A stretch of 60,318 nt of DNA from Candidatus Roizmanbacteria bacterium RIFCSPLOWO2_01_FULL_40_13 (GCA_001789745.1 MGAN01000010.1:1-60318); one strand, 5' to 3'; positions 1 through 60,318 are shown, numbered from the stretch's first letter. Translations and numbers: made by a program. The notes: generated by a model not told the origin, from the letters alone.

Positions 1-91
1 AAGAGATTATGGGATAGTTTAAAAAACAAAATTTGTCATTTACAGACCCATTAATTGAAACATAAACTAAATTCAGCAGGAGCAATCAGGA

Positions 92-194
92 TATACTTCG
101 ATAACTTAAGATTTGAAACCGAGTCACTCAGTATATACTCATCTAATCCGCTTTTTCGCTCTGGCGAGCTGCAAATCGGAGTAAGATGAGTATA
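92..194. repeat. Family A palindromic element, copy A1 (MITE-like)
   Basis: A 103-bp element starting TATACTTCG and ending GAGTATA. The right half is a long imperfect hairpin: TATACTCATCTAATCCG pairs with CGGAGTAAGATGAGTATA, with an inner GCTC-TGGC-GAGC stem. Related copies lie at about 30215-30317, 51660-51726 (half) and 53057-53264 (interrupted). It lies 5 bp beyond the stop codon of the methyltransferase gene. The outer TATAC ends and TA target seen for related copies suggest a Tc1/IS630-like non-autonomous element; no transposase is present here. Confidence 0.75.
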
Positions 195-199
195 GTTAA

Positions 200-967
200 T
201 CAGTCTGATAATAGCCTGAGAAGTTTATGAGCTTTTGAGAGATGCCAATACCTATCGTAAAGTTTGTCAATCAGCGGTTTACCGGGGATTGAAGGGGCTT
301 TCTCCGGGTTTAAACTCAAGACAAACACGGCTTGTTTATTCTCGCCCAGCTTCTCTACTTTTCCTCCTCTGATAAATTGTCCGTCAAAATAATCATGATG
401 CCCAGACAGCTGGGAAAAACCATTTTTGTTAAAAAACTTCAGCCACCATTTTTTGGATTTTACTGTCTGATGTAAATTGATGCCGTCTACGATATGCGGA
501 ACGGAAGTGATGCTGGCAATAAAAAAACCTGCAGGTTCCAGATGATTTTTTACATTTTTCAGTAAAGCCGGCAGACCCTCGGTTTTTATATGTTCCATGA
601 CTTCCCAAGCGGTGACGGCGTCGAATTTTATCGGTTTGCCGTCCATTTGTACCGTAAATTTTTTGCTTATATCACAAGTAAAAAGAAAGTCCGGAATTTG
701 TGCCCAGGCTGCACGCTTGAATTTTTTTGACCAATCGCTTCCTTCAAGACCTATGGCAAAGTGACCGTCGTCTATTATATCTTTGACAAAGTTACCGCCC
801 GCGCAACCTAAATCCAGCACTTTCAGCAAATGAGTCTGAGAAAAAAAACGGTATAAATTCAAATTGAACCGTCTATTGGCGGATTGGTCAAAACGGGTCC
901 CGAATGGAGTAAGATGTTCCGGAGAATTAAAGGCAATAGGAAATTTTGTTTTTAGTTTTATTTTCAT
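200..967 (-). CDS. Class I SAM-dependent methyltransferase
   Basis: The 255-residue product has a Rossmann-type methyltransferase core: motif I VLDLGCAGGNF near residues 50-61, an acidic GLEGSD after strand 2, and FDAVTAWEVMEHI followed by HLEPAGFFIAS, typical of the Methyltransf_11/23 groups. No membrane segment is seen, so it should act in the cytosol. The acceptor cannot be read from sequence. It is the last gene of the long minus-strand glycan operon, 9 bp behind a GT4 glycosyltransferase, so methylation of a sugar or a lipid-linked glycan intermediate is the likeliest role. Confidence 0.8.
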   Translation of the reverse strand: MKIKLKTKFPIAFNSPEHLTPFGTRFDQSANRRFNLNLYRFFSQTHLLKVLDLGCAGGNFVKDIIDDGHFAIGLEGSDWSKKFKRAAWAQIPDFLFTCDISKKFTVQMDGKPIKFDAVTAWEVMEHIKTEGLPALLKNVKNHLEPAGFFIASITSVPHIVDGINLHQTVKSKKWWLKFFNKNGFSQLSGHHDYFDGQFIRGGKVEKLGENKQAVFVLSLNPEKAPSIPGKPLIDKLYDRYWHLSKAHKLLRLLSD

Positions 968-976
968 AGGCCTATT

Positions 977-2098
977 TTAAGACTCTGAATTTTTTTTGAT
1001 CAGAAAAGAGAATTTTTGTTTAAATATTTTATCGGAATATTTTTGCGCCTGCAAAAAAGCATTTTTTGACATTTTATTATATATTTTTTTGGGAAGCAAA
1101 ACAGCCCGCGAGACGGTTTTTTCAATGCCATTTTCATCAGGGTTAGATATATAAAACCCGTTTTTACCGTGAGTTACTATGTCTATTGCTCCGGGTATGC
1201 GCGTGGTAATGACAGGGAGACCGTAGCTCATAGCTTCGATTAGTACAGCGGGAAAAGTTTCAAATCGTGACGATAGGAGAATAAATTTACGTTTTGAATA
1301 GATTTTCTTTTTATCGTTTTCAAATTCATTGAGTTCGACATTTTTTGGGTATTTTTTTTGGAGTTGTTCAACAAATGCCCTTTGCGGTCCCGACCCGAAA
1401 AAAACAAATTTAATTCTTTCATGTATGCGAAATATCTTAGCTAAAGCGGTAACCAAAAGATCGAGCCCTTTTTGAAAATCAAATCGGCCGACAAAAAGGA
1501 ACTTACCCCGAAAGTCCGCTACATTCTGCTTGGGCATTTCCGCGCTCGACAAAAATGCGGGTATTTTAGAAATGTTTGGAGTAAATTTTTTTAAGTATTT
1601 TTCATCGTGGGAATTTAAGACGTGCACCTCTTTGACGAATCTTAACAGGTTAAAAGTGATAAGTCTGAAATAAAGGTTATGCAGTTTATTTTCGTAGAAT
1701 ACGGGAGCGTGAAAGCCAAATATTACCTTAGTTTTGCTGATTATAGAGATTAAGACAACTAATAAATCATTTAAAACAAAAGTACAGTTGAAATAAACAA
1801 TGTCATTTTTTTTAAACTCCCGGTAAAGCTTGGCTAACGAATTGCCGTCAGGAAGAAAGATTTGGGAAAAAAAGTTCAGGAAATGAAGCCTAAGCAATTT
1901 AGAAACGGCAAATTTCCGTCTTAATAATTTATCGCTCCATCTTTTGGGATCAGCCACGTCGCTGAAAACAATTGAGATATTAAACTCCTTTTTCAGCAGA
2001 TGGGTTATTTTGCCGACCCAGGTTTCAAATCCGGCGCCGTAGGCTAAATCAATCGGAGTATAAAATAACAAATTTATTTTTTTAGTTTTTCCAGCCAT
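977..2098 (-). CDS. GT4-family glycosyltransferase
   Basis: A 373-residue GT-B fold protein. The second Rossmann domain begins at KFLFVGRFDFQKGLDLLV, and the nucleotide-sugar-binding segment is SSRFETFPAVLIEAMSYGLPVITT, carrying the E-x7-E arrangement of GT4 retaining enzymes. The N-terminal part has the open acceptor domain with DLAYGAGFETW. It probably transfers a hexose or heptose from a nucleotide sugar to a lipid-linked glycan at the inner membrane face. Its start overlaps the end of the upstream GalE-like gene by 17 bp, indicating translational coupling. Donor and linkage are unknown. Confidence 0.85.
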   Translation of the reverse strand: MAGKTKKINLLFYTPIDLAYGAGFETWVGKITHLLKKEFNISIVFSDVADPKRWSDKLLRRKFAVSKLLRLHFLNFFSQIFLPDGNSLAKLYREFKKNDIVYFNCTFVLNDLLVVLISIISKTKVIFGFHAPVFYENKLHNLYFRLITFNLLRFVKEVHVLNSHDEKYLKKFTPNISKIPAFLSSAEMPKQNVADFRGKFLFVGRFDFQKGLDLLVTALAKIFRIHERIKFVFFGSGPQRAFVEQLQKKYPKNVELNEFENDKKKIYSKRKFILLSSRFETFPAVLIEAMSYGLPVITTRIPGAIDIVTHGKNGFYISNPDENGIEKTVSRAVLLPKKIYNKMSKNAFLQAQKYSDKIFKQKFSFLIKKNSES

Positions 2099-3104
2099 TG
2101 GGATGTTTTTTGTACCACTTCAAAAGGGAGTTAACGCTGTCCTTGATGGTTTTTTTTGGTTTCCAGTCGAGAATCTTTCCGGCTTTTTTGATCGAACTAA
2201 TAAGCCTTTCCGGATCCCCGATACGAGGTATTGTTTCTTTAACGCTGATTTTTTTGGCGGCTGCATTCTCGACCAGTCTTACGACTTCGAGTACCGAATT
2301 ACCCGTTCCTGTTCCCAGATTCAATATTTCACTCTTCCCATTTTTTTCTAAATAATCTAGTCCGACAATATGCGCTTCGTTGAGATCAACGACGTTGATA
2401 TAATCGCGAAGCGGTGTATTGTCCGGCGTATTTACCTTGGGGCAGTTGAGATAAAATTGCTCGATCCCCAAGGCTCCTCTAACCGCGTTCTGGACCAGCA
2501 GGGTTGAAGGTCTTTTTGAGTCGCCTATCAGGCCGTCGTCCGAGGCGCCACAGACATTGAAATATCTGAAAATCAGGTATCTGATTCCGAATAATCTGTA
2601 GTACCAGGTAATGATTTTTTCCGACATTAATTTTGATTCACCGTAGGGATTAATAGGTATTGTTGGGTGACTTTCATCGATTGGGACATATTGCGATTGA
2701 CCATACACTGAAGCAGACGAAGAAAATACAATATTTCTGATTGAACATTTGCTCATGTTTTCCAGTAAATTAAGAGTACCCAGTACATTATTTTTGAAAT
2801 ATTTTTGCGGGATTCGCATAGATTCGTCAACCAGACAAGAGGCGGCATAGTGAATTACACCGTCAAACGGGGGCTTGCCGATCCTTGACTCTTTTTCAAA
2901 TAAAATAGAGATATTTTCTTTAAGGTCCAATTCGTAATATCTGAATTGATCTTTACCGAATTGCTTTTGCAGAAGTTGAAGGGGATTTTTGAACCCAGTC
3001 GCAAAATTATCAATTCCTACAACCTTACAGCCTCGTGCAAGCAGCATATAGGTTGCAATCGAACCGATATATCCTCCAGCTCCGGTAATTAATATTTTTT
3101 TCAT
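2082..3104 (-). CDS. galE: UDP-glucose 4-epimerase-like SDR
   Basis: The 340-residue protein is an extended short-chain dehydrogenase. The NAD-binding GAGGYIGS lies at residues 8-15, the catalytic Ser is in SSSASVYG and the Tyr/Lys pair is in NPYGESK. RYFNVCGAS and the C-terminal GDPERLISS match GalE-type epimerases closely, and the length is typical (about 340). It interconverts UDP-glucose and UDP-galactose or the N-acetyl forms to supply donors for the surrounding glycosyltransferases. The start overlaps the preceding nucleotidyltransferase by 4 bp (ATGA type). Exact substrate is inferred. Confidence 0.85.
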   Translation of the reverse strand: MKKILITGAGGYIGSIATYMLLARGCKVVGIDNFATGFKNPLQLLQKQFGKDQFRYYELDLKENISILFEKESRIGKPPFDGVIHYAASCLVDESMRIPQKYFKNNVLGTLNLLENMSKCSIRNIVFSSSASVYGQSQYVPIDESHPTIPINPYGESKLMSEKIITWYYRLFGIRYLIFRYFNVCGASDDGLIGDSKRPSTLLVQNAVRGALGIEQFYLNCPKVNTPDNTPLRDYINVVDLNEAHIVGLDYLEKNGKSEILNLGTGTGNSVLEVVRLVENAAAKKISVKETIPRIGDPERLISSIKKAGKILDWKPKKTIKDSVNSLLKWYKKHPNGWKN

Positions 3105-3829
3105 TTTGATTTTTGATCTTTGATTTTTGCTATTAATTGATTATATCTTTCGGGTGTACCAATATCCATCATCAGCTCTTTGGTATGATATGCATATAAG
3201 GGAATTTTTTTGAGAAGCAGCGGAATAAAATCGTGTGCAAAATCAAACGGGACTTTTTCCGGCAAAAAGTCAAATACTTTTTCGTTTAAAATATATAGAC
3301 CGGCGCTATTTAGACCTGATTTTTTTGCATGCGGAGTTTTAATCCATTCGGTAATTTTTCTGTTTTTATCAACTGTTAACAAATCGCTATCTTCGGGATG
3401 CTTAGCCTGATGAACAGCTAAAGTAAAAAGCGAATTCTTATTTTTGTGAAAAGCCAGCATTTTTCGAAGATTAACCCGGATAAAAACATCTCCGTAAAGA
3501 ACAAAAAAATCATTCCTCAACACTTTTTTAAAATTATGCAAGGCCCCGGCAGATCCCAGAAGCAATGGGCCGCGATAACTTTTTTTCGTATCTTCCCGAC
3601 TATAGTTAATCTTAACCCCAAATTCATTCCCGTCAGCAAAATAACTGGTAATTCGCTCCGGGTAAGTATATAAGTTTATATAAATATCCTTGACGATGTT
3701 TTTTTTCAGAAGCAAAACATGATGTTCAAGTAGAGGTTTTCCGTCAACATCGAACATCACCTTGGGTAGATTTTTCGTCAAAGGATATAATCGTCTGCCT
3801 TTACCGGCAGATAATATAACCGCTTGCAT
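3101..3829 (-). CDS. hddC: Sugar-1-phosphate nucleotidyltransferase, HddC-like
   Basis: From the Met at 3829 the product is 242 residues and begins with the nucleotidyltransferase signature LSAGKGRRLYPLT, followed by KVMFDVDGKPLLEH, FVLYGDVFIRV and a late MMDIGTPERY. An in-frame extension 48 codons upstream exists but is built from a palindromic repeat (3852-3972), so I reject it. Together with GmhA, HddA and GmhB in the same operon it most likely makes GDP-D-glycero-D-manno-heptose from the alpha-1-phosphate. A mannose- or glucose-1-phosphate substrate cannot be excluded from sequence alone. Confidence 0.75.
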   Translation of the reverse strand: MQAVILSAGKGRRLYPLTKNLPKVMFDVDGKPLLEHHVLLLKKNIVKDIYINLYTYPERITSYFADGNEFGVKINYSREDTKKSYRGPLLLGSAGALHNFKKVLRNDFFVLYGDVFIRVNLRKMLAFHKNKNSLFTLAVHQAKHPEDSDLLTVDKNRKITEWIKTPHAKKSGLNSAGLYILNEKVFDFLPEKVPFDFAHDFIPLLLKKIPLYAYHTKELMMDIGTPERYNQLIAKIKDQKSK

Positions 3830-3851
3830 AAATTTATTAGATAATTGAAGG

Positions 3852-3972
3852 TGGGTCATTAATTCATCTTCCCTAGCAAAGCTATAAGCGAGGGATCTCG
3901 TAACCGCCAAGATCCTTCGACTGTCCCGCCTTTGGCGGGATCGCTCAGGATGAACGTGGGAATTATGACCCA
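3852..3972. repeat. Family G small element, copy G1
   Basis: Inverted ends TGGGTCATTAATTC (left) and GAATTATGACCCA (right) bracket about 120 bp that contains the inner hairpin GATCCCGCC-AAA-GGCGGGATC. A second element with the similar end GGGACATAATT lies at 59443-59554. It sits upstream of hddC and supplies a spurious N-terminal reading frame to it. Confidence 0.6.
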
Positions 3973-3995
3973 TGTTCAGTTAATTATAGTTGATT

Positions 3996-4742
3996 TCAAA
4001 TTCTCCGTTTAAAGCTACTACCTTCGTTGAGAGTTAAATTTTGGAGTGAAACCCCGTTCCAGTTTTTGAAAATGGTCAGCGCCCCGGCATCTCGTAGCTG
4101 TTTCCAAACAATTTCATTATCATATATCGGCATGCCGATGGCTAATGATCCGGCCGCTACAGCCGCTGCTATACCTTTTGGTGAGTCCTCAAAAACCAAC
4201 TGTTCCGAAGGATGGATTTTCATTCTTTCGGCAGTTGTCAAAAAGACGTCAGGATGTGGTTTTAGTTTGTCCACATCTTCTCTAAGGATGATTCTGTTAG
4301 GATTAATTAAATCAAGTAGTCCTGACTTTTTTAAAACAGTTCTTGCTTCACCCCTTGGTGTAAGGGAACCAATAGCAACCGTTAAATCCTTTTGTCGAAA
4401 AACCTCGTCTAAAAAATCACTAAAACCGTCACGTGGTCTAAAGTCAGTCCAGTCTTGAAGTAGCTGGTTATATGCTGCGAGGTCAGCAGCGACCAAATCA
4501 GCAACGGAAACTTTTTTGTTACTTAACTCAAAGATTTCTTGTGCGATCGCTTCTCGCGGTCCACCGATAAAGTGTGGAAGCAAAGTTACGATTTTTCCGA
4601 TTTGATCAAGTTCGGGAAGGACTAAACCTACACTTTTAGCAATCGATAAATGGGCGTGGTGATGAACAGGTTCAAGATTAATAATAGTGCCTTCAAGATC
4701 AAATGCCAACCCCCGAATATTTCTCCCACCCAAAATCAGCAT
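3996..4742 (-). CDS. HAD-superfamily phosphatase, beta-phosphoglucomutase-like
   Basis: A 248-residue HAD subfamily I protein. Motif I is FDLEGT at the N-terminus (the usual second Asp of DxDGT is Glu here), motif II is AIGSLTPRG, motif III K is in KLKPHPDVFL, and motif IV is VFEDSPKGIAAAVAAG. The helical cap follows motif I, as in phosphoglucomutase/phosphatase members. It sits between the nucleotidyltransferase and gmhB. The D-to-E change could shift the enzyme toward phosphatase or phosphotransferase chemistry; the substrate is presumably a sugar phosphate of the local glycan pathway. Confidence 0.7.
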   Translation of the reverse strand: MLILGGRNIRGLAFDLEGTIINLEPVHHHAHLSIAKSVGLVLPELDQIGKIVTLLPHFIGGPREAIAQEIFELSNKKVSVADLVAADLAAYNQLLQDWTDFRPRDGFSDFLDEVFRQKDLTVAIGSLTPRGEARTVLKKSGLLDLINPNRIILREDVDKLKPHPDVFLTTAERMKIHPSEQLVFEDSPKGIAAAVAAGSLAIGMPIYDNEIVWKQLRDAGALTIFKNWNGVSLQNLTLNEGSSFKRRI

Positions 4743-4772
4743 AAGATAGAAATTATATATTAAGCAGACAGC

Positions 4773-5342
4773 TTAAACAACATTTGAGGCCTGAAGCAAG
4801 TCAGCAACGACTTTATCTGGTTTGGCATTAAATCTACCATCATTTCCTTTATAACCCGTAAGAACCAGGATACTTCGGATATGAGCGTTAAAGGCCGTTT
4901 GGAGATCTGTAGTTGAGTCGCCGATAAAATATGATCTTTTCAAGGAAATGTTAAAATCTTGGACAGCTTTAATTATCAAACTGATATTCGGTTTTCTATC
5001 AGAACAGTCCTTTCTATATTTTGGCAAGTTGGCTTTCGGATGATGAGGACAGTAGTAAACTGCGTCGATTATTGCACCTTTATTTTTTAGTCTTCTTAAG
5101 AGTTCTTGATTAATCTCTTCAAGTTCCGATTCGCTAATCCAGCCTCGGGCAACGACAGGTTGATTGGTGATGACGATTACCAAATAACCATTTCGTTTGA
5201 ATTTTTTTATCGCTTTGGCAACATGAGGTAAAAGCCTAATTTGATTGATATTTCTTAAGTTGTCAACTTCTTTATTGATTATCCCGTCCCGATCTAAAAA
5301 GACCGCCTTCCTTTTTTTTTCTTTTTTTGGTTTATCGTCCAT
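4773..5342 (-). CDS. gmhB: D-glycero-D-manno-heptose-1,7-bisphosphate 7-phosphatase
   Basis: A 189-residue HAD-IIIA phosphatase. Motif I is FLDRDGIIN (DxDG), motif II is VIVITNQPVVARG, the structural zinc-type CPHHP segment is at about residue 100, and KPNISLIIKA plus FIGDSTTDLQTA complete the site. This is the typical GmhB/histidinol-phosphatase layout and length. It removes the 7-phosphate so that the 1-phosphate can be nucleotide-activated. Its start overlaps the end of gmhA by 49 bp, and the N-terminal residues are Lys-rich; no later Met is available before motif I. Confidence 0.8.
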   Translation of the reverse strand: MDDKPKKEKKRKAVFLDRDGIINKEVDNLRNINQIRLLPHVAKAIKKFKRNGYLVIVITNQPVVARGWISESELEEINQELLRRLKNKGAIIDAVYYCPHHPKANLPKYRKDCSDRKPNISLIIKAVQDFNISLKRSYFIGDSTTDLQTAFNAHIRSILVLTGYKGNDGRFNAKPDKVVADLLQASNVV

Positions 5343-5923
5343 AAATGATTGAAATAATCCTTGAAATAGTTGGTCATCAGATGAAGAATTGCACCATGCA
5401 CGCTTTCCACTACGCCATATTCTCCCTTTAAGGTCCGGACTAAAATTTTGGCATCAGCCAACTCATGAAGTTTTCCTCCGTCGAAACCCGATATGCCGAT
5501 CACGGGAATTTTATTTTTTTTAGCTAACTTTACTGCCTCAATTACATTAGTTGACGCGCCGCTGCTTGAAATGGCTATTACTATATCGCTGTCATGAAGA
5601 TAATTTTGCAGAGGGCCTGCAAAGACTTGATCAAATCCGATATCGTTTGCCCATGCGGTCAATTCCTCTTCCGTTGTAGGCAGACGTATAGCTTGGAAGC
5701 GCCTTGAATGATCATCAAGATGATGGCTGAACACCGTCTTGTTAAAATCACTTACCCAGTGTGTTGCCAGCGCCAGGGATCCGCCATTGCCAAAGACATA
5801 GATTCTTCCGTCGCGTTCATACACCGCCTCAAGCAAATTTAAAGACTTAGTGATTTCGTTAACCGGTAAATTATTTAACGCCGTTTGAACTTTTTTAGAA
5901 AATTCTACGATGTAGTTACTCAT
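5294..5923 (-). CDS. gmhA: Sedoheptulose-7-phosphate isomerase (SIS domain)
   Basis: The 209-residue protein is a single SIS-domain isomerase: GNGGSLALATHWVSDF near residues 46-61 and IVIAISSSGASTNVIEAV in the middle match GmhA, with ESVHGAILHLM near the C-terminus providing the conserved His region. It converts sedoheptulose 7-phosphate to D-glycero-D-manno-heptose 7-phosphate, the first committed step of heptose synthesis. It lies between hddA and gmhB, the order expected for a heptose module. Confidence 0.85.
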   Translation of the reverse strand: MSNYIVEFSKKVQTALNNLPVNEITKSLNLLEAVYERDGRIYVFGNGGSLALATHWVSDFNKTVFSHHLDDHSRRFQAIRLPTTEEELTAWANDIGFDQVFAGPLQNYLHDSDIVIAISSSGASTNVIEAVKLAKKNKIPVIGISGFDGGKLHELADAKILVRTLKGEYGVVESVHGAILHLMTNYFKDYFNHLWTINQKKKKKGRRSF

Positions 5924-5945
5924 GCTTTAGTTAGTTTTTACTAAT

Positions 5946-6950
5946 TTACCTTTCCGAGTTAAAGATAATTTCAGCTCCGGACTGGACAAAACGAATGGGA
6001 ACTTCTTTAAAGCCAGAGAGCTTGTGACTTTTCGCAACCTTTTTTACCGCTTGCCGAATAGCATTTTTTTTATCTACAGGAGTCAGGAAAGATATGCAGC
6101 CTCCGCCGCCTGCACCATGTATTTTGCCTCCCCAAGCACCATTGTTAATTCCAGCTTTATATAATTGGTCGATAAAGCCGCTTGATATTTTTGAAGCCAG
6201 ACTTTTTTTCCGAAGCCAGCCCTGATGGAGCATTTTGCCCATCTCTTTAAAATTACCTGATTCCAATAGCGTCTTAAACTCAAACACGCTATCTGCCATT
6301 TGCTTTAAAGTGAACATTTTTTTATTTATATTTACTTTTTGCTCTTTTAGAACAGAGGATGCGTCTCGTGTAATACCGGTGAAAAAAACCAATAAATGGT
6401 TCTCAAATTCCAAGCGGATTTTATAATCAAGATAGACCGGTATTATATTTACAGAATCATCACGTTTAAATTCAAAGATATTGATCCCTCCAAAAGTTGC
6501 GGCGTATTGGTCTTGTTTACCGATTGGTTCACCGACCAAATCAATCTCCAGACGACAGCTTGACTCGGCTGCCTCAAAAGACTTTATTTTTTTACCCTGC
6601 AAGGCATTTAAAGCCATCAATAATGCCACGGAAAAACTTGATGAAGAACCGAGACCGGTTTTTGCCGGTAAGTCTCCGAATGAGGCAATTTCTATACCCT
6701 TTTTTAGCTTAAGATCAAGAAGGGCAGCTTTAATACGCGTATGCTGCAGTTGATCCGGTCTGTCTACTGTTTCGGAAATTTTGTAGCGGGCGGAAATTTT
6801 GGGGATAAGAGGTGTTTTATTGACAACGACATAGATATATTTGTCGACGGTAGTAGATAAAACACGGCCAGTATAGCGGCGATAAAAATCCGGCAGGTCT
6901 GTTCCGCCGCCTACAAAACTAATTCTTAAAGGGGCGCGGACAACAATCAT
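5946..6950 (-). CDS. hddA: D-glycero-alpha-D-manno-heptose 7-phosphate kinase (GHMP family)
   Basis: The 334-residue GHMP kinase starts VVRAPLRISFVGGGTDLP, has the ATP-binding loop TGLGSSSSFSVALL and the C-terminal GGKIHGAGGGGCISFL. This N-terminus and length match HddA rather than galactokinase or mevalonate kinase. It phosphorylates the heptose 7-phosphate at C1 (alpha), which points to the GDP branch of the heptose pathway rather than the ADP-heptose (HldE) branch. It is preceded by a GT4 gene 5 bp away and followed by gmhA. Confidence 0.82.
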   Translation of the reverse strand: MIVVRAPLRISFVGGGTDLPDFYRRYTGRVLSTTVDKYIYVVVNKTPLIPKISARYKISETVDRPDQLQHTRIKAALLDLKLKKGIEIASFGDLPAKTGLGSSSSFSVALLMALNALQGKKIKSFEAAESSCRLEIDLVGEPIGKQDQYAATFGGINIFEFKRDDSVNIIPVYLDYKIRLEFENHLLVFFTGITRDASSVLKEQKVNINKKMFTLKQMADSVFEFKTLLESGNFKEMGKMLHQGWLRKKSLASKISSGFIDQLYKAGINNGAWGGKIHGAGGGGCISFLTPVDKKNAIRQAVKKVAKSHKLSGFKEVPIRFVQSGAEIIFNSER

Positions 6951-6955
6951 AATTT

Positions 6956-8200
6956 TTAATTTAATTTTATCATTCTATTAATTATATTGAATTCTTTTTC
7001 TGCAATTATACTCCAGTCGAACTTATTTGCTAGTTGATAAGCTTCTTTTGCCAATATGGTTTTTTGCCGGGCGGGAAATTGGAAAAATTCGAGTATTTTT
7101 TGCACGACTCTTTCTTTATTCCCATTCTCGGCTATAAGAAACGGTTTATCGGTTAATCCCTCCTTTAACTGGGAATCGACAACCTTCATATTATAAATAA
7201 TTACGGGTAATTTTTGTGCCAGTCCTTCAAGGATTCCAATAACGGGAAAAAGCGGCTCATAGCGGGCAAGATGCAGAAAAATCTGGCTCCGGCTTAAAAT
7301 CTTTTGTTTTTTGGATTCCGAAACGGCGCCAAAGAATGTCACGTTTTTTTTTAATTTCAACTTGGATATCCTATCCAGTAGGGCAAGTTTGGTAACTTCA
7401 TCTACTTGACCGGCCAAAGCGAGCTTGGCTATTGGCAATTTTTTAACAAGCATCGACCAGATATCAAGAAGCTCAAATACTCCTTTTTGCACGGTCAGCC
7501 GGCCCACATATACTCCCAAAAAGCTCTTTTTTACAGCCTTAATTTTTTTGGGTATGGTTACTCCTGAAAGAGTATAATCAATAGTATCTTTTTTATAAAA
7601 AACCCTTAACTTATCCACCAAATCAGGGCTGACGGTAAATACATAATCGATTAGACGGATGGATTTTTTGATTAAAAATGAGCTTTGTATGGTGGCATAG
7701 ATCGTAAACAGGCTTCTGATGAAATTTATTCCGCTTTTCCGAAGAGTACGGTAATAATTAATCGCACCTTCTCCGGGTATCTCGAAATTAAGGATGTCAA
7801 CGACCAGTTTGATTTTCGGAAACTGAAGTTTCAAGAGAATTGAGGGAAAATAGATATGGACGAATTCGCCGATTGGTACATATAATACTTTGGGTTGATA
7901 ATCTCTGATAAGACGTCTTGCAGATAAATACAAAATAATGCCAGCAAATATATTTTCCAAAGTAAACCAGAATAAAAAAAACCTCTTTTCCAGAAATTTT
8001 AAAAAAGCAGGAGTTTGATAATGATAAAGTTGATGTTTGGCAACAGCGTCAGAGTAAATACTCGGTTGATTGTCCATAATTATAAACCTGATGCTGTTGG
8101 GAATATATTTAAAAAATTCTCTTAACCTGATATAACCGCCGGCGTTTTTGGAAAGATATGTCTGGTGCCAGGTTAAGATTAGCAGGTCGATCTTTTTCAT
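6956..8200 (-). CDS. GT4-family glycosyltransferase
   Basis: A 414-residue GT-B enzyme. The donor domain starts FLGVYVGRLTVQKGVFELLDIW and has VTFFGAVSESKKQKILSRS and PLFPVIGILEGLAQKLPVII, the last being the E-containing donor-binding helix of GT4. The N-terminal domain contains several hydrophobic stretches (AGIILYLSARRL) consistent with membrane association. It probably adds a sugar to a polyprenyl-linked glycan; its position next to the heptose genes makes a heptosyl donor plausible but unproven. Confidence 0.8.
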   Translation of the reverse strand: MKKIDLLILTWHQTYLSKNAGGYIRLREFFKYIPNSIRFIIMDNQPSIYSDAVAKHQLYHYQTPAFLKFLEKRFFLFWFTLENIFAGIILYLSARRLIRDYQPKVLYVPIGEFVHIYFPSILLKLQFPKIKLVVDILNFEIPGEGAINYYRTLRKSGINFIRSLFTIYATIQSSFLIKKSIRLIDYVFTVSPDLVDKLRVFYKKDTIDYTLSGVTIPKKIKAVKKSFLGVYVGRLTVQKGVFELLDIWSMLVKKLPIAKLALAGQVDEVTKLALLDRISKLKLKKNVTFFGAVSESKKQKILSRSQIFLHLARYEPLFPVIGILEGLAQKLPVIIYNMKVVDSQLKEGLTDKPFLIAENGNKERVVQKILEFFQFPARQKTILAKEAYQLANKFDWSIIAEKEFNIINRMIKLN

Positions 8201-8217
8201 TCAAATTTATCAAGTAT

Positions 8218-8340
8218 CTATTTTCCGATTTTTCTACTTTTTTTACCCAGATTTAATACTAAAGCGAAAGCAATAATAGTTAGAAGCGCTAGGACAAAAA
8301 CATTGTTTGTCAAATTGATCCAAAATTCTCGAAATTCCAT
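8218..8340 (-). CDS. Very small single-pass membrane protein
   Basis: A 40-residue open frame begins with Met at 8340: a short polar N-terminus, a hydrophobic core NVFVLALLTIIAFALVLNL and a basic tail KKSRKIGK, i.e. one transmembrane segment with positive-inside topology. It follows another tiny membrane gene by 5 bp and precedes the GT4 gene by 17 bp, so it looks co-transcribed. No family is recognised; the tidy start, stop and spacing support a real gene. Confidence 0.45.
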   Translation of the reverse strand: MEFREFWINLTNNVFVLALLTIIAFALVLNLGKKSRKIGK

Positions 8341-8345
8341 ATCTT

Positions 8346-8531
8346 TCAATTTAAAACTTTTAATGACATCAACAAAAAAAGTATACCAACGATTAAATAT
8401 TTAATCAACTCTATAACCGATAAAAAATTTACAACTGCCGGAGAAATTAAAGCAGCTCCAAAAAATAGCACCGCCATATTTGAAAAAAATTGAGAAAGGG
8501 ACTTTTTCTGATCTAATGATAAATCTAGCAT
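8346..8531 (-). CDS. Small two-helix membrane protein
   Basis: A 61-residue protein with a charged start (LSLDQKKSLSQFF) and two hydrophobic helices, SNMAVLFFGAALISPAVVNFL and IKYLIVGILFLLMSLKVL. Its Met codon overlaps the stop region of the deoxysugar aminotransferase-like gene, so it is translationally coupled. Function unknown; small membrane proteins of this shape can act as subunits or stabilisers of glycosyltransferase complexes, but nothing here proves that. Confidence 0.5.
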   Translation of the reverse strand: MLDLSLDQKKSLSQFFSNMAVLFFGAALISPAVVNFLSVIELIKYLIVGILFLLMSLKVLN

Positions 8532-9712
8532 TAATTTGCAAAAACGTTTATTATTTGCTGGATTTCTTCAGCTGTTAACTCCGGATTGTTGCCGAAGTAT
8601 AAACCTTGCTCGTGGATTAGCTTGGAATTGGAATTTTTTAAAATATTTTCATATTTTTTCATGTATTTAGCAAAAAAAGGTTGTTTGGTCATATCTCCGC
8701 CAACAACCGGTCTAATCTCAATTTTCCAGTTGCATCTCTTAACCAATTCACTTCTGATTTTTGCAGATTTGCAAATGATCGGGACTGCGAAATTGGAAAG
8801 AAAATCGATATGGCCGTATCTTATCGGATAGAATCTGTCTGACCTGCTGTAAATCGCTTTTGCCAGCTGTAAAAAATTAAAATTCCTTTTTTTGGTTATT
8901 TCACTCAAGTATTTGATCTGGATATTGCCTAAAAAGCCGGCTATTTCGGTGGGGCGCAAGTTGAATCCGAGGTCGTAGAAAGTATAGCGGGAGTAAAAAA
9001 ACAAATTAATTTTGTGCTTTTGCCGAATTTCGGTTTGATGCATTAGGCTTAAGTTTCTGTCCCAGCCGTGTGCCCGTACGATTCTTAGCATGACTGCCAG
9101 TTGTTCACTGTCGGTGCAGACCGCCCCGCCTTCGACCGTCGACATATGATGTCCGACATAAAAGGAAAAGCTGCTAGCCAGCCCATAATTACCAAGCTTT
9201 GTGCCCTTATAGGTTGTTCCCAATGACTCGCAGTTGTCCTCTATCAGGATTATTTTTTTGTTTTTACAGATGGCTTTGATTTTTTCAATATCGTCGCAAA
9301 AGCCCAAAAGATTAGTAAGAAATAACAATTTTAAATTATATTTTCTAAGAACAGGTAATAACTTGCTACTTGAGACATTGAGAGTGTCAAGTTCAACATC
9401 AATCGGCACAGCTTCTAAACCAAGCTGAATTAGCGGCATGACGTTGGTTGACCAAGTTAGCGCCGAAAAGCCGACAAGATCACCTTTTTTTATTTTTTCC
9501 AAATTAAGAAGAGCCTGGATTATCGCCAAATTGGCAGAGCTTCCGCTGTTGAGCATTACGCAGTGATTTCTTCCCTGATATTTGGCAAAATTCCGTTCAA
9601 ATTTTTCGCATTCCGGTCCAAAGCTTAAGATTTTGGCGGATCTGATAAATTTGATGAGATCCCGCTTGGTTTTTTCTTCTTGATAGAAAGTTGATTTTAT
9701 GAGTTTGATCAT
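8531..9712 (-). CDS. DegT/DnrJ-fold enzyme with His replacing the PLP lysine (ColD/RfbH-like)
   Basis: The 393-residue protein has the DegT/DnrJ/EryC1/StrS fold: LNSGSSANLAIIQALL, IEDNCESLGTTYKGTKLG and a C-terminal substrate domain. The segment that normally carries the Schiff-base Lys reads SFSFYVGHHMSTVEGGAV, with His188-His189 instead of Lys. In ColD and the E1 dehydrases (RfbH) a His at this place makes the enzyme a PMP-dependent sugar 3-dehydratase rather than an aminotransferase. It therefore probably makes a 3-deoxy (3,6-dideoxy type) sugar for the glycan. The exact substrate is unknown. Confidence 0.7.
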   Translation of the reverse strand: MIKLIKSTFYQEEKTKRDLIKFIRSAKILSFGPECEKFERNFAKYQGRNHCVMLNSGSSANLAIIQALLNLEKIKKGDLVGFSALTWSTNVMPLIQLGLEAVPIDVELDTLNVSSSKLLPVLRKYNLKLLFLTNLLGFCDDIEKIKAICKNKKIILIEDNCESLGTTYKGTKLGNYGLASSFSFYVGHHMSTVEGGAVCTDSEQLAVMLRIVRAHGWDRNLSLMHQTEIRQKHKINLFFYSRYTFYDLGFNLRPTEIAGFLGNIQIKYLSEITKKRNFNFLQLAKAIYSRSDRFYPIRYGHIDFLSNFAVPIICKSAKIRSELVKRCNWKIEIRPVVGGDMTKQPFFAKYMKKYENILKNSNSKLIHEQGLYFGNNPELTAEEIQQIINVFAN

Positions 9713-9725
9713 AATTAAACTGATT

Positions 9726-9828
9726 TATACTTCTATTGATTGAGATTGCAATCAGTATATACCCCTCTAAGTTGATTTAATAAGATATTTTTAGTTGAAA
9801 ATTTGCAAAATCAACTAAGACGGGTATA
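9726..9828 (-). repeat. Family B palindromic element, copy B1 (reverse orientation)
   Basis: A 103-bp element beginning TATACTTCTATTGATTGAG and ending GACGGGTATA. Read on the minus strand it has a 21-bp near-perfect hairpin stem (TATACCCGTCTTAGTTGATT against AAATCAACTTAGAGGGGTATA) and then a short TATACTGATTG...AGAAGTATA tail. Copies of the same length are at 52921-53023 and 53112-53214, and one at about 52010-52115. It fills the gap between the ColD-like gene and the large membrane protein gene. Confidence 0.8.
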
Positions 9829-9845
9829 CAAATTGATTCAATTAC

Positions 9846-12524
9846 TCAACTAGTTCGTCTTGTTTTTAATTTAAAAAGTACAGACAAGGCTGTGGCATAA
9901 AATAAAAACCATAAAATTAGGGACAGTTTATAAATTTTATCAGGTTTAAAGCGGGGTTGGATTATGTCTTTTGGGTTGCACTGCGATGCGGTAGCGTAGA
10001 AGTTTACCCTGATAGCTTCTTTTCCGCAGATATCCCAGAAAGCCGAATAAGTCGTGGATAGGACCGTCAAGGATTTATCGTTTTCAGCAAGCGTACTTTC
10101 GGCAAGCGGTTGATCGATTTTGATTATTTCTTTAGTTTTAACTATAGAAAAAAATTGTCTTTTTAATTTTTCATATTCAGAAACCGGCACCAACAAAAAA
10201 TGATCAAGGTAAAGTGAGACCGCGTCCTGATTTTCAACAGTAATTTTAATTTTTTTAGACTCGTCAAGTCTTATTTCGCCAAAGTCCAGCCACTCTGCTC
10301 CGGAGGATTTTGAGCGAAAGTTTTTTTTAGACATTGATTTTCCGTCAACCGTAATTTTCAGAGCATTACTTTGGCCTTGAGCACTGATGGTGCTTACCAG
10401 TATTTTATAGTTGTCTTTATTTAAGCTGAAAGTCTTGGCTATTTTGTTTCCTTTTCCTTCGGTTCTGATGATCTCCGGATTATAAAAGTTGATTCCGGTT
10501 TGAGTCAGGTTCCGCAGATATTCAGCCGGTACATAGAATTCCTTGGCGTTGTCTTGAGAGAATCTAACCTCCGGGAAAAAAGAGAGCTTGAATCTGTCTA
10601 AGCTGGTATAAAATAGGTCGTCAAGGGAAGAGTTATAAAGCAAAAGATAGTTGGAATAATTATTAGTTAACAAATCAGTCGGGTTGGTGTCGAGATTGAT
10701 TAGACTTATTTTGCTGGGGATGTACTTTATACCCATGATATCGCCAAAGTAATACGCAGGTTGCCTCCGACTAAGAGATGATTTTTCATAATCCCTGATT
10801 TCAAATATGGTAATCCCGTCGATTGCCTCCGATTTTTGCAGGCGAGAATTATTTTGCAGGGCCGACAATAATTTTTTGTAACCCGGAACACTATGGTCGA
10901 CGATTAAGTATCTGACCGCCGCCTGTCCTAATTTTTCCACAGCCCAAGGTTCTCCCAGATTAAGTTCGAGGAAGTCAAGATATCGAGAAGTCCAGTCGGC
11001 CATCGACCTGTTTGAGTTGGCCAAATTTTTAGGCAAAGGGAAAAGAACATGGAAAATATTATAATAAGCCGAAGGAAGCGATTTTTTAGGCAACCAGTCA
11101 GATTCACCGACATACTTATCATTGGGGAAAACCGCGATTCTGAAATCGCCAGCCCGGTTTTTAAGAAAGCGATGCAGTTTTTCATATTTTTCAGGCAAAG
11201 AAAAAGCTTCTATGTTATTACCAAAGTTACCGGAAGTGAAATTGGGGTTGACATAGAATATAAACAAAACCAGAATACTACCCAAAACGATAATTGTCTT
11301 TTTTCCCAATAGGCGACCTAGCAAAAAAATTAAATAAGGTATTGTCAGGGATAGACTGAATATATAAAGTACTGCAAACTTGCCGACATCTCTGAAAGCC
11401 TTAAAAAAAATTACTTTGGCAAAGAGAAAGTTATAAAATTCAGTCAACGGCTGATTGTTCCCCCAAGCAAAAATCAATCCAGTCGCTCCGGTTAAAAAGA
11501 GAAACACGGCAAACCCTCTTTTTTTAAAAAACATCGACAACAGACCAAGCATTGCAAGAGCAGGTAAAAATAACTTGAGGTTTACAATTTTTTTAAAGCC
11601 GCTTTCGCCTAAAAAAGTTCCCTCCGCTACATTAGCCAACAGTTCTTTGAAGGAAGTCGCTCTTGAAGTGAGGTAAACATAAGACAGGGTGTAGTATGGG
11701 GTTTCGATATAAGCCGGAGTCTCCTGGTACAATAGTGAAGGAAGATATATATTGATATTTAAAAGTATTCCCAATGCGAAAGCTAAAAAATTGAAAGTTA
11801 AAAATTTTTTAATACCGGTAAAGTCTGCGAGAAGAAAAATAAGAAAGTGAAATAACAGCAAAAAAAAAGTCAAGATCAGCAGTTGCGGCATTGACCAAAC
11901 CAGAATTGAGATGATTAAGCCGGAAGAAATCAGATAGTATAGTTTCAGCGACTTACTTTTTTCCGAAAAGCCTTTAAGGATACAAAGCAGCAGAAGCGGA
12001 AACAATCCGTGCCCAATGCTGTAACGCAAATGACCTGCGGCAATTCTGGCGCTCATCTGACCGCTTACTGCATAGATAATTGAACTGAAAAATGCAAGTT
12101 GCGCAAGAACGGATTTTTTATCGGTAAATTGACTAAAGTAAAACCTGGCAAAACCGTACATACCGAAAAACGGCAGCAGGATCGAAACCAACAGATAAAT
12201 CTTAATTGAAAAAATACTGAATATAAGCTGAAGGAGGGATAAGAGCGCAAGATAGGTTAACCAATAACCAGAAGGGATAACCCAGAAAAGCGGATTCTGA
12301 CCGTAACTTGTAGTCAGGCCTAAATTTGAATAGCCTAGTCCGGTATAAATTGACCACGATTTAAGCAGTTGACTGAAAAAAAATATATAGTCGGTAGAAC
12401 CGAAAAATTCTCCGTACAATATAAGATTTTTGCCAAACAAAATCTTTCTGGCTGAAAATAATCCAATAGCTGCAAAAATAAAGTGAGGCCAGTATCTTTT
12501 CAACAGGTTGGTTAATATTTTCAT
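9846..12524 (-). CDS. Large polytopic membrane protein, YfhO/GT-C-like
   Basis: The 892-residue product has about a dozen hydrophobic helices in its first 430 residues (for example IYLLVSILLPFFGMYGFARF and FLFLTGATGLIFAWGNN), then a roughly 400-residue extracytoplasmic domain, and one last helix LILWFLFYATALSVLF near the C-terminus with a basic tail. This is the layout of YfhO-type putative GT-C glycosyltransferases, with conserved aromatic and Asp-rich first loop. It may glycosylate a surface polymer or protein outside the membrane using a lipid-linked donor. Its start overlaps the preceding epimerase stop by 4 bp. Confidence 0.6.
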   Translation of the reverse strand: MKILTNLLKRYWPHFIFAAIGLFSARKILFGKNLILYGEFFGSTDYIFFFSQLLKSWSIYTGLGYSNLGLTTSYGQNPLFWVIPSGYWLTYLALLSLLQLIFSIFSIKIYLLVSILLPFFGMYGFARFYFSQFTDKKSVLAQLAFFSSIIYAVSGQMSARIAAGHLRYSIGHGLFPLLLLCILKGFSEKSKSLKLYYLISSGLIISILVWSMPQLLILTFFLLLFHFLIFLLADFTGIKKFLTFNFLAFALGILLNINIYLPSLLYQETPAYIETPYYTLSYVYLTSRATSFKELLANVAEGTFLGESGFKKIVNLKLFLPALAMLGLLSMFFKKRGFAVFLFLTGATGLIFAWGNNQPLTEFYNFLFAKVIFFKAFRDVGKFAVLYIFSLSLTIPYLIFLLGRLLGKKTIIVLGSILVLFIFYVNPNFTSGNFGNNIEAFSLPEKYEKLHRFLKNRAGDFRIAVFPNDKYVGESDWLPKKSLPSAYYNIFHVLFPLPKNLANSNRSMADWTSRYLDFLELNLGEPWAVEKLGQAAVRYLIVDHSVPGYKKLLSALQNNSRLQKSEAIDGITIFEIRDYEKSSLSRRQPAYYFGDIMGIKYIPSKISLINLDTNPTDLLTNNYSNYLLLYNSSLDDLFYTSLDRFKLSFFPEVRFSQDNAKEFYVPAEYLRNLTQTGINFYNPEIIRTEGKGNKIAKTFSLNKDNYKILVSTISAQGQSNALKITVDGKSMSKKNFRSKSSGAEWLDFGEIRLDESKKIKITVENQDAVSLYLDHFLLVPVSEYEKLKRQFFSIVKTKEIIKIDQPLAESTLAENDKSLTVLSTTYSAFWDICGKEAIRVNFYATASQCNPKDIIQPRFKPDKIYKLSLILWFLFYATALSVLFKLKTRRTS

Positions 12525-13360
12525 AAGGACTCCCTAATCCAGGAAATTGTTTGCTTCAACCCGGATTCTAAAAGAGTAATTTGAAAGCGACCGATTGCCG
12601 CTTTAACTTTTTTGGTATCTGCTTTTTGATACCAATACTCGTCGGGGGAATAATCTTTGGTTTGGTATGGGCCTTTAAAATTCAGCAATTTAAAAATCCG
12701 TGAAAAAACTTGTTTCATTTGAACGGCTTTGCCTGAACCAATATCATAGGTTTCGTAATTCTCGAAATTAATCCAATTTTCAACTACCAAATCCAAAATC
12801 TTAACAAAATCCTGAATAAAGAGATAGTCTCTTTTTTGCCTGCCGGCTGTCAAGGAGAAGGCTTGCTTTTTTAAGATTGAAGCTATGGTACGGTAAACTA
12901 CCGTACGCCGGTCATGCGGGCCGTATAAGTTATAAGGTCTTAAAATAACTAACGGCAATTGCCATTTTTTTGCAAGCGCCAGTGAAAGACTGGTTGTTTG
13001 AGCTTTGATGTGAGCGTAAGTATTTTTGGGCTCCTTCGACAAACTCGAAGAAAGGAAGAAGATTTTTTTAATACGCAAATTTCCTTTTACAGAATTTAGT
13101 ATATTGGTGGCAATTTTAATATTATTAACTAAATTGGTTTGGCTGTATTTGATGGCAGACGTTACACCCCCGTAGTAAGCGAGATTTAAGATGATACCGG
13201 GTTTAATTTTTTTGATAAAATTTTGGGTTTGAGTGAAATTAAGCAGGTTGCAAGCATTACGCGTTGGGGCTATCAACCTGAAGTCATTGTCCAATTTCGA
13301 ACCGGTAATAAAGTTTTGACCGATAAAACCGGTAGAGCCAAAGATGAGAATTTTAGACAT
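12521..13360 (-). CDS. NAD(P)-dependent epimerase/dehydratase (extended SDR)
   Basis: The 279-residue protein has the nucleotide-binding GSTGFIGQNF at residues 8-17, FFLSSSLS where the catalytic Ser lies, YAHIK as the YxxxK pair and LRPYNLYGPHDRRTV behind it. It resembles NDP-sugar 4,6-dehydratases, epimerases or reductases, but is shorter than most dehydratases, so an NDP-4-keto-sugar reductase or epimerase is likelier. It overlaps both neighbours by a few bases, placing it firmly in the glycan operon. Confidence 0.75.
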   Translation of the reverse strand: MSKILIFGSTGFIGQNFITGSKLDNDFRLIAPTRNACNLLNFTQTQNFIKKIKPGIILNLAYYGGVTSAIKYSQTNLVNNIKIATNILNSVKGNLRIKKIFFLSSSLSKEPKNTYAHIKAQTTSLSLALAKKWQLPLVILRPYNLYGPHDRRTVVYRTIASILKKQAFSLTAGRQKRDYLFIQDFVKILDLVVENWINFENYETYDIGSGKAVQMKQVFSRIFKLLNFKGPYQTKDYSPDEYWYQKADTKKVKAAIGRFQITLLESGLKQTISWIRESL

Positions 13361-14369
13361 TAATTTTTCTCAACAATTTATAAATTGTTGCCTGAGCATA
13401 TACTACAGTTATGCCGAAAGTCACAAATGGATGAAGAAACCAGGCCGCATCTTTTTTCTTCAAGTACCCTCTAAACGAGTCTATTAACGGCACTACAAAC
13501 GTCAAAGAAATGAAAACCAGCAAAATCAAAGCCGCTACATCAGCTAAATTTTTCGGGTTGTAAACCAGGAAACGTCTGGATTTTTGTAGATTCTGATGAT
13601 GAAGCTTCATATATTTTTTTCGTTTTCTCAAAAAACTAATTAGATTGTCCGCCGTGTTGTGGAAAATTTCGTTTTTAACAATAGCAAATTCATCATACCC
13701 TTTCCTTGCGATATCGACAAAAACATCGGTATGAAAGTAGTTTTCCGGATTTTTCCAATTTGACTTAAGCAGCATTGATCGCTTAAAGACAATGCCGTTT
13801 GCTCCAACAGTAGGAAAGTTATCCGGATTGAATTTGACAATATAGTAATTCTTCTTATCGGCAATCACTTGACCAAGCAGACGCCAATCGTCATAAGCCC
13901 AGGAAAGACGGTCAGATTTACCCAAATAATAGGCCACAGGATCAGCAGATCCCAAAAGTCCGAAATATCTATTAAGAAGGCTCGAATTTTTGGGTGCGGA
14001 GTATCTAAGCGTTTGGGAGGCTGCGATTAATTTGTTATCAACCAGCGGTTCAACCATAGCTTTAAGCCAGTTTTTATCGGTTATAAAATTATCAGTATCG
14101 ATCATGGCGCAGATCTCATTTTTGGCTTTTTGAATTCCGATTGCCCGTCTGGCTTCCTGGTTATTTTCATATGCGGCTTTGATTATTTTTATAGGAAGTC
14201 CGCTGTTTTTGGCAATTATAAGAGTATTATCCTTACTCCCGCCGTCTACCAGAAGCACTTCTTTAATTTTAGGGTAAGTTTGTTTTTTAATATAGGCAAG
14301 ACAATCTTTTAAAGTTCTTTGCGAGTTAAGCGAGACGATGATGATAGAAAGCTCAGGATATTTTCGCAT
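13353..14369 (-). CDS. GT2-family glycosyltransferase
   Basis: A 338-residue GT-A enzyme: the N-terminal LSIIIVSLNSQRTLKDCLAYI, then EVLLVDGGSKDNT and a DXD-type metal site in ICAMIDTDNF. A C-terminal hydrophobic segment (AALILLVFISLTFVVPLI) anchors it in the membrane. It inverts a nucleotide-sugar donor onto a lipid-linked or protein acceptor on the cytosolic side. It overlaps the preceding GT4 gene by 17 bp. Confidence 0.85.
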   Translation of the reverse strand: MRKYPELSIIIVSLNSQRTLKDCLAYIKKQTYPKIKEVLLVDGGSKDNTLIIAKNSGLPIKIIKAAYENNQEARRAIGIQKAKNEICAMIDTDNFITDKNWLKAMVEPLVDNKLIAASQTLRYSAPKNSSLLNRYFGLLGSADPVAYYLGKSDRLSWAYDDWRLLGQVIADKKNYYIVKFNPDNFPTVGANGIVFKRSMLLKSNWKNPENYFHTDVFVDIARKGYDEFAIVKNEIFHNTADNLISFLRKRKKYMKLHHQNLQKSRRFLVYNPKNLADVAALILLVFISLTFVVPLIDSFRGYLKKKDAAWFLHPFVTFGITVVYAQATIYKLLRKINV

Positions 14370-15447
14370 ATTTTATGAATTTCCGGTAGCTAGCTTTAGG
14401 CGTAAAACGACTGTTCCAAGTTTTGGCTGACCGTCTAAATCTATAATAGAGCTTTTTATCTTGGTATAATCTTACAATATTTTTTGCCATCTCGCTTGGG
14501 CTATTGATCCGACAAATTAAACCGGTTTTTTCATTGCGAACACTGTCGCGCAGTCCATCGATATTGAAGACAACAGCGGGAGTCCCTGAAGCGCCTGCTT
14601 CGGTTAGTGTCAGTCCCCAGCCTTCTTTGACCGAAGTACTAAGCAGCAAATGCGCTTTGGACATGATTTTCGCTTTAAGCTGATTGTCGACCCTGCCCAA
14701 GTATTTGATATCTTCCCGGTATTCACTGTGTTTTATTAATTTTAAAATTTTTTTACCATAGGCGTTTTGGCTATCTCCGGCAATAATAAATTGCAATTCG
14801 GGGATATGTTTTTTTGCCATTTCAAAAGCCGCCATTTGGTCATGGGTTCTTTTCATCGGGCGGATTGCTCCCAACGATACTAAACTGAACTTGGAAAATT
14901 TCTCGTAATTCAGATTTGCTCCTGCATTTACACCGACGGGAAAGACAAATATTTCATTGGCGGCAAATCCGTATTTAAGAAGATCTTGTTTAGTGCTATT
15001 TGACTCGGTGAGCACCTGATTTTTATTCAGAAGCCTGAGATATAAAGGTTCGAGCAAAAAACCCAGGATATTTAACGGGTAAAAGACCTGGTAAAACCAA
15101 ATTTCTCGACATAATTGGTAGATCAAAAGCAGCCTTTTCTTATTTGAATACAATTGAGTGAAAAAAGGAATTGTATTAATTTCTTCAATTATCAGGTCCG
15201 GCCAAGAACTTAAATTTTTACGGAAATAAAGGAATGTTTCCCAATAAACAGTAAATCTATTCCCTACTCTGATGACTTGATAACCGTTGATTTTTTCTTT
15301 GGATTTTCCACCCTTATAATTGCTCACCAAAAAAATAACCTCGTGTCCGTCCTTTACTAGTGATTTCGCCAGATAAGAATCTATATACTCTGCTCCGCCT
15401 GCTTGTGGATGGTTTATGTCTTTCCAGGTGAACCAGAGGATTTTCAT
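14353..15447 (-). CDS. GT4-family glycosyltransferase
   Basis: The 364-residue GT-B protein begins with the acceptor-domain signature WKDINHPQAGGAEYIDSYL typical of GT4 enzymes. The donor domain has FSLVSLGAIRPMKRTHDQM, DIKYLGRVDNQLKA and STSVKEGWGLTLTEAGASGTP, in which the E-x7-E pair binds the nucleotide sugar. It belongs to the same minus-strand operon, 9 bp after a GT2 gene. Donor unknown. Confidence 0.87.
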   Translation of the reverse strand: MKILWFTWKDINHPQAGGAEYIDSYLAKSLVKDGHEVIFLVSNYKGGKSKEKINGYQVIRVGNRFTVYWETFLYFRKNLSSWPDLIIEEINTIPFFTQLYSNKKRLLLIYQLCREIWFYQVFYPLNILGFLLEPLYLRLLNKNQVLTESNSTKQDLLKYGFAANEIFVFPVGVNAGANLNYEKFSKFSLVSLGAIRPMKRTHDQMAAFEMAKKHIPELQFIIAGDSQNAYGKKILKLIKHSEYREDIKYLGRVDNQLKAKIMSKAHLLLSTSVKEGWGLTLTEAGASGTPAVVFNIDGLRDSVRNEKTGLICRINSPSEMAKNIVRLYQDKKLYYRFRRSAKTWNSRFTPKASYRKFIKYAKIS

Positions 15448-15456
15448 AATTTTGTA

Positions 15457-16209
15457 TTAAATCTTTTTCCTATAAAAACCCAAAATATTCCTGCGGTAGA
15501 AGATGGCTAAAGTATCTACCAAGATTCCCAGAATCGAAGATAGGGTTGCCGCAGATGTCAAAGCTCCCAGGGAATAATCCATTTTTATGGGAGCTTCAAA
15601 TATTCTTGTATAACCCAGATCGTTAGCTACGACTAAAAATTCAAGATCCCCGGCAAAGCGTTTTTCTATCAGCCGCGGCAGTACTTTTAGCAATACCTCT
15701 TTGCGGAATATTTTAATTCCGGCTTGAGTATCACGAATTTTAATTCCGAAGAGCAATTTTACCAAAAAAAAGTAGCCGAAGCTTAAAATTTTGCGCGAAA
15801 GCGGATATTTGACAAAAGATGCCAGATGTCTTTTGGAGCCGACGATTATATCCGCGTCATACCACTCCATATGCTCCAAAAGCATGGAGATGCCGTTGGG
15901 ATCGATTTCCATGCCGGCGTCAATAAACATGACATAATCGCCTCTGGCTTTTTTCATGCCCAATTGAATCGCATAGCTTTTACCTTGATTCTTCATATAG
16001 CTTATGGTTTTAAGACCTTCGATATTAGTCCGCTTAATTTTTTTTAGGGAGTTGTCAACCACCCCGTCGACAACTGTAATAATCTCATGCGGGTAGCGAA
16101 TTCTATCAAGAACCTTCTTGATGCTGCGCAAGTTTTTGACAATTGTTTTTTCTTGTTTGAAGATCGGGACGATCAAGCTCAAATAATGAATCGAAGACCT
16201 ATTTTCCAT
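15457..16209 (-). CDS. GT2 glycosyltransferase, dolichyl-phosphate mannosyltransferase-like
   Basis: A 250-residue GT-A enzyme with LSLIVPIFKQEKTIVKNL, EIITVVDGVVDNSL and the metal-binding DYVMFIDAGMEIDPNG, followed by KIRDTQAGIKIFRKEVL, a motif typical of DPM1/polyprenyl-phosphate glycosyltransferases. A C-terminal hydrophobic helix (SSILGILVDTLAIFY) is present. It probably makes a polyprenyl-phosphate sugar used by GT-C enzymes such as the large membrane proteins of this window. It is the first gene of the minus-strand operon; a divergent promoter region separates it from the next gene. Confidence 0.8.
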   Translation of the reverse strand: MENRSSIHYLSLIVPIFKQEKTIVKNLRSIKKVLDRIRYPHEIITVVDGVVDNSLKKIKRTNIEGLKTISYMKNQGKSYAIQLGMKKARGDYVMFIDAGMEIDPNGISMLLEHMEWYDADIIVGSKRHLASFVKYPLSRKILSFGYFFLVKLLFGIKIRDTQAGIKIFRKEVLLKVLPRLIEKRFAGDLEFLVVANDLGYTRIFEAPIKMDYSLGALTSAATLSSILGILVDTLAIFYRRNILGFYRKKI

Positions 16210-16261
16210 TGGACAATATTATATAGTAAAAAATAAATCTGATAAAATAAAATTAATTGAA

Positions 16262-16777
16262 ATGTTATTTATCGATGGAACAAGAAGAAAGTTAGTCCAA
16301 GGTATGCTGCTTCTGATCTCGTATTATTTTGCCTTAAGGATTCTTAATTCAACTAACGATTTTGTAACTTTAGTTATTATTGTCAGTCTTTATTTAGCGA
16401 TATTTGGGACCTTTAAAGCTTTGTTTTGTTCGTTTGCTTCAGATTTGGGTAAAAGTAAATTTAATAAATCGTCTTTTGGCAAAAATCTGATATTAAGTCT
16501 ATTGTGGGTTTGTTCGGTAATTCTTGCCAAAAAAGCCGGAGCGTCAGCTTGGCTTTTTGATTCTTTCGATGACGCAACGCTGCTTTTTTTCATCTATCTT
16601 CCGTTTGCATTACTGTTTGCTATTTCCGAAAGGACTAATATTATACTCGCTATCATTCTCTGGCTCTATACGGCATTTTTTTATTTGAACAATTTTAAAT
16701 TAACGACGGATCTTTTTACGATTCTTGCTTTTTGGCTATTTGCTTTAGCGGTTTTTAAAAAATTTTACGAAGTATGA
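16262..16777 (+). CDS. Polytopic membrane protein of unknown function
   Basis: A 171-residue protein with about five hydrophobic helices (for example LLISYYFALRIL, VTLVIIVSLYLAIFGTF, LFFIYLPFALLFAI and FTILAFWLFALAVF). No catalytic motif is visible. Its stop overlaps the start of the next gene (ATGA), so the two are probably co-translated and may form a complex. It is divergent from the glycan operon. Confidence 0.6.
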   Translation: MLFIDGTRRKLVQGMLLLISYYFALRILNSTNDFVTLVIIVSLYLAIFGTFKALFCSFASDLGKSKFNKSSFGKNLILSLLWVCSVILAKKAGASAWLFDSFDDATLLFFIYLPFALLFAISERTNIILAIILWLYTAFFYLNNFKLTTDLFTILAFWLFALAVFKKFYEV

Positions 16778-18057
16778 GGAAATTTGCCTACGAGACATTT
16801 TTGTTTTTAACTTGGTTATTGCCGATGTTATTTTTCAGCTATTTGGCTTTTGTCTTTATTTTTTTTACTTTATTTCCCGATTTTCCCTTAATCTTAAACC
16901 AAAAAAATATCTTGGCTTTATCCAACAGTCAATTCGCCTTTGGATTAATTTTACTTTTTGTTCTGTCATTTATAGGATTATATCTTAAGGTTAAGGAGAA
17001 AAGTTTAAATTTTAGCTTACCGAAATTAGGAAGTACGTCAGAGTGGCTCGTATTGCTGACAACTTCGTATTTTTTCAGTTACTTCATAATCCGAACATTT
17101 TTTGAATTGAGGCGTTTTAACAGTCTTTTAATTTTAAGCCTGACTTTGTTTTTCATCTTTTTTTTATATAATCTTTCGACTTTTTTGACTTCTCCGAATT
17201 TAGAATATTTTAAACTATTGATTTTCTCATCTCAAAAAAAAAGCTATTCGTTGTTTTCAAATAAATACCACAGGCAAATTTTGCTAAACTTTGGCAGGAA
17301 CGGATTTATTTTGTTTTTGTCAACTCTTTTTTGCCTTGTTCTTGTATATCTCACTTTGTGGACATTGGAGAATGTCTATGCTTTTGGAAGTCAAAAAGTA
17401 GCCCTAATTCTCCTTTTATCGTCAGTTTGGTTTTTGTTCGGATATTTGATTAAGGTTCAATTACAGAGAAGGTTGAATTATTTAATTTATATTTTTAGAA
17501 AAATAGCCGCAAACAAAAAAGTTTTGCATGAGTTCAAGGAAATGACTTTAAATATTTTAAAATCCTTCCTGATTGGTCTAGGTATAATCAGTTTGTTTGC
17601 GGTAATCGTCGGGTTTTTTGCCTGGCGGTTGAATCGGCAAGCACAAATTCAAAAAAAATTACGGGAGAGTCTGGTTATAACCGACATTGTTCCCCATAAA
17701 ACCACCTTAGCCGAATTGGTTAAGGTACGCGGATATAATTTTGGCTGGAGGCTGAATCCTAACGACAAACTGCTGAGCGATTACGGTCCGGTGATTGTCG
17801 AAGAGTGGACCGAACAGCAGATAAGCTTTAGAGTGCCGCTTAATTGGCAAGTTGGCGAATTGAATCTATGGGTGGAAAAGTATGAGACAGATAACGATAA
17901 TTACACTAGGAAACTGCAAAGCAATAAGCTGCAGATTGAGATAGCCTCACGGTGGACATATTATCCCAGTCAAGAGGAGTTGGACCGGAAGGACATAGGT
18001 AGTTATATAAGCCGAGGACTAAAAAAAATTAGGAGGTTTATTTTACATCGAGAGTGA
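16774..18057 (+). CDS. Membrane protein with C-terminal IPT/TIG-like domain
   Basis: The 427-residue protein has about seven hydrophobic segments in the first 280 residues and then an extracytoplasmic beta-rich domain, residues 300-390, beginning VITDIVPHKTTLAELVKVRGYNFGW. The pattern of hydrophobic strands with VRGYNFG is that of IPT/TIG Ig-like domains. It may be an envelope-anchoring or adhesin-like component, coupled to the preceding small membrane gene. Function otherwise unknown. Confidence 0.55.
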   Translation: MRKFAYETFLFLTWLLPMLFFSYLAFVFIFFTLFPDFPLILNQKNILALSNSQFAFGLILLFVLSFIGLYLKVKEKSLNFSLPKLGSTSEWLVLLTTSYFFSYFIIRTFFELRRFNSLLILSLTLFFIFFLYNLSTFLTSPNLEYFKLLIFSSQKKSYSLFSNKYHRQILLNFGRNGFILFLSTLFCLVLVYLTLWTLENVYAFGSQKVALILLLSSVWFLFGYLIKVQLQRRLNYLIYIFRKIAANKKVLHEFKEMTLNILKSFLIGLGIISLFAVIVGFFAWRLNRQAQIQKKLRESLVITDIVPHKTTLAELVKVRGYNFGWRLNPNDKLLSDYGPVIVEEWTEQQISFRVPLNWQVGELNLWVEKYETDNDNYTRKLQSNKLQIEIASRWTYYPSQEELDRKDIGSYISRGLKKIRRFILHRE

Positions 18058-18058
18058 G

Positions 18059-18682
18059 TCACTCTATGCTCTCTTCTCCCTCAAAGATGATATCGGATTC
18101 GACATTGTCGGAGGATGAATCAGTTGGGGGTTGTTCGGGTAGTTCAAAGGCAAAGGTAGAGGTGACGGTTTTTAACGACTCCAGCCAGAAGGATTTGCTG
18201 TTTTTGGAGTAATCGGCAACTAGAGAAATTAACGTCTCGATATCTACGGCTAATATTGTCTTCTTATCGTTTTCCTCAACTTCAATAGAATCGAGATCGG
18301 AAAGAAAGGATTTTTTGTAATTTTTAGCGATATTTTTGTTGGCTTTGATCCAATCAGCAAGTGAGGAATATTTTGTAGAAGTCAATTCAATTGTGATTCC
18401 TCCGTCATATTTTTTGTCGGTCAGTCTCAGGGCGGTATAATAATTGTCAGCCAGTTTTTCCTCGGATTTAACTGTCAAAGTTTCGGGATAGCTGAATTTG
18501 AACCCGGAGGGATCCTGGAATTCCCTGGTTTTGATTTTGCCGGGTTTCGCGCTTGGGGTAGGAGCAGATTGAGTAGAAATCGGTGACAGCAGTTTTTTAC
18601 TATTTTGCAGTGAAGCAATAAACATCAGGCTGGCGGAGACAATGATGAGAATGGTAAAGATGATAAGAATTTTTGATTTCAT
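18059..18682 (-). CDS. Membrane-anchored exported protein of unknown function
   Basis: A 207-residue protein with an N-terminal signal anchor (KILIIFTILIIVSASLMFIAS), a low-complexity Ser/Pro/Thr linker (TQSAPTPSAKPG) and a globular domain starting FQDPSGFKFSYPETLTV, a motif shared by PsbP-like exported domains. The C-terminus is acidic. It is convergent with the membrane gene on the other strand, only one base apart. No enzymatic motif seen. Confidence 0.55.
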   Translation of the reverse strand: MKSKILIIFTILIIVSASLMFIASLQNSKKLLSPISTQSAPTPSAKPGKIKTREFQDPSGFKFSYPETLTVKSEEKLADNYYTALRLTDKKYDGGITIELTSTKYSSLADWIKANKNIAKNYKKSFLSDLDSIEVEENDKKTILAVDIETLISLVADYSKNSKSFWLESLKTVTSTFAFELPEQPPTDSSSDNVESDIIFEGEESIE

Positions 18683-18711
18683 ATTTTGTTATACTTATTA
18701 ATATATCATTA

Positions 18712-19137
18712 ATGAAAAATATTATCGCATTTATAATTTTGTTTTTTTTCCTCCTTTTTTCTTTTAATGTTGTTGAGGCAAAATTATTGCCGAGATTTAG
18801 GTCGGGAGGAGCAAAACGGGTTGGATTTTCAGGCGGTATCGGTTCTAACGTCCGGTTACGCGGCGACAGACAGGCGATCATTGTCAACTTCAATAATTTA
18901 TCCAAAGCCAGCAATGTCATGTACACTTTAATTTACCAGACCAATGGTAAAGACGAAGGAGTGAGCGGATCGCTGGATTCCTCTACCGGAAACTCCGTCG
19001 CAAGAGAACTGTTGTTTGGTACCTGCTCTCACGGCGTTTGCCGCTATCACGCCAACATCACCAACATGCGGTTGGAGATTTTGACCACCTACAAAAGCGG
19101 CAAAAGAACTCTACGCAGATATAAAATAAGAGTATAA
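18712..19137 (+). CDS. Small secreted protein of unknown function
   Basis: Starting at the Met at 18712, the 141-residue product has a strong signal peptide (KNIIAFIILFFFLLFSFNVVEA, cleavage after VEA plausible) and a basic, Gly-rich mature part with two Cys (GTCSHGVCRY) that could form a disulfide. Repeated Arg and Lys residues suggest binding to the cell surface or nucleic acid. A longer frame starting 39 bp upstream exists, but the signal peptide supports this start. Its 3' end overlaps the convergent flippase gene by 27 bp. Confidence 0.55.
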   Translation: MKNIIAFIILFFFLLFSFNVVEAKLLPRFRSGGAKRVGFSGGIGSNVRLRGDRQAIIVNFNNLSKASNVMYTLIYQTNGKDEGVSGSLDSSTGNSVARELLFGTCSHGVCRYHANITNMRLEILTTYKSGKRTLRRYKIRV

Positions 19138-20382
19138 TTTTTTTTTGAGATAAATTGCCAGATAAACAAGAATTACAAAGAGCGAAAAAAAGATATTTAG
19201 CCTTATAATATTTATGACGTTTTTTTTCATTAACAGCAGAGCCAAAAGGTAAATAGGAGTAAATAATGGTAGAATCAACGCCAGATTACTACCTCTGGCA
19301 AGCAAAAAATTGTTGAGGAAAAAAAGACAGGCGTAAAACGAACCAAAAATACTGGAAAAACTCAAGATAGGTAAAATAGCCGTAAATTTGCTGCCGAATA
19401 AGATATTGATTAACAGCGTAGGAAAATACGTATACAGTAAATAAAAAAAAGCGAATGCGAAAAAAAGTAAAATCAGCGCAACTTTTAAAATAGTCAAATG
19501 TTTATTCCGTTCCGATTTTGAAGAAAAAAAGATAAAAGTGATTGAGATGAAAGGACTTAAAGCGTAATAAATTATCTTGGCAAACAAGGACCATGAAGCA
19601 TATATGCCAGCTTCATAGTCAGACAGATACTTTTTGGCATAGATTACGTCTGCGTTGTTTAGGATTGTTAAAGCCAAAGTCGAGAAAAAAACAAGTTGAA
19701 AGTAGCGATTCTTAAATACTCTCCAGACCGGGCGTTTTTTTGCCAGCGTTTTTTTGAGTCTGTTTTGACGGAAAATGATCTGTAGATAATAATAGCTTGC
19801 AGCGTAAATAAAAATCGCAGATAAGACGACTAAGCTGAGAACTGGAAAGATTCCTTCTAATCCCAAGTAAAGTGAGATTGCGCCGGAAAACTTAATAAAG
19901 GTTGCGATAATTCCAATCACGGAAAATGCCAAAAAAAGACGAAGTCCTTGAAGAGCTCCGTTGTAAAAAGAGCTCAAGTATCCCAATACTATTAATATAT
20001 AAAGCGCTGTTGATGACGCAAGTGAAAGATTGGTGATGGACGAAACAAACGGAAGTAAAAAGACTGCAAAGATAAAGAGTGGAAACATTTTTTTTACCGA
20101 GGTTGTGAAATTGAATTCAATCGATTTTACATATTCAAGTTGGTTTGCTGTTTTTTCCCCGACCTTTTTGATGATGTAAGTGGTAAAAATAGCAATAGGG
20201 GTAGTAGCTATGATACTGTAGGCAAACATGCTGCTTATTTCACCAAACCCTGACGGACCCAGTCTTCTGCCGACCAGGAAGTTGAAGCCGTAGTTCAAAA
20301 GGTTTACTAAAAAAGATGAGATAAAAAAATAAACACTTCCTTGGATGAATTCGTTCCTGATGATATTTTTGATTGTTCTCAT
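19111..20382 (-). CDS. Wzx-like polysaccharide flippase (MOP superfamily)
   Basis: A 423-residue protein with about 12-14 predicted helices. The N-terminal half has FLVNLLNYGFNFLVGRRLGPSGFGEISSMF, the hallmark start of polysaccharide_synt/Wzx proteins. It should move lipid-linked glycan units across the membrane, completing the pathway of the upstream glycosyltransferases. It is divergently placed to lepA with a 37-bp gap, so both promoters must lie in or near this gap. Confidence 0.8.
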   Translation of the reverse strand: MRTIKNIIRNEFIQGSVYFFISSFLVNLLNYGFNFLVGRRLGPSGFGEISSMFAYSIIATTPIAIFTTYIIKKVGEKTANQLEYVKSIEFNFTTSVKKMFPLFIFAVFLLPFVSSITNLSLASSTALYILIVLGYLSSFYNGALQGLRLFLAFSVIGIIATFIKFSGAISLYLGLEGIFPVLSLVVLSAIFIYAASYYYLQIIFRQNRLKKTLAKKRPVWRVFKNRYFQLVFFSTLALTILNNADVIYAKKYLSDYEAGIYASWSLFAKIIYYALSPFISITFIFFSSKSERNKHLTILKVALILLFFAFAFFYLLYTYFPTLLINILFGSKFTAILPILSFSSIFGSFYACLFFLNNFLLARGSNLALILPLFTPIYLLALLLMKKNVINIIRLNIFFSLFVILVYLAIYLKKKLYSYFISA

Positions 20383-20419
20383 TTTCCCGATATTCTAATA
20401 TATACTATTTATCTATTTT

Positions 20420-22309
20420 ATGGAAAATATCCGTAACTTTGCCATTATTGCACATATTGACCACGGCAAGTCTACTCTTGCCGATCGCTTTCTTGAGTTA
20501 ACCGGAACCGTGGATAAGGATAAACATCAAGAACAGTTGCTCGATCGCAATCCGATTTCGAGGGAAAGGGGAATTACTATTAAATTGGCGCCGGTGCGTA
20601 TGACATACAAAAATCAGAAACCCGAAAACCGAAATCCTAAACAAATTCAAAATACAAAATCCAAAAACCAAAACAATTTCGAATTCCGAGCTTCGAATTT
20701 CGAGTTTTCAAATTCAGAATATATTCTGAATTTGATTGATACTCCCGGTCATGTTGATTTTTCTTACGAAGTTGACCGGACTCTGGTTTGCGTCGAAGGA
20801 GTAATTCTCCTGGTTGATGCTACACAAGGAGTACAGGCTCAGACGATTGCCAATGCCTATAAAGCCATTGAGAAAAATCTGGTCATAATCCCGTCAATTA
20901 ATAAAATTGACCTTCCCGATGCCGAGGTTGCCAAAAGCAAGAGACAACTGGTTGAGTTTTTGGGTGTTAAGGAGAGTGAGATTTTCGAAATCTCCGCCAA
21001 GACTGGTGAAAACGTTGAGCGGTTGTTATCGGCTGTTGTTGAAAAAATTCCCCATCCTCAGAACCCTCAGGGTTCCCTAAACCTGAGGAACCCTGAGGGT
21101 TCTTTTGTAAATATTGAGACGTGGTCTGCTTCGTCTTTACAAGCTTTAATCTTTGATTCTTATTATGATCAACATCGGGGTGTAATCGCCTTTGTCAGGA
21201 TATTTTCAGGAAAATTCAGACCAGGAATGACGGTTCAGCTGGCATCTGGCAGGATTAATCTTGTGATTCAGGAAGTCGGATATTTTCTTCCCGATCTTCA
21301 ATCTGCTTCCGAGCTTGGTACGGGAGAAATAGGTTATATTGTCAGCAATCTCAAGGATATTCATCAAGTCAGAGTCGGGGATACGATTATTGACGAGGCA
21401 GGCATGAGTTTTCCTTTGGTAGGTTACAAAAAAGTAAATCCTATGGTCTACGCCTCGGTTTTTCCAACCGATACCGACGATTTTTTAAATCTGAAAAAAG
21501 CATTGGAAAAACTTTATCTAACTGATTCTGCTCTTGATTTTTCGACCATCCACAGTAAAGCCTTGGGCACCGGATATAGAGTCGGATTCCTGGGATTACT
21601 GCATGCCGATGTTGTGCGGGAACGTCTGGAGCGTGAGTTTAACTTAAGTTTAGTTCTGACTCCTCCTCAAATAGATTACCAACGAAGTACCGGCAGACAT
21701 AATGATGGTAAAGTGAGATATAAAGAACCGATTGTTAAGGTTAGCATAATTACACCCCAAGAGTATGTGGGCACGGTGATGAATCTTTGTCAAAGTTTTA
21801 AAGCAAAATTTATTACTATGGATAATAAGTCGCAGGTAGCGCTTATTTACGAGATGCCTTTAAGCGAAATGATCTCGGATTTTTATAATAAATTAAAAAG
21901 CGTAAGCAGCGGGTACGCCTCTTTGGATTGGGAGTTTCTCGAATATCGGGAAGTTGAGGCGGACAAGCTGACTTTGTTATTAAATCATGAACCAGTTGAA
22001 GAGTTTTCCGAAGTCGTAGTCGCTGACCGGGCTTTTGAAAAAGCGCAGAATCTAGTTGCAAGACTAAAAGATCTTATTCCCCGCCAGCAGTATGAGGTAA
22101 AGATACAAGCACAGTATAAAGGCAAAATCATTGCTTCGGAAAGAGTGGCTCCTTTTAGAAAAGACGTGACCAAAAAGCTATACGGAGGCGATAGAACACG
22201 CAAAGATAAACTATTGGAAAAACAAAAAAAGGGAAAAAAGAAGATGAAAATGATAGGTAAAGTTGAGATACCGAAGGAGGCATTTTTAAAACTATTCAAT
22301 AAAAATTGA
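20420..22309 (+). CDS. lepA: Elongation factor 4 (LepA) GTPase
   Basis: A 629-residue translational GTPase: G1 AHIDHGKSTLADRF, G2 ISRERGITIK, G3 LIDTPGHVDFSYEVDRT, G4 SINKIDL, and the LepA-specific C-terminal domain ending GGDRTRKDKLLEKQKKGKKKM. It back-translocates or remodels stalled ribosomes. Two insertions relative to the family stand out: about 33 residues of low-complexity Asn/Lys/Phe sequence between G2 and G3 (nt 20612-20718), and about 20 residues after VEKIPHP built on a DNA palindrome (nt 21061-21102). Both keep the frame. Confidence 0.93.
   Translation: MENIRNFAIIAHIDHGKSTLADRFLELTGTVDKDKHQEQLLDRNPISRERGITIKLAPVRMTYKNQKPENRNPKQIQNTKSKNQNNFEFRASNFEFSNSEYILNLIDTPGHVDFSYEVDRTLVCVEGVILLVDATQGVQAQTIANAYKAIEKNLVIIPSINKIDLPDAEVAKSKRQLVEFLGVKESEIFEISAKTGENVERLLSAVVEKIPHPQNPQGSLNLRNPEGSFVNIETWSASSLQALIFDSYYDQHRGVIAFVRIFSGKFRPGMTVQLASGRINLVIQEVGYFLPDLQSASELGTGEIGYIVSNLKDIHQVRVGDTIIDEAGMSFPLVGYKKVNPMVYASVFPTDTDDFLNLKKALEKLYLTDSALDFSTIHSKALGTGYRVGFLGLLHADVVRERLEREFNLSLVLTPPQIDYQRSTGRHNDGKVRYKEPIVKVSIITPQEYVGTVMNLCQSFKAKFITMDNKSQVALIYEMPLSEMISDFYNKLKSVSSGYASLDWEFLEYREVEADKLTLLLNHEPVEEFSEVVVADRAFEKAQNLVARLKDLIPRQQYEVKIQAQYKGKIIASERVAPFRKDVTKKLYGGDRTRKDKLLEKQKKGKKKMKMIGKVEIPKEAFLKLFNKN
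20612..20718 (+). repeat. In-frame low-complexity insertion in lepA (switch I-G3 loop)
   Basis: A stretch of repeated aaatc/aaattc/cgaat words (for example AATACAAAATCCAAAAACCA and TTCGAATTTCGAG) interrupts the family alignment between the G2 and G3 motifs. Similar words occur in the noncoding gap before 38009 and inside that gene. It looks like a genomic simple repeat that expanded in frame. Confidence 0.6.
21061..21102 (+). repeat. Perfect 16-bp inverted repeat inside lepA
   Basis: GAACCCTCAGGGTTCC (21061-21076) is the exact reverse complement of GGAACCCTGAGGGTTC (21087-21102), with a 10-nt loop. Each arm is itself nearly palindromic. It lies where other LepA proteins go directly from the G domain (IPxP) to domain II (LQALIFDS), so it is an insertion that has been tolerated in frame. 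Confidence 0.8.
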
Positions 22310-22325
22310 CGGAATTAACCGAGTT

Positions 22326-23240
22326 TCATACTTCCCTCCAGGAAATATGAGGATCTTTTTTCATGAAAGCATACTGTCTTTTGGCGTATTGGACTTCTTT
22401 AGTGATCCATTGTTTGATTGCTTCTTCTTTTGAAATCCTACCCTCAAGAAAGTTAATCAGCTGTTGATATCCTATGGTTTTAAGTCCGGGGTCGGTTGAT
22501 TTAAAGCCTATTGTAAGCAGATTTTTGACTTCTTCGATTGCTCCCTGTTCCAGCCTCTTCTCTACTCTTTGCTCGATTGCTTTTTTCAAATCGTCATTAT
22601 TTTTGAATTTAAGTCCGATAATTTTAAAGTTAATCGAGTTAAGTCTCAAGTAATCTGGCAAAATTATGATATTTTCATTTTTGGGCTTTTGTAAAGCTAT
22701 ATCGAACCTCGGAGGTTCGATATGTTGCCTTTTTGCTCTAAATTTAATAATTTCAATCTTTCGTATTAATCTTTGAGGGTTGTTTATTTCACTATGGCTC
22801 AATCGATTTAACGAAGGGACGTCCAAAATTCGTAAAATTTCTTGCAGATTTTCGACTTTTTTGTTTGCCAGTTTCCTTCTTAATAGACGGTCGGGGGGGA
22901 TGTTTTCGGTTTCAACACCATAAAGCAAGTGTTTTAAATAAAGATAGGTACCACCTACGATGATGGGGGTTTTTCTTCGCGTTAGGATGTCTTTAACGAC
23001 ACGAAGCGCAGATTCTTTATAGTCAAAAGAGGAAAAGTATTGATCAGGTTTGATTAAATCAATCAACCAGATTTTTCTAGTTTTTAGAAGTCGTTTGTCT
23101 TTTCCGGTAATGACGTCTATGTATTTATATATTTGCCTTGAGTCGCAATTTACCAGTTCGCCCTTAAATTTCCGGGCAAATTTTACGGCTAGACTTGTTT
23201 TCCCTGTAGCGGTCTGACCGGTGATTATTATTATTTTCAT
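22326..23240 (-). CDS. miaA: tRNA dimethylallyltransferase
   Basis: From the Met at 23240 the product is 304 residues and starts KIIIITGQTATGKTSLAVKFA, the Walker A of MiaA. DSRQIYKYIDVITGKD, IIVGGTYLYLKHLL and the C-terminal TIGYQQLINFLEG and ITKEVQYAKRQYAFMKK follow the family order. It adds the dimethylallyl group to A37 of tRNAs reading UNN codons. A 16-codon upstream extension lies partly in the D1 repeat and is rejected. A perfect palindrome (22699-22723) sits in frame inside the gene. Confidence 0.92.
   Translation of the reverse strand: MKIIIITGQTATGKTSLAVKFARKFKGELVNCDSRQIYKYIDVITGKDKRLLKTRKIWLIDLIKPDQYFSSFDYKESALRVVKDILTRRKTPIIVGGTYLYLKHLLYGVETENIPPDRLLRRKLANKKVENLQEILRILDVPSLNRLSHSEINNPQRLIRKIEIIKFRAKRQHIEPPRFDIALQKPKNENIIILPDYLRLNSINFKIIGLKFKNNDDLKKAIEQRVEKRLEQGAIEEVKNLLTIGFKSTDPGLKTIGYQQLINFLEGRISKEEAIKQWITKEVQYAKRQYAFMKKDPHISWREV
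22699..22723. repeat. Perfect 25-bp palindrome within miaA
   Basis: ATATCGAACCTC and GAGGTTCGATAT flank a single G. It encodes part of the segment QHIEPPRFDIAL, absent from typical MiaA. The palindromic nature is unexpected for a coding region and marks another in-frame repeat insertion. Confidence 0.75.
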
Positions 23241-23246
23241 TATTGT

Positions 23247-23420
23247 AATGCGGATTACGGATCCTATCCGGACGCTGCGGGACGTCAATCGTCCCAGCCA
23301 CGTTTGACGTGGCGGATATTCGGACGCTCCCCCCTGTTTCTCCTCCTTGCTAAGATGGGGGGGTTAAGAGATGGTGATTGTCCGCAAATCTGCAGATCCG
23401 CAGGGAATCCGCGGATCAGT
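23247..23420. repeat. Family D element, copy D1 (about 170 bp)
   Basis: The element runs from AATGCGGATTACGGATC to ATCCGCGGATCAGT; the ends are partly inverted (GGATTACGGATC versus GGATC-rich right end). Its reverse complement matches 53814-53972 along almost its entire length, sharing AATCGTCCCAGCCACGTTTG, CTCCTTGCTAAG and GGTGATTGTCCG. It fills the complete gap between the folD stop and the miaA start. Confidence 0.75.
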
Positions 23421-23421
23421 C

Positions 23422-24285
23422 TTACATTTGGAGTTTGGCCGCATCGATGAGATTTTTGTAGAGGTAAAGTACGTCAATTGGTCCTACCCCGCCGGGAGTT
23501 TTAGTATAAAAACTTGCTATTTTTTTGATTTCTTTTTCTTCATAATCGCCTTTAAGGTTGCCATTTTCTTTACGAAGGCCTACATTTATCAGTGCGACGT
23601 TGGGTTTAAGCATATCCGGATTAATTATTTTTTTACCTACTGCTGAAATAATCACGTCAGCCTCCTTATAGTAAGAATGCGGATCCGGAGTTATGGAGTT
23701 TACGTTTATATAATTAATTCGAGCTACAGTCAAAGTCTTCCCGATCGGCGTCCCGCCGGTGATACCCCGACCGATCAAAACCACTCGTTTATTTCTGAAT
23801 ATTTTTTTAAATACATTTTTTTCATCCCCAAGATCGATAGTCAATTGCGAAATGCCAACTTTAATATATATATATTTTAAGATGGTAAGAATAGCCAGAC
23901 CAATTGGCGGTAGAAATAGCGCTTTTCTTTTATGGCCTTCTATTTCTTTGGTTGTCGGAATGTATTCGTAGATACTTTCCGTTGAAAGAGATGCGGGCAA
24001 CGGCTGTTGGATTATTATGGCAGTTGTTTCGAGATCTTCGGATTTTTCCTTGATTTTAAGCAGAAATTTTTCAAATGACGGGGTTGCTTTAAAATGGATA
24101 AGTTCAAACTTTATGCCTAATTTTCTTGCCACTTTTTCTTTAATTTTGACATAGGAAAGTTGTTCTGAAGTTTTTCCTACCAGAAAAGTGACCAGTTTGA
24201 GAGGCTGCTTTTTTTTAAGTTTTTGAACACTTTTTTTGAGAGATTTTTCTATGGCAGAGGCGATTTTTTTAGTAGGAATCTCCAT
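23422..24285 (-). CDS. folD: Bifunctional methylene-THF dehydrogenase/cyclohydrolase
   Basis: A 287-residue FolD. The catalytic Tyr-x3-Lys is in LSYVKIKEKVARKLGI (Y about 44, K about 48), the substrate loop reads IIIQQPLPASLS, and the Rossmann loop is VVLIGRGITGGTPIGKTL in place of the usual VGRSxxVGxP. The end TKTPGGVGPIDVLYLYKNLI is the family signature. It interconverts 5,10-methylene-, methenyl- and 10-formyl-THF in the cytosol. The gene ends just at the D1 repeat. Confidence 0.9.
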   Translation of the reverse strand: MEIPTKKIASAIEKSLKKSVQKLKKKQPLKLVTFLVGKTSEQLSYVKIKEKVARKLGIKFELIHFKATPSFEKFLLKIKEKSEDLETTAIIIQQPLPASLSTESIYEYIPTTKEIEGHKRKALFLPPIGLAILTILKYIYIKVGISQLTIDLGDEKNVFKKIFRNKRVVLIGRGITGGTPIGKTLTVARINYINVNSITPDPHSYYKEADVIISAVGKKIINPDMLKPNVALINVGLRKENGNLKGDYEEKEIKKIASFYTKTPGGVGPIDVLYLYKNLIDAAKLQM

Positions 24286-24295
24286 GAGAGCTTGA

Positions 24296-24403
24296 AATAC
24301 GAATGCTGCGGAAAAATATGCGAACGATACGAATATTCTAATATTTCTTAAACAGAATTAGCATATTTGCGGCATTCGTATAAAGATTCGCATCATTCGT
24401 ATT
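24296..24403. repeat. Family E element with inverted ends
   Basis: Ends AATACGAATG and CATTCGTATT are perfect inverted repeats over 10 bp, and a second inner inverted pair (ATGCGAACGATACGAAT against ATTCGTATAAAGATTCGCAT) follows. The 108-bp element occupies the gap between folD and gyrA. Only one copy was recognised in this window. Confidence 0.6.
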
Positions 24404-24411
24404 GCATTATA

Positions 24412-26898
24412 TCAGACCAGAGTTGCGCTTACAACTCTATCGTCTTTTTGGGAAAAACGCATGAGAATAACTCCTTTTGCCGTCCTTGAACGGGCAGGTA
24501 TATCCTGGAGCGGGATTTTGACGACCTGACCGTTGAGACTGGTTATGATTACCGTCGACTTTTCCGGATTGATGATTTGGACAAAGCAGATTCTGCCAAT
24601 TTTATCATCGACAGAAGCGATCTTTACTCCTTTTCCACCCCGATGTTGACCTTTGAAAAACGAAAGTTTTGTCTTTTTGCCTACCCCCTTGTCACCCAAA
24701 ACCAGCAGATTTTTTTTGAACTCTTCAGCACCAAAAACATCAGCCGAAGTCACATAATCTCCGGGTTCCAGTTCAACTCCTTTTACACCTTTGGAGGATC
24801 TGCCTGTTGGTCTAATTTCTCCCTCTGTAAAAACAATGGCTTTGCCGCGACTTGAGGTGAGAAAGACATAATTAGATCCGTCGCTTAATTTAACCCAGAG
24901 TAGATTATCGTTTGGCTCAAGTCTGATGGCAATAATACCGTTGGAGCGGATATTGGCAAAATCAGAAAAAGGCGTTTTTTTTACCGTTCCTAACTTGGTT
25001 GACATCAAAACGAATAGTTTTTTGGCGTTATCGATAGTATTTTGATCATAAGCCAGGACGCTGGTTACTTTTTCATCCGGTCTTAAAGTTAACAAGTTTA
25101 CTAAAGCCTTACCTTTGGATGTTCGCGAGCCTTGGGGTATATCCCAAACCCGGGTTTGAAAGATTCTCCCCTGATCAGTGAAAAATAAAATAAAATCATG
25201 GGTCATGGCAGTCGTGATGTAATAGACATTATCTGTTTCTTTGGTTTCAATTCCGCTAACCCCTTTTCCTCCTCGATTTTGGACCCTGAAAGTTTCTCTG
25301 GGGACCTGTTTGATATAGCCTTCTTTGGTCAAAACGATAATTACTTCTTTATTTTCAAACAATTGCTCATCGGTTATCTCGCCCGGTTTGCTTTTAATTA
25401 TTTGAGTCTTTCTCTCATCGCCGTATTTTTTCCTGAGGTAAAGAAGTTCGTCTTTAATTACTTTTAGTATTTTAAAAATATCATTAAGCAGTCCTTCAAG
25501 GTGGGCAATCGTTTCTTTAAGCATAGATAATTCAGCTTCGATCTTTTCTTTCTCGAGGCCCGTGAGACGTTTCAATTGCATATCCAGTATAGCTTGTGCC
25601 TGTATTTGGCTAAGATTAAATTTTTTCACCAAGCTGGCTTTGGCTGCGGGTTCGTCTTTGGATTTTCTGATAATTTCGATAACTTCGTCGATATGGTCAA
25701 GTGCGATCAGATATCCTTCAAGTATATGGGCTTTGGCTTTGGCGTGTGCAAGTTCGTATTCCGATCGCTTGCTGACCATTGTGATGCGGTGTTTAATATA
25801 GTATTCCAGTACCGACTTGAGCGAGAGAGTCTGCGGGACGCCATCCACCAGCGCAACCATATTAATCGGGAAAGTAGTCTGCAACTCAGTATATTTGAAA
25901 AGATTATTCAGAACTTTTTTGTAAGACGCGTCTCTTTTTAGCTCGATTACCACTCTGATTCCTTCTCTATCCGATTCATCCCGCAGATCGGAAATTCCGA
26001 CAATTTTTTTATCGTTTACCAGTTTGGCTATTTTTTCGACTAACGTAGCTTTATTGACTTGATATGGTAGTTCTTTGACAATGATCGCTTTTTTGCCTGC
26101 TCTGATGTCTTCGTCTTCCACTTTTGCCCGCACCATTATTGAACCCCGGCCTGTAAGATAAGCTTGTTTGATGTCGTTGACGCCGTAGATCAGCCCGGCT
26201 GTTGGAAAATCAGGACCTTTGATAAATTGTTGCAATTCTTCCAGATTGATGTCAATTGTTAACTGAGACCAATGAGGCTTATTAAGTTCATGGGATTTAT
26301 TTAATTTAGCTTTATCGATCATGTAACAAATCGCATCGACGATTTCAATGAGATTGTGAGGCGGGATTTTGGTAGCCATTCCGACAGCTATTCCTTCGGC
26401 ACCCATCAATAACATATTGGGAAGTTTAGCCGGAAGATATACTGGTTCTTTTAAAGTACCGTCGAAATTATCGGTAAAAGGGACGGTTTCTTTTTCTAAA
26501 TCTATAAGCACTTCTTCGGCGATTTTGGTTAGCTTTACTTCGGTGTAACGCATGGCTGCCGGAGGATCTCCGTCGACCGAACCGAAATTACCTTGGCCCC
26601 GGATCAAAGGATAACGCATGGAAAAGTTTTGCGCCATACGGACAAGCGCTTCATAAACGGGCGCGTCACCATGAGGATGGTATTTGCCCAATACTTCTCC
26701 TACGACTTTCGCTGATTTGGAAAAGCGGGAAGTCGCCAGTAACCCCATCTTATAGATTGCATAGAGAATTCTACGATGTACCGGTTTGAGACCGTCTTTA
26801 ACGTCAGGCAGGGCCCGGGATACTATCACGGACATGGCATAATCAAGATACGCCCGTTTCATCTCAGATGTGATTTCGGCTTTTTGAATAGTAGTCAT
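24412..26898 (-). CDS. gyrA: DNA gyrase subunit A
   Basis: From MTTIQKAEI the product is 828 residues. [69 protein letters not shown] (catalytic Tyr) and the GyrA-box-type segment [15 protein letters not shown] in the C-terminal beta-pinwheel identify GyrA over ParC. It cleaves and reseals DNA during negative supercoiling with GyrB, encoded nearby. A Met four codons earlier (26910) is an alternative start; neither has a Shine-Dalgarno sequence. A perfect palindrome lies directly upstream. Confidence 0.95.
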
Positions 26899-26911
26899 AC
26901 TTTTAAACACT

Positions 26912-26937
26912 TAGAGACGTGATTAATCACGTCTCTA
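26912..26937. repeat. Perfect 26-bp palindrome upstream of gyrA
   Basis: Two 13-bp halves, TAGAGACGTGATT and AATCACGTCTCTA, abut without a loop just before the gyrA start and 15 bp beyond the ppa stop. There is no U-tract after it on the minus strand. It could be a dispersed palindromic repeat, a protein-binding operator for gyrA, or an RNA hairpin protecting the 3' end of the ppa transcript. Confidence 0.6.
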
Positions 26938-26952
26938 CATTAAATGATTAGG

Positions 26953-27465
26953 TTATTTCAGGGCTTTTTTCACTGCTTCCAAAGCTTCTTTCTTCGAAAG
27001 AAAGTTTTTTGTTTTTACCCATTTACCCGGCTCAAGCTCTTTATAATGATTGAAGTAGTGCTGAATTTTTTTCTTCAAGGTCGCATCCAGATCATCGATA
27101 TCTTCTACTTCAGCCAAAAAAGGATCCACTTTCTTGGTCGGTACGGCGATAATTTTGGTATCGATTCCTGCTTCATCTTCCATCTCAAGCATACCAACGA
27201 CACGGCACGGTAAGACAGTCCCGGGATGAAGGGAATAGCTTGATACGACAATTACATCCAGCGGGTCGCCGTCCTCCGCAAGTGTCTGGGGGACAAAGCC
27301 GTAATTCCCGGGATAAGACATGGCAGTGTATGAAAACCGGTCAACCATGATAAAACCGGAATTTTTATCCATCTCGTATTTGATAAAAGATCCTTGGGGA
27401 ATTTCAATTAAAACATTTAATTCTTCCGGCGGATTATTACCGGCGGATAGTTTTTTGATATCCAT
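26953..27465 (-). CDS. ppa: Inorganic pyrophosphatase, family I
   Basis: A 170-residue soluble pyrophosphatase: NVLIEIPQGSFIKYEMDKNSG, the metal site DGDPLDVIVV (the DxDPxD signature), and DDLDATLKKKIQHYFNHYKELEPGKWVK with the conserved Lys and Tyr. It hydrolyses PPi released by polymerases and nucleotidyltransferases. It is followed by gyrA with a palindrome between them and preceded by a 200-bp repeat-bearing gap. Confidence 0.93.
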   Translation of the reverse strand: MDIKKLSAGNNPPEELNVLIEIPQGSFIKYEMDKNSGFIMVDRFSYTAMSYPGNYGFVPQTLAEDGDPLDVIVVSSYSLHPGTVLPCRVVGMLEMEDEAGIDTKIIAVPTKKVDPFLAEVEDIDDLDATLKKKIQHYFNHYKELEPGKWVKTKNFLSKKEALEAVKKALK

Positions 27466-27534
27466 AATAGATAAGTAAATTAATAATTTACGTTCATAAC
27501 ATGCTGAACGTAGTGAAACACCTCTCTCCTATAC

Positions 27535-27616
27535 TATAGCTCGCAATACGATATGTCATATTTGTCATCCTGATGACATTTATCAAAACCGGTCATTTTG
27601 TTTTGCGCTGACTATA
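27535..27616. repeat. Family C element, copy C1 (short form)
   Basis: An 82-bp element with ends TATAGCTCGCAATACGATATG and, reading inward from the right, TATAGTCAGCGCAAAACAAAATG, i.e. imperfect terminal inverted repeats of about 22 bp. The centre holds TGTCATCCTGATGACA. It is almost identical to 58312-58395. It lies upstream of ppa, in the 202-bp gap behind gyrB, where no gene is seen. Confidence 0.75.
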
Positions 27617-27667
27617 GTTGCAATCAAGCTGCAAGATTCTTCGTTTCGCTCAGAATGACAAAAAACT

Positions 27668-29602
<1,935 letters not shown>

Positions 29603-29768
29603 TTAAAATTGTACTAGAAATTAAAGCTAAAATCTATACCATAATGAATAAATTAGTAATTCGGGTCTCGAAATCCAAAACAAATTTTCAAACCAACCAC
29701 CCCGGGGGAGGATTGACGTATTGAATTTATTAAGATTTAAGTTTTGCTTGTCGTTTAAAGCTGCGGAT

Positions 29769-30173
29769 TTATTTAAGTTCCACCTTTCCTCCGGCTGCTT
29801 CAACTTTCTTTTTTGCCTCATCTGCTTCTTCTTTTTTAACATCTTTCAGCAATTCCTTGGGAGCGGACTCGACCAGCTTTTTAGCTTCCATTAACCCTAG
29901 ATTTGGCAAGATTTCTCTTACCGCCTTAATGACTCCCAGTTTATTTTCACCAGCCGAAGCAAGCATGACGATAAAAGTACTTTTTTCTTCTTTCTCAGCC
30001 GAAGCTTGAGCGGAGGTGGATTGTGTCGGTGAAGCTGCAGCTACCTGCATAGCCGAAACGCCGAATTTATCTTCCAGATATTTGGACAATTCTGCCATTT
30101 CAACGACGGTAAGTTTTTCCAGCTCTTTGGCGATTTTATCTAATTTTTCCGATAATTTTTTTTGTTCTGCCAT
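29769..30173 (-). CDS. rplL: 50S ribosomal protein L7/L12
   Basis: A 134-residue L7/L12: an N-terminal dimerisation helix (LEKLTVVEMAELSKYLEDKFGV), an Ala/Ser-rich hinge (AAASPTQSTSAQASAEK) and the factor-binding C-terminal domain EKSTFIVMLASAGENKLGVIKAVREI...GLMEAKKLVESAPKELLK. It recruits translational GTPases at the ribosomal stalk. It follows rplJ, separated by a 148-bp gap that carries a decayed family A repeat. Confidence 0.93.
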   Translation of the reverse strand: MAEQKKLSEKLDKIAKELEKLTVVEMAELSKYLEDKFGVSAMQVAAASPTQSTSAQASAEKEEKSTFIVMLASAGENKLGVIKAVREILPNLGLMEAKKLVESAPKELLKDVKKEEADEAKKKVEAAGGKVELK

Positions 30174-30214
30174 AAAATATCACCATCCCTTCAATTTTGT
30201 CTTTTCTATCATTG

Positions 30215-30317
30215 GATACTTGGATAACTTAAGATTTGCAACCGAGTTACTCAGTATCTACCCGTCTAATTTCGCTTTTTCGCTCCGGCGAACTGCAAAC
30301 CGGAGTAAGATCGGTAG
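30215..30317. repeat. Family A element, copy A2 (diverged), between rplJ and rplL
   Basis: GATACTTGGATAACTTAAGATTTGCAACCGAGTTACTCAG and the hairpin half CGCTTTTTCGCTCCGGCGAACTGCAAACCGGAGTAAGAT match A1 over about 100 bp, but the end TATAs have decayed (ATCGGTAGC). Because it is transcribed between rplJ and rplL, its stem-loop may influence relative L10:L12 expression. Confidence 0.7.
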
Positions 30318-30321
30318 CGCT

Positions 30322-30861
30322 TCAATTGTTTTGTTTGGATTTGGTTCTTAAAATAAAAACCATTTTGCTGAAATTGAATTTCAGCGAACTGATTAATCTG
30401 GCTGTCGGAGACTTGAATTGACCAATGACCCTGGCCATCAGCTCATCAGAATTAGGTAGTTTGGCAATTTCCAATAACTCTTCTGTTGCGTAAGTATTGT
30501 TGTCCAAGATGCCGAATTTAAAAGTTAAAGTTGGTTCAGATTGAATAAATTGAAAAAAAGCTCTAAGTCCATCACTCCAATTTTTGTCGAGCAAAAGCAG
30601 AGCGCTATTATTTCTCAAAGGAAAAAATAAATTGGTAATTTTAGCAAAAACTTTATCTTCAGCTGCATTTTTCCGGATACTTTTTTCCAGTAGCGAGTTT
30701 TTCACCACCTTAAATTCAGCCTGACTTTTTTTTAGATTCTTACGTAGAGACTCTAAAGTTTGATGGGTTGATTTGTCAATCTTAACTAAAGCGAAATTTT
30801 GGTGCTTGGCAAGAAGATCTTGAATATTTTGAACCAATACCTGTTTTTTTTGATTGATCAT
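30322..30861 (-). CDS. rplJ: 50S ribosomal protein L10
   Basis: A 179-residue L10: NQKKQVLVQNIQDLLAKHQNFALVKIDKSTHQTLESLRKNL, FKVVKNSLLEKSIRKN and LPNSDELMARVIGQFKSPTARLISSLKF are the family core, and the C-terminal helix that binds L12 dimers follows (only a short one, ending RTKSKQNN). It anchors the L12 stalk to 23S rRNA. A candidate L10 leader precedes it. Confidence 0.9.
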   Translation of the reverse strand: MINQKKQVLVQNIQDLLAKHQNFALVKIDKSTHQTLESLRKNLKKSQAEFKVVKNSLLEKSIRKNAAEDKVFAKITNLFFPLRNNSALLLLDKNWSDGLRAFFQFIQSEPTLTFKFGILDNNTYATEELLEIAKLPNSDELMARVIGQFKSPTARLISSLKFNFSKMVFILRTKSKQNN

Positions 30862-30879
30862 GATTTTTCACTTTTCCCC

Positions 30880-30985
30880 CTTTGCCAAGGCATTGTTGGG
30901 AATACCGCGGGAAATTAATATTTTTATAACCCTTCGGCTACGCTCAGGGTAAACCTGTGGTCTTGGTGGATTATTATTTTAACAT
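30880..30985 (-). promoter_or_regulatory. Candidate ribosomal protein L10 leader
   Basis: On the minus strand upstream of rplJ, CCACCAAGACCACAGGTTT is followed by a hairpin (ACCCTGAGC...CGAAGGGT) and TTTCCCGCGGTATTCCC. This resembles the L10-binding kink-turn leader (AAGAC-x-CAGG paired with CC-x-GCCGAGG). The closing strand is imperfect, and the hairpin carries a common dispersed-repeat word, so the call is tentative. Confidence 0.4.
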
Positions 30986-31006
30986 TATCCAAGCGGATTA
31001 TCTAGT

Positions 31007-31309
31007 TTAAATTTCACTTAATAATTCTTTTAAGGATTTGACTTTTTTATCCTCTTTTTGTTTTTTACTTTTTTTCTTGGAAGACACGGTAGCCTGGTAT
31101 TTTTTGGCAATCTCCTGTTTTTTCTGGAATGTATCTACCCGGCCTCTGACATCAAGAAACCTTTGTTCACCGGTAAAAAAAGGGTGGCATTTATAGCAGA
31201 CTTCGACCGAGATGGATTGTTTGGTTGATCCAGTAATAAATTTGTTACCACAGGATCTGCACGTGACTGCGGCATCTAAATAGTATTGAGGATGGGTGTT
31301 GTTTTGCAT
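31007..31309 (-). CDS. rpmE: 50S ribosomal protein L31 (zinc-binding type)
   Basis: A 100-residue L31 with two CxxC knuckles, CRSCGNKF and CYKCHPFFTG, then EQRFLDVRGRVDTFQKK, the conserved end of the domain. A Lys-rich extension of about 30 residues follows, which makes it longer than the usual 66-75. It binds at the central protuberance. It lies upstream of the rplJ leader and downstream of prfA on the same strand. Confidence 0.92.
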   Translation of the reverse strand: MQNNTHPQYYLDAAVTCRSCGNKFITGSTKQSISVEVCYKCHPFFTGEQRFLDVRGRVDTFQKKQEIAKKYQATVSSKKKSKKQKEDKKVKSLKELLSEI

Positions 31310-31349
31310 AAGAGTTATATTATAGCACGTTAACTCGACAACGCGTTAA

Positions 31350-32045
31350 CTAGTTTACCGGTTGAAAAATTTTATCCCACCTACCTTCATCTATCACCCG
31401 TTCCAGATTATGGAAGCTTTTGCCGATTCGGTGATCAGTGAGCCTGTTTTGGGGGAAATTGTAGGTTCTGATCTTCTCTGCTCTATCTCCGGTTCCGACG
31501 TTTTTGACGTATGAATGCATCACGCCTTGTTTTTGTTCCTGCTCCAACTGATACAGCTTGCCATAGAGCAAATTTAAAGCGATATTCCTATTGGCTTCTT
31601 GATAGCGTTCGCGGCTGGCGGAAACTGTAATGCCTGTGGGTTTATGGGAGAGTCTGACCGCGGTTGAGACTTTGTTGACGTTTTGTCCTCCATGGCCGCC
31701 GCTGCGGAAAAATTGCCACTCAAGATCCGAGGCATTAATTCTAATTTCTGATTGAATAATTTGGGGCAATACTACAATAATTGCAGTTGAGGTATGGATT
31801 CTGCCTTTTCTTTCGGTTGCGGGAATTCTTTGCACGCGGTGAACGCCGGTTTCGTTTTTATATAAATTAAAGGCGTTATCTCCGGTTATTTTTATGATAT
31901 TGTCGTCAAGATAGACAAATTTAAAACCTTTTTTTTGGGCAAAACGGATATAGGATAATAATAATTCTTTCATCCAGAGTTTGGATTCGTCTCCCCCGAC
32001 TCCCGGCAAAGCCTCGATGATAGCGACGCTTGGGTTTGTCTGCAT
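31350..32045 (-). CDS. prfA: Peptide chain release factor 1 lacking the N-terminal domain
   Basis: The 231-residue product starts where domain 2 of RF1 starts (VAIIEALPGVGGDESKLW). The codon-reading PxT motif is present as RVQRIPATERKGRIHTS, and the peptidyl-hydrolysis GGQ as SGGHGGQNVNKVSTAVRL; YNFPQNRLTDHRIG closes domain 3. Full RF1 is about 355 residues, so roughly 110 N-terminal residues (domain 1) are missing. Only 74 bp separate it from hisS upstream, leaving no room for the missing part. It should still read UAA/UAG. Confidence 0.88.
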   Translation of the reverse strand: MQTNPSVAIIEALPGVGGDESKLWMKELLLSYIRFAQKKGFKFVYLDDNIIKITGDNAFNLYKNETGVHRVQRIPATERKGRIHTSTAIIVVLPQIIQSEIRINASDLEWQFFRSGGHGGQNVNKVSTAVRLSHKPTGITVSASRERYQEANRNIALNLLYGKLYQLEQEQKQGVMHSYVKNVGTGDRAEKIRTYNFPQNRLTDHRIGKSFHNLERVIDEGRWDKIFQPVN

Positions 32046-32070
32046 AGTTTTTTAAGCCGTCATGCCAGCC

Positions 32071-32099
32071 CGAATTCCAACCGCTGCGGTTGGAATTCG
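32071..32099. repeat. Perfect 13-bp hairpin between hisS and prfA
   Basis: CGAATTCCAACCG and CGGTTGGAATTCG enclose a 3-nt loop. There is no U-tract on the minus strand, so it is not an obvious terminator; it is most likely a dispersed palindrome. Confidence 0.6.
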
Positions 32100-32119
32100 A
32101 AGCTTGGCAAAGGGATAAA

Positions 32120-33343
32120 TTAAAATTTTGCTCTCAATTTTTTAACCAGTGATGGTAAATCAATCATAGTCTGTTCTCGTGTCGCCATAATTTTGAGTTT
32201 TATAATCTTTTTTTTAGCTTCGTCTGGGCCGATGATGATGACAAACGGAATCCCTTTTTTGTCAGCGTATTTTAACTGTTTGTCGAGTTTTATTTCAGGA
32301 TCGGAATAGATTTCGACCGAAATATCTTGATCACGTAGAAATCGGGCTACCGCTAAAGAATTTTCTAGTAATTCAGGTGAAAATACCGATATAAGTAATC
32401 GGCTGACGGATATTTTTAAAGGAATAAGACCTAATTGATCCGCTGCTTCTAAAGTCCTATCAAATCCCAAACCAAAACCGGTTCCGGAATAATTTAATCC
32501 GAAAAGATTTTTAAAAAGACCATCATATCTTTCTCCACCCAGAACCGACCCGGCGGAATAATCAGGTATAAACACTTCCCAGATGGGCCCCTGAGAATAC
32601 GAGAATGATCTGGCAATAGTCGGGTCAAACTCGAACCAATTTTCGTCAAAACCATAGTTTTTAAGATAGGAAAAAATTACTTTGACAGCTTCGCTTGGTT
32701 TTAGGGATTTAACCAATTGCAAATATTCTTTTGCTTTAATCAATTCAATCCCCCGTTTTTCCATTTCTGAAAGCAGCGAATCTTCACCGATTTTTTTGAT
32801 TTTGTCAATCGAGACGATTGCTTCATAAGGAAGACTTTTGAGCAGTGTTCGGTCATTTACTAATACTTTGGCTTGTTTAAAGCCCAACTGTTTATAGATA
32901 TCAAGAGATAAAGCAATGGTTTCGGCATCCGCATAGGGACTCGGATCGCCGTATATATCCGCATCGCATTGAATAAATTCTCGGTAGCGACCTTTCTGTG
33001 GTTTTTCCGAACGAAAAGCCGGCTGGATTTGGTAGCGCTTAAATGGTTTTGATAGCTGATTTTGATACTGGGTTACGTATCTGACCGTTGGAACAGTCTG
33101 ATCATAGCGAAGCGCCACCTCACGACCGCCCTGATCTTTAAACTTGAAAAATAATTTTTCGTCATCACCGATCTGGCCGGAAAATAATTCAAGGTATTCA
33201 AGTGTTGGAGTTTCAATCGGCTCAAATCCCCAGTTTTTACAGATTTTGGCTAGTTTTTCTTTTAACCACTGACGCTTTCGCGTCTCGCCAGGTAAAAAAT
33301 CCCGAAAACCTTTAAGCGTTTGTGGTTTGATCTGGTTAGACAT
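32120..33343 (-). CDS. hisS: Histidyl-tRNA synthetase
   Basis: A 407-residue class II synthetase: motif 1 region ETPTLEYLELFSGQIGDDEKLFFKF, motif 2 PFKRYQIQPAFRSEKPQKGRYREFIQCDADIYG, the His-specific segments VLGGERYDGLF and GFGLGFDRTLEA (motif 3), and an anticodon-binding domain from ISVFSPELLENS. It charges tRNA-His in the cytosol. The length is normal. Confidence 0.94.
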   Translation of the reverse strand: MSNQIKPQTLKGFRDFLPGETRKRQWLKEKLAKICKNWGFEPIETPTLEYLELFSGQIGDDEKLFFKFKDQGGREVALRYDQTVPTVRYVTQYQNQLSKPFKRYQIQPAFRSEKPQKGRYREFIQCDADIYGDPSPYADAETIALSLDIYKQLGFKQAKVLVNDRTLLKSLPYEAIVSIDKIKKIGEDSLLSEMEKRGIELIKAKEYLQLVKSLKPSEAVKVIFSYLKNYGFDENWFEFDPTIARSFSYSQGPIWEVFIPDYSAGSVLGGERYDGLFKNLFGLNYSGTGFGLGFDRTLEAADQLGLIPLKISVSRLLISVFSPELLENSLAVARFLRDQDISVEIYSDPEIKLDKQLKYADKKGIPFVIIIGPDEAKKKIIKLKIMATREQTMIDLPSLVKKLRAKF

Positions 33344-33423
33344 ATAGATCGAATTATAGCAGATTTAGATTTGCGTGATTTTACCCCAGTATCAGAAGGT
33401 TTCTGACCAAAGTCGGCGGAGCT

Positions 33424-34578
33424 TCACTCCTCGTAGGTTTCGAGGATGAGAGTTTTGCTGAAAGTTTCGCCGTTCCGCCAGATTTTGAGATCGACCCTTT
33501 GACCGATTTTTTTCTCAAGAATTTTTTTGGCAAGACTCTGGTCGTCGTCGCCATTGACCTTTTGTCCGTCAAACTCGATTATTACATCTTCTTCTTGAAT
33601 TTCTGCCTGTTGGGCGGGAGAATCTTCAAGAACCTCTATCACATAAGCCCCTTCGACAAGGTCATTTAAAACCGCAGTTTGCCTATCAATAATTTTATAG
33701 CGCACGCCGATATACGGTCGTTCAAAACTACCGCCGGTTCGATTGAAATTAACCATGAGGTCTTTGACGACATTTACAGGTATCGCAAAACCAATATTTT
33801 GCACCTCGCTGGCGATAGCGGTATTGACTCCAATCACCTCGCCGTTAGAATTTAAAAGCGGCCCACCTGAATTGCCCGGGTTGATTGCGGCATCGGTCTG
33901 AATGACATTGTCAAGCTTTTCTACATATTCTTCAAAGGGAGAACCGGCAGTGATACCGCGGCCCAACCCAGAGACAATCCCTGAGGTTATGGTATTTTGA
34001 AATTCTCCTAAAGGTGTTCCGATGGCGATCGTCAACTGACCAAGCTTTAATTTGCTAGAGTTACCAAGTTTCAAAGGCTTTAATCCCGAGGTATTTATTT
34101 TTAAGATTGCAAGATCATTCAGAGGATCACGGTAAATTTTAGCAACTTCGAATTCTTGATTGTCATTGGTTAATACTCGATAGTCAGCATCGGAATCCTG
34201 AACTACATGTTTGTTAGTAATAATTAATCCGTCCGGGGAGATGAAAAAACCTGATCCGATATTTTGTTCGACATTTCTTTCTCTCCCCGGGATTCTTCGG
34301 AAAGGACTAAAAGGATTGAAAGGATCGATCTCAAAAAAGTCCCCGGTTGAGGTGGTCTTACTTATTCCGATGGTTACGACCGAAGGTAGAGATTCTTCTA
34401 CAACTTTTGTGATTACCGATTCTTCATAGACGACAACTTGTTTTTCTGAATTCTCGGTAGAGGTAGGAAGTTGCGGTAAGTTAATAGGCAGACGCGATCT
34501 TTGACTGATGGTTAAAAAGATAATAAGTCCGGCAATAATCAGTAATAATTTCTTCATAGAATTCTGATCATTATTCAT
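33424..34578 (-). CDS. HtrA/DegP-like S1C serine protease with PDZ domain
   Basis: A 384-residue protein with one N-terminal membrane anchor (KKLLLIIAGLIIFLTIS), a trypsin-like domain with the triad His in IITNKHVVQDSD, Asp in DPLNDLAILKI and Ser in NPGNSGGPLLN, and one PDZ domain near the C-terminus (VLEDSPAQQAEIQEEDVIIEFDGQKV). It acts outside the membrane in protein quality control. The next gene upstream, an S41 protease, overlaps it by 4 bp, so the two form an envelope-protease operon. Confidence 0.9.
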   Translation of the reverse strand: MNNDQNSMKKLLLIIAGLIIFLTISQRSRLPINLPQLPTSTENSEKQVVVYEESVITKVVEESLPSVVTIGISKTTSTGDFFEIDPFNPFSPFRRIPGRERNVEQNIGSGFFISPDGLIITNKHVVQDSDADYRVLTNDNQEFEVAKIYRDPLNDLAILKINTSGLKPLKLGNSSKLKLGQLTIAIGTPLGEFQNTITSGIVSGLGRGITAGSPFEEYVEKLDNVIQTDAAINPGNSGGPLLNSNGEVIGVNTAIASEVQNIGFAIPVNVVKDLMVNFNRTGGSFERPYIGVRYKIIDRQTAVLNDLVEGAYVIEVLEDSPAQQAEIQEEDVIIEFDGQKVNGDDDQSLAKKILEKKIGQRVDLKIWRNGETFSKTLILETYEE

Positions 34579-35819
34579 TTTAACAAAACTTCTATGGCCT
34601 TATCAAGTTGCAGGTCTGATCCGCGCTCAAGAGTAGTACTTTCTTCGACCTTATTTACGACTTTAATATCCGGTTCAATACCTTTTGAATTAATCCAATC
34701 ACCGTTAGGCAAAATCCATTTAGCAACGGTAATATGCAGGCCCGCACCTTCCTTGAGATTGGTTGCTTCCTGTACAGATCCTTTGCCGAAGCTTTTTTCG
34801 CCCACGAGACGAACCCTGTTATGGTCTCTTAATGCCCCGGCTAATATTTCAGAAGCTGAAGCAGAACCCTGATTTAGCAAAATGACTAAAGGAATATCCA
34901 GAAGTCTTCCGACTCGTTTTGCTGTGTAAGTTTTATCCTCCTGTACTGTTGAGGTCTGCTTGACGATTAATTTACCTTGAGGTATGAACTCGGAAGTAAT
35001 ATAGACAGAACTTTCGAGATAGCCACCAGGATTATCTCTTACATCAAGGACTAAACCCTTAATTTCACCGGATCTCCATCTGGCTTGAATTTCATCAACT
35101 GCTTTGTCCCACTCGTCGTTGGTATTATCGCCAAATTGATTAAGCTTTAAATAAGCAATTGAATTACCTGCTTTTTTTTCATAAGCTAATTCGACCGATT
35201 CGACATTGATTTGGTCTCTCGTAATATCAACGTCAAATTCTTTGGAATTCCGCTGCAGGGTTAATTTCACCGCTGTACCTTTTTCGCCGCGTATTTTTGA
35301 AACAGCTTGGGGAAGAGCCCAGCCCTCGGTAGATTTACCATCGACTTTATTGATGAAATCGCCGGCTTTTACCCCGGCTTTAAGTGCCGGTGAATTTTTA
35401 AGGGGTGCGATGATAATTATTCTGCCACTTTTTAGCCCAAGTTGCGCACCGATTCCTTCGAATTTGCCTGCCAGATCGTTTTTGGCTTCTTGATTTTCTT
35501 CAGGCGTCAGGAAAAAAGTATAAGGGTCGTCGAGTGAGGCGACCATACCTTTGACCGCGCCGTAGAACATTTTTTTAGGATCGAGTTTTTCTTTATCTAT
35601 GAATTTTTTTTCCAGTTGTTCCCAAGCTTCCCAAAACAAAGTAAAATCCCAACTTTTTTGGTCAGAACCGGAACCGTTGGAAATATTAAATACTGATTTA
35701 TTTAACTCGCTTAATTTACTCCGGCGGGATTTTATTTCACCCAATTTATAGCCGGTACCGAAGATAAAAACCGCAACCGACAGCAGCAACAGTGTTTTAA
35801 TGATATTTTTTTTAAACAT
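34575..35819 (-). CDS. C-terminal processing peptidase (S41, CtpA-like)
   Basis: Starting at MFKKNIIK the product is 414 residues: an N-terminal signal anchor (TLLLLSVAVFIFGTGYKLGEI), a PDZ domain with GIGAQLGLKSGRIIIIAPLKNSPALKAGVKAGD, and the protease core with Ser in NQGSASASEILAGAL and Lys in GEKSFGKGSVQ. A four-residue longer start (35831) is also possible and would overlap the upstream gene by 4 bp. It cleaves C-terminal tails of envelope proteins and sits in one operon with the HtrA-like protease. Confidence 0.9.
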   Translation of the reverse strand: MFKKNIIKTLLLLSVAVFIFGTGYKLGEIKSRRSKLSELNKSVFNISNGSGSDQKSWDFTLFWEAWEQLEKKFIDKEKLDPKKMFYGAVKGMVASLDDPYTFFLTPEENQEAKNDLAGKFEGIGAQLGLKSGRIIIIAPLKNSPALKAGVKAGDFINKVDGKSTEGWALPQAVSKIRGEKGTAVKLTLQRNSKEFDVDITRDQINVESVELAYEKKAGNSIAYLKLNQFGDNTNDEWDKAVDEIQARWRSGEIKGLVLDVRDNPGGYLESSVYITSEFIPQGKLIVKQTSTVQEDKTYTAKRVGRLLDIPLVILLNQGSASASEILAGALRDHNRVRLVGEKSFGKGSVQEATNLKEGAGLHITVAKWILPNGDWINSKGIEPDIKVVNKVEESTTLERGSDLQLDKAIEVLLK

Positions 35820-35827
35820 AATAACGA

Positions 35828-36538
35828 TCATTTGTAAAAATATATCTTACCTGATGATTTGTCTATATAACAATAAGGATAGCCAAGTTTGAAAATCTTT
35901 TTTTGATCTTCAATATTTTTTATCTGACAGTATGGCAATTGCGTGTCTGGAGGAGCTTGAAAACTAATATAACCTCTTATTCCTAATGCTTCAGTTTTAA
36001 CTTTTATATAGGGATTGATATTTTCTGCCAGCAAGACTTTTTCCGCTATTTCTTGAGAGACCAAATCAGAATCATCCCCAAGATAATGCAATTCTCCACC
36101 GAAATCGGCCGATGCCTGTTTAAGCGTAAAGGCATGCCCGTCATGTACTTTAAGTTTGAGCGAATTTTTTTTGAGGTCAAGAACCTCGCCTTTAAAGAAA
36201 GCTTTGATTTGGTTTTCCCGTCCTTTTGTCGCTGATATAACGATCTCACCGCTGTCATGGTTTACTTCCTTTATAATTCCCTCATCTTCGCTAATTACCG
36301 CTTGTTTGGTCATAAATCCTTTTTTTTCCGCCAGTATATCGCCTTTGTTCACATCGTCACCGACAAATTTTTTCAGATACATAAAGATTTTATCCGAAGG
36401 GATATTTAATTTTTGAGATATATGGATAGCAATATCAACCCTCTCTTTTATTTCAATTAATGGAGTATCAAAATTGACTGTTTGTCCTGTCTGAATAAGA
36501 TATTTTACATCTTCCGGAATCGGGATATTAATTATCAT
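35828..36538 (-). CDS. Uncharacterised beta-barrel/hybrid-motif protein linked to envelope proteases
   Basis: A 236-residue soluble protein without signal peptide. Segments such as GDDVNKGDILAEKKGF and ISEDEGIIKEVNHDSGEIVISA resemble the barrel-sandwich hybrid fold of lipoyl/RnfC-type domains: V-x2-GD-x-L-A followed by G-x-I-x2-V. The C-terminal third has two Cys (LPYCQIKNI, GYPYCYIDK). It is the first gene of an operon with the S41 and S1C proteases. I do not recognise the family; it may be lineage-specific. Confidence 0.55.
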   Translation of the reverse strand: MIINIPIPEDVKYLIQTGQTVNFDTPLIEIKERVDIAIHISQKLNIPSDKIFMYLKKFVGDDVNKGDILAEKKGFMTKQAVISEDEGIIKEVNHDSGEIVISATKGRENQIKAFFKGEVLDLKKNSLKLKVHDGHAFTLKQASADFGGELHYLGDDSDLVSQEIAEKVLLAENINPYIKVKTEALGIRGYISFQAPPDTQLPYCQIKNIEDQKKIFKLGYPYCYIDKSSGKIYFYK

Positions 36539-36580
36539 CGTTTAATTATATCAGCAAAAGATACGGAGTTTAAATTATAT

Positions 36581-36768
36581 TATCTCAGGTAAGAGTTCAC
36601 GGTTTTTGACACAGTTGTCATTCCGAGCGAAGTCGAGGAATCTCTTGCAGGCTTTTGTAAAGAGATTTCTCCATTCCGTTCCTCTTCGACTCCGCTCAGA
36701 GTCACTTCAGTCGAAACGACATTGATCGATACAGTTTTGTCAAGACTTGTGAACTCTTACTATCTCAG
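36581..36768. mobile_element. Family F MITE with 12-bp inverted ends and 8-bp target duplication
   Basis: GTAAGAGTTCAC (36589-36600) and GTGAACTCTTAC (36749-36760) are perfect terminal inverted repeats of a 172-bp element. The direct repeat TATCTCAG flanks it on both sides (36581-36588 and 36761-36768). The interior carries TGTCATTCCGAGCGAAGTCG-type repeat words. It inserted into the stop codon of rpsR: the original TAA is rebuilt as TAG using the last base of the element. The clean ends suggest a recent insertion; no transposase is encoded. Confidence 0.85.
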
Positions 36769-36969
36769 ACCTTGATAAGAAACATAAGGAAGAAGAGCCA
36801 GGTATCTGGCGTATTTGATTTGTTTGGTGAGCGTACGTTGATGCTTGGCGCAACTATTGGTTTTATCCCGGCTTAAGATTTTCTTTCTCGGTGATAAAAA
36901 TTTAGATAAATTATCTACATCTTTATAGCTTGGGTCCAAATTGTATTGACAAAAAAAACACCTTGACAT
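36760..36969 (-). CDS. rpsR: 30S ribosomal protein S18
   Basis: A 69-residue S18. The N-terminal CFFC knuckle and the core LSKFLSPRKKILSRDKTNSCAKHQRTLTKQIKYARYLALLPY are characteristic. It binds S6 on the platform of the 30S subunit. It ends the rpsF-ssb-rpsR operon; rplI (L9), usual next in other bacteria, is not here. The stop codon was remade by a MITE insertion without changing the protein. Confidence 0.93.
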   Translation of the reverse strand: MSRCFFCQYNLDPSYKDVDNLSKFLSPRKKILSRDKTNSCAKHQRTLTKQIKYARYLALLPYVSYQGLR

Positions 36970-37051
36970 ACAAATTTTCTAATTTCTAATTATTCTAATT
37001 GATCTAATCAATTCCAAATTTCCCAATGAATTAAATTATGTTTAGGTCAAT

Positions 37052-37627
37052 TTAAAAAGGAATATCGTCCGGATTGACGTCTTCATTTACTTTACTTTCC
37101 TGTTTTTCTTCCTCTTTTTCCTCTTCTTCATTTCCCTCTTTTGACTTTTTGGCTTTTTTCTCTCCGCTTTCTGCTTTTTTTTCTTCCTTTTCTTTGGTTT
37201 TAGCGATTTCGTCTTCTAATACGCTACTTGCTTGAGTTTCTTCCGACTTTAGTTCATCAGTTGATGCAGCTTCATCGGTAGCCATTCTTCTACCGTCGCC
37301 AAAAACGATAAAGTCGTCGAGGATTATTTCGGATACGGTTCGTTGTACTCCGTCGCGACCCGTGAATGTACGATAGACAAGCCTGCCTTCCAGATAAACC
37401 TTTCTTCCTTTGGTTAAAAGTTTGCCGCAAAGCTCGGCTAATTTTTGCCAGGCAATAATCCTGTGATACTGGGTGTCTTCTTTGGTTTCGCCTTCGGCTG
37501 TCTTCCAAGAGCGGTTAGTCGCAACGCCAAAACTACAGACCGCAGTGCCTGAAGGAGTATATTTTAATTCCGGATCACGGGTCAAATTGCCAATCAACAG
37601 TACCCGATTAAGAGATCTGCTTGCCAT
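37052..37627 (-). CDS. ssb: Single-stranded DNA-binding protein
   Basis: A 191-residue SSB: OB fold with SLNRVLLIGNLTRDPELKYTPSGTAVCSFGVATNRSW, HRIIAWQKLAELCGKLLTKGRKVYLEGRL, then a long Glu/Lys-rich linker and the acidic tip NPDDIPF that binds partner proteins such as RecQ or PriA. The linker is unusually charged (EKEEKKAESGEKKAKKSKEG). It lies between rpsF and rpsR as in most bacteria. Confidence 0.94.
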   Translation of the reverse strand: MASRSLNRVLLIGNLTRDPELKYTPSGTAVCSFGVATNRSWKTAEGETKEDTQYHRIIAWQKLAELCGKLLTKGRKVYLEGRLVYRTFTGRDGVQRTVSEIILDDFIVFGDGRRMATDEAASTDELKSEETQASSVLEDEIAKTKEKEEKKAESGEKKAKKSKEGNEEEEKEEEKQESKVNEDVNPDDIPF

Positions 37628-37653
37628 AATTCAATTTGAATTGTTAACGTTTA

Positions 37654-37917
37654 TTATGCCTTTAATAATAAATATCTTATCAATTTTTCTTCAAATTTAA
37701 TCTTATTTTTCAGTTCTTTAATTATGTCTTCAGCGGAGTCAATTTGCCAATTGAAATAATACAGGGCTTTGAATTTGTCGATAGGATAGGCAAGAGTTTT
37801 TTTACCCCAAAAATCTTCTTTTTCAACCTTAATTTTAAGTGAAGATAATAATTCTTTGATTATTTTGCTTTCGTCTTCTTCGTTAAGCATCAAAGTCAAG
37901 TCGTACTTCATATTCAT
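37654..37917 (-). CDS. rpsF: 30S ribosomal protein S6
   Basis: An 87-residue S6: YDLTLMLNEEDESKIIKELLSSL, then the core ...DFWGKKTLAYPIDKFKALYYFNWQIDSAEDIIKELKNKIKFEEKLIRYLLLK with the conserved K-L-A-Y-P-I. Slightly short but complete. The Met two codons in (37911) is an equally good start. First gene of rpsF-ssb-rpsR. Confidence 0.88.
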   Translation of the reverse strand: MNMKYDLTLMLNEEDESKIIKELLSSLKIKVEKEDFWGKKTLAYPIDKFKALYYFNWQIDSAEDIIKELKNKIKFEEKLIRYLLLKA

Positions 37918-38008
37918 GCTAAAATCGAAATTGGAATCTCGAAATCCTTTGTTTCCTGCTTCGGATTTGGGATTTCGTATTTAAGTTTCTTATATAATAA
38001 TCTTTAAC

Positions 38009-39826
38009 ATGCAGAAAATCAAGTCAATCTTATTTATCTTGCTCCTGTTTTTGCTTGTCTATACGCGATTCGTGAATTTAACCTGGGGATTCCCCTACCC
38101 CATGCATCCGGATGAGCGAAATATGGCTGTCGCAATTCAGGGACTGAATTGCGATCCCGATTTAATCGGGACGAAATTCGAAATTCGAAAATGTTTGAAC
38201 CCTCATTTTTTTGCCTATGGGCAGTTTCCTCTTTACTTAGGTTCTGGAATTGCCTATTTTCTCAAGTTTTGGGACGGCGATCCGGGAACGCCGATTGGAT
38301 TTGAGGAAGCGGTGATAAGTCTGAGGATAATTTCTGCCGTAAGTTCGATTTTAAATGTTTTAGTTTTATTAAAAATTGCTAATTTATTAATTTTCAATTT
38401 TCAATTTTCAAATTCAAAAAATAGAAGTTTGGATTTGAATGAAATTTCCAATTTTCAAATTATAAATTTTCTGGTGTTGATATTTTCCCCCTTCTTCATC
38501 CAGTTTTCCCATTTTGGTACTACAGAGTCTTTACTGATGCTTTTTAACACGTTAATCGTTTATTTTTCTCTTAAGAAAGCGCTTGGATTAATTCTTTACT
38601 CCCGTTTTTTGACTCTCACTTCTCTTATCTCAGGTATGGCCATCGCCTCTAAAGTATCCTCCGTGATATTTCTGCTGGTTCCTCTTATCCTGATTCTGGA
38701 TGATCAAAACTTGACTAAATTCAAAAGATTTACGCAGGCCTTATATTTGATTAGCCTCACCTTGGTTTTCAGTCTAATATTTGCTCCGCATAATTTTATT
38801 TCTTTTCCCGAGTTTTTGGGGGCACTGGGCTATGAAGGCGACGTGGCATTTGGTTTATATAGGGCTTTTTATACCAAACAATTTGAGTTGACTAGCCCGA
38901 TTTTATTTCAGCTTGAGAAAATATTTCCTTATGCGCTTGGCTGGCCGATATATATTTTTTCACTGTCGGGATTTATCTTATTGCCTTTCAAAAAGGAGTT
39001 TAATATTTTGAGACTGGCTTTGTTAACCGGATTTCTTTCCAATGCTTTTTTCTATGCCAAGTGGACGAGATTCGTGAGCCCGATACTGCCGCTTATGCTG
39101 GTTTTTGGGATTTTATTTATTTTTCGACTCTGTGTAGCATTTTACAGTTTGATAAACTCAAAATTCAAAACCCAAAACTATCCCTTATTAATTTTAAATT
39201 TCATGTTTTATGTTTCAGGTTTTATTATGATCTTCCCCGGTCTAGCCCATCTTTCTATCTACCAAAACCCCGATGTCAGATTTACCGCTTCGGATTGGAT
39301 TTACAATAATATGCCGGACGGAAGTTATATTCTTTCGGAAACGGCAAACGTAGTTGATCTACCTGTTTCAACTTCCAACTTCCAACACCCGACTTCCAAT
39401 TACCAATACATCTCATTTAATTTTTATGACTTGGATGAAAATCCGGAGCTTCAGAATCAACTTGATGAGCATCTAGCCAAAGCTGATTATATATTTATTC
39501 CTTCAAGAAGAATTTTTGCCAACCACTGGTGTCCTGAAAATCCTCAATATTCAATCATCAATTTTCAGTCAATATTCAATCATCAATTTTTAAACATGGA
39601 AGATAAGTGTCAATATTTAAGAAAAAAATATCCGGTACTCAACGAATACTATGATAAGCTTTCCTCCGGCGAACTTGGATTTGAGCAAGTTGCGCAATTT
39701 GACTCTTTTCCTGAAATTTGTTTACCATACCGACTCGGATGCATAGAGTTTAATGATGAAAATGCCGAAGAAACCTGGACAGTTTTCGACCATCCGGTGT
39801 TTAGGATATATAAAAAAGATAATTAG
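38009..39826 (+). CDS. GT-C membrane glycosyltransferase (PMT/ArnT-like)
   Basis: A 605-residue protein with about 11 helices and the luminal/periplasmic loop PYPMHPDERNMA after the first helix, in which the acidic DE is the GT-C catalytic pair (as in dolichyl-phosphate-mannose-dependent PMT/ArnT enzymes). The C-terminal 150 residues form an outer domain. It likely uses a polyprenyl-phosphate sugar made by a GT2 such as the one at 15457-16209. The coding region contains several in-frame repeat words (TCCCGATTTAATCGGGA at 38155-38171, runs of attttcaattttcaa near 38390). It ends 4 bp inside the convergent M20 gene. Confidence 0.75.
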   Translation: MQKIKSILFILLLFLLVYTRFVNLTWGFPYPMHPDERNMAVAIQGLNCDPDLIGTKFEIRKCLNPHFFAYGQFPLYLGSGIAYFLKFWDGDPGTPIGFEEAVISLRIISAVSSILNVLVLLKIANLLIFNFQFSNSKNRSLDLNEISNFQIINFLVLIFSPFFIQFSHFGTTESLLMLFNTLIVYFSLKKALGLILYSRFLTLTSLISGMAIASKVSSVIFLLVPLILILDDQNLTKFKRFTQALYLISLTLVFSLIFAPHNFISFPEFLGALGYEGDVAFGLYRAFYTKQFELTSPILFQLEKIFPYALGWPIYIFSLSGFILLPFKKEFNILRLALLTGFLSNAFFYAKWTRFVSPILPLMLVFGILFIFRLCVAFYSLINSKFKTQNYPLLILNFMFYVSGFIMIFPGLAHLSIYQNPDVRFTASDWIYNNMPDGSYILSETANVVDLPVSTSNFQHPTSNYQYISFNFYDLDENPELQNQLDEHLAKADYIFIPSRRIFANHWCPENPQYSIINFQSIFNHQFLNMEDKCQYLRKKYPVLNEYYDKLSSGELGFEQVAQFDSFPEICLPYRLGCIEFNDENAEETWTVFDHPVFRIYKKDN

Positions 39827-40911
39827 TTAAGAGAGAGCAAGAAAGCTTTGAGGATTTTGTAATAGTCAGACAGGCCTTGTGTATCTACCCATTCGTTATC
39901 AGTATGCTGACCATAACCGATAGGCCCAAATGTTACTCCAGCGCACCCTGCCTGGTTAAAATGTCTTACGTCGGATCCTCCGTGTTTGGCTATAAATTGA
40001 GGCTGTGTTCCGGCTACTTTGTGTATTGATTTTCTTAATATTACGATAAATTTGCTATTTCCGTTCGTGTACACAGATGGTTCATTAAGCAATAGTTCTA
40101 ATTCTGCTTTATTTTTAATAATTTCCCGAAGTTTACTAATAACTCTATCTTTATCTTCTGGGATATAACGGATATCCAAGCAGGCGGAACATTCATCCGG
40201 CACCTTGTTAAAGGTTAGGTTTGTTGTTTCAGTTTTTGCCAAGTTTACGGTTGTTTTCCAAACTTCACTTTCAAATTCAGGGTAAACTTTCTTAATTTCG
40301 TAAAGTAAATCAATCATTTTCCAGACAGCATTTTTAGCTTGCCAAGGATAAGCTGCATGACCAGTTTTTCCTTTGGTTTTTATTTTCAACCAAATGATTC
40401 CTTTAGCCTTGTTTCCAATTTTAAAATCAGTAGGTTCACCAGAAATTACAAAATCAGTTTTAACCCCTTTATCTATCTGATATTTGGTACCATTTAGACC
40501 TCCAACTTCTTCATCAGTCACTAACTGCAATCCGAGCGGATAATTGACTTTATTTGCCAGTTCTTTAAAGATTAAAATCTCAACCGCAGCTGCAGCTTTC
40601 ATATCATACGCACCCCTACCATGAAGTTTTCCGTCTTTTTCAAAAGGCTTGAATTGATATGGTTTCCCCGGAATTACATCTAGATGAGCATTAAGGATAA
40701 CTCTGAATTGCTTTGATTTAGTCTTTTCAGACTGATATAATAAACTACGCGAATTGTAATTAGTAAACTCACTCGCAGTAAAACCGCTTAGTTGATATTT
40801 AGCTAGCTTGAGAATTTCGTTAATTTGTTGAGGTTTATCTTTAGTTGATTCAATGACAATTAATTGTTTTAATAGTGGTAAGACATCATTGATCATAGCG
40901 TATTTTAGCAA
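39823..40911 (-). CDS. M20-family deacylase, candidate N-acyl-L-amino-acid desuccinylase
   Basis: A 362-residue ArgE/DapE/ACY1-type metallohydrolase. Metal and catalytic residues are visible: NAHLDVIPG (H76, D78), GRGAYDMKAAAA (bridging D103), VTDEEVGG (E134/E135), SGEPTDF, and a C-terminal YGQHTDNEWVD (His ligand); KGKTGHAAYPWQAKNA marks the lid domain. M20 enzymes act on the L-form of N-acyl amino acids. In the known Geobacillus pathway an M20 enzyme removes succinate after racemisation, and here the gene is 9 bp behind a GNAT-like gene and near a racemase. That role is inferred; a peptidase is possible. Met6 (40896) is an alternative start. Confidence 0.8.
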   Translation of the reverse strand: MLKYAMINDVLPLLKQLIVIESTKDKPQQINEILKLAKYQLSGFTASEFTNYNSRSLLYQSEKTKSKQFRVILNAHLDVIPGKPYQFKPFEKDGKLHGRGAYDMKAAAAVEILIFKELANKVNYPLGLQLVTDEEVGGLNGTKYQIDKGVKTDFVISGEPTDFKIGNKAKGIIWLKIKTKGKTGHAAYPWQAKNAVWKMIDLLYEIKKVYPEFESEVWKTTVNLAKTETTNLTFNKVPDECSACLDIRYIPEDKDRVISKLREIIKNKAELELLLNEPSVYTNGNSKFIVILRKSIHKVAGTQPQFIAKHGGSDVRHFNQAGCAGVTFGPIGYGQHTDNEWVDTQGLSDYYKILKAFLLSLN

Positions 40912-40920
40912 AATTGTGAA

Positions 40921-42096
40921 TTAAATAGATTTCCATTGTTGGTGAAGTCGATAGGTTAGCTCTTCAATTCTACTCCCTCGATAATCGCGAGCTAACTCTA
41001 TATCTACAATTTGACGTCTAATATCGTATCTAGCCGTCCCAAAATGAAATGTAGTTGGAATAATTCTTACGCCGCCATTTACTCTGAATCTTCCACCGGG
41101 AAAAACACCAAGCGGAATTAGGCCGACTTCGTAACACGATTCTTGAGTTTGTATATTTCCCGGGTGATTAGGAATTACAATTTCAACAAATCTTGATTGT
41201 TTTAGAGCGCTTTGTACTTCTTCGATCAATTGACCACTATTAACATTTCCTTCGGCGAAAATAGTTGAAAAGTGGATACCGGCAGTTGCCTCACTTGTAA
41301 GTTTTGGCGTGACTTTTTCATTTTGTTTGTCAGAATTGATTATATATGGTTGTATAGCAAAAGCACGTTCATAAGTTGCTCGGGCAATTTCGGACAAACT
41401 GATAGAGCCAGATATATTTTGTTGGGGTGAATAAAGTGGTGTCGATGTGTCTATGTGCTCAGGTTGAAGGTATAATCTTGACTGTAAAAATGCTTCCTGA
41501 TGGGGGTTTCCTTTGGGTGGATGGACTTGAAAGCGCGGGACACAAAGGAGCCATGGTTTGAGTCCTGCCACTTCGTTGATATGTTGAGTTGCGCCGCCTG
41601 CCTCAAGAGTTGAACCGTCAGGTAATATTATGGTTTTTGCTAATCTAAGATCCGCCTGCAAAGCCCATATTTGATTTGCAATCGGAGAACCCAAAAAATC
41701 TAGTAATCTTTGATACATTACTACCGTATTATTTACTCTTCCGTTTAATATAGTTCCGTCAGGCAAATAAGTTCCTTCAGGTAATTTTACTGTTCGGCAA
41801 AGTTCGGCTAATCCAGCTTCAAGCATTACTTCGATATTTGCCATACCCACGGGTTTTCCGTTTACATACATTAGCCAAGTAAGCATTTCACCTGCTTTCT
41901 GGGCGCCGATTAAAGTTTCTATAGGCTGAGATAGAGCTGGGTGGCCCTGTCCATATACCGTCCCTAATAAATCTCTATGAACTTGAGCTCTTGTTCTCGG
42001 ATCTATTTGATCACTCCACGGACCAACTACGGATTCAACATCACTATATCCTTCCACTTTACTTCTTAATATGTCTATAATTTGCGTTTCTACCAT
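40921..42096 (-). CDS. GNAT-like N-acyltransferase candidate, paralogue of the 47495-49054 product
   Basis: A 391-residue soluble protein. WLMYVNGKPVGMANIEV at about residues 74-90 looks like the beta2-beta3 hairpin of a GNAT fold, AELCRT (97-102) like beta4, and ADLRLAKT (148-155) and ATQHINEVAGLKPWLLCVPRF like beta5 and the closing region. The C-terminal third repeats a similar pattern (VEIVIPNHPGNIQTQESCYEVGLIPLGVFPGG). The blocks ELxRT and DxRLAKT recur with nearly the same spacing in the product at 47495-49054. I infer an acyl- or succinyl-CoA:D-amino-acid N-acyltransferase; no direct homologue is recognised. An attenuator hairpin ends 18 nt upstream of the start. Confidence 0.55.
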   Translation of the reverse strand: MVETQIIDILRSKVEGYSDVESVVGPWSDQIDPRTRAQVHRDLLGTVYGQGHPALSQPIETLIGAQKAGEMLTWLMYVNGKPVGMANIEVMLEAGLAELCRTVKLPEGTYLPDGTILNGRVNNTVVMYQRLLDFLGSPIANQIWALQADLRLAKTIILPDGSTLEAGGATQHINEVAGLKPWLLCVPRFQVHPPKGNPHQEAFLQSRLYLQPEHIDTSTPLYSPQQNISGSISLSEIARATYERAFAIQPYIINSDKQNEKVTPKLTSEATAGIHFSTIFAEGNVNSGQLIEEVQSALKQSRFVEIVIPNHPGNIQTQESCYEVGLIPLGVFPGGRFRVNGGVRIIPTTFHFGTARYDIRRQIVDIELARDYRGSRIEELTYRLHQQWKSI

Positions 42097-42111
42097 ATTA
42101 TTTATAAGCCA

Positions 42112-42137
42112 TTAAAAAACCCCGCTTGCGCGGGGTT
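42112..42137 (-). terminator. Attenuator (intrinsic terminator) of unit 3
   Basis: On the minus strand AACCCCGC-GCAA-GCGGGGTT forms an 8-bp GC-rich stem with a 4-nt loop followed by TTTTTTAA, ending just before the start codon of the GNAT-like gene. The 5' arm can alternatively pair perfectly over 8 bp with GCGGGGTT of the leader ORF (plus-strand 42168-42175). The position inside the leader of a transcribed gene identifies it as an attenuator rather than an operon-end terminator. Confidence 0.8.
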
Positions 42138-42158
42138 GTCTTTGAAATTATTTAATAA

Positions 42159-42224
42159 TTAAAAAATAACCCCGCTAAAAGTGGGATTAAAGAAAAATGT
42201 AAATAATTTACCAGGATTTTTCAT
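42159..42224 (-). CDS. Phe-rich leader peptide of unit 3
   Basis: A 21-codon ORF runs from ATG to TAA ahead of the attenuator. Six of 21 residues are Phe, with the central segment LFTFFFNPTF, reminiscent of the pheA and pheST leader peptides. Codons 17-19 (AGC GGG GTT) form the antiterminator strand, and codons 14-15 (CCC AC) can pair with it. A ribosome stalled on the Phe run would free the antiterminator; one reaching the stop would cover it. It lacks a Shine-Dalgarno sequence and lies about 3 nt from the predicted transcription start. Confidence 0.6.
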   Translation of the reverse strand: MKNPGKLFTFFFNPTFSGVIF

Positions 42225-42233
42225 TAATATATA

Positions 42234-42261
42234 ATGATAACATTTAAATTTAAAATTGCAA
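42234..42261 (-). promoter_or_regulatory. Promoter of unit 3 (minus strand)
   Basis: -35 TTGCAA (42256-42261), 16-bp spacer, -10 TATCAT (minus-strand reading of 42234-42239). Predicted start near 42227, only a few bases before the leader ATG. The -35 is its own reverse complement and is shared with the divergent promoter. Confidence 0.5.
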
Positions 42262-42284
42262 ATCTAATTATTATAGGTTATAAT
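42256..42284 (+). promoter_or_regulatory. Promoter of the radical SAM unit
   Basis: -35 TTGCAA, 17-bp spacer, consensus -10 TATAAT (42279-42284). Predicted start about 42291, two bases before the ATG of the leader ORF. A second TATAAT at 42289-42294 overlaps that ATG and is less likely to be used. Confidence 0.65.
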
Positions 42285-42292
42285 TTGATATA

Positions 42293-42328
42293 ATGTGGAG
42301 CAAGAAGTTAGTTATTTTTTCTCTATAG
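42293..42328 (+). CDS. Leader peptide of the radical SAM unit (11 codons)
   Basis: ATG at the predicted transcript start opens MWSKKLVIFSL and stops at TAG 42328. An overlapping GTG frame (42295-42348) would give a 17-residue peptide with YFFSIVF and end inside the candidate antiterminator. Either could be the sensing ORF; both are hydrophobic and contain Phe. Short, leaderless and without Shine-Dalgarno, so support comes only from position and analogy with the two other units. Confidence 0.35.
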   Translation: MWSKKLVIFSL

Positions 42329-42363
42329 TTTTTACGGTTAAGCGGTAAATTTAATAATAGTAT

Positions 42364-42386
42364 AACCCGCTATTGGCGGGTTTTTT
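42364..42386 (+). terminator. Attenuator (intrinsic terminator) of the radical SAM unit
   Basis: AACCCGC-TATTG-GCGGGTT plus TTTT (42364-42386) forms a 7-bp stem and U-tract ending 4 nt before ATG 42391. Possible antiterminator partners upstream are GGTTA (42336-42340) with TAACC and AGCGG (42341-42345) with CCGCT. TTTAC and GTAAA around them can form the competing leader hairpin. Pairings are shorter than in the other two attenuators. Confidence 0.7.
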
Positions 42387-42390
42387 AATT

Positions 42391-43674
42391 ATGGCGGAGT
42401 TTTCGCAACAAATAAATGAACAATTGTTGATGATTGATGCTGGATCGCAGTTTGTGAGCATTAATCCGAGGGAGATTCATCCAAAGCTTTATAAACCTTT
42501 CAAACCGGAATCTCTCGTACGAGCGCCTCATACAAGGAAGGCAGATTATTTGTCGATTGGGACGGCCTATATAGTAGTTGAGTCTAATACGGGTCCGATT
42601 GGCAGAAGTATACTTAATACTTTAGCCAGTGTTGACGGACATACTTGTGGAGCTGCTTGCAGAAATTGCTATCTAATTAGAGGTGGAGACAGACCGGATT
42701 ATACTCCAGAACCAGATGAAACCAAATGGATGAAAACAACGCTCGAAAACAAAGGAATAAACGTAATCATTACAGGAGCTGAAGCCTTATCTCTACCTGA
42801 TTATTTTGAAGCCGGTTTATTTGATGAAAAGCCATATCTTTTAAGCAGCGGAATACCTATCGTAGCTAATCCCGGTAGGTCAATGACAGATATTGCACGA
42901 GCTGGCATTCAAAATGTGCAGATGTCGTTACACGGCGCTGTAGAGACAGACAATGTTTTTAATGGAGCCGCTCCGGAAATTGTTGTTCGAGCAGTTGAAA
43001 ACATTCGTAAGTTCAACGAACAGTTTGGGACATATATTGGAGTGGTGTTAAATGTTACAGTAAGTAAACATAATCTAAATCAATTAAAACCAATTGCAGA
43101 TTTCGTATTAGCAGAATTGAACTGTGAAGGTGTGCGATTTAATCGACATAAGGCTGCAGGAGGTGTTTTTAAGGATTTGATGCTTGATCCTGACGATCAT
43201 ATTTTATTTTATGAGCAGATAAGGAGAATTAGAGAAAAGTATCCAAAAGATTTAACTGGAAGAATGGTAAGCGTATCTGGTGATTTTGGTAAATTACATA
43301 GAACCGCATCTCCCGGAAAACCCCCATACGAGTGTCCCGCCGGTTTACCGGGCGGAGAAATTGCCATAATTCCGGCGACAGACGGTAAACACCGTGTTTA
43401 TTCTTGTTTGGAGGTAAGAGAGCCTTCTTTACAGATGGGCTATTTCTACGGAAGAGAGGGTAATTTTTCTACGGAGATGTCTGGGAGTCTTCGACTTCAT
43501 ACAACCCCATTCGAGGACTTAAAAGATGAGATGTTACGAGCGTCGCTTGGGATGTCTCAAACGGACGATGGTTGTATAGCTTATACAATTACCCGTGACC
43601 ATCCATCAGCCAGAGCAATGATAAAGTATCTACAGACAAGTCTTAATCCGGGCCAACCCAATTTAATTCTTTAG
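42391..43674 (+). CDS. Radical SAM enzyme with SPASM-like C-terminus
   Basis: A 427-residue protein from ATG 42391; the TTG 18 bp upstream lies in the attenuator stem and is rejected. The [4Fe-4S]/SAM motif is C86-GAA-C90-RN-C93 (CxxxCxxC) in DGHTCGAACRNCYL. VIITGAEALSLPDYF corresponds to the GGE-like strand. A later CPAGLPGGEIAIIP...VYSC (C315, C339) plus C395 resembles the start of a SPASM auxiliary-cluster domain, though it has too few Cys for two full clusters. It may modify an amino acid or a peptide; no precursor peptide gene is visible. It is convergent with the aminotransferase gene (12-bp overlap) and shares the attenuation architecture of its neighbours. Confidence 0.75.
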   Translation: MAEFSQQINEQLLMIDAGSQFVSINPREIHPKLYKPFKPESLVRAPHTRKADYLSIGTAYIVVESNTGPIGRSILNTLASVDGHTCGAACRNCYLIRGGDRPDYTPEPDETKWMKTTLENKGINVIITGAEALSLPDYFEAGLFDEKPYLLSSGIPIVANPGRSMTDIARAGIQNVQMSLHGAVETDNVFNGAAPEIVVRAVENIRKFNEQFGTYIGVVLNVTVSKHNLNQLKPIADFVLAELNCEGVRFNRHKAAGGVFKDLMLDPDDHILFYEQIRRIREKYPKDLTGRMVSVSGDFGKLHRTASPGKPPYECPAGLPGGEIAIIPATDGKHRVYSCLEVREPSLQMGYFYGREGNFSTEMSGSLRLHTTPFEDLKDEMLRASLGMSQTDDGCIAYTITRDHPSARAMIKYLQTSLNPGQPNLIL

Positions 43675-45291
43675 TCTTCCTTTATTTTCTCTGGCTAATC
43701 CTGAACTGACTCCAGACATTAAGTTATAAATTTTTTTTACTTCTTTTGATACGTTTCCTTTTAAAACTTGTTTGACCCGCCTAAAAATTATTCTGGCAAC
43801 ATTTTCATTAGTTTCGGAAAGTTCCAAAAGCATTGGTTGATATCTTATGGCACTAGGTAAAGCTCCCACCAAGACTCCATCCTCAACAAGAAGTGCAATC
43901 TGAACCAATTTTGCATTATCATTTGTGGCTACAAATACACCTCGGTTAAGAAACTTGCCAAAAAGATTTTTTATTGGAAATTTTTCTTGGTTTGCAATTT
44001 TTTCAATAGCATTCGATTTTTGTTCAAACCAATTTTGTAGTCGATAATCCCTGAGTAATTCAGCTACGAGCAATACGCGCAATAAAGGACCATTCATTTG
44101 ATTGGTTGTAATCTGAGTAAACGGGTAGGCTTCTTTTTCAATTGTGCTGGGCAGCATTACCATTCCAAATGGCTGGCCGTTTGAGGCTGATTTGGCTGTT
44201 GTTAGAACTAAGAGATCAAAATCGGAAAAAATTTTATCGACATTTTCACCCCAATAACTACCAGTTCGTCCCAGTTGTTGAACACAGTCTAGGATAATTG
44301 GGAGCCGACTTTTTTTCATTAATTTTTTAACTTCAAGCAATAATTTAATATCAGTTTTTATTAGTCCGAGATCTCCCAAAATATCTGGCTCCAGATATAA
44401 CCCCGAAACCTGTTTTTTGGCAATTTTCTCACTTAACTTTTTAATGAACTCATTACGATAGTCTTTTGTTGGGGCAGGTAGGGATCTGTCAACCCAGGTA
44501 GCTTTACCCATTCTTCTAATTTGTTGATTGTCAACGCCAAACCCAGTTGCTTCTCTGGCTGATCCAAATCCGCCCGCCCAAGTTCCGTCAACGGCAAGAA
44601 CCCGAGCATTATCAAGTTTTAGCACTTTTTCAGCATAGGCATTTACTGTTTCAATGGCAATTGAGTCGACTATTGAGGCAGAAGATTCCATATGAATATA
44701 TAAATTTTTTCGGCTTTTTTTTACTGGATAAAGATTTTTTAGAATTTCAAAAGCAAAAGACTGTCTTAAACCGGGATGATATGCGTTGCAAACATTATCT
44801 TTCCAACCCATGAAATCTTCTATTCTATCCATCATCAGCAACCAGGGATTTTCTGCTCCGAGATTTATTGAGGAAGCGGAATTTAATACATCAAGCACTG
44901 CTCCGTCTAGATCATTGAGTCCAACCAAGTATTTTATTCCGGCATATTGTTTTTTGATGATTAACCCATCCAGTATCCAAGCTCGAGCGGCATGAGGGAA
45001 AACTCCATCTATAATTTTTCTTTTGGCTTTCATTTCTTGATTGAAATACCAAACGCGCTTTGCAGATTTTCTATTACCTTCCAAAGCTTCTTGACTTAAC
45101 TTTAAAGAGTAGATTAGTGTATCTCTAAATTTTTTTTTAAAAAGATTTGATTCCCGTTGCAGAATCTTTTTTTCATCACTTTTGAGTGCTAGTTCATTTT
45201 TAGTATACTTAGAAAGTTTTCTGAGTATGTTTTTTGATGCTGTATTGGCTACATCCTCAATAAATTTAATTTCATGACTATGATTTTTCAT
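43663..45291 (-). CDS. Class III PLP-dependent aminotransferase-like protein
   Basis: The 542-residue protein has, after a long helical N-terminus (about 95 residues, extra to the family), a fold-type I core. The pyridoxal-N Asp is in ILDCVQQLGRTGSYW (D335), the Schiff-base Lys in LTTAKSASNGQPFGMV (K367), and a closing LVGALPSAIRYQPMLLELSE matches the substrate Arg region of ornithine/lysine/GABA aminotransferases. It could feed 2-oxo acids or semialdehydes to and from amino acids; the substrate is unknown. Its ATG overlaps the dipeptidase stop (TAATG), so it is translationally coupled as the last gene of unit 1. Confidence 0.7.
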   Translation of the reverse strand: MKNHSHEIKFIEDVANTASKNILRKLSKYTKNELALKSDEKKILQRESNLFKKKFRDTLIYSLKLSQEALEGNRKSAKRVWYFNQEMKAKRKIIDGVFPHAARAWILDGLIIKKQYAGIKYLVGLNDLDGAVLDVLNSASSINLGAENPWLLMMDRIEDFMGWKDNVCNAYHPGLRQSFAFEILKNLYPVKKSRKNLYIHMESSASIVDSIAIETVNAYAEKVLKLDNARVLAVDGTWAGGFGSAREATGFGVDNQQIRRMGKATWVDRSLPAPTKDYRNEFIKKLSEKIAKKQVSGLYLEPDILGDLGLIKTDIKLLLEVKKLMKKSRLPIILDCVQQLGRTGSYWGENVDKIFSDFDLLVLTTAKSASNGQPFGMVMLPSTIEKEAYPFTQITTNQMNGPLLRVLLVAELLRDYRLQNWFEQKSNAIEKIANQEKFPIKNLFGKFLNRGVFVATNDNAKLVQIALLVEDGVLVGALPSAIRYQPMLLELSETNENVARIIFRRVKQVLKGNVSKEVKKIYNLMSGVSSGLARENKGRLKN

Positions 45292-46343
45292 TATTTCCTA
45301 GCCTCAATTGCTAATTGCCGAAGTTCCTCGCGACTAAAAAAGTGTTTATCATATTCTGCAGCATCATAAGGAAAAACTTTACCAGTATTGGGATCAAAAT
45401 TTTTTATCGGGCCGTAGCGAGTTTGATATCCAGATATTAAAGTTCCATCAGGATTAGCCCCGGCCAAATTATCTCCATATGAGGCGTGCCAGTCCTCACC
45501 AGGGTAGACAGCAAAACCTGACATTTCCATTACGGTTAGGAAGAGTTGCCTGGTTTGCCATTCATTTGCAGTAACATAGGGACAGTTGAGATTGACCAAA
45601 GCATCTCCCATAGGATAGTCATTACCCAGAGGTAAAGGATCGCCATTAACTGTTCTTAACGTAACGTCCACAGCCGCGCCTCCCTTGTGTCCGGCAATTC
45701 TGGGTGTTATGGCTGTCTTACTTTGTGCTTCATTCATAATGAGATCAAAGTCTTTTTCAGGATCCCAATCTGGATGTTCAAGCAAAATAAATTGAGTTAT
45801 TCTTCTTTTTAACAACCCCTCTTGGACTCCTACTGGCCTGAATGCGTCTTCAAAATGCGGTTGCAAATCAATAGCATTTAAGGCGTTGACAACTGACAGC
45901 AGCCTTTGAGCAACGCCTTCGCGTGTCCAGAAAACTCTAGGTTTTCCGGCCCAACCATTTTCAGAGGCAGGGTGAAATGGTTTATCGCTAAAACTGACTG
46001 ATGCACCTGATAGTTGCGCAAAATAATCCGGAAGAGAAACCATTCTCTCATCGGATTCCTCAATATGAACCTCCATTAATTTTTTTTGAAAGGCTACGCT
46101 TTCTGCTGCATAGATAATTCCCAAATCGCGATTTACGGTTTTTTTTTGCGTATTTGTTAATGGTTGTGCCAAAAAACCATTTTCAGGCAGTTCCAGTATA
46201 ATAGATTCTACGCCTATAACTTCAGCCATCCTATTGACCAATGGCTGAACTCCTGGAAGAAATTCTTGACGAGGTTTTTCAAACCTAATATTCAATTTTG
46301 AATTTAACTCTACTACCATGGTTTTTGCTTCTCCTGAAGTCAT
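45291..46343 (-). CDS. VanX/DdpX-type D-alanyl-D-alanine dipeptidase
   Basis: From the ATG one base after the racemase stop (TAATATG) the product is 350 residues. An in-frame start 84 bp upstream would overlap the racemase and is rejected. The M15D motifs are complete: DAFRPVGVQ (transition-state Arg), AGHKGGAAVDVTL (Zn ligands H219, D226) and PGEDWHASYGD (base E283, Zn ligand H286; numbering from this start). No signal peptide, so it works in the cytosol on free D,D-dipeptides such as D-Ala-D-Ala, delivering D-amino acids. It lies between a racemase and an aminotransferase. The N-terminal 110 residues are extra to VanX (202 residues). Confidence 0.78.
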   Translation of the reverse strand: MTSGEAKTMVVELNSKLNIRFEKPRQEFLPGVQPLVNRMAEVIGVESIILELPENGFLAQPLTNTQKKTVNRDLGIIYAAESVAFQKKLMEVHIEESDERMVSLPDYFAQLSGASVSFSDKPFHPASENGWAGKPRVFWTREGVAQRLLSVVNALNAIDLQPHFEDAFRPVGVQEGLLKRRITQFILLEHPDWDPEKDFDLIMNEAQSKTAITPRIAGHKGGAAVDVTLRTVNGDPLPLGNDYPMGDALVNLNCPYVTANEWQTRQLFLTVMEMSGFAVYPGEDWHASYGDNLAGANPDGTLISGYQTRYGPIKNFDPNTGKVFPYDAAEYDKHFFSREELRQLAIEARK

Positions 46344-46344
46344 A

Positions 46345-47490
46345 TTATTTTGATTTAAAAACAATAAAGCTTTTTGTAATATTCTGTAATATATTTTTGT
46401 CAACATCCCATCCTCTTCCTGGGACATCTTTTACGTGAATATACCCCCCGTCTCTAACCATGGGTTCGACAACCGGATCCTGACCTTCCTTAAAATAGGC
46501 AGCGGTTCCAGAAATATCAGAAGGTAAATTGACACCAGGATGGGTTGCTATAGCTAAACTATGAGCTTTACTTGGCGTAGGTTCCAACATCCCACCAACC
46601 CACGTTGCAACTCCTTCAGACTCTGCCATCTCAATCATTCGTTTTGCTATTGGTAAACCCCCAACTCTAGCAATTTTTATATTTATAATTGGAATCCCAC
46701 CTTTTATGGCTTGATCCATATGATCAATTGTTTCAATACTTTCGTCTAAACAAATTCGGCCCGGTATTTGATTTCGATAGAACATTTGTTGTAATTTAAC
46801 ATGATGGCGAATATCATCATGAGCAAGCGGTTGTTCTATCATTAAAAGATTTAATTCTCCAAATGCTTTTAGTATATTCATATGATCCCCATTATTATGA
46901 TCAAAGGATGAATTAGCGTCAACCATTAATAGTAATAGAGGATAAGTTTGTCTGATTTGTGCAACCTTTTTAAAATCATCATATGATGGACCCACCTTTA
47001 TTTTGATTCTTCTAAAGCCTTGAGCAATTTGCCTTTCTATTTCTTCAGGAGAGGCACTTTTAGGAATGCTAATGCCTACTTCCACGGTCCTGTTCATTCC
47101 GCCGACGAGTCGATATAAAGGAACATCCTTCGCCTGAGCATCAATATCAAAAAATAAATTTGCGAAACCAGCCTTAAAGATGTTGTGTCCTACGATTGGT
47201 CCTAAGCGATCAACTATTTCTTCCGCATCGCCCATATCAACGCCGACAACATTCCGGCCAACCCGTTGCAATAACTCCCAAGCTTCAAAAGTAGATTCAG
47301 GATTGTAAAATGGAAATGGTAGTGTATCAATGGTAGCCCAACCTCGATAACCATTTGTGCTTTCAGCTTGCAAAGCAATCATGTCTCTTTGAGGTCCTAC
47401 AATTCTAGGATGTCCTTTAACTTCACCTAGGGGAAAAGCTTTAACTAATGTTGGTTTAATTAATCTAGCTTCAAGTGTTTCTATTCTCAT
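46345..47490 (-). CDS. N-acyl(succinyl)amino-acid racemase / OSBS-like enolase-superfamily enzyme
   Basis: A 381-residue muconate-lactonizing-type protein with the whole active-site set: general acid/base K163-x-K165 (RIKIKVGPSYDDF), metal ligands D191 (MVDANSSF), E219 (MIEQPLAHDD) and D249 (CLDES), the opposite base K272 (NIKIARVGG), and VGGMLEPTPSKAHSLAIATHPG. These are the signatures of the NSAR/OSBS subgroup (MenC2, NAAAR). No men genes are nearby, so racemisation of N-acyl amino acids is favoured over menaquinone synthesis. The gene starts 4 bp after the GNAT-like gene and couples to the D,D-dipeptidase. Confidence 0.85.
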   Translation of the reverse strand: MRIETLEARLIKPTLVKAFPLGEVKGHPRIVGPQRDMIALQAESTNGYRGWATIDTLPFPFYNPESTFEAWELLQRVGRNVVGVDMGDAEEIVDRLGPIVGHNIFKAGFANLFFDIDAQAKDVPLYRLVGGMNRTVEVGISIPKSASPEEIERQIAQGFRRIKIKVGPSYDDFKKVAQIRQTYPLLLLMVDANSSFDHNNGDHMNILKAFGELNLLMIEQPLAHDDIRHHVKLQQMFYRNQIPGRICLDESIETIDHMDQAIKGGIPIINIKIARVGGLPIAKRMIEMAESEGVATWVGGMLEPTPSKAHSLAIATHPGVNLPSDISGTAAYFKEGQDPVVEPMVRDGGYIHVKDVPGRGWDVDKNILQNITKSFIVFKSK

Positions 47491-47494
47491 TATT

Positions 47495-49054
47495 TTAATT
47501 ATTAATATGGAGAGGACCGGCTTCTGCCAGGTCCTGAAAAATTTGTAATGCTTCCTCTCTTGTTTCTGCTAATTCACCTTGATAATACTTTTCCGGCATA
47601 TCAGGATCCACGGGATCGTTAGCGCCAGTCCCCAGTTTAGCATAAGAAATTAGGATTGCATCACCATTTCCTCGACTAGAAGGAACCCATCCATTACAGA
47701 CAAAACCAAAATCCTTCAGAGTTTTTATAATTCCGGTAATTCTCTTTGGCTCTACCCCACCCCCTAAAGTAGCGTCAACATAAACTTCAACTGACGGGGC
47801 CTCTCCTTGCACCGAAATTTGGAGGGCTTCAAGTAAGGAAAGTGTTTGAATTTTTCCCGTATTTCGCTCTTTGAATTCAAAATCAGTATCAACAATATCG
47901 ATTTTGGTAAAAATGTCAGAAGTTCGACCATGTTTTGTGGGAGTAAAATTTAATACGACCTCAATCTCCTCAGGGGGAATTGCACTAATATCTTCTACGG
48001 AACCATTATGTGTAATTCGAGGAAGAGTTCCAAAGGTGCCAGAAAGAAATTTGCTTACTCGTTCGGCATCATGTGGATCGGGTATAAATAAAGTTTTCTC
48101 GGACAAACTTTGTTTATAAGATTCGGGAAATGTTGGTTTAAAAATGAAAAGAAACGGTTCAGTTCTTTCCAGATTATAGCGCCAACCTACCGATGAAAAT
48201 CCAAAACCTAAGAACTCACCAAATTGCTGTCCTCCAAAAAACACACTCTGTACGCCTCGACCGCCGGGAAATTCAGGATTCCAGGTTTTGGCAAGTCTTA
48301 TATCACTGTAAATCATAGTCGCTGACTTACCGATTTTTTCTGGGTCAGCGATAAATCTTGGATCGGTTAATAAATGATATAATCTAAGCTTTGAAACACC
48401 TCTCAAGGGAACATTGACTAACTCAGGAGTTTTATCCGCTTTCGTACCGGTCCGTCCTAATTCGACCGCATAGCCTCTTTGTCCTAAGATATCATCTCTT
48501 ATGACGTTGCCAAAGACGGCAACAGTATCACCACGCGAATTTTGTACTGCGTACATAAAAAATTTTCCTGTTTCAACGTCATCGACTATTGCTTTAGGAT
48601 TTTTTTGTTTTAACGGATAGCGTGTTCCTTCGTTTCCATCGGGATATGTCTGCTGAATTACGTCTGCGTATTGATTGGCTACGTTTATTAAATGTTGTCT
48701 ATTTTTTGGATCAGAATAAAGCAGAGGATTTTCAGTATAGCTGAATCCTGCGCTCCTTAAATTATAGTTAGATTCTATGATGTCTGGAAGCATAGTAGCT
48801 ATGGTTTCGAAATTCTGCATAAAGATTCGTCGTTGAAGTGGCGCGTTAGGACCTGAAAATATATCGGGCGGAAATTCATTACTCGTTAAAATAATACCCA
48901 ATAGATGTTCTGGGTGAATTAAAGTAGGCTTATACTGAGGATCGGTCAAAGCAGCATCGTGAATCATATCTAATAATTCTTTTTTTCTTGATCCAATTGT
49001 TGTTTCTAAATTGCTTAAAACGGATTCAAACTTTGCTTGATATATTTCAGTCAT
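47495..49054 (-). CDS. GNAT-like N-acyltransferase candidate, first gene of unit 1
   Basis: A 519-residue soluble protein. Residues 160-310 show a GNAT-type pattern: FFMYAVQNSRGDTVAVFGNVI, AVELGRTG (197-203), SDIRLAKT (250-257) and a closing FSSVGWRYNLERTEPFLFIFKP. The last 120 residues form a second alpha/beta unit (VEVYVDATLGGGVEPKRITG...FGFVCNGWVPSS). ELxRT and DxRLAKT match the product at 40921-42096 with nearly the same spacing, so the two are paralogues with different N-termini. It is followed by the racemase at 4 bp, the place of the succinyltransferase in known NSAR operons. Function inferred. Confidence 0.55.
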   Translation of the reverse strand: MTEIYQAKFESVLSNLETTIGSRKKELLDMIHDAALTDPQYKPTLIHPEHLLGIILTSNEFPPDIFSGPNAPLQRRIFMQNFETIATMLPDIIESNYNLRSAGFSYTENPLLYSDPKNRQHLINVANQYADVIQQTYPDGNEGTRYPLKQKNPKAIVDDVETGKFFMYAVQNSRGDTVAVFGNVIRDDILGQRGYAVELGRTGTKADKTPELVNVPLRGVSKLRLYHLLTDPRFIADPEKIGKSATMIYSDIRLAKTWNPEFPGGRGVQSVFFGGQQFGEFLGFGFSSVGWRYNLERTEPFLFIFKPTFPESYKQSLSEKTLFIPDPHDAERVSKFLSGTFGTLPRITHNGSVEDISAIPPEEIEVVLNFTPTKHGRTSDIFTKIDIVDTDFEFKERNTGKIQTLSLLEALQISVQGEAPSVEVYVDATLGGGVEPKRITGIIKTLKDFGFVCNGWVPSSRGNGDAILISYAKLGTGANDPVDPDMPEKYYQGELAETREEALQIFQDLAEAGPLHINN

Positions 49055-49064
49055 TATTTCTAAA

Positions 49065-49090
49065 TAAAAAAACCCGCCCTTGGGCGGGAA
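49065..49090 (-). terminator. Attenuator (intrinsic terminator) of unit 1
   Basis: On the minus strand CCCGCCC-AA-GGGCGGG followed by TTTTTTTA forms a perfect 7-bp stem ending about 11 nt before the start codon. TCCCGCC of the 5' arm can instead pair perfectly with GGCGGGA at 49124-49130 (minus-strand reading), forming an antiterminator. Confidence 0.85.
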
Positions 49091-49123
49091 AATTTGAAAC
49101 AGATTTATTAAATCAAATCATCC

Positions 49124-49143
49124 TCCCGCCGCATCAGATGCGG
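49124..49143 (-). promoter_or_regulatory. Anti-antiterminator hairpin and antiterminator strand of unit 1
   Basis: Minus-strand CCGCAT-CTG-ATGCGG (49129-49143) forms a 6-bp hairpin whose 3' arm runs into GGCGGGA, the strand that could otherwise open the terminator. The 5' arm overlaps the last codons of the leader ORF. The 1:2, 2:3 and 3:4 pairing options match the classical attenuation scheme. Confidence 0.7.
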
Positions 49144-49187
49144 TCAATAAAGAGGACAAAAAGAATTGAATAAATCTTGATTGACAT
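49134..49187 (-). CDS. Leader peptide of unit 1 (17 codons)
   Basis: A 17-residue ORF, MSIKIYSILFVLFIDRI, starts with ATG and ends with TGA inside the 1:2 hairpin. It is rich in Ile (5), Phe, Leu and Val. Stalling of the ribosome in the last third would prevent hairpin 1:2 and allow the antiterminator. No Shine-Dalgarno sequence. A hairpin CCCGATTGATCGGG (49204-49217) precedes it. Confidence 0.5.
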   Translation of the reverse strand: MSIKIYSILFVLFIDRI

Positions 49188-49234
49188 TTTGATTAGCAAC
49201 GATCCCCGATCAATCGGGACGACGTTTAAAAAAA

Positions 49235-49262
49235 ATTATAACACAAATTTTTATTTGTGCAA
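49235..49262 (-). promoter_or_regulatory. Promoter of unit 1 (minus strand)
   Basis: -35 TTGCAC (minus-strand reading of 49257-49262), 16-bp spacer and perfect -10 TATAAT (49235-49240). The -35 resembles the TTGCAA of the other two units. The -35 lies inside the end of the upstream antitoxin-like gene. Confidence 0.55.
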
Positions 49263-49535
49263 CTTTACTTTTGTAAGTAATTTTTTAAAAGGAACTTTTC
49301 CAGTTGAGAGATAATAGGTGATTTGTTTGCTGTTAAGGAATTTGCTTGCATTAAGTTCTTCGGGTAAAAAACCGACAATTTCAACGCTTAGAGGTACGCC
49401 TTTTTTATCCACAATAATGTCAGCTTCCATTCTTTTATCGTCCGAGGGAATCGCTTCGACGGCTTTTTTTCGATCATCCCACCAAATTTGAAATACGTTT
49501 AATACAGGGTCAATATCTATTGTTATTTTTGCCAT
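49251..49535 (-). CDS. Small DUF2283-like protein, candidate antitoxin
   Basis: A 94-residue protein starting KITIDIDPVLNVFQIWWDD, resembling the short strand-rich start of DUF2283 proteins, with VDKKGVPLSVEIVGFLPEEL behind it; the tail is Lys-rich. DUF2283 genes often follow toxin genes of the DUF4258/RelE type. Its start overlaps the end of the upstream gene by 13 bp, which favours a two-gene module. Role inferred from pairing and size only. Confidence 0.5.
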   Translation of the reverse strand: MAKITIDIDPVLNVFQIWWDDRKKAVEAIPSDDKRMEADIIVDKKGVPLSVEIVGFLPEELNASKFLNSKQITYYLSTGKVPFKKLLTKVKLHK

Positions 49536-49852
49536 AATATTTTTTTATTTATCTTTTTTTTAGTTGTAATGTAAATTGTAATCAGGAAACCAATATTATT
49601 TTCATGTTTTAGAATTACAAACAATTTATATCTTCTATAAGTCCTGACAAAGATATAAGATTTATTATCATTTCCTTGGTAAATTATATCAGGTTTTTGA
49701 ATAGTTTTGATTACTTCTTCACGTTTAAGTTGTGCTTCCGGATGTTTTATTGTATTTATTCTATTCCAGTACTCTTGGGTAGTTATAATTTTTTTACCAT
49801 AGTGGTCTATGATTTCAAATAAAATTTTTTTGCTGACAATTTCTTTTTTCAT
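49523..49852 (-). CDS. Small basic protein, candidate toxin (RelE/PBECR-like)
   Basis: A 109-residue basic protein. The segment EEVIKTIQKPDIIYQGNDNKSYIFVRTYRRYKLFVILKHENNIGFLITIYITTKKK has the layout of phage-Barnase-EndoU-ColicinE5/RelE-like nucleases: a helix with a DP-like turn, a strand pair with Tyr/Arg and a closing xITxYxT. It is followed by an overlapping antitoxin-like gene and overlaps cysS by 4 bp, so it is expressed with an essential gene. Without a database search this is a suggestion only. Confidence 0.45.
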   Translation of the reverse strand: MKKEIVSKKILFEIIDHYGKKIITTQEYWNRINTIKHPEAQLKREEVIKTIQKPDIIYQGNDNKSYIFVRTYRRYKLFVILKHENNIGFLITIYITTKKKINKKILWQK

Positions 49853-51252
49853 TTTTGTTTAATTTTAAAACCGTTTGGAAGATCTTCGATAATATAGCCT
49901 TTTTCGGAAATTTGATTTCGAATTTTATCCGAGGTTTGAAAATCTCCCATTTTCCTGGCTTTTTCCCTATCATTGGCGAGCTTTAGTATTTCGTCAGGGA
50001 CATCTTCTTCTTTGATGTTATTTAATTTAAGACCAAAGACTTGGTCAAATTCGAATAAAAGATCAAGCTTATCAATAGAAGGAATATTGGATTTGAGCAT
50101 CGCCCAAGTTAAAGCCAAGGCTTGGGGAATCTCGAAGTCATTGGAGATAAAATCGGTGAACTTTTGCCGAAAGCTATCCAACAGATTTAATTTTTCATTG
50201 GAAAGCGCAGTTCGTTGTTTTTGTTTCTTGAGCGATAAGACAGTTTCTTTAAGCTTTTTATATCCTTCTTGTGCAGAAGTCAAAGCATTCCAGGTAAAAT
50301 TTTGTCGTGAACGGTAATGGGCTTGTAAAAAAAAGTAGCGCAGGTCAAGAGGGTCGAAGCCTCTTTTAATGACGTCGTCTAATGTAAAGCCGGTCCCTTC
50401 TGATTTGGCCATTTTATTGCCGTTGACCAATAAGTGCTCGTTATGCAGCCAGTAGTTGACAAATCTTTGACCGTAAGCTGACTCTGATTGGGCGATTTCG
50501 TTGGTGTGGTGAATCGGGACATGCTCTACCCCACCCATATGTATATCGATGGTTTTTGCCAACAACTCTTTAGCCATGACGCTACACTCGATATGCCAGC
50601 CCGGAAAGCCCATGCCCCAAAGCGAATCCCAAGTCTGGAGAGCTTTCTCGTGCGGACCTTTGTTGAAAAACCAAAGCGCAAAGTCGGCGGCATGTTTTTT
50701 TTGGCGATCCTCCACTTTTGCTTTGCCCATGCCCGGTTTATTGAGGTCGGGTTTTTGTTTATTCAGCCGGTTGTAGTTTTTGTAGGTCTTAACGTCAAAA
50801 TAGATAGCTAAATCCGTAATATAGGCATGTTTTTTTTCAAGCAGTATCTTGATCGTCTCCAGCATTTGGGGAATATATTGGGTAGCTCTGGGTTTATGAT
50901 CGGGGTTGAGGATATTTAGACTGGCTGTATCCTGCTCGAAAAGATTGATGTATTTGTCGGCTATTTGGTCAGGGGTCAAACCTTCCCTTTTGGCGCCCTT
51001 TTCCATCTTGTCTTCTCCTTCGTCCGCATCGCTGGTCAGATGTCCTACATCCGTGTAGTTTCGGACAAAAAGCACTTGATAATTTTGGAAAATCAAACTT
51101 TTTCTAATCAGATCGGCCCAGACCATAGCGCGCAGATTACCGATGTGCTGAACCCAATAGACTGTTGGACCGCAGTGGTAAAACAGAACCTGGTTGGGAG
51201 TAAGCGGTTTAAATTGTTCCAGTTTTCTGGTTAAAGTATTGTAGATTTTCAT
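49849..51252 (-). CDS. cysS: Cysteinyl-tRNA synthetase
   Basis: A 467-residue class I synthetase: the zinc Cys and HIGH motif in FYHCGPTVYWVQHIGNLRAM, FPGWHIECSVMAKELLAKTIDIHMGGVEHVPIHHTNEIAQSE (zinc and Cys-specific residues) and KMAKSEG as the KMSKS loop. The C-terminal helical bundle and a short anticodon domain (NDREKARKMGDFQTSDKIRNQI) complete it. It charges tRNA-Cys. Confidence 0.95.
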   Translation of the reverse strand: MKIYNTLTRKLEQFKPLTPNQVLFYHCGPTVYWVQHIGNLRAMVWADLIRKSLIFQNYQVLFVRNYTDVGHLTSDADEGEDKMEKGAKREGLTPDQIADKYINLFEQDTASLNILNPDHKPRATQYIPQMLETIKILLEKKHAYITDLAIYFDVKTYKNYNRLNKQKPDLNKPGMGKAKVEDRQKKHAADFALWFFNKGPHEKALQTWDSLWGMGFPGWHIECSVMAKELLAKTIDIHMGGVEHVPIHHTNEIAQSESAYGQRFVNYWLHNEHLLVNGNKMAKSEGTGFTLDDVIKRGFDPLDLRYFFLQAHYRSRQNFTWNALTSAQEGYKKLKETVLSLKKQKQRTALSNEKLNLLDSFRQKFTDFISNDFEIPQALALTWAMLKSNIPSIDKLDLLFEFDQVFGLKLNNIKEEDVPDEILKLANDREKARKMGDFQTSDKIRNQISEKGYIIEDLPNGFKIKQK

Positions 51253-51659
51253 TATTTCAAGTATACAACTGTGCTTAAAAATTGCAAAAGATTAATTTAA
51301 TTGAACTATTCTATTGATTTATGATCTTATTTTCTTAACGATCAATTAATTTATCTAAAATAACTTGATCATACTTGCTTAATTTTTCAATTGTATTCGG
51401 TCTAATTCCTCGCAGCTTGCTGCGAAATGTTTGTCATCCCCACGCAGGGAGGGGATCCAGTCTGTCAATTCCATTACAAATAATGATTATTTTAGTCTGT
51501 TATTCCCTCCCTGCGAGGGAATGACAGACTATACCACTCGCAAATAAATTTGCTCGAGTATATACCCCTCTAAGCTGCTTTGACAACCCGACGGGTTGCA
51601 AACCAGCATAAGACGGGTATAGATGCCTCGCAACTCTCTGCTGCGAGGTGGTTCATTCA

Positions 51660-51726
51660 GTATATACTCATCTAATCCGCTTTTTCGCGCTCCGAGAAAG
51701 CTGCAAATCGGAGTAAAATGGGTATA
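51660..51726. repeat. Family A half copy (A3, hairpin part only)
   Basis: GTATATACTCATCTAATCCG and CGGAGTAAAATGGGTATA form the same stem as in A1, but the upstream 40-bp tail is replaced by a CTCGCA...TGCGAG palindrome. A similar hairpin with another loop precedes it at 51560-51620 (TATACCCCTCTAAGCTGC / CAGCATAAGACGGGTATA). Confidence 0.6.
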
Positions 51727-51945
51727 TGTATTGTCATCCTGAGCAATTAACGAAGGATCTCTTGCTGATGCGAGTCTCTCAAATAAATTGAGAGACTCTT
51801 CGAGATTACAATAATTCAAAGTGTTTTATAAAACGTAGGTTGTATAAAATTATCTACATTTACTCTAAATTTTATAAATTTATAATTTTTTTTAAACTTT
51901 TTTATATATACTTCAGTACTGCATTGCGCTGTGTAATCTATTTAA

Positions 51946-52177
51946 TATAGTCAGCGCAAAACAAAATGACCGGTTTTGATAAATGTCATGCTGAACTTGT
52001 ATCAGCATCTTTACCCCCTCTTAGTTGATTTTGCAAATTGTCAACTAAAGTCATCTTATCAAATCAACTTAGAGAGGGGTATATACTGATTGCTATATCA
52101 ATTAACAGAAGTATAAACAACAAGATCCTGAAATAAATTCAGGATGACAAATATGACGTTTCGTATTGCGGTAGCTA
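51946..52177. mobile_element. Family C element (C4) carrying an inserted family B element (B3)
   Basis: The left end TATAGTCAGCGCAAAACAAAATG and the right part CGTTTCGTATTGCGGTAGCTA are the two ends of family C, as in 54327-54456. Between CAGCATCT and AACAAGATCC lies a B element (52010-52115) with the usual hairpin and GAAGTATA end. It shows that B transposed after C. Confidence 0.7.
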
Positions 52178-52823
52178 AAGCATTTGGCTTTAATCCAAAT
52201 TATTTACTTCGTATAATCTGTTTAACAGTTTCCCGTCTTCGCCGGAACGACAATTGTAGATTATTAATGAAAGTTATAGATTTCTAACGAACTTTTTTAT
52301 TGCTCATTTTTGAGACTTATAGCAGTGATAACAAATGAGAGTGTTTGCTTACCGGAGTAAGTAAAAAATTAGAATGAAATTAAGGTATGAATACTATAAG
52401 CACACCTAGAATTTCAATTCCTTTGGCGAAATTACAGGTAAAAATTTTTTTAGTAAACTGCAACGGATATAAATTAAGTATATTCTCGAGTATAGCGCGA
52501 TAGAACAGATTTTTCAGCAAAAAGCGGGTTAAGGTCAGTTTTAGATTATTCTAACAGGCTAAATAAATTTGCGTGTTGAATTAGCACCTTTCTGAGGTAT
52601 CTGATAAATCATCGTTTATATTGTTATTTTGCTCTGAATTCAGTAATTTATAGACTTAAATCGATGAATTTACTTAATTTTCATAGATTGAGAGATTTAT
52701 CATCGTGAATTTACTTTAAATAGCTTGATATTGTCGGCTGATTTAATCCAATACCAGATAAAGATAAAATTTAAATAATTTAATTGTGTCCTATAGTTTG
52801 GAGCTTTGAGATCTTATTTTTAG

Positions 52824-52895
52824 TCGGGGATGTGAGATTTGAACTCACGACCTCACGGTCCCGAACCGTGCGCGCTACCGCTGCGCCAATCCCCG
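52824..52895 (-). tRNA. tRNA-Pro (anticodon CGG)
   Basis: A full 72-nt cloverleaf on the minus strand: acceptor CGGGGAT/ATCCCCG with the tRNA-Pro-type C1:G72 pair and discriminator A, D-arm GCGCAGCGGTAGCGC, anticodon arm CACGG-TTCGGGA-CCGTG, and T-arm GTGAG-TTCAAAT-CTCAC. The 3' CCA is not encoded. It is the only RNA gene of the window and sits among repeats. Confidence 0.95.
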
Positions 52896-52920
52896 AATTT
52901 CCCTAATTTGTCTCGAAAGC

Positions 52921-53023
52921 TATACCCGTCTTAGTTGATTTTGCAAATTTTCAACTAAAAATATCTTATTAAATCAACTTAGAGGGGTATATACTGATTG
53001 CAATCTCAATCAATAGAAGTATA
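52921..53023 (+). repeat. Family B element, copy B2
   Basis: A 103-bp copy, nearly identical to the reverse complement of B1, from TATACCCGTCTTAGTTGATT to AATAGAAGTATA. It lies 25 bp beyond the tRNA-Pro 5' end. Confidence 0.8.
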
Positions 53024-53056
53024 TTTGCTCTTAAATCGCGCGCTTTCTACTAATTA

Positions 53057-53264
53057 TTATATACTTTGATAACTTAAGGTTTGCAACCGAGTTATTCAGT
53101 ATATACCCATCTATGCCCGTCTTAGTTGATTTTGCAAATTGTCAACTAAAGTTATCTTATCAAATCAACTTAGAGGGGTATATACTGATTGCGATTTCAA
53201 TTAATAGAAGTATAATCCGCTTTTTCGCTCTGGGCGAGCTGCAAATCGGAGTAAGATGAGTATA
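53057..53264. mobile_element. Family A element (A4) interrupted by family B element B4 (53112-53214)
   Basis: The A copy runs TATACTTTGATAACTTAAGG...CAGTATATACCCATC, then TA-[B4]-TA, then ATCCGCTTTTTCGCTCTGG...GATGAGTATA. Removing the 103-bp B4 with one TA restores an A element matching A1. Thus B4 inserted at a TA dinucleotide with TA duplication, like Tc1/mariner/IS630 elements. B4 ends: TATGCCCGTC and AGAAGTATA. Confidence 0.8.
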
Positions 53265-53801
53265 TCATTGTTTGCCGCCGGCGGGCTTGACTTCGGCGTG
53301 CTGGCGTTCTGCTATTTTTTTGTGAGAAAAGATACTTCTTCTTACTTTACCTTTCGGCAAATCTCCCTGTTGATGGGTCTTATGCTCCTCGTCTTTTTTC
53401 TTTTTCAGTTCTACATCGTACTCTGATTTTTGTTTTTTCTCTACCTCTTCAGTTTTCTTTTCCTGCAGGATTTTTTCTTCACCTTGTTTTACTAATTGAA
53501 AAAGTCTTTGCTTGAGACTTTCGGCCTTTTGTTTTTCAAGACCCTGATAGGATTTGGCGAGCTTTTCTAAATTGAGAGGGGTGTGCTTTTCTCTTTTTCC
53601 AATCTCGGAGGTTTTACCATCGCTGCGCTCCTCCTCAACCTGCGAGGTCGCATCAGATACCCCGAGAAGCTGTTCCCACATCTTACTGACGTTCACCGAT
53701 GAAGAAATTTGCTCAGCAGCGCTTTTGACGGTTTTTTTAGCTTGAGATTTGCCTTCCTCGACCAATCCTTCGAAGCTGTCTTCCAGTTGTTGTTTGACCA
53801 T
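53265..53801 (-). CDS. Charged, mostly helical protein of unknown function
   Basis: From Met 53801 (MVKQQLEDSFEGLVEEGKSQAKK) the product is 178 residues. A 15-codon longer frame runs into the D2 repeat and is rejected. It is rich in Lys, Glu and Gln and likely largely coiled-coil or disordered, ending in a basic patch and AEVKPAGGKQ. Such proteins occur near the tail of Microgenomates gene clusters, but I do not recognise a named family with certainty. It lies downstream of the sufT-like gene. Confidence 0.5.
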   Translation of the reverse strand: MVKQQLEDSFEGLVEEGKSQAKKTVKSAAEQISSSVNVSKMWEQLLGVSDATSQVEEERSDGKTSEIGKREKHTPLNLEKLAKSYQGLEKQKAESLKQRLFQLVKQGEEKILQEKKTEEVEKKQKSEYDVELKKKKDEEHKTHQQGDLPKGKVRRSIFSHKKIAERQHAEVKPAGGKQ

Positions 53802-53813
53802 AAAAGTGTAATA

Positions 53814-53972
53814 CTGATCTGTGGATCCATGCGGATCTACGGACAATCACCACTCCCCAATTCCCTACTTAGCAAGGAGGGGAAACAAGGGAGGTATCCG
53901 AATGTCAAGCACGGTCAAACGTGGCTGGGACGATTGAGGTCGCAGCATCCGGATAAGATCCGTAATCCGTAT
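53814..53972. repeat. Family D element, copy D2 (inverted relative to D1)
   Basis: CTGATCTGTGGATCCATGCGGATC ... GATCCGTAATCCGTATTA, the reverse complement of D1 with about 75-80% match by eye. It abuts the stop codon of the sufT-like gene and the start of the next gene, filling the gap exactly as D1 does between folD and miaA. Confidence 0.75.
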
Positions 53973-54280
53973 TATATTCCTAACATGGCTTTGGCTCGTT
54001 CTGACATTTTTTCCATTGACCAGGGCGGGTCAAAGACAAGTTCCAGCACTACGTCTTTGGGATTTAGTCCGAGCTCTTTCAGCTTAGCCTTAACCTGATC
54101 TTCAATTATTGAAAATAATGGGCAGCCAATGGTTGTGAGCGTCATGCTGATTTTAGTCTTACCCGAGCTATTTTGTTTGATATCATAGATTAATCCTAAA
54201 TCGACTATCGAGATATTAAGTTCGGGATCCATGACTTCCGACAGCTTAGATTTTATGAGTCCTAGAGTAATATTGCCCAT
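53972..54280 (-). CDS. SufT/MIP18-like (DUF59) iron-sulfur assembly factor
   Basis: A 102-residue DUF59 protein: LSEVMDPELNISIVDLGLIYDI, SMTLTTIGCPLFSIIEDQV (the conserved Cys in TxxxCP) and VVLELVFDPPWSMEKMSERAKAMLG with the DPPW signature. This family helps mature Fe-S proteins; in this window the radical SAM enzyme and others need clusters. No Suf/Isc genes are adjacent. Confidence 0.88.
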   Translation of the reverse strand: MGNITLGLIKSKLSEVMDPELNISIVDLGLIYDIKQNSSGKTKISMTLTTIGCPLFSIIEDQVKAKLKELGLNPKDVVLELVFDPPWSMEKMSERAKAMLGI

Positions 54281-54326
54281 ATGTTAATTTTAACAAGTGT
54301 TATAATTTCTTGTAACACAAAACTCA

Positions 54327-54456
54327 TATAGAGATCGTAAAACGAAATGACAGATTGTATTCTGTGTCATGCTGAATTTATTTCAGCATCTTATCAATCA
54401 GATCCCAAACCAAGTTCAGGATGACAAATGCGAGATTTTGTTTTGCGCTAACTATA
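54327..54456. repeat. Family C element, copy C3 (long form, 130 bp)
   Basis: Left end TATAGAGATCGTAAAACGAAATGAC, right end GATTTTGTTTTGCGCTAACTATA. The centre has TGTCATGCTGAATTTATTTCAGCATC and AAGTTCAGGATGACA, widespread hairpin words. It lies in the 241-bp gap between the divergent sufT-like and rnj genes. Confidence 0.7.
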
Positions 54457-54521
54457 ATATGTTCATCGATAAAAAGGTATATGATTAATTCTAATGTTAG
54501 ATGTTAACTGGTAGATGTTAA

Positions 54522-56192
54522 ATGAATACGTATAAACTTCGATTTATACCTCTGGGCGGGGTCGTAGGCGTGACAAAAAACATGTACGTCTATGAACTTT
54601 ATGAGGATGACAGATTAAAAGATATTCTGATTGTGGACTGCGGCATAGGATTTCCCCTGGAAAAAGAGTTGGGAGTTGACTTCGTAATACCCGACGTGAC
54701 TTATTTGACTGATAAAGCTCATTTAATCAGAGCTGTAATACTAAGTCACGGACATGAAGATCATATATCCGCGCTGCCTTTTCACTACCGGACCTTAGGC
54801 AATCCTCCGGTATTGGCCAGTCGTCTAACCTGTGCATTGGTCGAGCATAAGTTCAAAGAATTTGGTCTATCGGTCAAACTAAAGCAAATTGAATATGAAA
54901 AAGAATATCCGCTGGGTTTGTTTAAATTAAGCTTTATCAGATTAACACATTCTATACCAGATACAGTTCATATATTGATCAAAACGCCGGTTGGGAATAT
55001 CTATCATGGGGCAGATTTCAAGCTGGATTTGACTCCTCCTTACGGCAAGTATCCGGACTTTTACGCTATGACCAAAGCCGGTAAAGAGGGAATTTTATGC
55101 CTAATGTCAGATTGTTTGGGTGCCGAGCGGGAAGGCACTACCCTATCGGAAAAAATAGTAAGTCAGACTTTTGAAGACGAAATGAGAAAAACCAAAGGCA
55201 AATTCATAATGACTACATTTTCATCCAATATTTCCAGAATTCACCAATGCGTAGAAGTTGCAGTTAAATTCAACCGTAAGGTAGCCTTTTTGGGTAGATC
55301 GATGAGGGAAAATACTCGAATTTCGCGAGAAATTGGTTATTTGCCAATTCCGGAGAATTTTTTAGCTAAAGAGGAAGAGGTTGCGCGGCTGCCTGCAAAT
55401 AAAGTTTGTCTCATTGTAGCAGGGTCTCAAGGTCAATACGACTCTGCTTTATCCAAATTAGCGAATAACAAAAATCCAAATGTAAAAATTAAACCGGGGG
55501 ATAAAGTGATTATGTCATCAGATCCGATTCCCGGGAATGAACATGAAGTGTATTCGTTGATTGAGGAACTCTCTCTTCTGGGAGCAGACGTGAAATACTC
55601 GGATATTCAAGAGCAACTGCATGCGTCAGGACACGGAAATCAGGAAGACCTTAAATTCTTGGTAAGATTTACCGAACCTGATTATTTTCTGCCTATTGGA
55701 GGAACCATCAGACATCAATTCCAGTACTCCAAAATGCTGACTGAAATGGGATTCAAAAAAGAACAGATCTTTTTACTCAATGAAGGTGAGACCGTTTGGT
55801 TTTTGAAAAATAAAGCTTATAAAGGAGAGGTGATAGAAGGTAAGAATATCTATGTTGACGCTTATGGAGTTGGAGATGTAGGTAACATTGTTCTTAGAGA
55901 CAGAAAAACCTTGGCAAGTGAAGGTATAGTCTCGGTGATATTGGTTTTGGATAATCAGGCAAGGCTGCTAACCAGACCTAAATTTGTCACTAGGGGATTT
56001 GTCTTTGAAAAAGGAGAGGAGAAACTTTTCTCCGATGCAACAAGAATTGTGGAAAAAACACTCAATTTTAAGGGCGGCAGCGTAATTGATTTTGGTCAGG
56101 TGCGAAAGGAAGCCGTAATGATTTTAGAGGACTATTTTTTTAAGAAAAGAGGGAGAAAGCCTTTGGTAATAGTCGACATAATTCAAATTTAA
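54522..56192 (+). CDS. rnj: Ribonuclease J
   Basis: A 556-residue metallo-beta-lactamase RNase: the zinc site SHGHEDHISALPF (HxHxDH), IYHGADFKLDLTPP, the beta-CASP domain with SSNISRIHQ and VIMSSDPIPGNEHEVY, and HASGHGNQEDLKFLVRFTEPDYFLPIGGTIRHQ. It has 5'-3' exo- and endonuclease activity in mRNA decay and rRNA maturation. The C-terminal domain is present. The next gene, recR, starts 1 bp after it. Confidence 0.94.
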   Translation: MNTYKLRFIPLGGVVGVTKNMYVYELYEDDRLKDILIVDCGIGFPLEKELGVDFVIPDVTYLTDKAHLIRAVILSHGHEDHISALPFHYRTLGNPPVLASRLTCALVEHKFKEFGLSVKLKQIEYEKEYPLGLFKLSFIRLTHSIPDTVHILIKTPVGNIYHGADFKLDLTPPYGKYPDFYAMTKAGKEGILCLMSDCLGAEREGTTLSEKIVSQTFEDEMRKTKGKFIMTTFSSNISRIHQCVEVAVKFNRKVAFLGRSMRENTRISREIGYLPIPENFLAKEEEVARLPANKVCLIVAGSQGQYDSALSKLANNKNPNVKIKPGDKVIMSSDPIPGNEHEVYSLIEELSLLGADVKYSDIQEQLHASGHGNQEDLKFLVRFTEPDYFLPIGGTIRHQFQYSKMLTEMGFKKEQIFLLNEGETVWFLKNKAYKGEVIEGKNIYVDAYGVGDVGNIVLRDRKTLASEGIVSVILVLDNQARLLTRPKFVTRGFVFEKGEEKLFSDATRIVEKTLNFKGGSVIDFGQVRKEAVMILEDYFFKKRGRKPLVIVDIIQI

Positions 56193-56193
56193 A

Positions 56194-56868
56194 ATGAACT
56201 CGTTACCAAGCAATCTAAAACAAATCGCGCTTTTTTTACAGAAACTTCCCGGGATAGGAGAAAAAACAGCCAATCGTCTGGCTTTTTTCTTTTTAAAACT
56301 ACCGGAGGCGGACCTGCAAGCGTTTGCCGAAAATATAAGCACCCTTAAGACTAAAACTAAATTATGTAAAATCTGCCTGAATCTTACTGAAGATGAGATA
56401 TGCGGTATTGATCAAAATCCCAATAGAGATAAGGATTTGATTACGGTCGTTGAGGACGTGCTTGACTTAATAGCTTTTGAAACCGGTAATATTTATCAGG
56501 GAGTTTATCATGTCCTGCACGGGAAAATTGATCCCCTGAATCATGTCGGACCGGAGGATATCTTTATAAATCAATTGTTAAAAAGAGTTAACGAGTTAAC
56601 TAGTTTGTCCATCCGACAAGCTCAGGACAGGCGGGCTAACGGATTGAAAAAGCAAAATTTAAAGGAAATAATATTGGCGATGAATCCGGACATGGAGGGT
56701 GAGGCGACGGCTATGTATATAAGAGACAGATTAAGCGAAATTAAAACCAGAGATAACGTCAAGTTTAAAGTTACGAGACTGGCTTATGGTTTACCGATTG
56801 GCGGAAGTTTGGAGTACGCTGATTATATGACATTAAAAAAAGCAATTGAAGGCAGGAGTAAGTTTTAA
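56194..56868 (+). CDS. recR: Recombination mediator RecR
   Basis: A 224-residue RecR: helix-hairpin-helix LQKLPGIGEKTANRLAFFFL, the zinc knuckle KLCKICLNLTEDEICGI (its later Cys pair is missing) and the Toprim domain VVEDVLDLIAFE...VLHGKIDPLNHVGPEDI...ILAMNPDMEGEATAMYI. A 14-residue insert SIRQAQDRRANGLK before the last Toprim strand derives from a dispersed repeat (56607-56640). It loads RecA at gaps and breaks with RecO. Confidence 0.92.
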   Translation: MNSLPSNLKQIALFLQKLPGIGEKTANRLAFFFLKLPEADLQAFAENISTLKTKTKLCKICLNLTEDEICGIDQNPNRDKDLITVVEDVLDLIAFETGNIYQGVYHVLHGKIDPLNHVGPEDIFINQLLKRVNELTSLSIRQAQDRRANGLKKQNLKEIILAMNPDMEGEATAMYIRDRLSEIKTRDNVKFKVTRLAYGLPIGGSLEYADYMTLKKAIEGRSKF

Positions 56869-56873
56869 AAACA

Positions 56874-57857
56874 TCAGATTAATTTATTGATTTCGCGGGC
56901 AATAAGGGGGGCGACGGAGATTTCTTGAAGTTGGGAAAATTTCTGCCCGGTTTTTAATTCGATAGTGTTAGTGGTGAAGATTTTTTCAATTTTGCTTTTG
57001 CTTAAATCTTTTTCTGCCTGGGGAGAAAAATCGTGGTGAACAACACAGGCGAGAACACGACTGGCCCCACGTTTCAAACAAAAGTCGGCCGCATGAACTA
57101 GAGTTCCTCCGGAAGTGATAATATCGTCAACCAAAATACAGGTTTTATTTTTGACATTGCCATATAAATTCAGGGCTTTAGATTTATGGATTTGGCTTAA
57201 GCTTCTGCGTTTTTCAATCACCGCAATTTCCACATCTTTGTCCAGATTCCTCGTCGCTGCTTTGCTCATCCCGGGAATGATCTGGGTGGCGGTGTGGAAA
57301 AAATTTTCGGCAAAAATCTGCGCTCTTTCAACTCCTCCCTGGTCAGGCGATACTATTACGGCCTTTTCCCGGTTCTTATTATTTTTTAAATAATAAGCCA
57401 GTTGTTTGGCCAGGATCGGTAAAGCCGACAGATTTTTGAACGGTATAGAAAAAATCCCTTCGGTTGCTTCATCATGCAAATTAATGGTATGGATCTGGTT
57501 AAATCCGATCGCTTCCAAAAAACGTATTACCACATTTACCGATACCGCTTCACCTTGGCGATGTTCCCTATTCTGCCTGGCGTAGCCAAAATAAGGAATA
57601 ATTGCAATAATATTTTTAGCTCCCTGACGTTTTAAGGCGTCAGCAAAAAAGAATAATTCCAGCAAATGGGTATCGGTAGGATTTGAGGTTGATTGAATTA
57701 CCACGCAGGTTGAATCTTTGACCTTTTCTTGGATGGTCACTCTGACTTCACTATTGTCAAAGCGGACAACTTCTGATTTGGCGAGGGGAATTTTTAGCGA
57801 TCTGCTTATTTCTCGGGTGAGCGATTGATTTGAAGTACCGGAAAAGAGCTTTAGCAT
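56874..57857 (-). CDS. prs: Ribose-phosphate pyrophosphokinase (PRPP synthetase)
   Basis: A 327-residue class I PRPP synthetase: LKLFSGTSNQSLTREI, FFADALKRQGAKNIIAIIPYFGYARQNRE with the flexible loop, the catalytic VIEKRRSLSQI (Lys/Arg) and the PRPP-loop ILVDDIITSGGTLVHAADF. It makes PRPP for nucleotide and His/Trp synthesis. Convergent with recR at a 5-bp distance. Confidence 0.94.
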   Translation of the reverse strand: MLKLFSGTSNQSLTREISRSLKIPLAKSEVVRFDNSEVRVTIQEKVKDSTCVVIQSTSNPTDTHLLELFFFADALKRQGAKNIIAIIPYFGYARQNREHRQGEAVSVNVVIRFLEAIGFNQIHTINLHDEATEGIFSIPFKNLSALPILAKQLAYYLKNNKNREKAVIVSPDQGGVERAQIFAENFFHTATQIIPGMSKAATRNLDKDVEIAVIEKRRSLSQIHKSKALNLYGNVKNKTCILVDDIITSGGTLVHAADFCLKRGASRVLACVVHHDFSPQAEKDLSKSKIEKIFTTNTIELKTGQKFSQLQEISVAPLIAREINKLI

Positions 57858-57938
57858 AGTTAAAATCAGTCAAAAACAGTTGTACTCAGTTAAAATCAGT
57901 AAGAAATTTTAGCATATTTCAACCGATTTAAACCGGTT

Positions 57939-58205
57939 TCAACGACCTTGTTGTTGGGAAATTTCTATCAGTTTTCGTGCTGCCATCTCCTGGGTTTTCT
58001 TGATTGCTTCGTTTATGGCTTCAGCAATACGATTTTCTATTACTCCGTCGATCTCAATTACCTCAATTATTTGATCTCCTCTAACCTGGACTTTGACGCC
58101 ATTCTTCTCAACAGTTACCTGTTCTTGCTGCAATGCAGTCTGCATTTGTTGCGCTTGTTGTTGAAGTTTCTGTAAATCGCCTAAACCGCTTAACGGATTT
58201 ATCAT
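57939..58205 (-). CDS. ybaB: YbaB/EbfC-family nucleoid-associated protein
   Basis: An 88-residue protein: LGDLQKLQQQAQQMQTALQQEQVTVEKNGVKVQVRGDQIIEVIEIDG with a C-terminal helix of the YbaB dimer. It binds DNA and is commonly linked to dnaX and recR, both nearby here. It follows dnaX on the same strand. Confidence 0.9.
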   Translation of the reverse strand: MINPLSGLGDLQKLQQQAQQMQTALQQEQVTVEKNGVKVQVRGDQIIEVIEIDGVIENRIAEAINEAIKKTQEMAARKLIEISQQQGR

Positions 58206-58311
58206 AAAAAAACACCCCCCCGTATAAAATAAATTCTAAATTCTAAACCCTAAACAATCCCGAATTCCAAATGATTTAAATTAAGTGTTTTGAATTTGTT
58301 TAGTGTTTAGA

Positions 58312-58395
58312 TATAGCTGCCGCAATACGAAATGTCATATTTGTCATACTGATGACATTTATCAAAACCGGTCATTTTGTTTTGCGCTGACTATA
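58312..58395. repeat. Family C element, copy C2 (short form), abutting the dnaX stop
   Basis: An 84-bp near copy of C1: left TATAGCTGCCGCAATACGAAATG, right CATTTTGTTTTGCGCTGACTATA, the terminal TATA touching the dnaX stop codon. TGTCATACTGATGACA is at the centre. Confidence 0.8.
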
Positions 58396-59427
58396 TTATG
58401 ATTTAGAATTTCTACTATTATAGAATTCTACTACCGCAATCTCAAGAGGTAGAGATTCAATGGGCGTTATTTTTAAATTTTTATATGCCTCGGTCAATAA
58501 CTTCATTAATAATACTATATTTTCGGTAGAGATTTTAGCTTGTGCGGTGAATTCGTCGCTTTTTATTCCATTGTTGGCCAGAAGCAGAATGCGGAGTTCG
58601 TCTAACAGCTTCTCAATTAAATTTTTGAAGTTGCCACCCGACCGATTAAATTCTTCGATCCAGGTAAATATCTCATCCGGTTTTTTATTAATCAGAAGGG
58701 AGAGAAAATTTTCCCGTAATAAACCCAAAAATTTGATACCCTCCTCATAGGTCAATTTTTCTTGCACTACCAACTCTTCTAAAATTTTTGCCGCATCCCT
58801 AAATGAATGATCGGAATGTTCGGAGATCAGTTCTAATAATTTTTCGTCTATTTTTAACTTTTCCCTATGCGCAATTTTTTTCAACATGGAAATGATCTCC
58901 GTTTTTTTGGCTTTGGCAAAGTTGATTACACTGCATCTGGATTGAATTGTCTTTGGTATTTTTTCCGGATTGGTAGTCGCTAAAATAAAGATAACCGATT
59001 CAGGAGGTTCTTCGAGTGTTTTAAGCAGGGCATTGAAGGCGTCGCTGGTTATCATCTGAGCTTCGTCAATAATAAATATTCGGTAGCGGTTGTTCATCGG
59101 ATAGAAGTTGGACTCTCGAATTAAATTTTTGATATCCTCTATTCCCCGATTGGAAGCCGCATCCAACTCTATAATGTCCGGACTGGAAAATGAATCGACG
59201 GCCAGACAATTTTTACATTTGTTGCAAGGTTCCGTATCTTTGCTTGAACTGCAATTGAGCGCTTTAGAGATAATTCTTGCGGTTGAGGTCTTGCCTGTTC
59301 CCTTCTGACCGATAAAAAGCAAAGCGTGGGGAATTTTTTTCGATTCAAGAATTTTTTTGACAATCTCCTTAACTTTTTGGTTGTCAAGATCTTCAATTGT
59401 CTTGGGCCGATGCTTTAAGTAATACAT
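58396..59427 (-). CDS. dnaX: DNA polymerase III subunit gamma (DnaX, short form)
   Basis: A 343-residue clamp-loader ATPase: YYLKHRPKTIEDL, Walker A FIGQKGTGKTSTARI, the zinc module CSSSKDTEPCNKCKNC, Walker B IFIIDEAQM, and sensor 1 VIFILATTNPEKIPKTIQSRCSVINF. The C-terminal tau domains IV-V that bind DnaB and polymerase are missing, so only a gamma-like product is made directly. It loads the sliding clamp. A family C repeat touches its stop codon. Confidence 0.92.
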   Translation of the reverse strand: MYYLKHRPKTIEDLDNQKVKEIVKKILESKKIPHALLFIGQKGTGKTSTARIISKALNCSSSKDTEPCNKCKNCLAVDSFSSPDIIELDAASNRGIEDIKNLIRESNFYPMNNRYRIFIIDEAQMITSDAFNALLKTLEEPPESVIFILATTNPEKIPKTIQSRCSVINFAKAKKTEIISMLKKIAHREKLKIDEKLLELISEHSDHSFRDAAKILEELVVQEKLTYEEGIKFLGLLRENFLSLLINKKPDEIFTWIEEFNRSGGNFKNLIEKLLDELRILLLANNGIKSDEFTAQAKISTENIVLLMKLLTEAYKNLKITPIESLPLEIAVVEFYNSRNSKS

Positions 59428-59442
59428 AAGAAAATTATGGGC

Positions 59443-59554
59443 GGGACATAATTATTTCATTGTCATTTTCGAGAGAGCGAAGCGGATCGAGGAATCCTTC
59501 TCAATCGCCGCTGTTGGAGATTTCTCGACAAGCTTGAAATGACATTTATGTCCC
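59443..59554. repeat. Family G-like element, copy G2
   Basis: GGGACATAATTATT at the left and ATTTATGTCCC at the right are inverted ends of a 112-bp element between dnaX and the ybeY-like gene. The interior includes GAGGAATCC...GGAGATTTCTCGAC words. Confidence 0.6.
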
Positions 59555-59572
59555 GGTTACAATAAAATCACG

Positions 59573-59932
59573 TCAATTTTTAATGATGTTTTCCACTCCA
59601 TGAGTGATGAGTTGCGAGATTATGTTGTCGACCCTTTTTTCTCTTTCCGCGGCTAATAATACCGCCTGGGGATAACAGATGAAAATTTCGGCAAAAGTTT
59701 TATTATTTTCGTCAGGGTACATTCGATCAAGATAGCTAAAAGTTAAAACCGGCAAGGCAACATTTACTTTTTTATAATCTTTCGAGATGGTCTTCATTTT
59801 TTTCTTACCGATAAAAATCAAGTTAATCTCCGCATTGCTCGGTATATTATATTTAGAAAACAATACGCCGGCTAAGTTTTTTATTGTTTGCCTATTTATT
59901 TTGAAGCGAGATGAGGAAAAGATATTTAACAT
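59573..59932 (-). CDS. ybeY: YbeY-like protein lacking most of the metal site
   Basis: A 119-residue protein: INLIFIGKKKMKTISKDYKKVNVALPVLTFSY corresponds to the YbeY segment up to TDVLSFP, FAEIFICYPQA to GDIxIxxPxA, and QLITHGVENIIKN to the start of HGxLHLxGYDH. The motif is cut after the first His, so two of three zinc ligands are gone, and no frame restores them downstream. YbeY normally trims 16S rRNA 3' ends. It is 8 bp behind rpsU (start at 59932, rpsU stop at 59939). Probably an inactive or repurposed form. Confidence 0.6.
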   Translation of the reverse strand: MLNIFSSSRFKINRQTIKNLAGVLFSKYNIPSNAEINLIFIGKKKMKTISKDYKKVNVALPVLTFSYLDRMYPDENNKTFAEIFICYPQAVLLAAEREKRVDNIISQLITHGVENIIKN

Positions 59933-59938
59933 AAAGAT

Positions 59939-60145
59939 TTATCTGTGAATGCTTCTTTTTGGGCGTTTGCTTTGATACCTTGATTTAAGTTGCTCTTTTT
60001 CCTTTTCCTGCTTAAGCAATGAAGGTTTCTTGTAAAAAAGCTTTTTTCTGACTTCGTCAACTACATTTTCCTCGATAAAAATCCTGGTAAATTTTCTGAA
60101 TAAAGTATCCTTGGATTCGCCCTTTTTTTTACTTACAAAAACCAT
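59939..60145 (-). CDS. rpsU: 30S ribosomal protein S21
   Basis: A 68-residue basic protein: VFVSKKKGESKDTLFRKFTRIFIEENVVDEVRKKLFYKKPSLLKQEKEKEQLKSRYQSKRPKR. The pattern (short strand, F-R-K-F helix, R-x-K-x-F-Y-x-K-P-S) is S21. It sits at the 30S platform near the anti-Shine-Dalgarno region. An AAGGGAGG-type sequence upstream (minus-strand reading of about 60153-60160) is one of the few strong Shine-Dalgarno sites here. Confidence 0.88.
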   Translation of the reverse strand: MVFVSKKKGESKDTLFRKFTRIFIEENVVDEVRKKLFYKKPSLLKQEKEKEQLKSRYQSKRPKRSIHR

Positions 60146-60211
60146 AATTAAGACCTCCCTTCAATAAAGCGATTCATATTCGGATAAGCTGTAATCCTCA
60201 TCCTTATTTTA

Positions 60212-60318
60212 TTAAATGCTTTTGATGATTTCAACGAGTTTTTTGACGGTTAATGGAGATGCTTTTTGATCCGGGCGTTTGGGACTGCCATTAAGAAGCA
60301 TATGTTTTGAAGAATGAA
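60212..60318 (-). CDS. 3' end of an unidentified gene, cut by the window edge
   Basis: The last 34 codons of a minus-strand frame reach into the window, ending LLNGSPKRPDQKASPLTVKKLVEIIKSI and TAA. The composition looks like a genuine protein end, but I cannot name the family. It lies 66 bp upstream of rpsU. Confidence 0.45.
   Translation of the reverse strand, partial: HSSKHMLLNGSPKRPDQKASPLTVKKLVEIIKSI

Follow-up and report, generated by a model that had tools for sequence, protein, structure and literature searches.

What would a Roizmanbacteria cell do with a racemase, two hydrolases, a PLP enzyme, a radical SAM protein, and two orphan proteins encoded side by side? The window analyzed here is contig C10 (60,318 nt) of genome G000, whose assembly measures 1.04 Mb and is 89% complete. 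The initial annotation placed seven genes at positions 39823 to 49054, where all seven ORFs were confirmed, and read them as a single route converting D- to L-amino acids. By gene spacing, however, the island forms three transcription units, with the radical SAM gene on the opposite strand, and the single seven-gene route did not hold up. Unit 1, on the minus strand, comprises a 519-aa orphan (519aa; 47495 to 49054), an NSAR-type enolase-superfamily racemase (46345 to 47490), an N-terminally extended, VanX-like M15 dipeptidase (45291 to 46343), and AT3, a PLP enzyme of the class III aminotransferase/racemase fold (43663 to 45291), which are separated by gaps of 4 nt and 1 nt and then a 1-nt overlap. 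Unit 2, also on the minus strand, consists of GNATa, a 391-aa orphan (40921 to 42096), and, after a 9-nt gap, an M20 deacylase of the DapE/ArgE type (39823 to 40911). The radical SAM gene (rSAM; 42391 to 43674) forms the third unit, on the plus strand. The likely start of the VanX-like protein is M29 of the listed ORF rather than an ATG within the NSAR gene, and that of rSAM is ATG 42391 rather than TTG 42373.

The GC3 of the seven island genes was 0.25 to 0.32, compared with 0.35 to 0.46 in 11 sampled flanking genes, and the flanking genes GT39, bS6, SSB, and CysS are syntenic in two congeners. Thus, the island is real and contamination is excluded. The low GC3 also fits a possible horizontal acquisition. 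The slot between GT39 and CysS carries different cargo in the congeners. In G005, it holds a GCS2-like 611-aa gene, genes for proteins of 564 and 254 aa, and an M20 gene, without NSAR. In G004, the order is BCAT-like-rSAM-AT3-VanX-NSAR-519, where the BCAT-like label is our own reading of a sequence without a Pfam match. G004 retains 519-NSAR-VanX-AT3-rSAM but lacks GNATa and a nearby M20 gene, and this presence of unit 1 by itself counts against the salvage route considered below. Also conserved in G000 and G004 are tandem Ddl-like ATP-grasp genes, scoring below the Ddl cut-off and flanked by thioredoxin reductase and an ATP-PPase-like gene (L107:7155-9264, L108:8307-10395).

The racemase matched Pfam MR_MLE_C with 115.6 bits, above the cut-off, and the greater part of it aligned with N-acylamino-acid racemases of known structure (2zc8, E 4.7e-48). 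Residues K163, K165, D191, N193, E219, D249, E250, and K272 and the K+3 arginine R275 were invariant among 17 aligned NSARs; the two catalytic lysines, three metal ligands, and K+3 arginine of an NSAR-type enzyme are all present, as the initial annotation had reported for the NSAR/OSBS catalytic set. That annotation had named an OSBS activity with men genes elsewhere in the genome as one outcome that would overturn its reading. menD over the cut-off was found in none of the 15 NSAR genomes, compared with 7 of 14 controls. A menaquinone OSBS role for the racemase was thus rejected, such a function being unlikely on this gene content.

In the known irreversible D-to-L pathway of the Geobacillus type, a GNAT succinyltransferase and an M20 desuccinylase flank the NSAR step, as described by Sakai et al. 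2006 (cited in PMC8762209). The window resembles it in having an NSAR with all catalytic residues and an M20 gene nearby, but its acyltransferase is putative, VanX, AT3, and rSAM are added, and the genes are split into three attenuated units. The neighborhoods were compared across 15 Microgenomatia NSAR loci from 15 genomes, the window included, of which 14 entered the NSAR tree. At the family level, 7 of 72 genomes had a full-length NSAR; among the genomes sampled from the class, 13 of 374 had an NSAR at E ≤ 1e-60. M20 lay within 10 kb of NSAR at 10 of the 15 loci (the window and 9 of the 14 others; G004 lacks it), and GNAT, class III or HisC-type PLP enzymes, or GCS2-type ligases accompany NSAR at many loci. 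The co-occurrence of NSAR, M20, GNAT, and PLP enzymes in Patescibacteria relatives, proposed earlier as a check, was thus borne out. M20 occurs in 43 of 72 family genomes irrespective of NSAR; therefore, other M20 roles exist too.

The composition of these loci varied. G016 has a compact AT3-GNAT-NSAR-M20 cluster and G222 has GNAT-NSAR-M20 with HisC, both with true GNATs; as in Lysinibacillus, where the known M20-GNAT-NSAR order was observed directly, these recall the Geobacillus type. Other CPR loci differ from it in that GCS2-type ligases replace GNAT: AT3-GCS2-NSAR-HisC-M20 in G031, 501-GCS2-NSAR-M20 in G200 and G323, and the same with rSAM in between in G044. G010 carries 483aa-NSAR-AMP ligase-M20-beta-lactamase-like-GNATa, and G332 carries GNAT-like-NSAR-VanX together with genes for M28 and an Asp/Glu racemase. 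A GCS2-like (glutamate-cysteine ligase-type) gene adjoins NSAR in five genomes (L037:4656-6200, L075:11139-12647, L087:6000-7517, L088:10213-11730, L090:9764-11218), which points to gamma-glutamyl or a similar group, not succinyl, as the block. The Beta-lactamase2-family protein of the G010 cluster (L031:16688-17503) shows apparent SxxK, SDN, and KGG motifs, and a signal peptide is not evident. Further M20 operons, preceded by Ile/Leu/Val-type leaders, contain DUF1177, a P-loop-like protein of about 326 to 350 aa, and an orphan of about 750 aa (L039:7764-13766, L041:1243-6246); G012, one of the genomes with such an operon, also has a truncated NSAR.

For unit 2, the M20 assignment was sound (Pfam, 104 bits, above the cut-off). 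The two proteins previously called GNAT-like fared less well. Neither 519aa nor GNATa matched a family in Pfam, NCBIfam, or PHROGs, profile comparison of both with true GNATs was not significant, and neither was that of 519aa with GNATa; GNAT identity is thus unproven. The 519-aa family had no PDB profile match, and AlphaFold models of both orphans reached a pLDDT of 41, from alignments of two to three sequences. Orthologues of 519aa occur in G004 (68%) and G017 (60%), and a distant relative (20%) is the first gene of the G010 NSAR operon, whose cluster also holds a 68% orthologue of GNATa. 519aa, encoded first in unit 1, may be an N-acylating or ligating enzyme. Of the 374 class genomes sampled, 2 carried its family, and no relatives were found in the viral contigs and plasmids searched.

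The VanX-like protein matched M15/VanX in Pfam with 39.9 bits, above the cut-off. It has the HxxxxxxD, ExxH, and Arg pattern of the M15 D,D-dipeptidase fold, and H247, D254, E311, and H314 (zinc and catalytic residues) as well as R197 are invariant in three relatives, so the complete Zn site reported earlier stands. Aligned to 1r44, it shares the Zn ligands, catalytic Glu, and Arg of the VanX D-Ala-D-Ala dipeptidase. It differs in its long N-terminal extension, in a substrate that is only putative, and in scoring 34.6 bits against the NCBIfam equivalog cut-off of 320. In the NSAR tree, the window racemase groups solely with those of G332 and G004, the three sharing a long stem with support of 100/100, and a VanX-like gene is present at three of three loci of this divergent clade versus none of the 11 other tree loci. 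The chance of such an exact match is 1/364 (14 loci, three at a time). On this distribution, the VanX-like enzyme probably works with the divergent racemase, either feeding it D-residues or freeing its product. The upstream role as a D-Ala source assigned in the initial annotation is unproven as written, as the enzyme may occupy the hydrolase slot after the racemase, held elsewhere by M20, M28, or S51.

This placement allows unit 1 to be read as a closed cycle, in which 519aa would couple an amino acid to a D-substrate, the divergent NSAR would epimerize the dipeptide, and the VanX-like enzyme would split it, VanX thus serving for release and not as a D-Ala source. The restriction of VanX to the divergent clade, in the M20/M28/S51 position, agrees with such a cycle, as do the GCS2-type ligases in the activating slot of G031, G044, G200, G323, and G204; G004, moreover, would need no M20. 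However, no ligase match was obtained for 519aa, the G332 locus encodes an M28 peptidase and a small GNAT-like ORF in addition to VanX, and a dipeptide epimerase activity of this NSAR is hypothetical. We consider the cycle somewhat unlikely.

A feature overlooked in the initial annotation is that each island unit opens with a leader-peptide attenuator. Upstream of the 519-aa gene, a short ORF on the minus strand encodes the leader peptide MSIKIYSILFVLFIDRI (49134 to 49187), followed by an intrinsic terminator, CCCGCCCAAGGGCGGG-T7 (49073 to 49088), with the antiterminator GGCGGGA upstream. Before GNATa, also on the minus strand, a Phe-rich leader, MKNPGKLFTFFFNPTFSGVIF (42159 to 42224), precedes a terminator (42119 to 42135) with an 8-nt antiterminator, GCGGGGTT, upstream. 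On the plus strand, the rSAM leader MWSKKLVIFSL (42293 to 42328) precedes a terminator (42364 to 42382) before ATG 42391, with a weaker antiterminator of 5 nt. In all three units, the terminator hairpin and U-tract lie immediately before the first gene, and these three are the only attenuator sites in the window. The sequences thus carry the leader ORF, antiterminator, and terminator of ribosome-mediated attenuators, less strongly for rSAM. They resemble the pheL, ilvL, and leuL attenuators (Rfam RF01859, RF00512) in having short ORFs that carry control codons, 2:3 and 3:4 hairpins as alternatives, and a U-tract before the first gene. They differ in standing in a Patescibacteria genome, ahead of salvage-type genes, and in scoring below the gathering thresholds, that is, outside the Rfam families: Phe_leader and Leu_leader gave weak, sub-threshold matches at both minus-strand leaders, and an E-value scan of the island found no family above its gathering score. 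In a literature search, with an incomplete library, no paper joining leader-peptide attenuation with Patescibacteria was found.

Similar leaders recur in relatives. The corresponding leader in G004 is MKSKVWSIMYVLFLTP, GNATa in G010 is preceded by a Phe-type leader beginning MRNLRKFENNFFFFTPLYRGAIF, and GNAT-M20 in G069 by an F/Y leader; at G016 (AT3), G332, and the G071 AT3 locus, no leader was found. Seven leaders were used to build a covariance model, which, with rough calibration, detected sixteen further leaders (E < 0.002) across 618 kb of fetched sequence; these loci had been chosen because NSAR/M20 or other genes had been searched for there. A rule-based scan of the same loci, independent of the model, gave 26 terminator-before-gene sites, 21 of which had a leader ORF and an antiterminator of at least 6 nt, whereas in shuffled upstream DNA such antiterminators averaged 1.8 (maximum, 5). 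The 12 terminators located elsewhere also exceeded the shuffles in antiterminators, making the shuffle comparison alone a weak control. Of the 38 strong intrinsic terminators in the 618 kb, 26 lay just before a gene; in these genomes, genes may often be controlled by early termination.

At all six interpretable sites in relatives, control codons match the downstream pathway (L095:175-292, L097:184-295, L087:9705-9776, L018:1388-1453, L093:1949-2020, L076:6952-7014). NNIIIVNILI and KLVIVSIIL leaders precede aminotransferase and acetolactate synthase genes (ilv, two sites; G016 adds ketol-acid reductoisomerase), REIIIASP precedes citramalate synthase, YYFFFYP precedes a transaldolase gene and one that weakly matches DAHP synthase, NFYFF precedes prephenate dehydrogenase, and the Met-type VMMMP precedes homocysteine S-methyltransferase-NSAR in G071. 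For each codon-matched leader, 0.3 to 5% of background intergenic short ORFs had equal residue density. Since leaders of the same build precede matching genes, the codons are taken to name the amino acid served. The relatives' ilv, citramalate, DAHP synthase, and tyrA genes also contradict, for the group, the earlier premise that these organisms import nearly all amino acids. Aromatic residues are kept even where codons differ (TAC TTC TTC TAC TTT in G069), and together with the codon-pathway match and the Phe-rich unit 2 leader (FTFFF), this makes the GNATa-M20 unit read as Phe-responsive. The NSAR leader of unit 1 is rich in Ile/Leu/Val/Phe and less specific; taken by itself, it is unexceptional against background (fraction, 0.06 for ILVFY, and 0.54 for ILV in G004). 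In vitro, NSAR enzymes serve to produce L-Met, L-Val, and aromatic amino acids (PMC7431475), in agreement with these readings.

Unit 1-type leaders share a conserved SI(I/L)(F/Y)VLF motif, which presumably resembles hydrophobic stalling leaders, so that the leaders might be arrest peptides sensing drugs or metabolites instead of amino acids. We regard this as extremely improbable, because codon identity follows the pathway at six independent sites, and the runs of Phe, Met, and Ile change with the downstream gene.

The codons also bear on direction. The NSAR reaction is reversible, its direction being set by hydrolase stereospecificity, which weighs against a firm D-to-L assignment. The racemase could run from L to D to supply D-amino acids, given that family searches of G000 found neither alr nor an Asp/Glu racemase; a need for D-amino acids in this genome is possible. 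AT3 may point the same way: it has the class III aminotransferase fold (Pfam, 46 bits, above the cut-off) and the PLP residues, including the PLP lysine and aspartate (K367, D335, and Q338, invariant in five relatives), but it may be either a transaminase, as in the initial annotation, or an amino-acid racemase, the racemases being its best PDB profile matches (55.6 bits; next, acetylornithine AT, 48.1 bits). No AT3 relative worth the name was found in the viral contigs and plasmids searched. In addition, pairs of NSAR and D-succinylase yield D-amino acids in vitro (PMC7431475). Even so, a supply of D-amino acids seems improbable, given that attenuators opening on charged-tRNA shortage imply an L-amino-acid product, VanX degrades D,D-dipeptides, and the G000 assembly is 89% complete.

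The radical SAM protein, with CX3CX2C and the conserved extra cysteines C321, C345, and C401, could, together with the PLP enzyme, racemase, and amide enzymes, make a specialized metabolite or nonprotein amino acid. The orphans, the rarity of the full set (519aa family, 2 of 374 class genomes), and ligases that vary among relatives would suit such a product. It is nonetheless very improbable, as codon-specific attenuators are common to ilv, aro, and met genes, and no carrier protein, NRPS, or export gene is among the annotated neighbors. The leader codons would thus favor a supply of hydrophobic L-amino acids by D-to-L salvage over D-amino-acid or natural-product synthesis. D-to-L conversion, or more broadly L release from blocked forms, is favored because opening on charged-tRNA shortage suits L-amino-acid delivery. 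From the earlier D-to-L proposal, the conversion itself gains from the co-occurrence of NSAR, M20, GNAT, and PLP enzymes, the lack of menD, and the attenuators, whereas the single route, the two GNATs, and the VanX D-Ala source do not carry over.

On balance, we lean toward reading the island as salvage genes that are induced by starvation and supply hydrophobic L-amino acids, for example, phenylalanine. From the genes, catalytic residues, leaders, pairing, and recurrence seen in the sequence, we infer the chemistry, blocking group, direction, and charged-tRNA response as follows. An N-acyltransferase or ligase (519aa and/or GNATa), a step taken at other loci by true GNATs or GCS2-type carboxylate-amine ligases, would block the amino group of a D-amino acid, and NSAR would racemize the blocked form. 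The block would then be removed by a stereospecific hydrolase of amides, either M20 or, in the divergent NSAR clade, the VanX-like enzyme, drawing flux to the L form, and AT3 and rSAM may use these amino acids, or related ones, as substrates. When charged tRNA runs short, the ribosome would stall on the leader, the 2:3 antiterminator would form, and the genes would be read, with unit 2 (GNATa-M20) answering mainly to Phe and unit 1 (519-NSAR-VanX-AT3) to Ile/Leu/Val/Phe.

More tentatively, Microgenomatia may possess a regulon of modular salvage operons, each combining an activating enzyme, NSAR, a hydrolase, and a PLP enzyme and each controlled by a leader-peptide attenuator, with leader codons naming the L-amino acid supplied; we hold this as possible rather than probable. 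The window would be its most elaborate case, with a divergent racemase and a VanX-like release enzyme. If the salvage reading is true, some CPR bacteria do more than import L-amino acids: switches of the pheL/ilvL type would sense the scarce one, and the induced enzymes would regenerate it from D-forms or blocked forms, for example, from the walls or debris of neighbors. Leader codons would then point directly to what the orphan operons of uncultured organisms produce, making their functions testable.
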